Source: Deltaproteobacteria bacterium (lineage in GTDB: Bacteria; Desulfobacterota; Desulfobulbia; Desulfobulbales; Desulfurivibrionaceae). From it: 43,876 bases of DNA. The first letter of the stretch is position 1, and each line of letters opens with the position of its first letter. Under the pieces are notes generated by a model that saw nothing but the letters and a program-made list of their open reading frames with translations, searched no databases and was not told the origin of the DNA. The position numbers and the translations under genes were made by a program. Of the stretch, positions 1 through 43,876 are shown one piece after another. Location of the stretch: contig JAJZRF010000022.1 of the NCBI GenBank assembly GCA_021847425.1, forward strand, positions 1-43,876. Reading direction: 5' to 3'.

Positions 1-223
1 AGAGGTTTGCGGAAAAGCCCTTATACCCCACGGTCATGGACGGTTGCACGACAACACTGTCCTTGCTCAGCTCAAATCCACGCCAGATATACTGACTGTA
101 TGCGCCAACGGTCAGATTCCCGGTGGGCTTTTCTTCCTCGGCACCGGCCAGGCCGGAAAACATGGACAGACATACCCCTGTAACAGCAACCCCAGTCAGC
201 AGCTTCTTCGCAACCTTTCTCAT
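1..223 (-). CDS. Outer-membrane beta-barrel-like protein, N-terminal part only
   Basis: Reading back from an ATG at 223 gives 74 codons that run off the left edge. A good ribosome site (AAAGGAG, 7 nt before the ATG) fixes the start. Residues 1-28 form a signal peptide (two basic residues, a hydrophobic core, then GLAGA before EEE). The mature part contains GAYSQYIWRGF, an alternating pattern like the first strands of the Gcw_chp/TorF-like porin families. It probably encodes an outer-membrane protein with a periplasm-facing N-terminus. It lies downstream of nifB on the same strand but 288 bp away, so it may have its own promoter. Function beyond this cannot be read from the fragment. Confidence 0.7.
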   Translation of the reverse strand, partial: MRKVAKKLLTGVAVTGVCLSMFSGLAGAEEEKPTGNLTVGAYSQYIWRGFELSKDSVVVQPSMTVGYKGFSANL

Positions 224-422
224 GCTCTCTCTCCTTTTGTAAAAAAATGATTCACCAGAACAACAACCCTGGATGTTCCCTCCGGAGGTTGCTACCGAGC
301 ACCCTTGCGCTCTTGCATCTTGGCTATTCATTTTCCGTGCCAAACAAAAGCAAGAGGGCGAAAACGGCAAAACGAGTTGAAATCAAAGAAGAAAAACCCA
401 TCACTCACCCCAAGACACGCTA

Positions 423-489
423 CGCGAATTACATTTTTGAATAATCATATACAAAATCACCACCAAAACAAACAAAAATGTAATTCGCG
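423..489. repeat. 16-bp perfect inverted repeat in the nifB 3' spacer
   Basis: Arms CGCGAATTACATTTTT (423-438) and AAAAATGTAATTCGCG (474-489) are exact complements separated by 35 AT-rich bases. It starts 23 bp after the nifB stop codon, so in the nifB transcript it would form a long stem. It could be a 3' stabilising structure, a weak terminator or the ends of a small element; no flanking target duplication was seen. The remainder of the 224-511 spacer shows no gene. Confidence 0.6.
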
Positions 490-511
490 GTTTTCGCCCA
501 GTTTATTTTTT

Positions 512-1786
512 TCAAGAGCACCCGCCGCCCGAGCCGACACAGCCGCCGGAGGCGCAGGACTTCTTCCGTTTCCGCAAGGGCGCGACACTGGCGCCTTCGT
601 ATATCGCCTTCAGGCCGTCCATGATAAACCCGCCCATCTCCACCGGCCGCAACCCGGTTTTTTCAAGAATCTCGCGGGGCGTCTCGCCCACGCCGCTCAC
701 CAGAACCGCCCGGCAGTCATTCAATGCCCGGGCCAGCGAGGTCCAGCGCTGCAGACCGCCGCTCACCTTGGGAGCTGGCCGCTCTTCCACAAGCAGATAC
801 TCATCCCCCTTCCGTTCGTAGATCTGGAAGCGATTGGCTTCACCAAGGTGCTGATTGACCAGAACCCCCTCCATGCTGGCCACTGCCACATAGGGCCGGA
901 TCTCCGGAGGCAGAGGTGGCATCTGCGCGCAGGCGGAAAGGCACCCTCGCATCTCCTCGGTACGGTCCTGGTCGAGCAGCCCCACCGCGTCGGCCCGACA
1001 GCGGGTGCAATGACGCATCTGCGGCAGAAACTTTTCCGCCTCGGTGCGCAGCGCACCGACTTCCTCCTTGGACGGCTCGCGGATCGTGCCAAAGGGGGTG
1101 CCCACGTTGGGAAACATGGCCATGCAGTTGAAGAGATCCGCGCCCAGTCCCTGCATGGTTTCCGCCACCTTGATGATATGCTGGTCGTTGATCCCCGGAA
1201 TCATGATGGAATTGATCTTCACCGTGATCCCATGCGCTTTCAGGGCTCTGACCGCTTCCAGCTGCCGGGAAAGCAGCAGCTCCGCCGCCTGCCGCCCGTG
1301 ATAGGCAACCTTGCCGTCGCGGACCCAGCTGTAAATCCTGGCGCCCACCTCCGGATCAACGGCATTGATGGTGATGGTCACATGGGAGACATTCAGCTCC
1401 GCCAGCTCGGGGATATAGGGCCCAATGGCCAACCCGTTGCTGGCCAGGCACAGAATCATCTGCGGAAAATTCTTATTGATCAAGCGCATGGTTTCCATGG
1501 TCGCCTCTCCATTGGCAAAGGGGTCGCCAGGCCCGGCAATACCGGCCACGGTAATGCGCGGCTCCTTTTCCAGAACCTTGCCCATGTACACCAGGGCCTG
1601 CTCGGGACTCAAAATGGTGCTGGTCACCCCGGGCCGGGACTCATTGACACAGTCGTACTTGCGGTCGCAATAATTGCACTTGATATTGCAGTTCGGGGCC
1701 ACCGGCAGATGGACGCGGCCTGCCTGCCCTTTCATCGCCGGATTGAAACAGGGATGCTTGCTCAGGTCCTTGTGTATCTCGCTCAT
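512..1786 (-). CDS. nifB: NifB, radical-SAM nitrogenase cofactor maturase
   Basis: A 424-residue protein that makes NifB-co, the 8Fe-9S-C core of the nitrogenase cofactor, by radical-SAM insertion of carbon into paired FeS clusters. The N-terminal HPCFN (Cys13) precedes the radical-SAM triad Cys33, Cys37, Cys40 in PNCNIKCNYC, followed by CDRKYDC. The SAM-binding AGPGDP segment lies near residue 85. The C-terminal third (from about residue 300, RPYVAVASMEG) is the NifX/NafY-like cofactor-binding domain, so this is the fused NifB type. It ends in a Cys/Gly-rich tail (CASGGCVGSGGGCS). The ATG follows GGGAG. It is the last gene of nifE-nifN-nifB, 89 bp after nifN. Confidence 0.96.
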   Translation of the reverse strand: MSEIHKDLSKHPCFNPAMKGQAGRVHLPVAPNCNIKCNYCDRKYDCVNESRPGVTSTILSPEQALVYMGKVLEKEPRITVAGIAGPGDPFANGEATMETMRLINKNFPQMILCLASNGLAIGPYIPELAELNVSHVTITINAVDPEVGARIYSWVRDGKVAYHGRQAAELLLSRQLEAVRALKAHGITVKINSIMIPGINDQHIIKVAETMQGLGADLFNCMAMFPNVGTPFGTIREPSKEEVGALRTEAEKFLPQMRHCTRCRADAVGLLDQDRTEEMRGCLSACAQMPPLPPEIRPYVAVASMEGVLVNQHLGEANRFQIYERKGDEYLLVEERPAPKVSGGLQRWTSLARALNDCRAVLVSGVGETPREILEKTGLRPVEMGGFIMDGLKAIYEGASVAPLRKRKKSCASGGCVGSGGGCS

Positions 1787-1801
1787 GATTTTCTCCCTTT
1801 T

Positions 1802-1864
1802 TGATAGCTGTCAGTCTTCAGCCTTCAGCTATCAGCTCAAGGCTGACCGCTGATAGCTGACAAC
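1802..1864. repeat. Period-7 tandem repeat, nifN-nifB spacer
   Basis: Nine consecutive degenerate 7-mers of the type TGNNAGC (TGATAGC, TGTCAGT, CTTCAGC, CTTCAGC, TATCAGC, and so on) fill most of the 89-bp spacer. TGATAGCTG occurs at 1802 and 1851 and its complement CAGCTATCA at 1826, so the RNA can form either of two hairpins. It belongs to the same class as the arrays at 10444 and 37265. Confidence 0.75.
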
Positions 1865-1875
1865 TGCTTTATTTT

Positions 1876-3234
1876 TCACATATAGCTGTAGCCGACCTCG
1901 GAGCTGTCCTGCTTTGCCATGATCATCGCATTGGCGATCAGGTCGAAAAGCTGCTGCGCTCCGTGGTAGCCGATATGCAGGAGCCGCTGGCCGCCCACCC
2001 GGTCGTGGATGGGAAACCCCACCCGGATCAACGGAATGCTTAAATTCCGGGCCAGGGTATAGCCCTTGCTGTGACCGAGGAAAAAATCAGGCTTCAGCTC
2101 CGCGGCCAATTCGCCTATCTCGTGGAAATCCATCCCCTCATGTATCCGTGGCATTTCCACAGCAAAGCCTTCCACCGCCTTTTCGATGGCCTTAACAAAG
2201 GAGCCGCTGGTGCCGCCCGAGGCGCAGAGCACCGGCTGCACCCCGATCTCGGCCAGAAACGAGGTCAGGCCGATAACCAGATCCTCTTCGCCGTACACCA
2301 CGGCCCGTTTGCCGAACACGTACTTATGGCCGTCCACCAGGCTGTCCACCAACCTACCCCGCGCCATGGCGTACTTCTCCGGCGGGGGGTTGCCGGAAAG
2401 GTCGCTCAACACCTCGAAGAACCGGTCCGTTTCCCTGATGCCCACCGGCATGCCCAAACGGTGCAGGTCCACCCCGTATGCTTTCTCAAGGTGTTTGCCT
2501 CCGGAGAGCTGGTCCGGCAGGGTATGGCCGAACTCCACGGTTGCCTTGGCTCCGCCCATGGCCCGGATATCGCTGATCCTGGTCCCGCCCTTGGGAATCA
2601 GGGGATAGTCCCGCAGGGCCGGCCCGTCGAGGGTTTCGGAAAAATCAGGCAACACGGTGGCAGTCAAGCCGCAATCGGCAACGATCTCCTTGAGGCTCCG
2701 CAGATCAGCGGCCGAGAGAAAGCCGGGCAGGATGTTCACCGTGGAGTTGGCGTCCGCCGCCACGGTCAACTGCTCCACCAGCCCCCGCACCGCCGCATGG
2801 AACCCCTCCATGTGGGTGCCCGAATAGCTCGGGGTGGAAACCTGCACCAGCAGCGGGCCGCCGTCCCGCATGAACTCCCGGCGGTACTCGAAGAGCAGCC
2901 GTTTCACATCGTCGCCGATGGTTTCGGTGAGACAGGTGGTGGCGATGCCGATGAGGGCCGGGTGGTATTTCTCCGTCACGTTTTTCAGGCCCAGCTTCAG
3001 GTTTGCGCCGCCGCCGTAGACCGCGTTCTTCTCCCCCAGCGAGGAGGAAGCGATGTCGATGGGTTCGTTAAAATGGCTGATGATGTAGCGCCGCATGTAG
3101 GTGGCGCACCCCTGGGAGCCGTGGAGAAAGGGCACCGCCCCTTCCACGCCCCGAAAAGCGAGGCTGGCGCCCAGCGGCTTGCACAGCTTGCAGGCATTGG
3201 TGGTGGAGACATACTGGGGGACCATCTTAGTCAT
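1876..3234 (-). CDS. nifN: NifN, cofactor scaffold beta subunit
   Basis: A 452-residue NifK homologue that pairs with NifE to form the scaffold on which NifB-co is matured to FeMo-co. It shows the expected NifN features: NACKLCKPLGA near the N-terminus, FLHGSQGCATY (P-cluster-equivalent Cys), and TTCLTETIGDD near residue 112. I chose the ATG at 3234 because it sits 6 nt after AGGAGGT. A longer reading from 3258 adds eight residues that lie upstream of that ribosome site. The start overlaps the end of nifE by 8 bp, which implies translational coupling. The C-terminus ends SSEVGYSYM. Confidence 0.94.
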   Translation of the reverse strand: MTKMVPQYVSTTNACKLCKPLGASLAFRGVEGAVPFLHGSQGCATYMRRYIISHFNEPIDIASSSLGEKNAVYGGGANLKLGLKNVTEKYHPALIGIATTCLTETIGDDVKRLLFEYRREFMRDGGPLLVQVSTPSYSGTHMEGFHAAVRGLVEQLTVAADANSTVNILPGFLSAADLRSLKEIVADCGLTATVLPDFSETLDGPALRDYPLIPKGGTRISDIRAMGGAKATVEFGHTLPDQLSGGKHLEKAYGVDLHRLGMPVGIRETDRFFEVLSDLSGNPPPEKYAMARGRLVDSLVDGHKYVFGKRAVVYGEEDLVIGLTSFLAEIGVQPVLCASGGTSGSFVKAIEKAVEGFAVEMPRIHEGMDFHEIGELAAELKPDFFLGHSKGYTLARNLSIPLIRVGFPIHDRVGGQRLLHIGYHGAQQLFDLIANAMIMAKQDSSEVGYSYM

Positions 3235-4591
3235 GGGGCACCTCCTGCACGGTTTCACTTTTCCGGGGCACGAACCGCCACACCGGGCTCATCACCGAGG
3301 AGTACACCTCGCGGGCAAAGTTGAGCATGCCGGCAAACCCGGCCAGCATCTCCTTGCGTTCGTGGTTGTGGTCGCAGAAGGCCACGCCCAGCTTATAGGC
3401 GATGGGCCGCTCCTTGACCCCGCCCACGAAGATGTCCACCTCCTTTTCCTGGAGAAACGCGGAAAGCTCCAGGGGGTTGGAATCATCCACGATGATGGTG
3501 CCAGGGTCAGTGATCTCGGCCAGTTCCGCATAATCCTCCGGGGTCCCGGTCTGGGAGCCGACCATGACCGCCTGCATGCCGATGGCGCGGAAGGCCTTGA
3601 CCAGGGAAAACGCCTTGAACGCCCCTCCCACATAGATGGCGGCCCGCTTGCCGGCCAACGCCTGCCGGTATTTCATCAGCTCCGGCATCAACAAGGAAAG
3701 CTCCTCCTTGACCAGCTCCCGCGTGCGACGCATCATCTCCTCGTCCTTGAAAAACGCGGCCACCGCATAGAGCGATTCGGCCATGTCCTCAACGCCGAAG
3801 TAGGAGACCCGCAGCGAGGGGATGCCATAGTCCTCTTTCATCATCCGGGCCAGATCCATGGTGGAGCCGGAGCACTGCACCACGTTGAGCGCGGCTCCAT
3901 GGGCCCGCTGGATGTCTCCCACCCGGCCGTCCCCGGTGATGTTGGCCACCACCTCGACGCCCATCCGGGTAAAGTAGTCGCGGATCAGCCAGATCTCCCC
4001 GGCCAGGTTGAAATCGCCCAAAATGTTGAGGCTGTACTTGGATATCCCGCTGATGTCGCCCATGCCCACCAGTTGCCGCATGGCATTGCAGGCGGCCTTG
4101 TACCCCTCCCGCTTGTTGCCCTTGAACCCCTCCGACTGCACGGGCAGAACCGGAATCCCCTTTTCCTCGCTCACCCTGCGGCACACCGCCGCCATGTCGT
4201 CGCCGATGATCCCCACGATGCAGGTGGAATAGACAAAGGCCGCCTTGGGCGCGTGCCGGTCGATGAGTTCGACCAGGGCGCTGTAGAGCTTTTTCTCGCC
4301 GCCGAAGATGACGTCGGCCTCCTGCATGTCCGTGGAAAAACTCAAGCGGTGCAGTTCCGGCCCGGAGGAGAGCGCCCCCCGGATATCCCAGGTGTAGACC
4401 GCGCAGCCGATGGGGCCATGCACCAAGTGCAGGGCGTCGGCGATTGGGTACAGCACCACCCTGGAGCCGCAGAACACGCAGGCCCGCTGGCTCACCGCTC
4501 CGGCCAGGCTGTCCTTGTTGCACTCCATGGCAAAGGGGGCTTCCCCGGTGCGGTGTATCGAATCCTGTCGTTCCTGCAACGCTGCTTCCAT
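3227..4591 (-). CDS. nifE: NifE, cofactor scaffold alpha subunit
   Basis: A 454-residue NifD homologue and partner of NifN in the E2N2 scaffold. Motifs seen include RACVFCGSRVV, HGPIGCAVYTWDIRG, SFSTDMQEADVIFGGEKKL and TCIVGIIGDD, all standard in NifE. The ATG at 4591 follows AGGAG by 10 nt; an upstream in-frame ATG at 4648 falls at the -24 promoter element and cannot be used by that transcript. It is first in the nifENB operon, about 40 bp downstream of a sigma-54 promoter. No nifX or nifV follows it inside the window. Confidence 0.95.
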   Translation of the reverse strand: MEAALQERQDSIHRTGEAPFAMECNKDSLAGAVSQRACVFCGSRVVLYPIADALHLVHGPIGCAVYTWDIRGALSSGPELHRLSFSTDMQEADVIFGGEKKLYSALVELIDRHAPKAAFVYSTCIVGIIGDDMAAVCRRVSEEKGIPVLPVQSEGFKGNKREGYKAACNAMRQLVGMGDISGISKYSLNILGDFNLAGEIWLIRDYFTRMGVEVVANITGDGRVGDIQRAHGAALNVVQCSGSTMDLARMMKEDYGIPSLRVSYFGVEDMAESLYAVAAFFKDEEMMRRTRELVKEELSLLMPELMKYRQALAGKRAAIYVGGAFKAFSLVKAFRAIGMQAVMVGSQTGTPEDYAELAEITDPGTIIVDDSNPLELSAFLQEKEVDIFVGGVKERPIAYKLGVAFCDHNHERKEMLAGFAGMLNFAREVYSSVMSPVWRFVPRKSETVQEVPHD

Positions 4592-4632
4592 GGCACCCGT
4601 GCTCCTGTGTAATGAGTTACAAAGGGGTAAGA

Positions 4633-4647
4633 GCAAGGGGTGTGCCA
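4633..4647 (-). promoter_or_regulatory. Sigma-54 (-24/-12) promoter of nifENB
   Basis: On the minus strand TGGCACACCCCTTGC matches the sigma-54 consensus TGGCAC-N5-TTGC with the required GG and GC 10 bases apart. The same 15 bases occur before nifH (15436-15450). It lies about 42 bp upstream of the nifE ATG, a fitting distance. Confidence 0.9.
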
Positions 4648-4737
4648 CGCAGGGGAAATAATATTTTCTTGTTTGATTACATGATGTTATAGAGATAATA
4701 GCTCAGGGGCTGAAACGGAAAGGGGCAAGGAGGGTTG

Positions 4738-4753
4738 TGTAATGTTTGCGACA
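4738..4753 (-). promoter_or_regulatory. NifA-type upstream activator site for nifENB
   Basis: TGT-AATGTTTGCG-ACA matches the TGT-N10-ACA NifA site exactly and lies 90 bp upstream of the -24 element, the usual spacing for a looping activator. The rest of the 4592-4900 spacer holds no convincing gene. Confidence 0.7.
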
Positions 4754-4900
4754 AAAAAGAAGGGGGTGGACATTTCTGTCGGTCCACGGACTTGGAGAAC
4801 AACACAGATTCCGGGGGATGATCCGGATTTTCCACTGTACAGTGCTCCCGAGAGACGCTACAGTAAAGGCGGTCAATCGCCCTTCGAGGAGAATCATGTC

Positions 4901-5170
4901 GTGAATATCAGATTTTCAGAGGATGTCATCCCGTTAAGCGACCTGAAAGCAAACCCCGGCAAAGTCATACGGCATGTCTCCGAGGCGCATCGGCCGGTAT
5001 TGTTGACCAGCCGGGGGCGAGGGGTGGCGGTGGTGCCGGACCTGCGGGATTATGAAAAGACCGAAGAGGAATGTTCTTTCATGCGAGCCGTGGTCAAAGG
5101 CATGGTGGAGTTGGATCAAGGACACGAGACATCCCTTGCCGAGGTGAAAAAACGGTTGGGACTGACCTAG
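4901..5170 (+). CDS. Phd/YefM-like antitoxin
   Basis: An 89-residue protein starting at GTG (4901) after GAGGAG. The overlapping ATG at 4896 is out of frame and meets a stop at once. The N-terminal half (IPLSDLKANPGKVIRHVSEAHRPVLLTSRGRGVAVV) is the Phd/YefM fold: a DNA-binding strand-helix segment followed by a repressor-like core. The C-terminal half (HETSLAEVKKRLGL) is the toxin-wrapping tail typical of RelB/YefM partners. The open frame extends upstream to 4742 but that part overlaps the nifE activator site and shows no family similarity. The cognate toxin begins 2 bp downstream but is truncated, so this is probably an orphaned antitoxin. Confidence 0.8.
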   Translation: MNIRFSEDVIPLSDLKANPGKVIRHVSEAHRPVLLTSRGRGVAVVPDLRDYEKTEEECSFMRAVVKGMVELDQGHETSLAEVKKRLGLT

Positions 5171-5172
5171 AA

Positions 5173-5235
5173 ATGACCGGGACGATACCCATAACCTTCG
5201 CGGAGTCCGCAGTTCAGGACGCCGTGCACTTGTAA
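5173..5235 (+). pseudogene. Truncated RelE/ParE-type toxin remnant
   Basis: An ATG 2 bp after the antitoxin stop opens a 20-codon frame, MTGTIPITFAESAVQDAVHL, then TAA. The first 16 residues match the usual beginning of RelE/ParE toxins that follow such antitoxins (strand 1, then the FAESAVQD helix start), after which the sequence diverges. The body of the toxin, with its active-site residues, is gone. The MITE starts 45 bp further on, so the deletion predates or accompanied later rearrangement here. Identification rests on family memory and position. Confidence 0.6.
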
Positions 5236-5268
5236 TTTTAATTCACCTCTGGTTGACAGAGATTTAAG

Positions 5269-5505
5269 TATTATGTCCCGAATGGCGCTAGTTTAAGGTT
5301 TTTGCCTGGGAGATCACCCACAATGATCGGTTAAAACTACGACCTCGCCGATTTGACGACGCACAGGGGAAAGTGCCCCTCAACACAATCGGCGGCAAGA
5401 AAAAACTACCAGCGGCTAATATCGCCTAAGCATAAAATGTGAGAGACTCAGAGACGCAAAAATCATGCTGAAATCGCTTAAACTAGCGCCATTCTATTAT
5501 GTCCC
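5269..5505. mobile_element. MITE-like element with 18-bp TIRs and 11-bp target duplication
   Basis: The element proper is 5280-5494 (215 bp). Its ends are perfect 18-bp inverted repeats, GAATGGCGCTAGTTTAAG at 5280-5297 and its complement at 5477-5494. It is flanked by identical 11-bp direct repeats TATTATGTCCC at 5269-5279 and 5495-5505. It has no open frame of useful size. Inside is a stem of CGCCGATT (5346-5353) with AATCGGCG (5387-5394) enclosing a second AGGGG/CCCCT hairpin. The TIR style and the 11-bp duplication suit the IS4 group, so it is probably a non-autonomous derivative moved in trans; no transposase lies in the window. Confidence 0.85.
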
Positions 5506-5611
5506 CTGAATTATGAGGCAGGAAAATAAACAGGCGCTCGAAGCCGGAATTACTCGCAAACGTAATTTTCCCCTGGAATAGTCTAACAAGCTGACAAACC
5601 GGGAGGATTCC

Positions 5612-5674
5612 ATGCGTTTCCCCATAACCTTGGGCATCCCGCTTTACACCCACATGACAAGGAGTCCGAAGTGA
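5612..5674 (+). CDS. Possible 20-aa leader peptide before hepT
   Basis: An ATG 5 nt after GGGAGGATTC-type sequence opens MRFPITLGIPLYTHMTRSPK. Its TGA stop overlaps the GTG start of the next gene (GTGA). The good ribosome site and exact overlap suggest translational coupling, but a remnant of a lost gene or chance are equally possible. The rest of the 5506-5611 stretch shows nothing recognisable. Confidence 0.3.
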   Translation: MRFPITLGIPLYTHMTRSPK

Positions 5675-6096
5675 AAGATATTCGGTGGAAACAGCGCTTC
5701 GACAATTACACCAATGCGTTGCAAACCCTCAGCAGGGCGGTGGAATTATCCAGACAGCGCGATTTGTCGGAACTGGAACAGCAGGGGGTAATTCAGGGGT
5801 TTGAGTTTACCCACGAACTTGCCTGGAATGTGTTGAAGGATTATCTCGAAGAACAGGGATTTGTCGGCATCGTCGGTTCCAGGAATGCAACCCGCGAAGC
5901 CTTCAGGAACGGGCTGCTCGATGACGGGGAAACATGGATGGACATGATCAAGGCCCGCAACCTGACCTCGCACACCTACGACCCTCACATCGCGGAGGAG
6001 GTTGCGAAAGACATTCTGACCCGATTTTATCCCGCCTTTGTCGCAATGGCACAACGCTTCGGCGCGCTTGCCGGTCAGCCGGACACCAACCCATGA
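5671..6096 (+). CDS. hepT: HepT-like HEPN toxin (HI0074 family)
   Basis: A 141-residue all-helical protein of the nucleotidyltransferase substrate-binding (HI0074/HEPN) family. The N-terminal part (FDNYTNALQTLSRAVEL) and GFEFTHELAWNVLKDYLEEQG are characteristic. The HEPN RNase motif R-X4-H-X-Y is present as RNLTSHTY near residue 115. In known pairs the HEPN protein is a ribonuclease toxin inactivated by AMP transfer from the partner MNT protein. The start is GTG, with AAGGAG 8 nt upstream. Its stop overlaps the start of the next gene by 4 bp (ATGA), as in a type VII toxin-antitoxin operon. Confidence 0.88.
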   Translation: MKDIRWKQRFDNYTNALQTLSRAVELSRQRDLSELEQQGVIQGFEFTHELAWNVLKDYLEEQGFVGIVGSRNATREAFRNGLLDDGETWMDMIKARNLTSHTYDPHIAEEVAKDILTRFYPAFVAMAQRFGALAGQPDTNP

Positions 6097-6446
6097 ACCA
6101 CGGCCTGCCATCGCAGACAGTGAAAAAAATCCACACCGTATTCAGCCGCTTTCCAGCCATCGAGAAAGCGGTTTTGTACGGCTCCCGCGCCAAGGGCACT
6201 TACAAAACCGGCTCGGACATCGACCTGACCCTGTACGGCGATGCCCTGACCACGGCGGAACTTGGCGCCATTGTCGAGGAACTTGACGACCTGCTGTTGC
6301 CCTACCAGATCGACCTCTCGATTTTTGACCAGATCGCCCATGCAAAACTGCGGGAACATATCGAGCGCGTCGGGGTGGTGTTTTACGAGAAGGGTAAAAG
6401 CGCAAATTGGAGAATCTCGAAGATCTCGGGAATAGTCATGATTTGA
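6093..6446 (+). CDS. mntA: MntA-like nucleotidyltransferase antitoxin
   Basis: A 117-residue minimal nucleotidyltransferase. The catalytic signature GS-X10-D-X-D is intact as GSRAKGTYKTGSDID (residues about 30-44), with the downstream acidic residue in QIDLSIFD. In HepT/MntA pairs this enzyme AMPylates a Tyr of the HEPN toxin and neutralises it. The ATG overlaps the hepT stop by 4 bp, fixing the start. Length is normal for the HI0073 family; the last 15 residues (from KSANWRIS) look like run-on beyond the conserved domain. Confidence 0.88.
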   Translation: MNHGLPSQTVKKIHTVFSRFPAIEKAVLYGSRAKGTYKTGSDIDLTLYGDALTTAELGAIVEELDDLLLPYQIDLSIFDQIAHAKLREHIERVGVVFYEKGKSANWRISKISGIVMI

Positions 6447-6501
6447 TGCGTTTCTTGCCGGAAGGCTCTGGGCTCAGGTCTTGAACAGTAAATTTACAGT
6501 A

Positions 6502-6840
6502 TCATTTTTCCTGCTTACCCAAGAGCAGGCGCTCAACCGCTGACCGGTACGCGGCCAGGTCTTCGCGCTTGTCGATAGCCAGCACCAGAACGACCAGCAC
6601 ATCTTCCTCAACGCTATAGACCAAACGGTAGCCCTGCTTGCGCAATTTAATTTTGTAGCAATTACGCAGGTCACCATGCAGGTGCGAGCCAGGCGGGCAG
6701 GGTTGCTCGAGACGCTTTTTGAGTGCTTTGCGCAACACCGCCTTGATGCTCCCGTCGAGACCGTTCCACTCCTCGAGTGCTTCCGGCAAAAATTTGAGCC
6801 GGTACTTCGGGATACCTGGAACGACTTCAGATTTTGTCAA
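6502..6840 (-). CDS. relE: RelE-type mRNA interferase toxin
   Basis: A RelE/StbE-superfamily protein of 112 residues. Visible features are YRLKFLPEALEEWNGLDGSIKAVLRKALKKRLEQP, the central HGDLRNCYKIKLRKQGYRLVY (basic residues that in RelE contact mRNA) and VLVVLVLAIDKREDLAAY. I place the start at TTG 6840, which has GAGGT 5 nt upstream and overlaps the antitoxin end by 14 bp. Longer readings to 6894 would lie inside the antitoxin gene. Toxin and antitoxin are on the strand opposite to hepT-mntA and converge with it. Confidence 0.85.
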   Translation of the reverse strand: MTKSEVVPGIPKYRLKFLPEALEEWNGLDGSIKAVLRKALKKRLEQPCPPGSHLHGDLRNCYKIKLRKQGYRLVYSVEEDVLVVLVLAIDKREDLAAYRSAVERLLLGKQEK

Positions 6841-7078
6841 TATCAACCTCGATGGCCGTGTCTTTGTGTGCCAGCCGGTGGCGTACAAGCTCAACCAGAT
6901 CCAGATCGACCAACTTCTCGACCAAGGCTTCGAAAAGCTTAGGGGTGACCATATAAAAAGCGGGACGGTTGTGGTTGAGCACCGCTACCGGCTTTTCGCC
7001 TGCGGAGCGCAGTACCTGCGCCGGGTTCTTCTTGAACTCGGACATGCTGATCGAGTAGTCGGCGTAGATCGTATCCAT
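6827..7078 (-). CDS. Phd/YefM-family antitoxin (RelB-like)
   Basis: An 83-residue protein, start ATG 7078 after AGGAGGG with 5-nt spacing. SISMSEFKKNPAQVLRSAGEKPVAVLNHNRPAFYMVTPKLFEAL is the Phd/YefM DNA-binding core. The short acidic C-terminus (KDTAIEVDIDKI) is the likely toxin-binding tail. It is co-transcribed and overlapping with the RelE toxin, forming a complete type II module that should autoregulate. A spacer of about 200 bp (7079-7275) with no gene lies upstream. Confidence 0.88.
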   Translation of the reverse strand: MDTIYADYSISMSEFKKNPAQVLRSAGEKPVAVLNHNRPAFYMVTPKLFEALVEKLVDLDLVELVRHRLAHKDTAIEVDIDKI

Positions 7079-7275
7079 ACATTCCCTCCTTGAATTATCA
7101 GCTACAAATATAGCTCTGTTTACAGCCCTTTTCAAGGAAAAAATAAGTAGAGTAACGCACACGGCTTTCCGATGTCCTTCATGCCAAGGCGCATGCGCCG
7201 AGCCCACGCCTGCCACCACAGGAACCTTTCACAACCCATAGGCCCGAGAGTTCCGTCCTCCTTTTCTTGTCTTGA

Positions 7276-7752
7276 TTAACCGTAATCGTTCGCCTGGGGC
7301 ATAAAAGCCCGCAGACAGATGAGTTCCGTGGTGCGCCAGCCCTGATGCCGGTAGAAGTCGAGAGCCGGGATATTGTTGCGGTCGGCCAGAAGCTGCAGGC
7401 GCGAGGCCTTCTTCGCCTTGGCCCAGCCGCTGATCGCTTCGAGCAGCAGACGACCCACGCCGCGCCTGCGCCATGGTTCATGGACAACCACATCTTCAAC
7501 CAGCAGGGACAGCCCGCCCTCCGCGGTCGAGACAAGCAACTGCCCGGAACACATGCCGACCACCTCCCCTTCCGCCTCGGCAACCAGCACACAGCCGCGC
7601 TCGTTTTCCAGCATCAGCGTGAGACCGCGCCGCTGCTTCGGCGCATCGAAAACAAAATCCTCTTCGATTGAAAAAAGCGCGGCCAGCAAGGAGACCAGGC
7701 TGTCAAGGTCCGCCGGTTCCGCGCTTCGTATCCTCACTCTTAGGTCAGACAT
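7276..7752 (-). CDS. GNAT-family N-acetyltransferase
   Basis: A 158-residue single-domain acetyltransferase. The N-terminus VRIRSAEPADLDSLVSLLAALF is the first strand and helix. Motif A, VEDVVVHEPWRRRGVGRLLLEAI, carries the R-R-x-G-V-G acetyl-CoA pyrophosphate loop, and NNIPALDFYRHQGWRTTELIC is motif B. The ATG at 7752 follows GAGGG; the open frame upstream to 7788 is not needed. The acceptor is unknown. It lies between two toxin-antitoxin-like modules and could be an antibiotic- or tRNA-directed toxin, but no DUF1778-type antitoxin is beside it, so a housekeeping role is as likely. Confidence 0.85.
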   Translation of the reverse strand: MSDLRVRIRSAEPADLDSLVSLLAALFSIEEDFVFDAPKQRRGLTLMLENERGCVLVAEAEGEVVGMCSGQLLVSTAEGGLSLLVEDVVVHEPWRRRGVGRLLLEAISGWAKAKKASRLQLLADRNNIPALDFYRHQGWRTTELICLRAFMPQANDYG

Positions 7753-7812
7753 GGCGCCCTCTTTTTTCCCCGCCGGAACCGGTCGCACAATGCACAGACC
7801 GGCTTGGTCCGG

Positions 7813-8109
7813 CTACAGAAATTCGATCCGGATATTTTCATCATCAGCCTGGGTCAAGGTATACAGGCCGCCGTCCGTGAAGGTTATCTCATGGGCTGCG
7901 GCAACGTTTTTCAGCCTGGCAATGGAGTCTCTGATCTCCCTTCCTTCCGCCTCGCTGTTGGCATGGATGAGGATCTCCTTGTCGTTGTCGGTGAATTGCA
8001 GGAGAAAGGCATTGTGGTCCAAAAACACCAGATCATCATAGGCGTAGGAAATCCCCATCCCGGCGGATTCCACAATTGCTTTCACAATCCCCAGAGGTCT
8101 CAGGTTCAT
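7813..8109 (-). CDS. Conserved hypothetical protein, 98 aa, paired with HEPN-like gene
   Basis: I do not recognise a named family. The protein (MNLRPLGIVKAIVESAGMGISYAYDD then LVFLDHNAFLLQFTDND) is predicted to be a small soluble alpha/beta protein with alternating strands, no signal peptide and no cysteines. The C-terminal half has ITFTDGGLYTLTQADDENIRIEFL, probably two or three strands. Its ATG overlaps the stop of the upstream gene (4 bp), so the two are made together and may form a complex. It ends 61 bp before the GNAT gene on the same strand. Confidence 0.7.
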   Translation of the reverse strand: MNLRPLGIVKAIVESAGMGISYAYDDLVFLDHNAFLLQFTDNDKEILIHANSEAEGREIRDSIARLKNVAAAHEITFTDGGLYTLTQADDENIRIEFL

Positions 8110-8561
8110 GATTCACGCTTCCCGGCTAAAAGTTGTTGCTCCACCAAATCCTGCAGCCTGCCTGCCAGATCCAGCATGAGAGGAATTTCCGCCATGGCCG
8201 GCCCGGCGATATTGAAGGTATCCAGGTCACAGATCTCCTGATATTGATCCAGCTGCAACAGTCCCTCCCGGATGTCCGGCATGGCGCCGGGAAAGGCCTC
8301 ATCCATGGCCTCGACCAGATCTTTCATGGTGTGGTTGTAGGGCAGTTTGCCCTCGCACATCAGGGCGGTCATGACGAATTTCTCAATTGCCATGGCGATA
8401 ATGTTGTACAGGATCACGGTGGTGAAGGCTTTTTTCTGCTGCGCATAGGCTGCGGACGCGGTCTTGAGGAAGGCCTTGCCCTCACCCCAGAAATCTTCCC
8501 AGCCGCTTATGGGCTGGGCTTTTTTGAGGTCGGATAATAAAAAATTTGCGGTCGCTTCCAT
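8106..8561 (-). CDS. HEPN-like helical protein of unknown function
   Basis: A 151-residue, strongly helical protein with ATG at 8561 after GAGGAG. The stretch FTTVILYNIIAMAIEKFVMTAL then GKLPYNHTMKDLVEAM resembles HEPN proteins, in which a conserved polar helix is followed by an NHT segment. I do not see a clear R-X4-H nuclease motif, so a non-catalytic HEPN is more likely. The C-terminus is acidic then basic. It overlaps the next gene by 4 bp. It follows the nif operon on the same strand after a 366-bp spacer with a repeat element, so a nitrogen-related role is possible but unproven. Confidence 0.65.
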   Translation of the reverse strand: MEATANFLLSDLKKAQPISGWEDFWGEGKAFLKTASAAYAQQKKAFTTVILYNIIAMAIEKFVMTALMCEGKLPYNHTMKDLVEAMDEAFPGAMPDIREGLLQLDQYQEICDLDTFNIAGPAMAEIPLMLDLAGRLQDLVEQQLLAGKRES

Positions 8562-8708
8562 GGGAATGCTCCTCTTGTTTTCCGTGGGGAAGAAGGCTGG
8601 ACGGATCCGCCATAATCCATAATCCTTTCTGATTGCCAAGCAATCTCAGTCAAGTTCTTTTCATATGCAGTCAAAATCCCATTGGCCCGCAGCCGAGCAC
8701 CGGAGAGG

Positions 8709-8863
8709 CTGCCGAAAAAGGGCTTTGCACTGTTTGAGGCGAAGCCGAGTTTGCAAAGCCCCGGCAGCATTGAGGAGCACAGGGGCATCCCGCCTTCGGC
8801 GGGACCAGGGACACCGGGTGCCCTTTCTTTGGTTCGTTTCTTTGGGCAAACAAAGAAATGAAC
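8709..8863. repeat. Dispersed-type palindromic repeat element, three hairpins
   Basis: The first hairpin has an outer stem GCTGCCG (8709) / CGGCAGC (8762) and an inner perfect stem GGGCTTTGCA (8720) / TGCAAAGCCC (8752). The second is GGCATCC / GGGTGCC enclosing CCCGCC-TTC-GGCGGG (8784-8822). The third is GTTCGTTTCTTTG / CAAAGAAATGAAC (8832-8863). This layout, with the GGGTGCCCTTTCTTTGGTT phrase, is familiar from repeats scattered in many proteobacterial genomes. It fills most of the 8562-8927 spacer and may also terminate the nif operon. Confidence 0.65.
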
Positions 8864-8927
8864 AGAAGGATAAAACGTATTCCTCTGACTTCTGAGTTTG
8901 CCTGGCAGCCAGATTACCCTGTGCCCC

Positions 8928-9233
8928 CTAGGAGGCGATCAGGTGCTCCGCCGCCGGGTTCCCCTCTTCGAGGCCATCCAGGATGGCGTCGATGGCCTCG
9001 TGGCTGTCCACCCCTTTGAACCACCAGTTCTCGGGCTGGATCACCATGATGGGGCCTGATTCGCACTGCTTCAGGCAGGTGGTGGCGGTGACCAGGCAGT
9101 TCAAGCCCCGGTCAAGGATTTCCTCTTCGAGATACTGCATGAAGCCGTCGGTCTGCTTGTGGCAGAGGCCCTTCTTGTCGCCGGCCACACGGAAGCTCTG
9201 GCAGACGAGGATCTGTCTTTTGGGAATTGCCAT
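8928..9233 (-). CDS. Thioredoxin-like [2Fe-2S] ferredoxin
   Basis: A 101-residue protein of the thioredoxin-fold [2Fe-2S] ferredoxin family found in many nif clusters. The likely ligands are Cys11, Cys24, Cys53 and Cys57 (LVCQS, GLCHK, TTCLKQC); Cys46 is extra. The pattern C-x12-C followed by C-x3-C is that of this family, not of plant-type ferredoxins. GPIMVIQPENWWF is also characteristic. It may donate electrons or interact with nitrogenase, like the FeSII/Shethna proteins. The ATG follows GAGGAG. It is the last gene of the nifH operon, 27 bp after the NifB-like gene. Confidence 0.85.
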   Translation of the reverse strand: MAIPKRQILVCQSFRVAGDKKGLCHKQTDGFMQYLEEEILDRGLNCLVTATTCLKQCESGPIMVIQPENWWFKGVDSHEAIDAILDGLEEGNPAAEHLIAS

Positions 9234-9260
9234 GGTGATGTTCTCCTCAGGTTAGAGCCG

Positions 9261-10436
9261 CTATTTGCGGCAGGTTGGTTTATTTTTGCCGCCGCCGAAC
9301 AGAACATCCACAGTCCCGCCGATCTCGCCCCCGGTGATCAGCACCGTGATGCCGCGCTCTTTCAAGATCTGTTTGGGGTTTGCTCCGGCGCTGGCGGCAA
9401 GCAGCGCAAAGCAATCGGGCAGGGTGTCCGCCAGCTTTTCCCAGCGCAGCCCCCCGCCCCCAGCCTCGGGCAGGTCGCGGCGGCCGAGCAGACAGGTAAG
9501 TCCATCCTCCCTAGGGCCGTAGATCAAGGCCTGGTAGGCCTGGCCCAGGTGGAGATCCACCTCCATGCCGCCGATGCTGACCACGGCCACATTGGGCCGC
9601 TTGCTGCTTGGTTTGGGCAAGGCTGCCGCCACAAATCCGCCCTCGGTAATGGGCGCAATCAAGCTACCCCCGGATTCGGTTGCCTCCTGGTCCTCATGCA
9701 CCTCCAGGTATTTGCTCACCCGACTGCGGGCCACGGCCAGCATGGTGTTGTCCGCTTCCGGCGGAAAGCTCTGGCCTTCAGCCTCTTCCGCCCCCGGTTT
9801 GAACGGAACCAGGGTCATTGCCGCGGCGCCAAGTTGGGCCATGCGTTGCGCGACCTGCTCCAAATGGTCGTCATTGTAGCCGGGATAGAGGGTGGTCCTG
9901 ATCGTGACCTTGATTCCCGCTTTCCGGAAAGCGACAACCGCCTGGGCCTGTTCGCTCAGAAGTGTTGCCGCGACTTCAGCCAGGGAGACGGTTTTTCTGC
10001 CTGGACGAATCCAGGCAAAGAGCTTTGTAAGTATCTCCGGATCAACCGCATCCACCCGCAGGGTCACCAGGCCGACGCCCTCTTCATCCAGGAGCGCTGC
10101 ATACTGCTCCCCGCCCAGTCCCAAGGTGACGATTTCCACGGTCAGGGAGGGATACTTCTGTTTGAGCAGGCGAATGGTTTTCAGGGTGAGGCCGACCGTG
10201 GCCAGCGGGTCTCCAGGTCCAGCGATGACCACCTGCGGCGGCGTCCCTGTACTGCCGAGTACTTGTGCTGCCCACGCCAGAGCCTCTTCCGGCGACATGA
10301 CCGGCGCAGGGGGCTGATCCGGCGCAAAACGAAGCCGGGCGTTGGCGTGCACCGCCACCGGCAGAGACAGTCTTCGCGACGTGCTAACAGAATCAGGCTT
10401 GCCGGGAGACATTTTTAGAAACGGAATTACAGTCAT
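9261..10436 (-). CDS. NifB-like protein lacking radical-SAM cysteines, with NifX-type domain
   Basis: A 391-residue full-length paralogue of NifB. The barrel part aligns with NifB through LSLPVAVHANARL, MSPEEALAWAAQVLG, VVIAGPGDPLATV (the SAM-site AGPGDP is kept) and LVTLRVDAVDPEILTKLFAWIRPG. At the positions of the three cluster cysteines it has Ala31, Leu35 and Ala38, and the HPCF start is missing. The C-terminal third (RPNVAVVSIGGMEVDLHLG) is a NifX/NafY-like cofactor-binding domain. It therefore cannot do radical chemistry in the known way and is more likely a carrier, chaperone or insertase for the cofactor. It sits directly after nifK (79 bp) and before the ferredoxin. The ribosome site is weak (AAGG). 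Confidence 0.88.
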   Translation of the reverse strand: MTVIPFLKMSPGKPDSVSTSRRLSLPVAVHANARLRFAPDQPPAPVMSPEEALAWAAQVLGSTGTPPQVVIAGPGDPLATVGLTLKTIRLLKQKYPSLTVEIVTLGLGGEQYAALLDEEGVGLVTLRVDAVDPEILTKLFAWIRPGRKTVSLAEVAATLLSEQAQAVVAFRKAGIKVTIRTTLYPGYNDDHLEQVAQRMAQLGAAAMTLVPFKPGAEEAEGQSFPPEADNTMLAVARSRVSKYLEVHEDQEATESGGSLIAPITEGGFVAAALPKPSSKRPNVAVVSIGGMEVDLHLGQAYQALIYGPREDGLTCLLGRRDLPEAGGGGLRWEKLADTLPDCFALLAASAGANPKQILKERGITVLITGGEIGGTVDVLFGGGKNKPTCRK

Positions 10437-10443
10437 TGGGAAG

Positions 10444-10506
10444 CCTTTTGCCTTGAGCCGCCAGCTCTCAGCGACATTCTGATCGCTTACCGCTGATAAG
10501 CTGACG
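10444..10506. repeat. Period-7 tandem repeat, nifK to nifB-like spacer
   Basis: Nine degenerate 7-mers in register (CCTTTTG, CCTTGAG, CCGCCAG, CTCTCAG, and so on to GCTGACG) occupy the spacer between the nifK stop and the next start. It is the same family as the array at 1802, in which AGC/CAG recurs every seven bases, but more degraded. Confidence 0.6.
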
Positions 10507-10515
10507 GCTTATTCG

Positions 10516-11889
10516 TTACATGACAAGCTCGAAGCTCTGCTCCGGCGCATCCCGGTCCAGACGGTCCAGCAAAACGCCGAGGATCTTCTCCAACAACCGC
10601 AAGCCGCCCTTGTAGCCGACCGTGGGAAAATACTGATGCCCCTGGCGGTCCAGGATGGGGAAGCCCCAGCGGACAAAGGGCACGTCTTCATCCCGGGCGA
10701 TATACTTGCAATACGTGTTGCCGATCAGCAGATCCACCGGTTCGTTCTTGATCCACTGGTGGAGCAGGAACATGTCGCCCTTGGCCCGGACGTTGACCTC
10801 AAAGGGCATATCCTTGGTGATCTCCTTGATCCGCGCTTCAAACTTCTTGCCCGGCGTGCCCGTAACGATATGGACGGGGCACATATCGAGCGAAACCAAA
10901 AACTCGGTCATGGCGATGAGCTGATCCGGATCGCCCACCAGGGCCACCTTTTTATGGTAGAGGTACTGGTGCATGTCGGAAATCATGTCCACCAGCTGCC
11001 CGCGCTCCAAGGCTATTTCGTCGGGCACGCTCACTCCGGCGATCATCCGCAAGGCATCGATAAAACGGTCCGTGGCACTGAGACCGAAGGGCATGTCCAG
11101 CACGCGGCACGGCACCTTCATATTGGCATCCAGCCAACGGGCAGCCTCGCCGGAGCACCATTCGCCCAAGGCCAGGGTGCCGATGGAGTCGCCGGTGGAT
11201 TTCAATTCCTTGACCGTGGTGCCGCCATCCGGAAACATCTTGTACTCGCCGGAAAGCGGGCCGTTCAACACGCCGGAGGTGTCCGGAAAAAGAATGCTTT
11301 TGACTCCGGCCAGCCCTACCAGCCGCTTGATCTCCTCCATGTCGGCCGGCTCCACCCATCCGGGGATGATGTTCAGCTTGCCGTTTTTCTTGCCGGTGGG
11401 CTCAGCCATCTTGGCCATGGAGATAACCATGCTGGAAAAGCCGGTAACATGGGAACCCACATAGCTTGGGGTGGAGCAGCTGATGACCTCCTTGCCCTTG
11501 GGTATCTTGCCTTCAGCATCCGCCCTCTTCTTGATCTGTTTCAGATCGTCACCAATGGTCTCGGAAAGACAGGTGGTGTGGATGGCGATAATCTCCGGGT
11601 CGTAGACTGCGAAGATGTTGTCGATGGCCTGGAGCATATTGGCCTGGCCGCCGAACACCGAAGCGCCTTCGGTGAACGAACTGGTGGCGGCGGAAACCGG
11701 CTCCTTGTAATGCCGGGTCAGGGCGCTGCGGTGGTAGGCGCAGCAACCCTGGGAGCCATGGCTGTGCGGCAGGCAACCGTGGATACCCAAGGCCGCATAC
11801 ATGGCACCGATGGGCTGACAGGTCTTGGCCGGATTGATGGTCAAGGCGCTGCGCTCGGTTATTTCTTTCGGGGTATGTCGTAGTAGCAT
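10516..11889 (-). CDS. nifK: NifK, nitrogenase MoFe protein beta subunit
   Basis: The beta subunit of dinitrogenase, 457 residues, sharing the P cluster with NifD. The three P-cluster cysteine regions are visible as AKTCQPIGAMYAALGIHGC, HGSQGCCAYHR and HTTCLSETIGDD. The protein lacks the long N-terminal extension found in the Azotobacter-type subunit, as expected of the short anaerobe type. The ATG at 11889 has GAGGA 7 nt upstream; an in-frame ATG at 11976 lies inside the repeat spacer and is not used. It is preceded by nifD after a 127-bp spacer that contains an array of 7-mers. Confidence 0.96.
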   Translation of the reverse strand: MLLRHTPKEITERSALTINPAKTCQPIGAMYAALGIHGCLPHSHGSQGCCAYHRSALTRHYKEPVSAATSSFTEGASVFGGQANMLQAIDNIFAVYDPEIIAIHTTCLSETIGDDLKQIKKRADAEGKIPKGKEVISCSTPSYVGSHVTGFSSMVISMAKMAEPTGKKNGKLNIIPGWVEPADMEEIKRLVGLAGVKSILFPDTSGVLNGPLSGEYKMFPDGGTTVKELKSTGDSIGTLALGEWCSGEAARWLDANMKVPCRVLDMPFGLSATDRFIDALRMIAGVSVPDEIALERGQLVDMISDMHQYLYHKKVALVGDPDQLIAMTEFLVSLDMCPVHIVTGTPGKKFEARIKEITKDMPFEVNVRAKGDMFLLHQWIKNEPVDLLIGNTYCKYIARDEDVPFVRWGFPILDRQGHQYFPTVGYKGGLRLLEKILGVLLDRLDRDAPEQSFELVM

Positions 11890-11911
11890 GATCGTGTCCT
11901 CAATTTTATAG

Positions 11912-12010
11912 AAAAGGCACAAGGTGAAAGGTTCAAGGCGCAAGGATGAAAAAGCAAAAAAGTGCTTCGCTATCACTTAACCTTTCATCTTTCACCTTTT
12001 CCCTTTTGCC
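11912..12010. repeat. Inverted pair of period-7 repeats, nifD-nifK spacer
   Basis: On the plus strand a purine-rich arm of seven 7-mers (AAAAGGC, ACAAGGT, GAAAGGT, TCAAGGC, GCAAGGA and so on, 11912-11960) is followed by a pyrimidine-rich arm (CTTAACC, TTTCATC, TTTCACC, TTTTCCC, TTTTGCC, 11976-12010). The arms pair imperfectly, with AAGGTGAAAG perfect over 10 bp, giving a long hairpin between nifD and nifK in the mRNA. Confidence 0.7.
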
Positions 12011-12016
12011 TGTTTT

Positions 12017-13657
12017 TTATTCCCACACATAGGAGGCGGAGAGTTCCGGGTTCTTCTGCCAGGGCGCCAGCATATAGCTCCAGACCTTGCTGTTCACCAA
12101 CCGGTCGATTTCCCGGTAAAAGTTCACCGCGCCCTTAAAGCCTGCATAGGGGCCGCCGGAGTCATAGCTGTGCAGCTGCTTCATGGGCACGCCCAGCTTC
12201 TGGATGGAATATTTTTCCTTGATCCCGGCGCAGAAGATATCCGGTTTCATCAGCTCCACCAACTTCTCGGCCTCGTACTGGTTGAGGTCGTCGATGATGA
12301 TCGTGCCCTTGTCCATGTCCGGAACCAAGCCATCGTACTGCTTGAAGGCGTAGCCGGCCTCTTCCAGCGCCTTGAACTCGGCGGGGGTTTTCCGCGGGTT
12401 GTATCGGGTCTCGTCCGGTTCGACATGGATCTCCTCGATGTTCCGGCTGTCCGCGTCCACTTCCAGGGTCGGGATTACCTGACGGCCCTCATAGTCATCG
12501 CGGTGACCGAACTCGTACCCCGCCGAGATGGTTTTCATGCCCATCTCATTGAACAGCTCCTTGTAATGATGCGCCCGGGAGCCGCCCACGAACATCATCG
12601 CGGTCTTGCCTTCGGTGCGGGTCCGGACATCGGCGCGGGCCGCGAGAACCTCCGGCATCTCCTCGGCGATAACCGCCTCCACCCGATCGATGAGTTCCTT
12701 ATCCCCGAAGTATTCGGCGATTTTGCGGAGCGACTTGGCCGTGGCATCGGCGCCGATGAAATTCACCTTGACCCAGGGAATGCCGAATTTTGTTTCCAGC
12801 ATATCGGCCACATAATTGATGGAACGGTGGCACATGACCGCGTTGAGATCGGCTTTATGGGCCGAGGCGAACTGGTCATAGGTCGAGTTGCCGGAAAAGG
12901 TGGCGATGTTGGTGATGCCGCATTTCTTAAAAATCCGTTCTATCTCGAAGCCGTCACCGCCGATGTTATACTCGCCCAGCAGGTTTATCTTGTACCTGCC
13001 GGGTTTTTCCGCATCGTTTTCTCCAACGATATGCTTGAACACCTGGTTGTTGGCGATATGATGCCCGGCGGACTGGGAAACGCCCTTGTACCCTTCGCAG
13101 CTGAAGGCATACACATTGCAGTCGCCGAATTTCTCCTTCATCCGCTTGGCCACGGTGTGGATGTCGTCGCCGATCAGCCCCACCGGACAGGTGGCGAAGA
13201 TGGCGATGGACCTAGGATGAAAAAGGTCGTAGGCCTCCTGGATGGCCGCGGTCAGCTTCTTCTCGCCGCCGAAGATGATATCCGAATCCTGCATGTCGGT
13301 ACTGAAGGCGTAGTTCATGTAGTTCTCGCCGTCTGGCCCGGCATCGGTCTGGTTGCGCCGGGTCAGCCAGGCGTAGAAACTGCAGCCGATGGGGCCATGC
13401 ACCAGGTTGACGATATCACGGGTGGGCCCCATGATAACACCCTTGCAGCCGGCGTAAGTACAGCCGCGCATGGTGATGATGCCCGGGGTGGTGCGTACGT
13501 TGGCGGAAATCTCCGGGGTCTCGTTGGCTAAAGCCTCATTGATCATAATCTGCTTGGCGCGCTTGCGGGCGACCTTGGACGGGTACTTGGCGAGAAGCTC
13601 GGCCTTAACCTCGGCCGGGTCCCACTGCACCAGTTTTTTCTTGGTCATTGTTGCCAT
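12017..13657 (-). CDS. nifD: NifD, nitrogenase MoFe protein alpha subunit (insert-containing type)
   Basis: The alpha subunit of Mo-nitrogenase, 546 residues. P-cluster ligands lie in RGCTYAGC (Cys66), HGPIGCSFY and ATCPVGLIGDD. The FeMo-co ligands are Cys276 in VMCHRSINY and His496 in LHSYDSGGP. Compared with the Azotobacter subunit it carries an insert of about 50 residues around residues 395-445 (from RNIEEIHVEPDE through FKQYDGLVPD), a mark of the NifD type found in clostridia, methanogens and deltaproteobacteria. ATG 13657 follows AGGAGAAAGAAA. It lies 20 bp after nifI2. Confidence 0.97.
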   Translation of the reverse strand: MATMTKKKLVQWDPAEVKAELLAKYPSKVARKRAKQIMINEALANETPEISANVRTTPGIITMRGCTYAGCKGVIMGPTRDIVNLVHGPIGCSFYAWLTRRNQTDAGPDGENYMNYAFSTDMQDSDIIFGGEKKLTAAIQEAYDLFHPRSIAIFATCPVGLIGDDIHTVAKRMKEKFGDCNVYAFSCEGYKGVSQSAGHHIANNQVFKHIVGENDAEKPGRYKINLLGEYNIGGDGFEIERIFKKCGITNIATFSGNSTYDQFASAHKADLNAVMCHRSINYVADMLETKFGIPWVKVNFIGADATAKSLRKIAEYFGDKELIDRVEAVIAEEMPEVLAARADVRTRTEGKTAMMFVGGSRAHHYKELFNEMGMKTISAGYEFGHRDDYEGRQVIPTLEVDADSRNIEEIHVEPDETRYNPRKTPAEFKALEEAGYAFKQYDGLVPDMDKGTIIIDDLNQYEAEKLVELMKPDIFCAGIKEKYSIQKLGVPMKQLHSYDSGGPYAGFKGAVNFYREIDRLVNSKVWSYMLAPWQKNPELSASYVWE

Positions 13658-13677
13658 TTTCTTTCTCCTTGATTTGC

Positions 13678-14052
13678 TTAGACAATGGCCTTCTGGCCCG
13701 TCTCGCCGGTTCGCACCCGGACAGCGTCGGCCAACGGCAGGACAAAAATCTTACCATCCCCTGCCTTGCCGGTCTGGTTGGTTGAAATAAGCGCCTGGAC
13801 CACATCCTTGACCAGATCATCCTTGACCACCACCGTCACCATGCGTTTCGGGTAGAGCTGACCTTTGGCGCCAAGCAGGGAAGCAGCTTCCTCATATCCC
13901 TGCTGCGCCCCCTCAAGAACCTTGGGATTGACAAATCCCTTGCCGCGGCCATGGGCCTCATGCACGAAAAACGCGTCAATCCCGGCATCGGTCAGGGCCT
14001 GCTTGGTTTGATTCATCATATTTATGCGCACAAGGGCGATCACTTCTTTCAT
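13678..14052 (-). CDS. nifI2: NifI2, PII-like nitrogenase switch protein
   Basis: A 124-residue member of the PII family that, with NifI1, binds MoFe protein and blocks activity when 2-oxoglutarate is low. It begins MKEVIALVRINMMNQTKQAL and has the longer T-loop region HGRGKGFVNPKVLEGAQQGYEEAASLLGAKGQLYPKRMV that separates NifI2 from GlnB. The ATP-binding C-terminal [26 protein letters not shown] is intact. There is no Tyr51-type uridylylation site. Its start overlaps the nifI1 stop by 4 bp. Confidence 0.95.
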   Translation of the reverse strand: MKEVIALVRINMMNQTKQALTDAGIDAFFVHEAHGRGKGFVNPKVLEGAQQGYEEAASLLGAKGQLYPKRMVTVVVKDDLVKDVVQALISTNQTGKAGDGKIFVLPLADAVRVRTGETGQKAIV

Positions 14053-14405
14053 GCCGGCCCCCTTTCCGATTCGAACTCGGTTTCCTTGACCCCGGAGCTG
14101 ATGGTATACGCCTCCTCAACCTCGCTCACAAAGATCTTCCCGTCACCGAAAGCGCCCTTGGTGCCGGACTTGGCCGTTTTCATGATGGTCTCAAGAACAA
14201 AATCCTTGTCCGCCGGATTGATCACGCTCATGAGCATGACCTTGGGAATTTCATCATAGGTGACTTCGCCGATTTTTATGCCGCGCTGCTTGCCCCGCCC
14301 GGCCACCGAGTATTTGGTCACCGAGGGAAAGCCTGCCTCCATAAGGGCCGCAAGGATTTTATCCGCTTTCTCCGGCCTGACAATTGCTCTGATCATGGTC
14401 AACAT
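14049..14405 (-). CDS. nifI1: NifI1, PII-like nitrogenase switch protein
   Basis: A 118-residue PII-family partner of NifI2. It opens MLTMIRAIVRPEKADKILAALMEAGFPSVTKYSVAGRGKQRGI, the standard NifI1 form, and has GTKGAFGDGKIFVSEVEEAYTISSG for nucleotide binding. The T-loop lacks the GlnK Tyr. GGAG lies 7 nt before the ATG; a second in-frame ATG is three codons in. Position between nifH and nifD matches the anaerobe-type operon. The long 7-mer hairpin in the nifH-nifI1 spacer may lower expression of everything downstream of nifH. Confidence 0.94.
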   Translation of the reverse strand: MLTMIRAIVRPEKADKILAALMEAGFPSVTKYSVAGRGKQRGIKIGEVTYDEIPKVMLMSVINPADKDFVLETIMKTAKSGTKGAFGDGKIFVSEVEEAYTISSGVKETEFESERGPA

Positions 14406-14423
14406 ATTTTTTCTCCGAAAAAT

Positions 14424-14533
14424 TTTAGGTTAAAGGATAAAGGTGAAAGGACAAAGGTTTAAGGATGCAGGATAAAGGTTGGAGGGAAGAAGTCGTTTCC
14501 TTTCGCCTTTTGCCTTTAACCTTTTTCCTGTCT
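14424..14533. repeat. Inverted pair of period-7 repeats, nifH-nifI1 spacer
   Basis: On the plus strand nine exact-register 7-mers (TTTAGGT, TAAAGGA, TAAAGGT, GAAAGGA, CAAAGGT, TTAAGGA, TGCAGGA, TAAAGGT, TGGAGGG; 14424-14486) face five complementary-type 7-mers (CCTTTCG, CCTTTTG, CCTTTAA, CCTTTTT, CCTGTCT; 14499-14533). The latter end exactly at the nifH stop codon. AGGTTAAAGG (14427-14436) pairs perfectly with CCTTTAACCT (14513-14522), and pairing continues with wobble for about 24 bp. It probably forms a strong stem after nifH in the mRNA. Confidence 0.75.
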
Positions 14534-15394
<861 letters not shown>

Positions 15395-15435
15395 TCAAGT
15401 TCCATTGGCATGCGTTGCCGTCATATGCCGCTATC

Positions 15436-15450
15436 GCAAGGGGTGTGCCA
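15436..15450 (-). promoter_or_regulatory. Sigma-54 (-24/-12) promoter of nifH
   Basis: TGGCACACCCCTTGC on the minus strand fits the -24/-12 consensus and is base-for-base the same as the nifE promoter core. The start of transcription would lie near 15425, giving a leader of about 65 nt before nifH. Confidence 0.92.
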
Positions 15451-15543
15451 GAGTGAAAGCCTGCAGCTGAAATTTCAAACAACCTACTGATATTGCTTGT
15501 TTTATCAAATCAGTGGCCATCAAGGCGCGCCTTGGCTGCCATT

Positions 15544-15571
15544 CCATTTTGTAAACTTATCTACAAAATGG
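15544..15571 (-). promoter_or_regulatory. NifA-type upstream activator site (palindrome) for nifH
   Basis: TGT-AAACTTATCT-ACA (15550-15565) is an exact TGT-N10-ACA site, embedded in a larger palindrome whose 9-bp arms CCATTTTGT and ACAAAATGG are perfect. It lies 100 bp upstream of the nifH -24 element and about 300 bp from nifA, so it could serve both divergent promoters. Confidence 0.85.
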
Positions 15572-15770
15572 AAGCCAAACGACACCCCAGGGAATGCGTC
15601 AGAAACCTTATTTTATTACATTTATGTCATGATACAGAGATTTTCTCTCTGGGGATATGGCCTCTGAATAGTTGCGCAACCCATAATGCGCCGTTGACTA
15701 AAAATATTTAGCTTTATATTTCAGGATGTTAAATCAACATAAACTTACAATTGTTACATTTTTGAAACAA

Positions 15771-15786
15771 TGGAACAATAATTGCT
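15771..15786 (+). promoter_or_regulatory. Candidate sigma-54 promoter of nifA
   Basis: TGGAAC-N5-TTGCT has GG and GC the required 10 bases apart but departs from consensus at one -24 base. It ends 73 bp before the chosen nifA ATG. Directly upstream is an ATTGTT/AACAAT inverted repeat (15749-15770). If real, nifA would be under nitrogen-controlled or self-activated transcription. Confidence 0.4.
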
Positions 15787-15859
15787 TTCCAATAACAACA
15801 AGAATGTGAGCGACAAAATTTCATCCTTACCAGACCGAACCCAAAGGCGGACAAAGAGC

Positions 15860-17518
15860 ATGACCAAACCCGACTACCCGACCGAACGCCTTGAATTGCA
15901 GGCCCTCTACCAGATAAGCCAGCTCATCGGCTCTGCCCTGGATATCAAGAAAACCCTGTCCGAGATATTGCAGAGCCTGCACGAAACCCTGCGCATGGAG
16001 CGGGCCACTCTTGTCCTGCAGGATGAAGGCGGCGAGAATCTTTCCATTGCCGCATCTTACGGCCTCAGCAAAGAGGAGGAGAAACGCGGCATCTACCGGC
16101 CCGACGAGGGGGTGATCGGCCGCATCTTTCAGTCCGCCTTTCCTTTCGTGGTGCCGGACATTCACAGCGAACCGCTTTTTTTAAACCGAACCGGCGCCCG
16201 CGCCCATCTTCCCAAGGGCGAAATCTCCTTTATCGGCGTGCCGGTCATGCTGCCGGAGGGGCCGGTGGGCGTTCTTTCCGTGGACAGGCTCTTCGGCGCG
16301 GAGATTTCCTTTGAGGAAGACATCCGCTTTCTCACCGTGGTCGCCATGCTCATCGCCCAGTTCCTGCGGCTGCACAAGGCTGTTTCCCACAAACAGCAGG
16401 TGCTGGTGGAGGAGAACCTGCTCCTCAGGAAAGAACTGCGCAGCCGCTACAACCAGCACAACATCATCGGCCAGTGCAAGCGGATCCAGGATGTCTACAA
16501 CTACATCGACAAGGTCGCGCCCAGCCGGGCCACCGCCCTGATCCTGGGGGAGTCCGGCACGGGCAAGGAGCTGGTCGCCCACGCCATCCACCAGGCAAGC
16601 CCCCGCGCCGACAAACCCTTCATCAAGATCAACTGCGCGGCTCTGCCCGAGAATCTGCTGGAAAGCGAACTGTTCGGCCATGAGAAAGGAGCCTTCACCG
16701 GCGCGGCCAATCTCAAAAAAGGGCGGTTTGAGCTTGCCGACTCCGGCACCATTTTTCTCGACGAGGTAGGAGAGCTGCCGCTCGCCTTGCAGGCCAAGCT
16801 GCTCCGGGTGCTGCAGGAGCAGATGTTCGAACGGTTGGGCGGCACCCAGACCATCACCGTCAATGTCCGGGTCATTGCCGCCACCAACCGCAGCCTGGAA
16901 GAGTGCGTTGAGCAGGGGACGTTTCGGGCGGACCTCTATTACCGCCTCAACGTCGTGCCCGTGATCCTGCCGCCACTCAGGGAACGGCGGGAAGACATCC
17001 CCCTGCTCCTTGACCATTTCCTCCGGGAAAGCAACCGGATGAACCACATGGATGTCCGCCTTTCCAGTCCCGTGCTCCAGCTCCTCTGCGGCTACTCCTG
17101 GCCGGGCAATGTCCGCGAGCTGCAGAATCTCATCGAACGGCTGGTGATCATGGCCGAGGGCGAAACCATTGTCTCCCGCGAACTGCCGGGCTACATCACC
17201 GCGGTACCGGAAGTTGCAGGGCAGGGAACGCCTTTCTGCCGCTTTACCGCGCCAAATACCGGGGAACCAGAGCCGGCAATCGATCCCCTGCCGGAAAAAG
17301 CCCTGCACAAATCCTTAAAGGATATGGAAAAAGAAGAGGTAGTCGCCGCTTTGAAAAGACACGGCTGGGTGCAGGCAAGGGCCGCCCGGGAGCTGGGACT
17401 CACCCAGCGCCAGATGGGCTACCGGATAAAGAAACACGGGATCAGCGTGCCCCTGCCAGGCCAGAACTACTCCGGGATGCCCCCCGGCGATTCCGGCGAA
17501 AATCTGGTCCGGGCCTGA
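15860..17518 (+). CDS. nifA: NifA, sigma-54-dependent activator of nif genes
   Basis: A 552-residue three-domain enhancer-binding protein. The N-terminal GAF domain spans about residues 15-170. The AAA+ domain has Walker A GESGTGKE (230-237), the sigma-54 contact loop GAFTGA (277-282), and the Walker B-type FLDEVGELP. The C-terminal Fis-type helix-turn-helix is near residues 505-530 ([24 protein letters not shown]). The linker before the HTH lacks the C-x4-C motif of oxygen-sensitive alphaproteobacterial NifA. The open frame reaches TTG 15782, but that codon lies in a candidate -12 element, so I use ATG 15860; its ribosome site is weak. No nifL is nearby. It is divergent from nifH. Confidence 0.92.
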
Positions 17519-17740
17519 ACAACGGTTGAAAGTCAGCGACCACCGACAAAGCCGGTAGCCTGGCGACAACATATTTCCATGACCAAATTAACTTTTATGT
17601 GCAAACATAATTTGCAAACAAAATAAAAAATACAAAATTGTATAAACAAATCGAGCAATACGGTGCGGAAAAATTCAGAAAACAATAAAATATTCTTTTA
17701 TTACAGCATGATATACGCAAAATATTAACAAAATCACACT
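17519..17740. other. AT-rich spacer after nifA
   Basis: No gene is seen. The segment is much more AT-rich than its surroundings and contains a small perfect hairpin TTATGT-GCAA-ACATAA at 17595-17610. The sharp change at about 17740 into GC-rich kinase sequence marks a rearrangement junction. Confidence 0.5.
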
Positions 17741-18172
17741 ATTTGGCACGGCGAGGACGAGCGGACCGACATCTACAGCCTCGGGGCCATGTTCTACGAA
17801 ATGGTGGCTGGCGTGACGCCGTTCGCGGGGGAAAACGAGAATATGTTCGTGGTCATGAACGCACGCGTCACCGGCGATCCGGTGGCCCCGCGCAAACGCA
17901 ACCCGAAGGTTACTCCGCAGGTGGAGGAAATCATCCTCCACGCCATGGAGCGCGAGCCCGGCAATCGCTATCCGACAGCCTCCGCGATGAAGGCGGAGCT
18001 GGACCACCCGGATATTGTGCAGCTTACCGGGCGATGCGACCGGCTCCAGGCGCCGGCCCCGTGGAAGCAAAGCGGCAAAAAAGCGCTCTGGATTGGGCTG
18101 GCAGTGGCGGTCATGGCTGGCCTCTTTCTCCTGCTGCTCCTCTTGATCCTGCATCGCGGGCCCGCGCACTGA
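17741..18172 (+). pseudogene. 5'-truncated serine/threonine protein kinase with C-terminal membrane anchor
   Basis: The frame opens after a stop at 17726 and becomes recognisable at 17741: DERTDIYSLGAMFYEMVAGVTPF is kinase subdomain IX, followed by ARVTGDPVAPRKRNPKVTPQVEEIILHAMEREPGNRYPTASAM, the end of the C-lobe. A transmembrane helix (about 18 Leu/Val/Ala-rich residues) and a short tail finish the protein. The N-lobe, the HRD catalytic loop and the DFG motif are absent, so it cannot be an active kinase. An ATG at 17789 could still start a 127-residue membrane protein. Probably the broken end of a PknB-like gene left by recombination. Confidence 0.8.
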
Positions 18173-18272
18173 TTTTTGTTGTTTCTTGCGAGCAGCGTGC
18201 TAATGATTGGCCAACGATAGGCATTGACCGACGAACAATTTCAGGCAGAAACCGAAAAAGGAAAGCAGCAAG

Positions 18273-18602
18273 ATGACAATGTTTGCATGGTTCATTTTTA
18301 TCACCGCCGCCACCCTGGAGGTGGCCGGCGATGCCGTAATCAGAAAAGGTCTTCGCGGCAGCATCATCTGGTTCATCGTCGCCGGCTTCCTGATGCTGGG
18401 GGGATATGGTGTGGTAGTAAACACGGTTAAGTGGGACTTCTCCAAGCTCTTGGGGGTATACGTCGCCGTCTTTGCCGTGGTGAGCGTTTTGGCTGGGCGC
18501 TTCGTGTTCGAGGAAACGATTCCCGTCTCGACCTGGCTGGGGCTGGCCATCATCGTCGTTGGCGGAGCGGTGATCCAGGCAGGACCGGGACTGGGGAGAT
18601 GA
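18273..18602 (+). CDS. Small SMR-like four-helix membrane protein
   Basis: A 109-residue protein with four hydrophobic segments (starting MTMFAWFIFITAATLEVAGDAVIRKG). The E in the first helix within LEVAGDA recalls the essential Glu14 of small multidrug resistance (SMR/EmrE) transporters, and the helix lengths fit. It may export a cation or metabolite or act as a dimer with itself. ATG 18273 has GGAAAG about 12 nt upstream. It is downstream of the kinase fragment and converges with the amidotransferase gene, with 13 bp between the stops. Confidence 0.65.
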   Translation: MTMFAWFIFITAATLEVAGDAVIRKGLRGSIIWFIVAGFLMLGGYGVVVNTVKWDFSKLLGVYVAVFAVVSVLAGRFVFEETIPVSTWLGLAIIVVGGAVIQAGPGLGR

Positions 18603-18615
18603 ACGGAACGGGGCG

Positions 18616-19335
18616 TTAAGAAATGAGCTTCAGATAATCAGCAAAGAAACAGGCAAAGTCGTTTTCGATCTGAACGCGCAGTCGCATGGCGTCTTTAATG
18701 AGATCCGCGGGCTTGACCACCAGGGAACGGAAGGAGGCAAGCCACTGCCAATCCTTCTCAAGCCAGGCGGTGACATCCTCGGGCGATGCGGCGTGATTGT
18801 CAAACTGCACCCCGAGGATATGCGGCCGCTGCTCAAGGGAAAAAGCCTCCACCTGGCATTGCTCCGAGATGGCAAGCAGGGAAAAATGTTTGGGCAGCGG
18901 CTCCAGCACTGTCTGGCTGTGCCACTTGAACAGGGGAATGGACTTGCCGAGATTCCTGAACGCCGGATGCTCACGGCCATCATGGGTAAGATGCCCCTGA
19001 ACAAAACCGATGCTCGGCTTGAAATTCGGGCCGACCTGGGCACCCAAGATTGAAGCAAGCAGTTGATGCCCGAGACAAAAACCCAGGATCGGCTTGTCCG
19101 CACCAATCGCCCTTTTGATAAAACGTTTCTCCTCCACGAGAAAAGGGTATTTATCCTCCTCGTCAACGTTGGGAGACCCTCCCAGAAGAATGATCGCCCC
19201 ATAACCGTTGAAATCCGGGATCCAATCCTGCCAGACCTTGACAACATCAAAATCGACCCGGTGTTTTTCCACCGCATCAAGAAGCAGTCTCCCGGGTCCA
19301 GCCCAGGGGGTATGTTGCAGGATCAGGAATTTCAT
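18616..19335 (-). CDS. Class I glutamine amidotransferase-like protein
   Basis: A 239-residue single-domain GATase-1 protein. The nucleophile Cys87 is in GFCLGHQ, and the His/Glu pair appears in GVQFDNHAASPEDV. The N-terminus (KFLILQHTPWAGPG) and the oxyanion LLGGSPNVDE match the GuaA-like stand-alone amidotransferases. With no synthetase domain it probably acts on a partner or hydrolyses a gamma-glutamyl compound. ATG 19335 gives the family start; there is open frame to 19425 but it overlaps glnK regulatory sequence. It follows glnK by 93 bp on the same strand, so it may be part of the amtB-glnK nitrogen operon. Confidence 0.85.
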   Translation of the reverse strand: MKFLILQHTPWAGPGRLLLDAVEKHRVDFDVVKVWQDWIPDFNGYGAIILLGGSPNVDEEDKYPFLVEEKRFIKRAIGADKPILGFCLGHQLLASILGAQVGPNFKPSIGFVQGHLTHDGREHPAFRNLGKSIPLFKWHSQTVLEPLPKHFSLLAISEQCQVEAFSLEQRPHILGVQFDNHAASPEDVTAWLEKDWQWLASFRSLVVKPADLIKDAMRLRVQIENDFACFFADYLKLIS

Positions 19336-19428
19336 CTGGTGTTTTCTACCCTTTTTTGGGGAGCAGGCGGCGCATTCGGGACTTCCGCGAATCCGCCGCC
19401 TGCTGTCATTTTTCTCATCCGGCAAAAA

Positions 19429-19885
<457 letters not shown>

Positions 19886-19908
19886 GATTTTGTCTAGCGC
19901 CCTACACC

Positions 19909-21447
19909 TTACTCCATCTCCCCGGAGGGCATCGCCGACTGCCGGAGGGCGTATTCGGGGTAGGCACCAATACCATGCTCATAATTGTCAATACCCTGCA
20001 GCTCGCCCTCTTTAGAGATGCGCAGCAGGCCCATGGAATTTACCGCATACATGAGGGCCAAGCTGACAACAAAAGTCGCCAACGTAATGATCCCGCTACC
20101 GATGGCCTGGGCGGCAAGCACCGTTGTCCCGCCGCCATAAAAAAGACCAGTCAGTGGGGCGCTGTTGTCAGCCGCAATGGGACCGGTTGCCCCATACTGG
20201 CCGCAAGCAAAAAGCCCTAGCGAGAGGGTTCCCCATATGCCATTGAAGCCATGGACAGGGACGGCACCGATAGGATCGTCGATTCTCAACCATTCCAGGA
20301 TATCGACCCCGACCACCACAATAACGCCCGCCACCGCGCCGATTATGATCGAACCAGCGGGTGAGACCCAGTAGCAGGGGCAGGTGATCGCCACCAGCCC
20401 AGCAAGGAAACCATTCACCGTGTAACTAACGTCCCATTTTTTAGTCTTCGGGTATCCGTAAAACATCGCCGCAAGTGCTGCGGCGCAAGCGGCCAGCGTG
20501 GTATTGGCCGCAACCCGGCCGCATCCCTCAAAATCCATAATCGAAAGCGTGCTGCCGGGATTGAACCCGTACCAGCCAAACCAGAGAATGAGCCCGCCGA
20601 CAGTGGCCATGACAAGATCGTGGGGCAGCATGGGGCCACCGCCGTCCTGCTTGAATTTACGACCGAGGCGGGGTCCGAGGACGATGGAGCCGGCGAGAGC
20701 CACGAAGCCGCCGATGGTGTGGACCACCGTGGAGCCGGCGAAGTCATGGAAGCTCATGCCGAGGGTGGGTAGAAAATTGCCGGCGGTGCCCATGGTGGCA
20801 AGAAAGCCGTCCGGCCCCCAGGCCCAATGACCAATGATCGGATAGATGAATCCGGAAACCCCCAAGCTATAGAGCAAGTCGCCCACAAATCCGGTTCGTC
20901 CGATCATGGCGCCGGAAGTGATTGTTGAACAAGTGTCGGCGAAGGCGAACTGAAAGAGCCAAAAGGCAAGAAACGAAACGCCGGTGGTCCCATAGGTCGC
21001 TGGCACACCCTGCAGGAAGAAATATTCTGTCCCGACCCAAGGGGTTCCTGAGCCAAACATGAAAGCGAAGCCCCAGGCGAAAAAGAGCAACCCGCACAGG
21101 GCGGTGTCAACGACGCATTCCATCAGGACGTTGACCGTCTCCCGAGAACGGCAAAAGCCGGCCTCCAGCATGGTGAAACCGACCTGCATTCCGAAGACGA
21201 GGAAAGCGGCGAGCAATACCCAGAGCGTGTTGATCGGATTGATGATGTTGTTGGTGCTAGCTATCGGGTCTGCCGCCATGACATCCGAGCCGAAGATACT
21301 TGAGGTGAAGCCCATGAGCCCAAACAATAGCACAAGGCCGAGCATCTTCCCCGCCAGCAAAAGATATCCGTACCGGCGCCACTGCGGTTCGTGCAGCCTA
21401 TTACCAAGACGCGTCAGTTTGTTTGTAATACCCACTCTCCTTTCCAT
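19909..21447 (-). CDS. amtB: AmtB, ammonium transporter
   Basis: A 512-residue Amt channel. The pore twin histidines are in DFAGSTVVHTIGG and VPVHGFNGIWG, and the external gate sequence FQFAFADTCSTITSGAMIGR is present. It has an N-terminal hydrophobic segment (about residues 24-42) and then 11 predicted transmembrane helices. The N-terminal extension of about 60 residues before NPINTLWVLLAAFLVF is longer than in E. coli AmtB. The tail ELQGIDNYEHGIGAYPEY binds GlnK. ATG 21447 follows GGAGGAG. It is first in the amtB-glnK operon behind a sigma-54 promoter. Confidence 0.95.
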   Translation of the reverse strand: MERRVGITNKLTRLGNRLHEPQWRRYGYLLLAGKMLGLVLLFGLMGFTSSIFGSDVMAADPIASTNNIINPINTLWVLLAAFLVFGMQVGFTMLEAGFCRSRETVNVLMECVVDTALCGLLFFAWGFAFMFGSGTPWVGTEYFFLQGVPATYGTTGVSFLAFWLFQFAFADTCSTITSGAMIGRTGFVGDLLYSLGVSGFIYPIIGHWAWGPDGFLATMGTAGNFLPTLGMSFHDFAGSTVVHTIGGFVALAGSIVLGPRLGRKFKQDGGGPMLPHDLVMATVGGLILWFGWYGFNPGSTLSIMDFEGCGRVAANTTLAACAAALAAMFYGYPKTKKWDVSYTVNGFLAGLVAITCPCYWVSPAGSIIIGAVAGVIVVVGVDILEWLRIDDPIGAVPVHGFNGIWGTLSLGLFACGQYGATGPIAADNSAPLTGLFYGGGTTVLAAQAIGSGIITLATFVVSLALMYAVNSMGLLRISKEGELQGIDNYEHGIGAYPEYALRQSAMPSGEME

Positions 21448-21579
21448 GGTTGATCTCCTCCGTCGATTTTGGATAATAAATACAGCACGTTTTCCTTGCT
21501 TCACGCCTTTCCCGGAGCAGCCTTCCCATTCGGCCTCCAATGAGGCTCGCTTCCGGCAAGCAGTTATCTGGCAACAAAA

Positions 21580-21594
21580 GCAACAAGCGTGCCG
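21580..21594 (-). promoter_or_regulatory. Sigma-54 promoter of amtB-glnK
   Basis: On the minus strand CGGCACG-CTTG-TTGCT matches the -24/-12 consensus (GG and GC 10 bases apart), with only one non-core mismatch. It is 133 bp before the amtB ATG. Expected activator is NtrC or NifA; I see no exact TGT-N10-ACA site in the 300 bp upstream. Confidence 0.75.
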
Positions 21595-21942
21595 TTTTTC
21601 CACTTGATGTTTATTTTCCTCTTATCTCCTTGTCGTCGTGAGCTATTTCTAGTTTTTCTACATCTAAATGGTTGAGCCACCACCCTAATATTTATTACAT
21701 AAATGAAATAAATTGCCATATAAACAACTTCATGAATCACATAAATGTATCTGAACGGTAGGTTTTGGCATCCGGAAACCGATACCAAATATTTCTGGCC
21801 TTCCCTTTCAAAAATATGCTCTTCCTCCAAAAATCCTGGCACATATAATCTTGATCCCGCCCGCGGCTTGGTTCACCCCCCAAAGAAACGCGACACCCTT
21901 GTTCATTTTTCCTTGAGCCCAAAAAAACCTTGACGCAACAAG

Positions 21943-21976
21943 GCGGATAAGTCAGTTATACGTTTAACTTATCCGC
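21943..21976. promoter_or_regulatory. Inverted repeat upstream of RND operon
   Basis: GCGGATAAGT (21943-21952) and ACTTATCCGC (21967-21976) are perfect complements separated by 14 bases. The repeat lies 122 bp before the RND adaptor gene and 495 bp from amtB. It could be an operator or a terminator-like stem; no regulator gene for the pump is next to it. The remainder of 21595-22098 is AT-rich and shows no gene. Confidence 0.4.
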
Positions 21977-22098
21977 AGCCCATTACGCGGGTCGGCCGTT
22001 GCACATGCACCACACGTCAATAAATATGATTTGGCACTGTTACCACGGGAACCGTCCCGGTTTTCCACGGAAATCCACTCGCCCTCCTCTTCCAAAGA

Positions 22099-23238
22099 AT
22101 GCCGCCCATGAAAAAACGTATCCTTCTCTCCCTCCTTGGCCTGCTGCTGGTGATCGGCCTCCTTGCCGGCATCAAAGGGTTGCAGATCTTCAAGATGGTG
22201 GGCGCAAAAAACAGCTTTACCCCCCCGCCGGAAACGGTAACCACGGCCCAGGCCCGCCCTGAGTCCTGGGAGACCACCCTGCCCGCCGTGGGTTCGCTGG
22301 AAGCGGTGCAGGGGGTGACTGTTGCCGCGGAGCTGCCCGGCAAGGTGACTCGCCTCGAATTTACGCCAAGCGCCCTGATACAGGCGGGCAGCCTCCTGCT
22401 CCAGCAGGACATTTCTTCCGAGGAGGCGCAACTCCAGGCTGCCGAGGCTGCGGCAGCACTGGCCAAGGTTAATTTCGAGCGTGTCAGCATTCTGATCAAG
22501 ACAAACGCTGTTTCCCAGGCTGTCTACGATGAAGGCGAAGCAAACTACAAACAGGCGGTGGCCCAGGCCGACACAATCCGGGCGACCATCGCCAAAAAAA
22601 CCATTCGTGCCCCATTTTCCGGCCGTCTCGGCATCCGGCTGGTGAATCTGGGCCAGATTCTCAAGGAGGGGGATGCCATTGTTTCCCTCCAGGCCATGGA
22701 CCCGATTTTTGTCAATTTCATGCTGCCCCAGCAGGAGCTGGCCCGAATCCAGCCGGGATTTCCGGTGCGGATAACCTCCGACGTCCTGCCCGGCCGGACC
22801 GTTACCGGCAAGATCACCGCCATCAACCCGCAGGCGGACAACGCCACCCGCAATGTTCAGGTGCAAGCCACTGCGGCGAACAAAGGGGAACATCTGCGCC
22901 CCGGCATGTTTGCCAAGGTGGCCGTGGTGCTGCCCGCCAGAAATCAGGTGCTGGCCCTCCCCGCCACCGCCATACTCCCGGCCCCATACGGTGATTCAGT
23001 GTTCGTGATTGAAAAACACAAGGACGAGAAAACCGGCAAGTCCGGCCTGGTGGTGCGCCAGCAGTTTGTCCGCCTCGGAGAAAAACGCGGCGACTTCGTC
23101 GCCATTACCTCGGGTCTTGATCCCGGAGCCACCGTGGTCAGCTCCGGGGTGTTCAAACTGCGCAACGGACAGGGAGTGGTGGTGGACAACACCCTGAACC
23201 CGAAGTTCAACCTGAATCCCAAGCCGGACAACAGTTGA
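22099..23238 (+). CDS. RND efflux periplasmic adaptor (membrane fusion protein)
   Basis: A 379-residue HlyD/AcrA-type protein. An N-terminal transmembrane or signal segment (about residues 8-28) is followed by the barrel-sandwich half VTVAAELPGKVTRLEF, a short alpha-hairpin (AEAAAALAKVNFERVSILIKTNAVSQ), the second lipoyl half IRAPFSGRLGIRLVNLGQILKEGD, the beta-barrel and a membrane-proximal domain. It lacks a lipobox, so it is probably anchored by its N-terminal helix. ATG 22099 or 22108 may be used. The pump gene follows 19 bp later; no TolC-like gene is present. Confidence 0.92.
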   Translation: MPPMKKRILLSLLGLLLVIGLLAGIKGLQIFKMVGAKNSFTPPPETVTTAQARPESWETTLPAVGSLEAVQGVTVAAELPGKVTRLEFTPSALIQAGSLLLQQDISSEEAQLQAAEAAAALAKVNFERVSILIKTNAVSQAVYDEGEANYKQAVAQADTIRATIAKKTIRAPFSGRLGIRLVNLGQILKEGDAIVSLQAMDPIFVNFMLPQQELARIQPGFPVRITSDVLPGRTVTGKITAINPQADNATRNVQVQATAANKGEHLRPGMFAKVAVVLPARNQVLALPATAILPAPYGDSVFVIEKHKDEKTGKSGLVVRQQFVRLGEKRGDFVAITSGLDPGATVVSSGVFKLRNGQGVVVDNTLNPKFNLNPKPDNS

Positions 23239-23257
23239 GCCGGACAAGTCAAGACCC

Positions 23258-26200
23258 ATGAAATTCACCGACCTTTTCATCCGCCGCCCCGTGCTTGCCC
23301 TGGTGATCAGCCTGCTCATCATCATTGCCGGCTTGCAGGCCTTGCGCAGCCTCAATGTCCGCCAGTTCCCCAAGAGCGAAAACGCATCGGTCACCGTGAC
23401 CACCGTCTATGTCGGCGCCAATGCCGAACTGGTGCGGGGCTTCATCACCACCCCGCTGGAACGGGCCATTGCCGCGGCCGACGGCATTGACTATATCCAG
23501 TCCCAGAGCGCCCAGGGCCTCTCCACCATCACCGCCCGGCTGAAACTCAACTACGACGCCATCAAGGCCCTGGCGGAGATCAGCTCCAAGGTGGATCAGG
23601 TGCGCAACGATCTTCCGCCCGAGGCCCAGGTGCCGGTGATCAACATCGAATCGGCGGACAGCCAGTTTGCCGCGGCCTATCTCAGTTTCACCTCCGATGT
23701 TCTCAGCCAGAACGAAATCACCGATTATCTGACCCGGGTGGTGCAGCCCCGGCTTTCCGCCATCCAGGGCGTGCAACGCGCCGATGTTCTCGGAGGCCGC
23801 ACCTTTGCCATGCGCATCTGGCTCAAGCCCGAACGCATGGCCGCCTACAACATCAGCCCGGCCCAGATCCTCAGCGCCCTGGCCGCCAACAACTATCTGG
23901 CCGCTGTGGGTCAGACCAAGGGAGCGCTCATCCAGGTCAACCTCACCGCCGATACCGATCTGCGTTCGGTTGAGGAATTCAAACGGCTGGTGATCCGTGA
24001 GGAAAACGGGGCCACCATCCGTTTGGCCGATGTGAGCGATGTGGTTCTGGGGGCCGAGGATTATGACAGCGAGGTGCGTTTCTCCGGCAAGACCGCCACC
24101 TTCATGGGGATCTGGCCCCTGCCCAACGCCAACTCCCTGGACATGATCAAGCTGGTGCGCACTGAGATGGCGTCCATTCAAAAGGATCTTCCCACCGGAC
24201 TCAAGGGACGCATCGCCTACGACGCCACAGCCTACATCGACGATGCCATCCACGAGGTGACAAAAACCCTGGTCGATACCCTGATCATCGTGATGGTGGT
24301 CATTTTTCTCTTCCTCGGCTCGTTCCGCTCGGTGCTGATCCCGGTGGTGGCCATCCCGCTCTCCCTTATCGGCGGCCTTTTTCTGATGCAGCTCTTCGGC
24401 TTCAGTATCAATCTGCTCACCCTGCTGGCCATCGTCCTTTCCGTGGGGCTGGTGGTGGACGACGCCATCGTGGTGGTGGAAAACGTCGAACGCCACCTCA
24501 GCCAAGGCAAGTCGCCCCTGGATGCGGCCCTGCTGGGCGCCCGCGAGCTGGTGGGGCCGATCATCGCCATGACCATCACCCTGGTGGCGGTTTATGCGCC
24601 CATCGGCTTCCAGGGCGGACTCACCGGCTCCCTCTTCCGGGAATTCGCCTTCACCCTGGCCGGGGCGGTGACCATCTCCGGGGTCGTGGCCCTGACCCTG
24701 TCCCCGATGATGTCGGCCAAACTGCTCAAGCCGGGAATTGAAGAGCATGGCCTGGCAGGCAGGATCGCCCGGGGCTTTGCCCGGCTGCGCACCGCCTACG
24801 GCCACCGGTTGGACGCCACCCTTGCGGCCAGGCCCGCGGTCTATACGGTCTGGATCGTCATCAGCCTGCTCACCATCCCCATGTTCACCATGTCGTCCAG
24901 GGAACTCGCCCCCACCGAGGATCAGGGGGTCATCTTCGGCATAGTGGACGCGTCGGCCAACTCCACCCTGGACCAAACCAGCGCCTTTACCGCCGCCGCC
25001 AACAAAATCTTTCTCTCCATGCCGGAAACGGACTTCACCTTCCAGCTCACCCAACCCACCTCGGGCTTCAGCGGCCTGGTCACCAAGCCTTGGGCCCAGC
25101 GCAAGCGCTCGGTGTTCCAGATCATGCCTGAATTGCAGAAAAAACTGCAGGCACTGCCAGGCATCCGGATAATGCCGGTGCTGCGGCCATCGCTTCCCGG
25201 CGGCGGCCAGTTTCCGGTGGAGCTCGTTCTGGCTTCAACGGCGGATACCACGCAAATTCTGAAATTCGCCCAACAGCTCCAACAGAAGGCCGCGCAGAGC
25301 GGGATGTTTGCCTTCCCCCCGATCATCGACGTGAAGATCGACCAGCCCCAGTCGGAGTTCGTCATCGACCGCGACAAGGTGGCCGATCTCGGTCTCAACC
25401 TGGGACAGGTCGGCGCGGATCTCGGCGCCATGGTGGGAGGAAACTATGTCAACCGCTTTGATATCGAAGGCCGCAGCTATAAAGTCATCCCCCAGATCGC
25501 TCGGGTCGACCGCCTCAATCCGGAGCAGTTGAAAAAAATCTACATCACCGGACCAAACGGCCAGCTGGTGCCGCTTTCCACCGTGGCCACCATCCGCGAC
25601 TCCACGGCGCCCCGCTCCCTGAACCGCTTCCAGCAGCTGAATGCGGTCACGATCAGCGGCGTCTCGATCCGCCCCCTGGACGATACTTTGCGCTATATGG
25701 AGGGCGAGGCCGCAAAGATCCTGCCCAAGGGCTATGTGATTGATTACACCGGCGAGTCCCGGCAGCTGCGCACCGAAGGCAACAAGTTCCTCCCCGCCTT
25801 CGGCCTGGCCGTGATCCTGATCTTTCTGGTCCTGGCCGCCCAGTTCAACAGCTTCCGCGACCCCTTTGTCATCCTGGCCGGCTCGGTGCCCCTGGCCATG
25901 TTCGGCGCGCTGATCTTCACCTTCCTCAAAATTCCCAACCCCAATGTCCCCTTCTGGACCAACGGCTGGACCACCACCCTCAATATCTACTCCCAGGTGG
26001 GACTGGTAACCCTGGTTGGCCTGGTGGCCAAAAACGGCATCCTCATCGTCGAGTTCGCCAACACCCTCCAAAAGCAGGGGCATGCCAAACTTGCCGCCAT
26101 CCGGGAAGCATCCATGACCCGGTTGCGCCCCATCCTCATGACCAGCACCGCCACGGTGGCAGGGCATTTCCCCCTGACCCTGGTCACCGGCGCCGGCGCC

Positions 26201-26365
26201 GCGGCCCGGAACTCCATCGGTCTCGTCCTGGTGGGCGGCATGGCCGTGGGCACCCTGTTCACCCTTTTCGTGGTGCCTTCCATCTACATGCTGGTGGCCC
26301 GCGACCATGGCCAGGACCGGGTCCTGACACCCAACCCCAGCGAAGAGGAGACAGCAACCCCATGA
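23258..26365 (+). CDS. RND-family efflux pump, inner-membrane permease
   Basis: A 1035-residue HAE1-type pump. MKFTDLFIRRPVLALVISLLIIIAG is the usual first helix. The proton-relay aspartates of helix 4 are in SVGLVVDDAIVVVENVERHL. The two large periplasmic loops and 12 membrane segments fit the normal length. The NFP(K/E)-like LNVRQFPKSENASVTVTTVY and the GFSGLVTKPW-like region place it with multidrug (AcrB/MexB/MdtBC-like) rather than metal pumps. The stop overlaps the start of the next small gene (ATGA). Confidence 0.94.
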   Translation: MKFTDLFIRRPVLALVISLLIIIAGLQALRSLNVRQFPKSENASVTVTTVYVGANAELVRGFITTPLERAIAAADGIDYIQSQSAQGLSTITARLKLNYDAIKALAEISSKVDQVRNDLPPEAQVPVINIESADSQFAAAYLSFTSDVLSQNEITDYLTRVVQPRLSAIQGVQRADVLGGRTFAMRIWLKPERMAAYNISPAQILSALAANNYLAAVGQTKGALIQVNLTADTDLRSVEEFKRLVIREENGATIRLADVSDVVLGAEDYDSEVRFSGKTATFMGIWPLPNANSLDMIKLVRTEMASIQKDLPTGLKGRIAYDATAYIDDAIHEVTKTLVDTLIIVMVVIFLFLGSFRSVLIPVVAIPLSLIGGLFLMQLFGFSINLLTLLAIVLSVGLVVDDAIVVVENVERHLSQGKSPLDAALLGARELVGPIIAMTITLVAVYAPIGFQGGLTGSLFREFAFTLAGAVTISGVVALTLSPMMSAKLLKPGIEEHGLAGRIARGFARLRTAYGHRLDATLAARPAVYTVWIVISLLTIPMFTMSSRELAPTEDQGVIFGIVDASANSTLDQTSAFTAAANKIFLSMPETDFTFQLTQPTSGFSGLVTKPWAQRKRSVFQIMPELQKKLQALPGIRIMPVLRPSLPGGGQFPVELVLASTADTTQILKFAQQLQQKAAQSGMFAFPPIIDVKIDQPQSEFVIDRDKVADLGLNLGQVGADLGAMVGGNYVNRFDIEGRSYKVIPQIARVDRLNPEQLKKIYITGPNGQLVPLSTVATIRDSTAPRSLNRFQQLNAVTISGVSIRPLDDTLRYMEGEAAKILPKGYVIDYTGESRQLRTEGNKFLPAFGLAVILIFLVLAAQFNSFRDPFVILAGSVPLAMFGALIFTFLKIPNPNVPFWTNGWTTTLNIYSQVGLVTLVGLVAKNGILIVEFANTLQKQGHAKLAAIREASMTRLRPILMTSTATVAGHFPLTLVTGAGAAARNSIGLVLVGGMAVGTLFTLFVVPSIYMLVARDHGQDRVLTPNPSEEETATP

Positions 26366-26556
26366 GCACGTCCGAGATCTGGAATGCCTTGGGCGGACTG
26401 CCCGAGGAGGAGATGCCCCATGTGGTCACCCGGCTGTTTGCCCTGTACGAGGCCAGGCTCCAGCAGAACCCGGACGACCAGGAAGCCCTGCATTTTTTCA
26501 GCAACCTCGACCTCGCCATCAGCCAGACCTGCCAATGCAACAGCAACAGACGATAA
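26362..26556 (+). CDS. Small hypothetical protein in RND operon
   Basis: A 64-residue protein overlapping the pump stop by 4 bp. It reads MSTSEIWNALGGLPEEEMPHV then TRLFALYEARLQQNPDDQEA and ends in SQTCQCNSNRR. It is predicted to be mostly helical and soluble. I do not recognise the family. The coupling to the pump gene suggests an accessory role for the pump, but this is inference. Confidence 0.7.
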   Translation: MSTSEIWNALGGLPEEEMPHVVTRLFALYEARLQQNPDDQEALHFFSNLDLAISQTCQCNSNRR

Positions 26557-27131
26557 TCCGCCGCAACCAGGCCGCGTATGCGCTGATCAGCGCCGCACTC
26601 TTCCTCTGCCTTGCCCCTGCCAGGTCAGACGCCGCCCAAAGCAATACGGTTGACGCCATGTGCCTGCTGGAAGAACACAATGCGCTGCGCGCCAGCGTGG
26701 GCGTTGCTGACCTGCGCTGGTCCGATGCTCTTGCCAGGCAAGCAACCGGTTGGGCCAACGGGCTAAAAAAAGCGGGCTGCGGAATGAAGCACAGCCATAC
26801 AGCCAAAGCTGGGGAAAACCTCTATTGGGCCAGTCCCCTGAAAACAGGCACCAGAAGCAAGGGAAAAAGCGCCTGGAAATGGCGCCTGACCCAGCAGCCC
26901 ATCACGGGGAGAAACGTGGTCGCCGCCTGGGCCACCGAACAGCCGTGGTACTCCCGGACCACCAACACCTGCGACGCGCCTCCCGGAAAAACCTGCGGCC
27001 ATTACACCCAGATGGTGTGGGAAACCACCCGGGAAGTCGGCTGCGGCAAAGCCGTGTGCAACGACAACTCGCAGATTTGGGTATGCAACTATGCGCCGGC
27101 CGGAAATGTGGTCGGGCAGCGGCCCTACTGA
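26535..27131 (+). CDS. Secreted CAP/SCP-domain (PR-1-like) protein
   Basis: A 198-residue secreted protein. The signal peptide covers residues 1-33 (AALFLCLAPARSDA before AQS). The CAP domain has EEHNALRASVGVADLRWSDALARQATGWANG, the CAP1 signature GHYTQMVWETTREVGCG and the CAP2 signature WVCNYAPAGNVVGQ. Several cysteines (GCGMKH, NTCDAPPGKTCGHY, VCNDN, WVCNY) suggest disulfides. This cysteine-rich form is of the plant PR-1/animal CRISP shape rather than the bacterial YkwD form. It overlaps the preceding gene by 22 bp. Role unknown. Confidence 0.9.
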   Translation: MQQQQTIIRRNQAAYALISAALFLCLAPARSDAAQSNTVDAMCLLEEHNALRASVGVADLRWSDALARQATGWANGLKKAGCGMKHSHTAKAGENLYWASPLKTGTRSKGKSAWKWRLTQQPITGRNVVAAWATEQPWYSRTTNTCDAPPGKTCGHYTQMVWETTREVGCGKAVCNDNSQIWVCNYAPAGNVVGQRPY

Positions 27132-27251
27132 CAGCGCTACCCCGCGCCGGAAACCCCGTAAACTTGCCCACGGCTTCGCGAACCCCTCGACAGTATTTCC
27201 CGATCCAGCTATGATGAAAAAGAAACAACTCAGCCAGGGGAGTCCCTATCC

Positions 27252-28085
27252 ATGGATCAGCCGCTTGCATCACTGAACACCATCGCCGACCGGGCCATCA
27301 CCTATTTGGTGGACTACAGTTTCCAGATGGTCGGGGCCACCATCATCCTCGTTGCCGGTTTTTTCCTGGGCAACTGGGTTGCCGTGGCCGTGGCCAAGGT
27401 CTGTGAAAAACGGGGGCTTGATGTCACCCTGCGCCATTTTCTTTCCTCTCTTGCCAAGATCGTGGTCATCGCCTTTGCGGTGATCATGGCCCTGAGCAAA
27501 TTCGGAATCACCATCGCCCCCTTCATCGCGGCCATCGGCGCGGCCGCCTTCGGCGCCACCTACGCGCTCCAGGGGCCGCTCTCCAACTACGGGGCCGGAC
27601 TGGCCATCATCCTGGGCCGCGCTTTTTTGGTGGGGGACACCATTACGGTGGCCGGAGTCTTCGGGGTGGTGGAGGAGGTTACCCTGGCCCACACCACCCT
27701 GCTCACCGAGGACGGAGTCAAGATCACCGTGCCCAACAAGCATATTGTCGGGGAGATTCTGCACAATTCCGGGGAGTACCGCATTGTCGAAAGCTCGGTG
27801 GGCATCGGCTACGACGCCGACCCGACCAAGGCCATCGGGGTCATCACCCAGGCCCTTGCTGGCTTTCCCCAGCTGAAAGGCGGAACGGCGCCGCAGATCG
27901 GCGTCGATGATTTCCGCGATTCCTCGGTGGCCATCGGCTACCGCTACTGGGTGCCCACCCAGCGCTACATCGAAACCATGCATGCCGTGAACCTGGCCGT
28001 GTATCAAGCGTTGGGCCGGGCCGGAATCTCCATCCCCTTCCCGCAACGGGTGGTCACCATAATGAAGGATCAAAACCTTTCATGA
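27252..28085 (+). CDS. MscS-family small-conductance mechanosensitive channel
   Basis: A 277-residue channel of near-MscS length. Three membrane helices end in the pore helix FIAAIGAAAFGATYALQGPLSNYGAG, equivalent to TM3 of MscS with its Ala/Gly packing. The beta domain follows (GRAFLVGDTITVAGVFGVVEEVTLAHTTLLTEDGVKITVPN, with the conserved PN). The C-terminus is short, ending FPQRVVTIMK. ATG 27252 follows CAGGGGAG. It is 120 bp after the CAP gene and overlaps the next gene by 4 bp. Confidence 0.93.
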   Translation: MDQPLASLNTIADRAITYLVDYSFQMVGATIILVAGFFLGNWVAVAVAKVCEKRGLDVTLRHFLSSLAKIVVIAFAVIMALSKFGITIAPFIAAIGAAAFGATYALQGPLSNYGAGLAIILGRAFLVGDTITVAGVFGVVEEVTLAHTTLLTEDGVKITVPNKHIVGEILHNSGEYRIVESSVGIGYDADPTKAIGVITQALAGFPQLKGGTAPQIGVDDFRDSSVAIGYRYWVPTQRYIETMHAVNLAVYQALGRAGISIPFPQRVVTIMKDQNLS

Positions 28086-29020
28086 GCATGAACAAGCCCT
28101 ACGATACCGCAACCCTGCTCAAGCTGGCGACCTATGCCTCCACCGCCACGGCGGTGATGCTCATCGGCGTCAAATGCGTGGCCTGGCTCATGACCGGTTC
28201 CTTGAGTGTCATGGCCTCCCTGGTGGATTCGCTCATGGATGGCGCCGCCTCCCTGATCAACCTCCTGGCTGTGCGCTATTCCTTGAAATCCGCGGACGAG
28301 GACCATCAGTTCGGGCACGGCAAGGCGGAATCCCTGGCTGGCCTGGGCCAGGCTTGCTTTATCGCCGGTTCGGCCATCTTCCTGCTCATGCAGACCGCCG
28401 AACGCTTGAAGCACCCGCAGCCCCTGCAGGAGGTCAGTGCCGGTCTGTGGATCATGTTTTTCGCCATCGCTGCCACCCTGTTGCTCCTGGCCTTTCAGGG
28501 CTATGTCATCAAGAAGACCAATTCGTCGGCTATCCGCGCCGACGCCCTGCATTACAAAACCGATCTGCTCACCAACACGGCCACCATCTTCGCCCTGCTT
28601 TTCGCCACCTCGGGCTGGCCCCTGCTGGACCCGCTGGCCGCCCTCGCCATTGCCTGTTATATTCTCTACAGCGCTTGGCAGATCGGCCATGAAGCCATGC
28701 AGGTTCTCATGGACCGTGAGCTTCCGGAAGAAACCCGCCAGCGCATCTGTGATATCGTCCTGGCCCATGCAACCGTGCTCGGCATTCACGACCTGCGCAC
28801 CCGGCAGTCCGGCCAGACCATGCTCATCCAGCTCCATCTCGACCTGGACCAGGGTCTGCCCCTTGCCGAGGCGCACCGGGTGGCGGATGAGGTGGAGGAC
28901 GCCATCATGATCGTCTTTCCCCAAGCGGATGTCCTTATCCATCAGGATCCCCGCAATCCGGCCCGCTACCGCCACAATCCCCAGGAATGCAGAAATCCCC
29001 CCGAAACACCCCTGCGTTGA
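28082..29020 (+). CDS. fieF: Cation diffusion facilitator, FieF/YiiP-type
   Basis: A 312-residue CDF metal transporter. The metal site in the membrane is built from DSLMD in helix 2 and HYKTD in helix 5, the pattern of Zn/Fe/Cd carriers. The FGHGKAESLAGL loop is diagnostic. The C-terminal cytoplasmic domain contains GIHDLRTRQSG, HLDLDQGLPLAEAHRVADEVE and the terminal DVLIHQDP. Six membrane helices are predicted. It overlaps the channel gene by 4 bp, linking them in one operon. Confidence 0.93.
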   Translation: MSMNKPYDTATLLKLATYASTATAVMLIGVKCVAWLMTGSLSVMASLVDSLMDGAASLINLLAVRYSLKSADEDHQFGHGKAESLAGLGQACFIAGSAIFLLMQTAERLKHPQPLQEVSAGLWIMFFAIAATLLLLAFQGYVIKKTNSSAIRADALHYKTDLLTNTATIFALLFATSGWPLLDPLAALAIACYILYSAWQIGHEAMQVLMDRELPEETRQRICDIVLAHATVLGIHDLRTRQSGQTMLIQLHLDLDQGLPLAEAHRVADEVEDAIMIVFPQADVLIHQDPRNPARYRHNPQECRNPPETPLR

Positions 29021-29117
29021 TCCGCCCATCCGCCTAAGCCCGTCTTTGCCGTTGACCGCCAAACCCGTGCAGGGTACAAGAGAGAAATTCAAACGCGCAC
29101 CACCCGGAAAGGTGATT

Positions 29118-31097
29118 ATGCTGAACACAATTATGCGCACGGCTCTTGCCTATTGCCTGGCCCTGGCCGCAATCTTCGGCTTCTGGTATGGCGCCGGCCT
29201 GCCCCGCCCGATTCCGGAACCGGAAGTGGCAACGCACCACACCCTGCAATGCGTGTCCTACGCGCCCTTTGCAAAGGACCAGTCCCCCTTTGATTTTGCC
29301 AAGGGCATGACCATTGCCCCTGCCCGGATAGATGCGGACCTGGCCATTCTCTCCCAACATTTTTCCTGCATCCGCACCTATTCGGTCGCAGGGCTTGAGG
29401 CCTTGCCCGCGTATGCGGAAAAATACCGGATGAAGATACTGCTGGGCGCCTGGGTGTCGGCCGACCCGCTAGCCACCCAGCAGGAGCTGCACAAGGTGGT
29501 CGAGCTTGCCAAACGGTACCCGGCAATTGTCCGGGCGGTGGTGGTGGGCAACGAAGCCCTGCTCCGCAGGGAGGTTACCGGGGCGCAGCTCGCCGGGTAT
29601 ATCCGCCAGGTCAAGGCAGCCCTGCCGGGGGTGGAGGTCACCTATGCGGATGTCTGGGAGTTCTGGCTCAAACACCCGGAGGTGGCGCCGGCCTGCGACT
29701 TTATCACCATCCACATCCTCCCCTACTGGGAGGATAAGCCGGTGGCAATCTCGGCGGCCATGGACCACATCAAAAAAATCCGGGAAGAAATCGGCAAGAA
29801 GATTCCGGGCAAGGAAATCCTCATCGGCGAAACCGGCTGGCCCTCCCAGGGGCGCATGCGGGAAGCATCGCTCCCCAGCCTGGAAAATCAGGCCCGTTTT
29901 ATCCGCGGCTTCATCGCCCTGGCCGAGCAGGAACATTGGCAATACAACCTGATCGAAGCCTTTGACCAGCCGTGGAAACGGGCCAAGGAAGGCGCGGTGG
30001 GCGGCTACTGGGGGTTGTACAGCGCCGACCGGGCCGATAAACATGTCCTTGCCGGACCGGTCTCGAATTTCCCCGGCTGGCGGCTGCTGTTTATGCAGTC
30101 CGGCGCCATTGCCCTGCTCACCCTGCTCATTGCCCGCCGCCACAGCTCCATGAGCGCATCCCGCTGGCTGCTGTTTTCCCTGGCCATGGCCACCGGCGCC
30201 ATCCTTATCGTGCTGCAGGGGCATCAATTTTTCATCATTTCCACCAACACCTTTGAATACCTCTGGGCTTTTCTCGTTCTCTCGCTGAGCGCCGGCGTCT
30301 ACCTGCTGGCGCTTCAGGCCATCGGTTCCGGAACCACGCCCAGACACCTCAACCTGGAGGGGTCCATGGATTCCCTGCGGGATTTTCTCCGGGGCAGATC
30401 CCGCCTCAACCCCGAAGCCGTGGGTGGCGTTCTGCGCTTGGGGGTTATTGCCTGCGCCCTGGTTGCTGTCCTTGGCCTGGTCTTTGACGCCCGCTACCGG
30501 AGCTTCAACAACTTCGGTTTTGCCATTCCCGCCCTTGCCTATGTCTGGTTTTCCCGCAGGCAGCCCGGCCTAGTGGCCCCGTCCATGCTCGAACACCTCA
30601 GCGGGCTGCTGCTCGCCGCAGGCGGGGTGGCTATCCTGATCAACGAAACCCCGCTGAACCGGCAGGCCGATATCTGGGTGGCCATCTGCCTGCTGCTGGC
30701 CTACCCCCTCTGGCGGGCAAGCAGGCCCGTTTCCCTGCGCCCCCTGCTGCCCTTCGGGATCCTGGTGCTTGGCGCTTTTATCGCCTTTGCCGCCTTGCGC
30801 CAGGGAATCTTTATCTCGGAAAGGCTGGTGGAGGTCTGCGCGGACACGCCGGACAAGACCGTCTGCCTGGTCCGCTCGCTGATCGGCAAGCTGATGTACC
30901 ATCAGGTCTTTGCCTGGACCAGCCTGACCCTGGCCGTGCTTGCGGTCTGGCGCAATGCGGTGTGGCTGTGCTGCCTGGCCCTGGTTGCCAGCCTGGCCGG
31001 CCTGGCTTTTTACAATGTCAATCTGGCGGCCCTTGCCTTTGTCCTGGCCGGACTCACCCTGGCCAACCGGATAAACACCAAGACCATTTCCCCATGA
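29118..31097 (+). CDS. Membrane-bound GH17 beta-1,3-glucanase/glucosyltransferase-like protein
   Basis: A 659-residue protein. After an N-terminal membrane helix, residues about 40-300 are a glycoside hydrolase family 17 barrel: the acid/base Glu146 in VVVGNEALL and the nucleophile Glu238 in IGETGWPSQG. The C-terminal half holds about 9-10 membrane helices. The closest known arrangement is the GH17 part of NdvB/NdvC-type proteins that make or branch cyclic beta-1,3 glucans, so it may be a periplasmic transglycosylase. ATG 29118 has AAGGTG 4 nt upstream; it is the first start after the transporter gene. The stop overlaps rsmG. Confidence 0.85.
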   Translation: MLNTIMRTALAYCLALAAIFGFWYGAGLPRPIPEPEVATHHTLQCVSYAPFAKDQSPFDFAKGMTIAPARIDADLAILSQHFSCIRTYSVAGLEALPAYAEKYRMKILLGAWVSADPLATQQELHKVVELAKRYPAIVRAVVVGNEALLRREVTGAQLAGYIRQVKAALPGVEVTYADVWEFWLKHPEVAPACDFITIHILPYWEDKPVAISAAMDHIKKIREEIGKKIPGKEILIGETGWPSQGRMREASLPSLENQARFIRGFIALAEQEHWQYNLIEAFDQPWKRAKEGAVGGYWGLYSADRADKHVLAGPVSNFPGWRLLFMQSGAIALLTLLIARRHSSMSASRWLLFSLAMATGAILIVLQGHQFFIISTNTFEYLWAFLVLSLSAGVYLLALQAIGSGTTPRHLNLEGSMDSLRDFLRGRSRLNPEAVGGVLRLGVIACALVAVLGLVFDARYRSFNNFGFAIPALAYVWFSRRQPGLVAPSMLEHLSGLLLAAGGVAILINETPLNRQADIWVAICLLLAYPLWRASRPVSLRPLLPFGILVLGAFIAFAALRQGIFISERLVEVCADTPDKTVCLVRSLIGKLMYHQVFAWTSLTLAVLAVWRNAVWLCCLALVASLAGLAFYNVNLAALAFVLAGLTLANRINTKTISP

Positions 31098-31777
31098 CCG
31101 GCAGCCAGGGCAAAGAGATCCTGCAGGAAGGGCTGGCCGCCATGGGTATCACCCTTGACAGCCAGGCCCAGGAGCGGCTTGTGACCTACTGCGCTGAGCT
31201 GCTCCGCTGGAGCGCCAAGATCAATCTGGTGGCCAGGGCGGAGCTGCGCGAAATCTGGGAGACCCACTTCCTCGATTCCCTGAGCCTGCTCCGGGTTCTC
31301 CCGCCGCCGGAGAATACGCAGCAACCGCTCCTGGACATCGGCACTGGCGCGGGCTTTCCCGGCCTGGCCCTCAAGGCGGCCCGGCCTGAGCTGCCGGTTA
31401 TCCTGGTGGAACCCCGCCAGAAACGGGTTTCTTTTTTACGCCACGTCATCAGAACCCTGGGGTTGAAAGACATCGAGGTGCTCTGCGGCCGGTTGGAAAA
31501 AAATTCCGCCAAGGTGGATGACCAAACTCTTGCCGTGCCCATCATCACCAGCCGCGCCTTCACCAACCTCGGTGAATTTCTCCTGCATGCCGGGGCAGTC
31601 AACCCGATGGGCGGCCGGGTCATCTGCATGAAAGGCCCCCGGTCCGGGGAGGAGATCAGCGCCTGGCGGCTTGCCCAGCCGGAGAGCCCCTATCGGCTAC
31701 AGGAAATTATCGAACTGACCCTGCCCTTTTCCGGCAAGGTCCGCAACCTTGTCATCTTCAGCAAAGAAGGTCCGTAA
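31094..31777 (+). CDS. rsmG: RsmG, 16S rRNA (guanine-N7) methyltransferase
   Basis: A 227-residue SAM-dependent methyltransferase that modifies G527 of 16S rRNA. Signature pieces are [21 protein letters not shown], the SAM-binding [40 protein letters not shown], and [17 protein letters not shown]. Length is normal. The start overlaps the GH17 stop by 4 bp. It is not beside mnmG or parA, its common partners. Confidence 0.94.
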
Positions 31778-31782
31778 CAATC

Positions 31783-33273
31783 ATGGACACCCCCAAGACT
31801 CCGGCCATCATGTTCCAGGGCACCTGCTCCAACGCGGGCAAATCCGTGCTCACTGCGGCCCTGTGCCGCATCCTCTTGCAGGACGGCTTGCGGGTCGCGC
31901 CGTTCAAGGCCCAGAACATGTCGCTCAACTCTTTTGTCACCCGCGGCGGCGGCGAGATGGGCCGGGCCCAGGTGGTGCAGGCCCAGGCCGCGCTCCTCGA
32001 CCCGGATGTGCGCATGAACCCCGTGCTGCTCAAGCCCTCCAGCGACACAGGCAGCCAGGTCATCCTCCTGGGCAAACCGGTGGGCAACATGACGGTGAAC
32101 GACTATCTGGCCTACAAACCCCAGGCCTTTGTCGCGGTGCAGGCGGCCTACGATTCCCTGGCCAGCGAATACGAGGTCATGGTGCTGGAAGGGGCGGGCA
32201 GCCCTGCCGAGGTGAATCTCAAGGCCCACGACATCGTCAACATGCCCATGGCCCGGTATGCCCAGGCCAAGGTGCTGCTGGTGGGGGATATCGACCGGGG
32301 CGGGGTGTTCGCCTCCTTTGTCGGCACCATGGAGATATTGGACGACTGGGAGCGGGAGTTGATCGCAGGCTTTGTGGTGAACCGCTTCCGGGGCCAGAAA
32401 TCCCTGCTCGCCGAGGCGCTCACCTACATGGAAAATAAAACCGGCAAACCGGTGCTGGGGGTGGTGGATTATCTGGCCAACCTGGGGCTGCCGGAAGAGG
32501 ATTCGGTGAACTTCAAGGCCGGACTTTTCAGCCCGCACCCCCCCGCAGGCGTCCATGTCACCGTGGCGCTCATCGACCTGCCGCACATCTCGAACTTCAC
32601 CGATTTCGAACCGTTTCTGGCCGAGCCGGACCTGTTTGTCAAGATCGCCAGAACCCCGGCGGATATCGCGGACGCGGACGCGGTGATCCTGCCGGGCAGC
32701 AAGAACGTGATCAGTGATCTCAAGTGGCTAGTCAAATCCGGTCTGGCCGAGGTACTGAAACAATACAGCCAGCAGGGGCGGGAGATCGCCGGCATCTGCG
32801 GCGGCTTTCAGATGCTGGGGCACAGCATCGACGACCCCTACCATATCGAGTCCACCGGAGAAACCCTCACAGGCCTCGGGTTGCTCGACCTTGCCACGGT
32901 GTTGGAGAAGGACAAAACCCTGACCCGGCAGATGGGCCACCATCTCGCCTCGGGTCTTGCGGTGCACGGCTATGAGATCCACCACGGCCAGAGCCGGGCG
33001 CACGAGACCTGCGACATCCTCCGCTTCGACAACGGGAAAAGCGGCGGGGCCGGCAACCCCGCCCAAACCATCTGGGGCACCTATCTGCACGGCATCTTCG
33101 ACGCGGACCCCTTCCGGCGCTGGTTCATCGACCGCTTGCGGCAAAGGCGGGACCTTGCCCCGCTCAACAAGGTGCAGGCAGCCTATGACCTGGAACCGGC
33201 CTTTGACCGGCTGGCCGAGGCGGTGCGCAGCCAGATCGACATGAACGCCATCTACCGCTTGCTCAACAAATGA
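31783..33273 (+). CDS. cobQ: Cobyric acid synthase CobQ/CbiP
   Basis: A 496-residue glutamine-dependent amidase that amidates the b, d, e and g side chains of adenosylcobyrinic acid a,c-diamide. N-terminal dethiobiotin-synthase-like domain: P-loop [40 protein letters not shown] and [12 protein letters not shown]-terminal GATase: nucleophile Cys in [11 protein letters not shown] and the catalytic His in GTYLHGIFD. It starts 5 bp after rsmG and overlaps cbiB by 4 bp. No cobalamin riboswitch was recognised upstream. Confidence 0.96.
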
Positions 33274-34238
33274 TCTCTCTCGAATACCAGATACTCATCG
33301 CCGTTGTTCTGGATCAGCTGCTCGGCGACCCGCGCTGGCTGCCGCATCCAGTGCGGCTCATCGGCGCGGCCTGCCTCCGGGGCGAACGGCTCACCCGCGC
33401 CGTGCTGCCGCCGCGCATGGCCGGAATCTGCACCGTGGCCCTGATCCTTGGCCTGACCGGGCTCTCGGTCTGGAGCCTGATCACCGTTGCCACCGTAATC
33501 CACCCCTGGCTGGGAACCGCGGCGTCCATCCTCCTGCTCTACACCACCATCGCCCCCCGGGATCTGGTGCGCCACAGCACCGAGGTCCACGCCGCCCTGC
33601 GAAACGGGGATCTCCCAGAGGCCCGCCAACGGGTGTCCATGATCGTGGGCCGGGACACGGCCAATCTTGACGAGGCAGGGGTGGCCAGGGCGGCGGTGGA
33701 GTCGGTGGCGGAATCCATGGTGGACGGAGTGACCGCCCCGCTTTTCTTTGCCTTGCTGGGCGGGCCCTTGGCGGCCATGCTTTACAAAGCGATCAACACC
33801 ATGGACTCCATGTTCGGCTACAAAAATGAACGCTATCTTGATTTCGGTTGGGCTGCGGCCCGGCTGGACGACCTGGCAAACTTTGTCCCGGCCCGCCTCA
33901 CCTCCCTGATGATCCCGGCCGCAGCCTTCCCGCTCCGCCTCGATCCGAAACGTTCCCTGCTGATCCTGCTCCGGGACCGGTTTGCCCATGCCAGCCCCAA
34001 TTCTGGCCACAGCGAAGCGGCGGTGGCCGGCGCCTTGGGCGTGCAGCTGGGCGGCCCGAACAGCTACTTCGGCACGGTGGTGGAAAAACCGGCCATCGGC
34101 GATGCCACCCGGCCCCTGGAAGCCCAAGACATCCTCCGCGCCAACCGTCTGATGCTGCTCTCCTCCGCCTTGACCCTGCTGGTCTGCCTCGCCCTGCGCC
34201 GGCATCTCCTTGCCTTCCTGCCCGGAATGCTGCCCTGA
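33270..34238 (+). CDS. cbiB: Adenosylcobinamide-phosphate synthase CbiB/CobD
   Basis: A 322-residue membrane protein that attaches aminopropanol (or its phosphate) to cobyric acid. It begins [27 protein letters not shown], the diagnostic start, and contains [62 protein letters not shown] and [20 protein letters not shown]. About five hydrophobic segments. Coupled to cobQ by a 4-bp overlap, so the two late corrin-ring steps are encoded together. Confidence 0.95.
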
Positions 34239-34357
34239 TTCTCGGCCCATCCGGCCGCCAAGGATATCTCTGGATTTTTCCGGCCCCGAAAGCTACGATC
34301 AAGAAAGAAACCCTTTATCGCGGCATGGCAAGCCCCTCTCCAAGACATGGGAATGGC

Positions 34358-36478
34358 ATGGCAGACACACTGAAAAAAACCATTTTCCCGCGGCAGGTGA
34401 GCCTTGGCACCCTTGTCCTGGGTTTCCTCCTTGCCTTCAGCTTCATCCCCCTGATAGCGTTTTCCTTCTTCACCCTGGACGGGATACTCGCCCATTTGAG
34501 CGCCATTGAAGAGAGCGAAGAGCTGCACTCCATGAAGGATGACCTGCACCGCCTTGAGACAAGGATTGAGTATTGCCAGCAGATGATTGCCTTTGCCTCG
34601 CAACTTCCGGCGGTCATGGAACTCCTGGAGCGCGGCGAAAGCAGGCCCGGCAGCATCGGCAAGGATAAAGCCTCTCTCCGCTACACCGGCGTCTTGAACC
34701 GGGCCTTTGCCAAAAACAGCGAGGTGGAGAGCATCCATGTCCTTGACCGGGATTCGGCCGTACAATTTTCCCTGTTCAAGGAACCGGGCGCCACGGAATA
34801 CCGGCAGAACCCGAAACGCACACTCACAGTTGATCCGGAATCCATCAAAAAAGCTCTTGCCTTGCGGCACAAGGAATTTCTGGTCATGCCTCTGCATAAA
34901 AATCAGCAAGGGGAGGATGACCAGGCATCCCGCAAGCTTCTGTTTCGTATCCTTACCCCGATCCGGGGGGAGGCCGGCGAAACGGTCGGGGTCTATGTCG
35001 CCGACATCGACATGGGGGCGCTCATTCAGGCCTTCCCCGAAATGCGCTGGGTGTTAAGCGATGGCTGCTATCTCGCCGGGGATACAGGCAATGGTTCGGC
35101 CTTTCTCGATTTCCCGTGGCTCAGACAGGTCTTTGCCTCGGGGAAAGCCGGGGTCTGGGGGGCTGCCGGCCAAAAAACGGCCTGGGTTCCCTTCCTTGCC
35201 GGGCAGAACTCCGCGATCTCCCTGTGGGCCGGAAAAAGGATCTATCTTGCCTCGGTGCAGACCGCCCGGAAACAAATCCAGCTCTCTGTCGTGGTGGGGC
35301 TTGGGCTGCTGCTGACCGTGGGGCTGATCATCTCCTTCTTTTTTTCAAGATACATGAGGCGGTTGTCCTGTCAGTTCCTTGCCTGCCTGGAAGAATCCCT
35401 CCTCCGGAAAAAACAGAGCATGTGCAGCAAAAACACAAGGATCCGGGAAATTTCCGCGTTTTCAGAAAAATTGGATTCCCTCCTGGGCAAATATGGGACC
35501 ATGGAGCAGGACCGCCGGGATTCCCTGCGGAAACTCCAAGAAAGCGAGGAGATGTTCCGGGTTGTTTTCAACTCGGTGCAGAGCGCCGTCATTCTCATCG
35601 ACGGCCAGGATGCGATCCGTTTCTTCAACCCGGCGGCAGAGCGGATTTTCGGGTATACAAGCGGAGAGATTCTTGGCGAAAAACTCCACCACCTGGTGGT
35701 GGTTGACGAAATGCAACAGGCGGCGCAGGACGGGTTGACGGAGTTTTGGCATTCGGGCCAGGGGCCGATCGTCGGCAAATCGCGCGAACTCGTGGCCAGA
35801 AAAAAGAATGGCCTCATCTTCCCTGCCGAGGTGTTCGTCGCCCGGGTAAAAAAAGACGATGCCTATTGGGCCGTCGGCGCGGTGCTTGATATCACCGACC
35901 GCAAGGTCAAGGAAGAAAGGCTGGTGATGCTGGCCACCATGGACGGCCTTACCGGGGTGTTCAACCGCCGCCATTTTCTGCTTTTGGCGGAACAGGAGGT
36001 GGCCCGGAGCAAGCGGTACAACAAGGATCTTTATTTCCTGATGTTCGACCTTGACCATTTCAAGGAGATCAACGACACCTTCGGCCATGAAACAGGGGAC
36101 CGGGCGCTGCAGGATTTTGCCTCGATCTGCACCGCCGGGCTGCGCAGGGCGGACATCTTCGGCCGTATGGGAGGTGAGGAGTTTGCCGCCCTTGTGGTGG
36201 AGGCCGAAGAAGAGGAGGCCATCGCCGTGGCCGAACGGATCCGGAAAAACTTTGCCGCCAAAAGCATCAGCAGGGATGGGACCGAGAAAGGTCTCAGCGT
36301 CAGCATCGGGATCAGCCGCCTCGACCCCGTGACCGGGAGTCTGGAAGCCGCGTATGCCGCCGCGGACAAGGCTCTCTACGAAGCGAAGGGACAGGGCCGC
36401 AACCGGGTGATCATGGCTTGTTGCGCTGATCCTTCCGAAAAAGAGACGGGAGGAGGGGGGAGCTACTTCACCCCATAA
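34358..36478 (+). CDS. Membrane diguanylate cyclase with PAS and GGDEF (GGEEF) domains
   Basis: A 706-residue sensor. A membrane helix at about residues 15-35 and another at 307-327 enclose a periplasmic sensing region of about 270 residues (Cache-like). Then come a linker helix, a PAS domain (about 396-525, EEMFRVVFNSVQSAVILIDGQ) and a GGDEF domain. The active site is GGEEF (605-609). The inhibitory I-site RxxD is intact as RRAD five residues before it. It should make cyclic di-GMP. ATG 34358 has GGGA upstream; ATG 34325 is also possible. Its last 16 bases overlap the convergent gene on the other strand. Confidence 0.9.
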   Translation: MADTLKKTIFPRQVSLGTLVLGFLLAFSFIPLIAFSFFTLDGILAHLSAIEESEELHSMKDDLHRLETRIEYCQQMIAFASQLPAVMELLERGESRPGSIGKDKASLRYTGVLNRAFAKNSEVESIHVLDRDSAVQFSLFKEPGATEYRQNPKRTLTVDPESIKKALALRHKEFLVMPLHKNQQGEDDQASRKLLFRILTPIRGEAGETVGVYVADIDMGALIQAFPEMRWVLSDGCYLAGDTGNGSAFLDFPWLRQVFASGKAGVWGAAGQKTAWVPFLAGQNSAISLWAGKRIYLASVQTARKQIQLSVVVGLGLLLTVGLIISFFFSRYMRRLSCQFLACLEESLLRKKQSMCSKNTRIREISAFSEKLDSLLGKYGTMEQDRRDSLRKLQESEEMFRVVFNSVQSAVILIDGQDAIRFFNPAAERIFGYTSGEILGEKLHHLVVVDEMQQAAQDGLTEFWHSGQGPIVGKSRELVARKKNGLIFPAEVFVARVKKDDAYWAVGAVLDITDRKVKEERLVMLATMDGLTGVFNRRHFLLLAEQEVARSKRYNKDLYFLMFDLDHFKEINDTFGHETGDRALQDFASICTAGLRRADIFGRMGGEEFAALVVEAEEEEAIAVAERIRKNFAAKSISRDGTEKGLSVSIGISRLDPVTGSLEAAYAAADKALYEAKGQGRNRVIMACCADPSEKETGGGGSYFTP

Positions 36479-37251
36479 TTGCCAAGGGCTTCCAGATATG
36501 GCCCGAACAGGTCGCTGTAGTCGTTCATCCCCCTTTTCAGGATGATGGAGAAATGGCCGGCGTCGCGGTCGTTCACCACCAGATTGGCGCTGTTGGCCAA
36601 GGCCTCCAGATCGTAGAGGGTACGGAACTCCGGGCCGATCAGGATATAGAAGATATAGCGCCTCCTGGACATGGCCATTTCCCGCAGATACTGGTGGACC
36701 ATGGAGCCCTCCAGGTCTCCTCCCTCAAACCTGCTGTGCAGCACCACCGCCTCAAAATTCATGAACTGCATCTTGGAGATGGCCTCTTCCGCCGACTGGA
36801 CATAGGTGGGCTGGTAGCCCATCTCGCCGAAGGCCATGGTCACCTGGGTGGTTATCTCGTCGTCCCCGGTCATGATCAAGGCGTGGGGCACGTTCTCAAC
36901 CGCTTCCTTTTCGCTGTACACCCCGCTGGACAGCCAGCCGAGATCGGGCGGCTTGGGCGCGGCAGGGGGCAGACGCACCGGCTGGGGCCTTTTCTGAGCC
37001 GCAGCCACCATCCCCACCGCGGCCTGATCCTCATTGCCGGTGTGCGCGCCATAGAGCACGTCCTTCAAGGCGCTCGCCGCCTGAGCGGCCACCGAGCCGT
37101 CACTGTTCAACTCGATGGGTTGCTTGCATTTCGGGCAGCCGATCTTCAGGGTTTTGCCCGGAGAGAGCGAGGCAAGGGCGGTTTTGATCTTTTCAAGCTG
37201 GGCTTCGCTCAGCATGAGTGTCTGCTGGCAATGGGGACATTGGGCAAGCAT
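36463..37251 (-). CDS. Zinc-ribbon protein with degenerate response-receiver domain
   Basis: A 262-residue protein. Residues 1-50 form a zinc ribbon with two CxxC pairs (CPHC and CPKC), of the MJ0042/ribbon kind. A Pro/Ala-rich linker follows. Residues about 115-260 have a receiver-like pattern: VPHALIMTGDDEITTQVTMAFGEMGYQPTYVQSAEEAISKM. At the end of strand 3, where the phospho-accepting Asp belongs, it has FEAVVLHSRFEGGD, with His and no Asp at that position, so it is probably not phosphorylated. It is 61 bp after pilT on the same strand and could be a pilus-associated or gliding regulator. ATG follows GGAG. Confidence 0.75.
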   Translation of the reverse strand: MLAQCPHCQQTLMLSEAQLEKIKTALASLSPGKTLKIGCPKCKQPIELNSDGSVAAQAASALKDVLYGAHTGNEDQAAVGMVAAAQKRPQPVRLPPAAPKPPDLGWLSSGVYSEKEAVENVPHALIMTGDDEITTQVTMAFGEMGYQPTYVQSAEEAISKMQFMNFEAVVLHSRFEGGDLEGSMVHQYLREMAMSRRRYIFYILIGPEFRTLYDLEALANSANLVVNDRDAGHFSIILKRGMNDYSDLFGPYLEALGNYGVK

Positions 37252-37264
37252 GATTTTCTCCGAT

Positions 37265-37306
37265 ATTAAGCTGCAAGCTGTCAGCTATAAGCTGTAGGCT
37301 GTAAAA
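37265..37306. repeat. Period-7 tandem repeat between pilT and zinc-ribbon gene
   Basis: Six 7-mers in register: ATTAAGC, TGCAAGC, TGTCAGC, TATAAGC, TGTAGGC, TGTAAAA. It is the clearest copy of the TGNNAGC class also seen at 1802 and 10444, and shows that the family is not confined to nif genes. Confidence 0.75.
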
Positions 37307-37311
37307 TGGCG

Positions 37312-38490
37312 TCAAAACCCTGAGCGTCGCTTCTCTTCCTGTTTCACATCCATGGCCAGGCCGGTGATCCCGGTGGTGGACTCGCCCCGGGCGGCCTTGA
37401 TGCCATCGAGCCCACGGTTGACCGCGGTTTTCCGGGTGCAGTAACTGGCGGCGGTTTCCTCGGTGATCAACCCGTCTTCGTACAGTTCGAGGATATGCTG
37501 GTCAAAGGTCTGCCAGCCAAGGGCCTTGGCGTCGGCAATGATGTCATAATAGGTCTTGTCCTCCGTTTCCCCGTTCATGATCAGCTCGCGCACCCGCAGG
37601 TTCATGCCCATGATCTCGAAGGCCGCCACCCGGCCGCCGCCGACCTTGGGTAGCAGCCGCTGGCAGACGATCCAGCGGATGGTATCCACCAGCCGGTTGC
37701 GCACCTGGGCCTGCTCCTCCTGCTCGAACATGCCCAGGATCCGGTTGATGGTCTGACCCGCGTCCACGGTATGCAGGGTGGAAAGCACCAGATGCCCGGT
37801 TTCCGCGGCGGAAAGCCCGATCTCCATGGTTTCCCGGTCGCGCATCTCGCCCACCAGGATGACCTTGGGCGCCTGCCGCAGGGCGGCCCGCAACCCCGAG
37901 GCAAAGGAGTCGAAATCATTGCCCAGCTCCCGCTGGTTGAAGGTCGCCATCTTGTGCTGGTGCACATACTCGATGGGATCTTCCAGGGTGACGATGTGCA
38001 CCGGTTTTTCGTCGTTGATCTTGTCCAGCAGCGCGGCCAGGCTGGTGGACTTACCGGAACCGGTGGCGCCGGTGACAAGGATGATGCCGTTGCGCTCACC
38101 GGCCATGTTGTAGAAGAGCTTGGGCAGATTGAGCTGGGTGATGGTCGGGATCTTCATCTCCAGCTTCCGCAGCACCGTGGAAAGATTGGTCTTCTGGGAG
38201 AAAACATTGACCCGGAACCGGGCCTTCTGCCCCAGCCAGTAGGAGAGATCGCAGGAGCCGTGCTTGACCAGATCGTCGAGCAGCCTCTTGTTGCCGCCGA
38301 TGAGGTTGAGGGCAAAGACCTCGGCCTGGAAAGGGGTAAGCACCGGGACCGGCGGCTCCACCGCCACCGGCACCAGCTGCCCGGAGGTCTCCACCTGCAG
38401 GGGCTTGCCCACCGTGATATTGAGGTCGGAGACATTGCCGTAGGTTTCCAGCATGCTGGTGATCCAGTAATCTATTTCCGTCTGCTTCAT
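37312..38490 (-). CDS. pilT: PilT, type IV pilus retraction ATPase
   Basis: A 392-residue hexameric secretion ATPase. Walker A is GATGSGKSTS; the Asp box follows in IVTLEDPIEYVHQ; Walker B region is VILVGEMRDRETMEIGLSAAETGHLVLSTLHT (His box). The C-terminal VRELIMNGE corresponds to the AIRNLIRE retraction motif but is changed, and the tail is short. It may be PilT or a PilU-like paralogue. GAGGG precedes the ATG. It lies between mltA and the zinc-ribbon gene on the same strand. Confidence 0.92.
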   Translation of the reverse strand: MKQTEIDYWITSMLETYGNVSDLNITVGKPLQVETSGQLVPVAVEPPVPVLTPFQAEVFALNLIGGNKRLLDDLVKHGSCDLSYWLGQKARFRVNVFSQKTNLSTVLRKLEMKIPTITQLNLPKLFYNMAGERNGIILVTGATGSGKSTSLAALLDKINDEKPVHIVTLEDPIEYVHQHKMATFNQRELGNDFDSFASGLRAALRQAPKVILVGEMRDRETMEIGLSAAETGHLVLSTLHTVDAGQTINRILGMFEQEEQAQVRNRLVDTIRWIVCQRLLPKVGGGRVAAFEIMGMNLRVRELIMNGETEDKTYYDIIADAKALGWQTFDQHILELYEDGLITEETAASYCTRKTAVNRGLDGIKAARGESTTGITGLAMDVKQEEKRRSGF

Positions 38491-38575
38491 GACTGCGCCC
38501 TCTTCGACATGTTCCGTGCCCGATCACCCCGATATTTCTCCACGAATTGTATAAGAATGGAGCGGAGTCTGACAA

Positions 38576-39766
38576 CTATTTCTTTTTCACCAGAAAATAC
38601 AGGACCCCCGGATGCTTCATGTTTCCGGCCGCCGCCTCGGCATAAGGCCCTGCCCCCCAGAACAGGTCAAGCCGTCCTCCGCCGGTGATGGCGGAGCCGG
38701 AATCCTGATTCACCACGAAGCGGTGCAAGGGTTCCCAGCCGATAATCTCCCCGGCCGCATTGACAATGGGCTTGCGGGCAGCCAGAAAGGCGAGGCTCCC
38801 CGGCGGAAAACAGCCCTGATCAAGGGCCACGGAGCGACCGGGGGTAAGGGGTTCCCCCAGACTCCCCAGGGGCCCGGCCGCGGAATCATCCCCCCAACGG
38901 AAAAAAACAAAGGAATCATTGTATTGCAGGATCGTCTCCTGTTCCCCGGGGTGCTCCTTGAGATAGCTGACGATTTTGGGCAGGGTTACCTCTTCCCGCC
39001 GCATGACCCCTTTTTCCACCAGCAACCGCCCGATGCTCCGGTACTCCCGCCCGTTTTTTGCGGCAAATTGCACCCGCCGCAGCGAGCCGTCCGCAAGCTC
39101 TATCCGGCCGGACCCTTGCACATGCAGGACAAAGGCATCCACCGGATCAGCCAGATAGACCAGCTCCTGGCCGGCCAACAACCTTCCTTTCTCGATCTCG
39201 CCCCGGGAAAAATAGGGAACAAGGCTGCCATTCTCCATCCTCCCGGTTTTTTTCTCCTTCCCATTCCCGCCGGGGACAGAAACCAGGTCCGGAGGCTTGC
39301 GGTATAATGGATAACGATAGGTGGCGGTCTTTGTCAGGCTCCCCTTGAAAAGCGGCTCGAAATACCCGGTGAACAAAATCCTGTGGCCGGAGGGGCTGCC
39401 CGTTGCCTGGCAGAACGTGAATTCTTTTTTAAGAACAGCGGTCAGGGCCTGGGGCGAGGGTTTTTCTTGAATGATCCGCTTGAAGGCGAGCAGGGATTCG
39501 ATGAGCTGGCCGGCGGAATACTCCTCCCCGCAGAGGGCAAAGGTCTTTTCCTGGGGGAGCTGCCCGAGATAATGCACGCTCCGGTCAATGGCCCCGGCAA
39601 GGGAGCCATAGTCCAGGTCATCCTGGAGCAGCGGGAGATCCGTTGCCAGGGGCACGGTGGCCTGGCCGCACTGGGCCGCTGCGGGCCGGGGCAAGGGAAC
39701 GACAAGCACGCAACCCAGGAGAATCACGCCGAGAAAAATCCGTATTGTTTCCGCCAGGGTCCGCAT
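38576..39766 (-). CDS. mltA: Membrane-bound lytic murein transglycosylase A
   Basis: A 396-residue MltA: GTGYFEP-type segment FTGYFEPLFKGSLTKTATYRYPLYRKP, then VHVQGSG-type FVLHVQGSGRIELADG, and the catalytic Asp in NQDSGSAITGGGRLDLFWG. It cleaves peptidoglycan glycan strands in the periplasm. The N-terminus has a hydrophobic segment with LLGC (possible lipobox) but also a Sec site further on (PAAA before QCG), so it could be a lipoprotein or a soluble periplasmic enzyme. GAGG lies 10 nt before the ATG. It is 85 bp upstream of pilT. Confidence 0.93.
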   Translation of the reverse strand: MRTLAETIRIFLGVILLGCVLVVPLPRPAAAQCGQATVPLATDLPLLQDDLDYGSLAGAIDRSVHYLGQLPQEKTFALCGEEYSAGQLIESLLAFKRIIQEKPSPQALTAVLKKEFTFCQATGSPSGHRILFTGYFEPLFKGSLTKTATYRYPLYRKPPDLVSVPGGNGKEKKTGRMENGSLVPYFSRGEIEKGRLLAGQELVYLADPVDAFVLHVQGSGRIELADGSLRRVQFAAKNGREYRSIGRLLVEKGVMRREEVTLPKIVSYLKEHPGEQETILQYNDSFVFFRWGDDSAAGPLGSLGEPLTPGRSVALDQGCFPPGSLAFLAARKPIVNAAGEIIGWEPLHRFVVNQDSGSAITGGGRLDLFWGAGPYAEAAAGNMKHPGVLYFLVKKK

Positions 39767-40167
39767 CCGCGCCGCGCCTCCTCATGGTGTCCGCACGGGT
39801 TGCAGCATAGCAGAAAATCCCCATGCATGCACCCCGCAAAGCACAATCCGCCCGGCCTGCCGTTCCCTGCCGCTCCGGCCGTTGACCAGGTTGGACCGGA
39901 CGCCATGGGTCATAAAAAAAATGTGGCAATTGTCGCGCACAGTCGTTATATATTTTTACCCTCTAGGTATATATTCCTATATCCTCGGCTTAAGAAAATT
40001 TGTTGTCGGCGCAAAAAACTGCTATGACAACGGGTGTTGCTGTAAACTCTTTGATTTCGGAGTCCCGCAGGCTCGCTTACCTGTGTTGCGGGCCTGCGCC
40101 GATGGGTACCAAGCCCATCCGCTGGCCTTTTTCCCTTTATGCGGGTCCATCAAATTTGGAGGTACTA
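39767..40167. other. Long spacer and possible structured leader before acs
   Basis: No gene is seen in these 401 bases. The right part (from about 40000) can form stems, for example GCAGGC/GCCTGC and GATGGG/CCCATC, ahead of the acs ribosome site. An AT-rich block at 39945-39985 could contain a promoter. I could not match it to a known riboswitch class. It includes the promoter region of both mltA (left) and acs (right). Confidence 0.3.
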
Positions 40168-42159
<1,992 letters not shown>

Positions 42160-42180
42160 ACGATCCACCCCATACCGCAT

Positions 42181-42216
42181 AAAAAAAGGAGCCGGGAATT
42201 CCCGGCTCCTTTTTTT
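42181..42216. terminator. Perfect bidirectional rho-independent terminator
   Basis: An 11-bp GC-rich stem (GGAGCCGGGAA and its exact mirror) is flanked by seven A before and seven T after, so it can end acs transcripts and also those of the convergent DUF4214 gene. Confidence 0.93.
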
Positions 42217-42250
42217 ATGCGACTCCGGCCCCTCACGGAACCGTGCCGCG

Positions 42251-43561
42251 CTATGTCAACATCAACCAGGCTGCATGTGCGCCGCTTTGTCCAACGTACC
42301 CGGCAGTGGCATTATTGATTGCTTCGGTCGATTCCGCAAATCCGACCAGCACATGCTCTCGGCTCCCGCCAGAATCCAGTTGCGATTGCCAATAGGCAAG
42401 GCCGCCGGAGTCCGGGGTCCGGTCAAGAATGTTGGCATAAAGCTGTGTCGCAAATTGGGTGTTGGTAAGGCTTCCATACTTGTTGATAAATTCGGCGGAC
42501 TGAGTAAAACCCCCGGCAATCGATAAGTTGCCATTATAGTTACCAGGCGCATCAGATAACCCATAGACTCCCAGTGCCTGGGCCGTGGCCGGCAACCCTG
42601 CCGCTGTTCTATCCCAAAACGCCAACCCGCCAGAATCTGGCGTACGGCCCAATGCGCCTTGGTACAGCAGCGCGACCTGCTCGTTGAGCGAGTCGGTTTT
42701 AGCAATATTCATGGTCTTGTCTGCAAACTGGACTTGAATGACCCCGTCAATGCGGTTTGCAGAACCGGTGGTGGTGAGATTGAAGCTGCCGTCGTGGTTG
42801 GAGGTCAGATTGTACGCCGTCGAAAGTTCGGTGCCCATGTCGATGACATCCAGCCCTGATCCCGACAAAGCCGCGTTTACGCTGGGTGGAGCAAGAACGG
42901 CTTGCGGCGTGGTAGAGGTGATTGGGGCTGTACTGGCTGGTGTATTATCATATTCATAAGTGGCGTAGATTGACAGCTGACCAGCCGCATTATAAAATGA
43001 AAATTTACTCTCCTGACCAGATGCGTTGTATTCATAAATATCGTAGCCTGTCAGCTGACCAGACGCATCGTAATGCGAATCTTTACTAAGTTGGCCAGAT
43101 ACGTTGTGTTCCTCAATGCCATAGTATGACAGCTGACCAGACGCATCGTAATGCGAATCTTTACTAAGTTGGCCAGATACGTTGTATTCCTCAGTGCCAT
43201 AGCTTGACAGCTGACCAGACGCATCGTAATTTGAATATTTACTCTCCTGGCCTGATGCGTTGTATTCATAAGTGACGTGGCCTGACAGCTGACCAGACGC
43301 ATCATAAGACGACTCTTTACTCTTCTGGCCAGATGAATTGTATTCAAAAGTTTGGGACATTGACAGATGACCAGACGCATCATACCACGACACGTTACTC
43401 TCTTGACCTGATGCGTTGTATTCATAAGTGTAGCCGTTTGTCGGCTGACCGGACGCATCATAACAAGACTCTTTACTCTTTTGGCCAGAGGCGTTGTATT
43501 CATAGGTCTCGTAGCCTGTCAGCTGACCAGTTCCGGTATAGAAATTCTCTTTATAAAGCAT
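42251..43561 (-). CDS. Repeat-rich DUF4214 protein, probably secreted
   Basis: A 436-residue protein without a signal peptide. Residues 22-203 are seven near-identical 26-residue units (consensus Y-N-A-S-G-Q-x-S-K-x-S-x-Y-D-A-S-G-Q-L), an RHS/YD-type repeat rich in Tyr and Gly. A Thr/Ala/Pro linker follows. The C-terminal part (about 290-425) holds two DUF4214 units, each with LYQGALGRTPDSGGLAFW or LYANILDRTPDSGGLAYW. DUF4214 proteins are often exported by type I systems or found in S-layers, but no transport gene is here. ATG 43561 follows GAGGAG. A near copy of its end lies 200 bp upstream. Confidence 0.85.
   Translation of the reverse strand: MLYKENFYTGTGQLTGYETYEYNASGQKSKESCYDASGQPTNGYTYEYNASGQESNVSWYDASGHLSMSQTFEYNSSGQKSKESSYDASGQLSGHVTYEYNASGQESKYSNYDASGQLSSYGTEEYNVSGQLSKDSHYDASGQLSYYGIEEHNVSGQLSKDSHYDASGQLTGYDIYEYNASGQESKFSFYNAAGQLSIYATYEYDNTPASTAPITSTTPQAVLAPPSVNAALSGSGLDVIDMGTELSTAYNLTSNHDGSFNLTTTGSANRIDGVIQVQFADKTMNIAKTDSLNEQVALLYQGALGRTPDSGGLAFWDRTAAGLPATAQALGVYGLSDAPGNYNGNLSIAGGFTQSAEFINKYGSLTNTQFATQLYANILDRTPDSGGLAYWQSQLDSGGSREHVLVGFAESTEAINNATAGYVGQSGAHAAWLMLT
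42953..43498 (-). repeat. Seven coding tandem repeats of 78 bp
   Basis: The 78-bp units are in frame within the DUF4214 gene. Units 5 and 6 (about 43030-43190) are nearly identical at the DNA level, showing recent duplication, while outer units have diverged. The copy number is likely to vary between strains. Confidence 0.85.
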
Positions 43562-43753
43562 AATTATTGGGCTCCTCGATTGTTAATGTGTCTTTGATCT
43601 GACAACACCGATTTTCAAGATGGACTCACAGAAACTTTGCCGGTCATCATGTTGCGTCAAGCACTTCTCCTCTTTATCAGTACGCCTTCCAGACTTCGGC
43701 GACATGCAAAGAATTTGTCGAGTGGCCCGGCCCCTCACAAAACCATGCTTGCG

Positions 43754-43876
43754 CTATGTCAATATCAACCAGGCTGCGTGTGTGCCGCTTTGTCCAACGT
43801 ACCCGGCAGTGGCATTATTGATTGCTTCGGTCGATTCCGCAAATCCAACCAGCACATGCTCTCGGCTCCCGCCGCC
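43754..43876 (-). CDS. C-terminal end of a second DUF4214 gene, cut by window edge
   Basis: The last 40 codons and stop of a gene entering from the right edge. They match the end of the preceding DUF4214 gene almost exactly (SREHVLVGFAESTEAINNA then TAGYVGQSGTHAAWLILT) with Thr for Ala and Ile for Met near the end. Similarity continues about 20 bp into the 3' flank (GGCCCCTCAC), so the two genes are a tandem duplication. The 192-bp spacer between them (43562-43753) holds no other gene. Confidence 0.85.
   Translation of the reverse strand, partial: GGGSREHVLVGFAESTEAINNATAGYVGQSGTHAAWLILT

Follow-up and report, generated by a model that had tools for sequence, protein, structure and literature searches.

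NifB and the proteins built on a NifX-type domain (NifX, NafY, NifY and NafX) are the described systems closest to the protein analysed here. NafY, the apodinitrogenase gamma subunit of A. vinelandii, is a two-domain protein whose N-terminus is a sterile-alpha-motif domain and whose C-terminal, NifX-type domain carries a cofactor histidine (PMC11938142, PMC13128457); according to PMC11938142, NafY binds both FeMo-co and the apo-MoFe protein, with His121 binding FeMo-co. NifX, a carrier of NifB-co, is a chain of 158 residues without a barrel; its H35 coordinates NifB-co in the NifENX structure (PMC13128457), and its Cys82 is reported to have no part in that binding (PMC11938142). NifY and NafX also possess a NifX-type domain but lack the cofactor histidine (PMC13128457). 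In A. vinelandii, nifX adjoins nifEN. The NifY gene of Klebsiella follows nifK, in likeness to the position of the gene described below.

Cysteine-less “NifB” proteins have already been noticed and set aside: in PMC5715403, most of the excluded NifB-annotated sequences are without Cx3Cx2C yet have a NifX domain, and were taken for NifX. That excluded set shares both properties with the present proteins; the latter are not simply NifX, as they possess a whole NifB-type barrel and occupy a near-constant genomic slot. No description of the family was found in the titles and abstract openings of the literature searched, which covered few subscription journals.

A NifB-Derived Protein within a nif Operon

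The window (the whole stretch of 43,876 nucleotides analysed here, from a bacterium of the family Desulfurivibrionaceae, order Desulfobulbales) harbors a nif cluster on its minus strand. It comprises nifH (14534..15358; TIGR01287, 442 bits, cut-off 394), nifI1 (14049..14405) and the PII-like nifI2 (13678..14052), both named from their position and reading with no family-model match at 1e-30, nifD (12017..13657; TIGR01282, 665 bits, cut-off 654) and nifK (10516..11976; TIGR01286, 445.6 bits, cut-off 427.3), followed by the paralogue (9261..10436) and a 2Fe-2S ferredoxin gene (8928..9233), the latter recognized by synteny, its best NCBIfam match being NF041612 at 57 bits, below the cut-off of 150. 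NifH, NifD and NifK all pass their model cut-offs and the paralogue gene thus lies inside a Mo-nitrogenase operon. Further along the same strand are nifE (3227..4648; TIGR01283, 624 bits, cut-off 505), a gene named nifN by position only (1876..3258), which fails both the nifK model (318 bits, cut-off 427) and the nifN model (298 bits, cut-off 327), and the true nifB with its CNIKCNYC motif (512..1786; TIGR01290, 400 bits, cut-off 344). Between the ferredoxin gene and nifE, the cluster contains (4742-7219) toxin-antitoxin-type genes, namely two Phd/YefM antitoxin matches (4742-5170, plus strand; 6827-7219, minus strand) and a ParE toxin match (6502-6894, minus strand), as well as a HepT/nucleotidyltransferase-like pair (5671-6446, plus strand). 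A GNAT acetyltransferase open reading frame at 7276-7788 belongs to the same insertion-like stretch.

The paralogue, a NifB-derived pseudoenzyme of 391 amino acids with an ATG start, has the same domain order as NifB, a radical-SAM-type barrel followed by a NifX-type domain; Pfam recognizes both, Radical_SAM with 42.1 bits and Nitro_FeMo-Co (PF02579) with 30.4 bits, each above its gathering score. Over residues 44-387, it shares 33% identity with the window's own NifB (E 2.5e-47), but fails the NifB model TIGR01290 at 113.1 bits for a cut-off of 343.65. Neither the NifX model (TIGR02663, cut-off 112) nor PF16844 (DIMCO_N, the N-terminal domain of NafY) is among its matches listed up to E 1. 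The dead barrel spans residues ~22-247 (9696..10373, minus strand; limits from alignment and model) and retains GPGDP (73-77), the W142 region, R144 and N188. At codons 31-38 (10323..10346, minus strand), Ala31, Leu35 and Ala38 occupy the positions of C35, C39 and C42 of the window's NifB and so replace the cysteines of CxxxCxxC; HPC is gone and AGPGDP is retained. The NifX-type domain covers residues ~280-382 (9291..9599, minus strand) and includes His296 (9549..9551, minus strand), which profile alignment makes the counterpart of the cofactor ligand His35 of NifX. The preliminary description had proposed that the protein aligns with the window's NifB, including AGPGDP and the NifX-type domain, and that its cluster cysteines have become Ala31, Leu35 and Ala38; the identity, the two Pfam domains and the alignment, in which none of 168 rows has CxxxCxxC, agree with both statements.

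Distribution and Synteny

In the window's family, a full-length paralogue is found in 20 of 27 genomes, the window's own among them, and none of the 20 copies has CxxxCxxC; a further genome, G011, has a truncated copy. Across the order Desulfobulbales, at least 140 of 257 genomes carry the paralogue, a hand count of 141 rows at E 1.6e-81 or better in which one genome (G123) appears twice; the row that follows, at 1.4e-73, falls in the range of NifB and is the second match from a genome that had its place in the count, and G011 and G130 carry further copies beyond the 141 rows. In the order containing genome G292, the paralogue is present in 49 of 199 genomes (E 1.5e-73 or better, counted by hand), all belonging to one family, f51, which is probably Desulfovibrionaceae. 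Named carriers include Desulfobulbus elongatus DSM 2908, Desulfobulbus alkaliphilus DSM 24258, Desulfogranum japonicum DSM 18378, the cable bacterium Candidatus Electrothrix gigas and Pseudodesulfovibrio pelocollis SB368. Among the best 80 of 146 relatives in a scan of named genomes, all titles refer to groups of Desulfobacterota or to broader ones (Deltaproteobacteria, Proteobacteria, Pseudomonadota, bacterium).

The aligned sets comprise part of the listed paralogues only. In one set of 122 rows, mainly from Desulfobulbales, the truncated copy (L106) is left out and five loci (L081-L085) come from outside the order; 46 rows from f51 bring this set to the 168 rows referred to throughout which, as L274 equals L306 and L084 equals L257, represent 166 distinct genes.

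The preliminary description had placed the gene directly after nifK, and this position is nearly constant. In a set of 134 open reading frames, which includes three partial or split ones (the two pieces of L190, and L255) as well as L106, nifK lies close upstream in 120 of the 127 that could be tested and the ferredoxin gene close downstream in 125 of 130; the order nifK-paralogue-ferredoxin is found in all 46 f51 rows. The seven upstream exceptions are the cable bacterium, with nifK ~5 kb off, five loci without nifK in the examined stretch and one artefact of overlapping reading frames, and the five downstream ones are two overlap artefacts (L140, L167), the split gene L190, a ferredoxin gene 2 kb off in L230 and none in L241. 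In some genomes without the paralogue, nifK directly adjoins the ferredoxin gene (L097-L100 inside the order, L086 and L090 outside); the slot is thus one at which the gene was either inserted or cleanly lost and, judging from the L097-L100 operons, the paralogue is dispensable for some such nitrogenases. In three genomes of the order (G220, G247, G248), nifK is more distant, at 63% identity, and the examined stretch holds no match to the paralogue or the ferredoxin. In G004, which has no paralogue, the gap between nifK and the ferredoxin gene contains two small open reading frames, one of them with a Nif11 domain (L088:2838-3418).

Residues Lost and Retained

CxxxCxxC is absent from all 168 paralogue rows and present in 30 of 30 true NifB sequences; CxxCRxDAxG is found in none of 122 paralogues and again in all 30 NifB, although f51 copies often have one of its cysteines remaining. 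Such a pattern of motif loss, common to 168 aligned rows, is no chance event. The loss of HPC, which the preliminary description had also reported, holds for the window copy and for 121 of the 122 mainly Desulfobulbales rows, but not for f51, where 32 of 46 rows retain it. With the cluster ligands assigned after PMC6053413 and carried over by alignment in NifB numbering, the SAM-cluster cysteines C35, C39 and C42 are kept in 0, 0 and 16 of the 122 rows, the K1 cysteines C15, C48 and C115 in 15, 0 and 4, and C262 and C265, which are part of K2, in 0 and 1.

The histidine and cysteine of the NifX-type domain are kept in 122 of 122 paralogues, as they are in the C-terminal domain of true NifB (30 of 30), and His296, Cys342, Arg320, Arg331, Trp332 and Asp341 are each found in 168 of 168 rows. 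Counted along the alignment, His296 corresponds to H35 and Cys342 to C82 of NifX; in the two chains compared, the partners of His296 are residue 35 of 9ian (NifX) and the matching histidine of 1p90 (NafY core). Judging by the lengths of the 1p90 chain and of NafY, the latter residue should be His121 (H121). Profile comparison gives the NafY core as a slightly better match than NifX (2.7e-6 against 2e-4). With PF02579 above its gathering score and a histidine invariant in 168 rows and aligned with H35, the domain can be assigned from its sequence to the NifX-type cofactor-binding class; as NifY and NafX, according to PMC13128457, are without this histidine, which is invariant here, the paralogue resembles the cofactor-binding members rather than these two.

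In the barrel, GPG with D, E or N as the next residue is found in 117 of 122 rows; Gly75, Gly106, Trp142 and Arg144 are invariant in all 168, N188 is kept in 167, and P145 of the WIRP stretch, an Asp in NifB, in 166. These residues could mean that the barrel retains a pocket for a non-radical ligand (SAM, homocitrate or some other anion) and has acquired a new, non-redox function. The conserved glycines may, however, be structural, and the barrel changes more rapidly than entire NifB does (dN/dS 0.21 against 0.12); we give such a pocket only a slim chance.

Selection and Predicted Fold

The barrel is under purifying selection. For 106 pairs drawn from 53 sequences with an overall dS of 0.1-0.7, its median dN/dS is 0.21 (range 0.10-0.91), while that of the NifX-type domain in the same 106 pairs is 0.10 (range 0.01-0.83) and that of true NifB 0.12 (29 pairs). 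Between the window copy and its three nearest relatives, dN/dS of the barrel is 0.18-0.26. When wider pairs with dS up to 1.2 are admitted, the barrel median reaches 0.55 and the maximum 1.08 (801 pairs), values which were taken for saturation and led to the narrower dS range; within that range, three of the 106 pairs (L155-L084, L081-L084 and L081-L083) exceed 0.7 in the barrel, two of them in the NifX-type domain as well. The preliminary description had named a lack of purifying selection on the barrel as a finding that would speak against a maintained pseudo-enzyme, and a median of 0.21 is not such a lack.

These values bear directly on whether the gene is simply a functionless, decaying copy of nifB, as the loss of its catalytic residues could suggest. 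One in-frame stop was flagged in 2 of the 141 rows of the order (G158, G099) and in 8 of the 49 f51 rows, and the gene of L190, a contig of a named metagenome-assembled genome, is in two pieces; yet five of the ten flagged genes were examined (L150, L271, L275, L293, L297) and all proved to be full-length reading frames with no stop in the local alignment. With dN/dS far below 1, 166 distinct genes, fully conserved NifX-domain residues and a conserved synteny, decay is refuted as a general account and we regard it as extremely improbable.

An AlphaFold2 model calculated from 70 sequences has a mean pLDDT of 86.9, and its best PDB match by Foldseek is the archaeal NifB 7jma (1.9 Å; E 9.9e-19, TM 0.93 by target length); a search of the PDB by sequence likewise ranks NifB structures first. 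The modelled fold thus points to a NifB-type barrel and a NifB ancestry and, together with a conserved family in which no row out of 168 has the radical-SAM motif, bears out the pseudo-enzyme with a NifB fold that was first proposed. Pseudoenzymes often regulate their active paralogues, and a predicted fold and an ancestry in common with NifB would also suit a pseudo-subunit that pairs with active NifB and regulates it or stores its product. The gene is, however, nearly always beside nifK rather than nifB, the NifX-type domain is more conserved than the barrel, and G011 manages without any barrel, all of which makes a NifB pseudo-subunit rather improbable.

Origin and Possible Intermediate Forms

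In a full-length tree, for which L293 and L299 were excluded in advance on account of their length or difficult placement and the row set was reduced both by similarity and by random thinning, all proteins of the slot form one clade separate from NifB (100/100). Likewise, 91 paralogue rows come together as a single clade in a thinned tree of the barrel (SH-aLRT 100).

Not all proteins of the slot have lost the radical-SAM motif. In four f51 genomes (G706 and G818 of genus g330; G815 and G831 of genus g349), the position between nifK and the ferredoxin gene is occupied by a NifB-derived protein with CxxxCxxC but without HPC (L308:1498-2823, L309:1480-2841, L310:1309-2673 and L295:8026-9426); those of g349 are also without CxxCRxDAxG and without Cys342. 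From their motifs, these could be radical-SAM proteins devoid of the ligands of NifB's substrate cluster, and enzymatic activity may persist in part of the family. The full-length tree resolves them as a clade (100/99) beside the cysteine-less proteins (98/80). In the thinned barrel-only tree, the single cysteine-bearing slot protein then included groups with the paralogues (100/97); by the AU test on the barrel alone, neither the grouping of that protein with NifB (p 0.139) nor a clade uniting every f51 copy (p 0.078) is rejected. Close relatives with intact cysteines, which according to the preliminary description would make the window copy a decaying gene, did not emerge: the cysteine-bearing relatives stand only as a deep sister branch.

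At the other extreme, G011, from the window's own genus, encodes in the same slot a protein of 144 amino acids consisting of a leader followed by the NifX-type domain, with no barrel (L106:8685-9119; one draft genome).

NifX and NafY in the Same Genomes

The preliminary description had suggested that the protein takes the place of a missing nifX. No genome of the order (0 of 257) has a NifX-model match above cut-off, but neither has any of 14 control genomes, the match in Methanosarcina acetivorans, one of the controls, being below cut-off; as no control reached it, the absence of NifX is not positively controlled. PF16844, the model of the NafY N-terminal domain, likewise finds no match in the order nor in the control genomes. 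Small NifX-like open reading frames (under 300 amino acids and matched from position 1 of the NifX profile; hand count) are present in 35 of the 257 genomes. On the NifX model they reach ~27-61 bits, in every case below the 112-bit cut-off; several adjoin nifB, and they may constitute an undescribed NifX subfamily.

Of these 35 genomes, 28 also carry the paralogue, and such coexistence argues for a role other than that of NifX and weakens the idea of a simple nifX stand-in; as worded, the original suggestion is not borne out and has partial support at most.

The main alternative to the function proposed below is nonetheless a NifX-like one, in which the protein takes NifB-co from NifB, docks through its barrel on NifB or NifEN and delivers its load to NifEN. 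The alignment of His296 with NifX H35, the descent from NifB and the absence of NifX over cut-off in 257 genomes (as in the controls) are in its favour; the coexistence in 28 of 35 genomes, the position beside nifK rather than nifEN, and the better, if only slightly so, profile match to the NafY core speak against it. On balance, we consider a NifX-like carrier unlikely, while ranking it first among the alternatives.

Proposed Function

The paralogues form a single clade in the full-length tree, occupy the same slot, have lost nearly all barrel ligands in Desulfobulbales, keep an invariant histidine and evolve under purifying selection. We lean, with modest confidence and from sequence data, towards a duplicate of nifB that has become a histidine-bearing chaperone of the nitrogenase cofactor, acting on apo-NifDK in the manner of NafY. 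In nif operons of Desulfobacterota, a copy of nifB would have been placed between nifK and the 2Fe-2S ferredoxin gene, lost its NifB chemistry stepwise and been retained as a cofactor chaperone. Its NifX-type domain would hold FeMo-co (or NifB-co) via His296, and the inactive barrel would serve as a docking domain, bringing the cofactor to the apo-NifDK encoded just upstream. The protein would then match NafY in function, a dead NifB barrel standing where NafY has its N-terminal sterile-alpha-motif domain.

A NafY-like role is preferred as the gene sits with nifDK, as 28 of the 35 genomes with a small NifX-like open reading frame carry the paralogue too, and as NafY is itself a two-domain protein that binds FeMo-co and the apo-MoFe protein. 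The operon position is no proof of action on NifDK, since nifX sits beside nifEN in A. vinelandii and nifE is in the present cluster too. Further points against the proposal are that true NifB shares the histidine and cysteine of the NifX-type domain, that operons such as those of L097-L100 do without the gene, that four slot proteins retain CxxxCxxC, that by the barrel alone the one tested among them may group with NifB, and that the barrel-less form comes from one draft genome. In comparison with NafY, the paralogue differs by its N-terminus; with NifX, by a barrel of ~225 residues and a gene placed after nifK; with NifB, by the absence of CxxxCxxC and CxxCRxDAxG, of HPC in Desulfobulbales copies, by its separate clade in the full-length tree and by 113 bits against a 344-bit cut-off. 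It would thus appear to be a cofactor-binding protein of the NifX type for which a dead NifB has supplied the framework.

The steps of such a conversion may be represented in living genomes: cysteines kept (g330, g349), then HPC only (most f51 copies), then nearly no barrel ligands (Desulfobulbales, including the window), then no barrel at all (G011). That a radical-SAM enzyme has in this way become a chaperone within its own pathway, and that the family is the apo-NifDK insertase of the nitrogenases of sulfate reducers, is a broader proposal that we put forward tentatively, as conceivable but short of likely.

Significance

Many sulfate-reducing bacteria carry, after nifK, a copy of NifB that has lost its catalytic metal ligands and kept its cofactor-gripping domain, and that probably carries or inserts the nitrogenase cofactor. 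For annotation, this is a warning that a protein called “NifB” on the strength of a partial match may have no catalytic activity, a point of importance when such operons are copied in nitrogenase engineering. If the proposed function is correct, a NifX-type chaperone can arise by inactivation of a NifB copy and not by recruitment of a free-standing domain, and a candidate cofactor chaperone would be at hand for a large group of anaerobic diazotrophs in which the NifX model, as in the controls, finds nothing above its cut-off; the supply of cofactor to apo-NifDK in these bacteria becomes directly testable.
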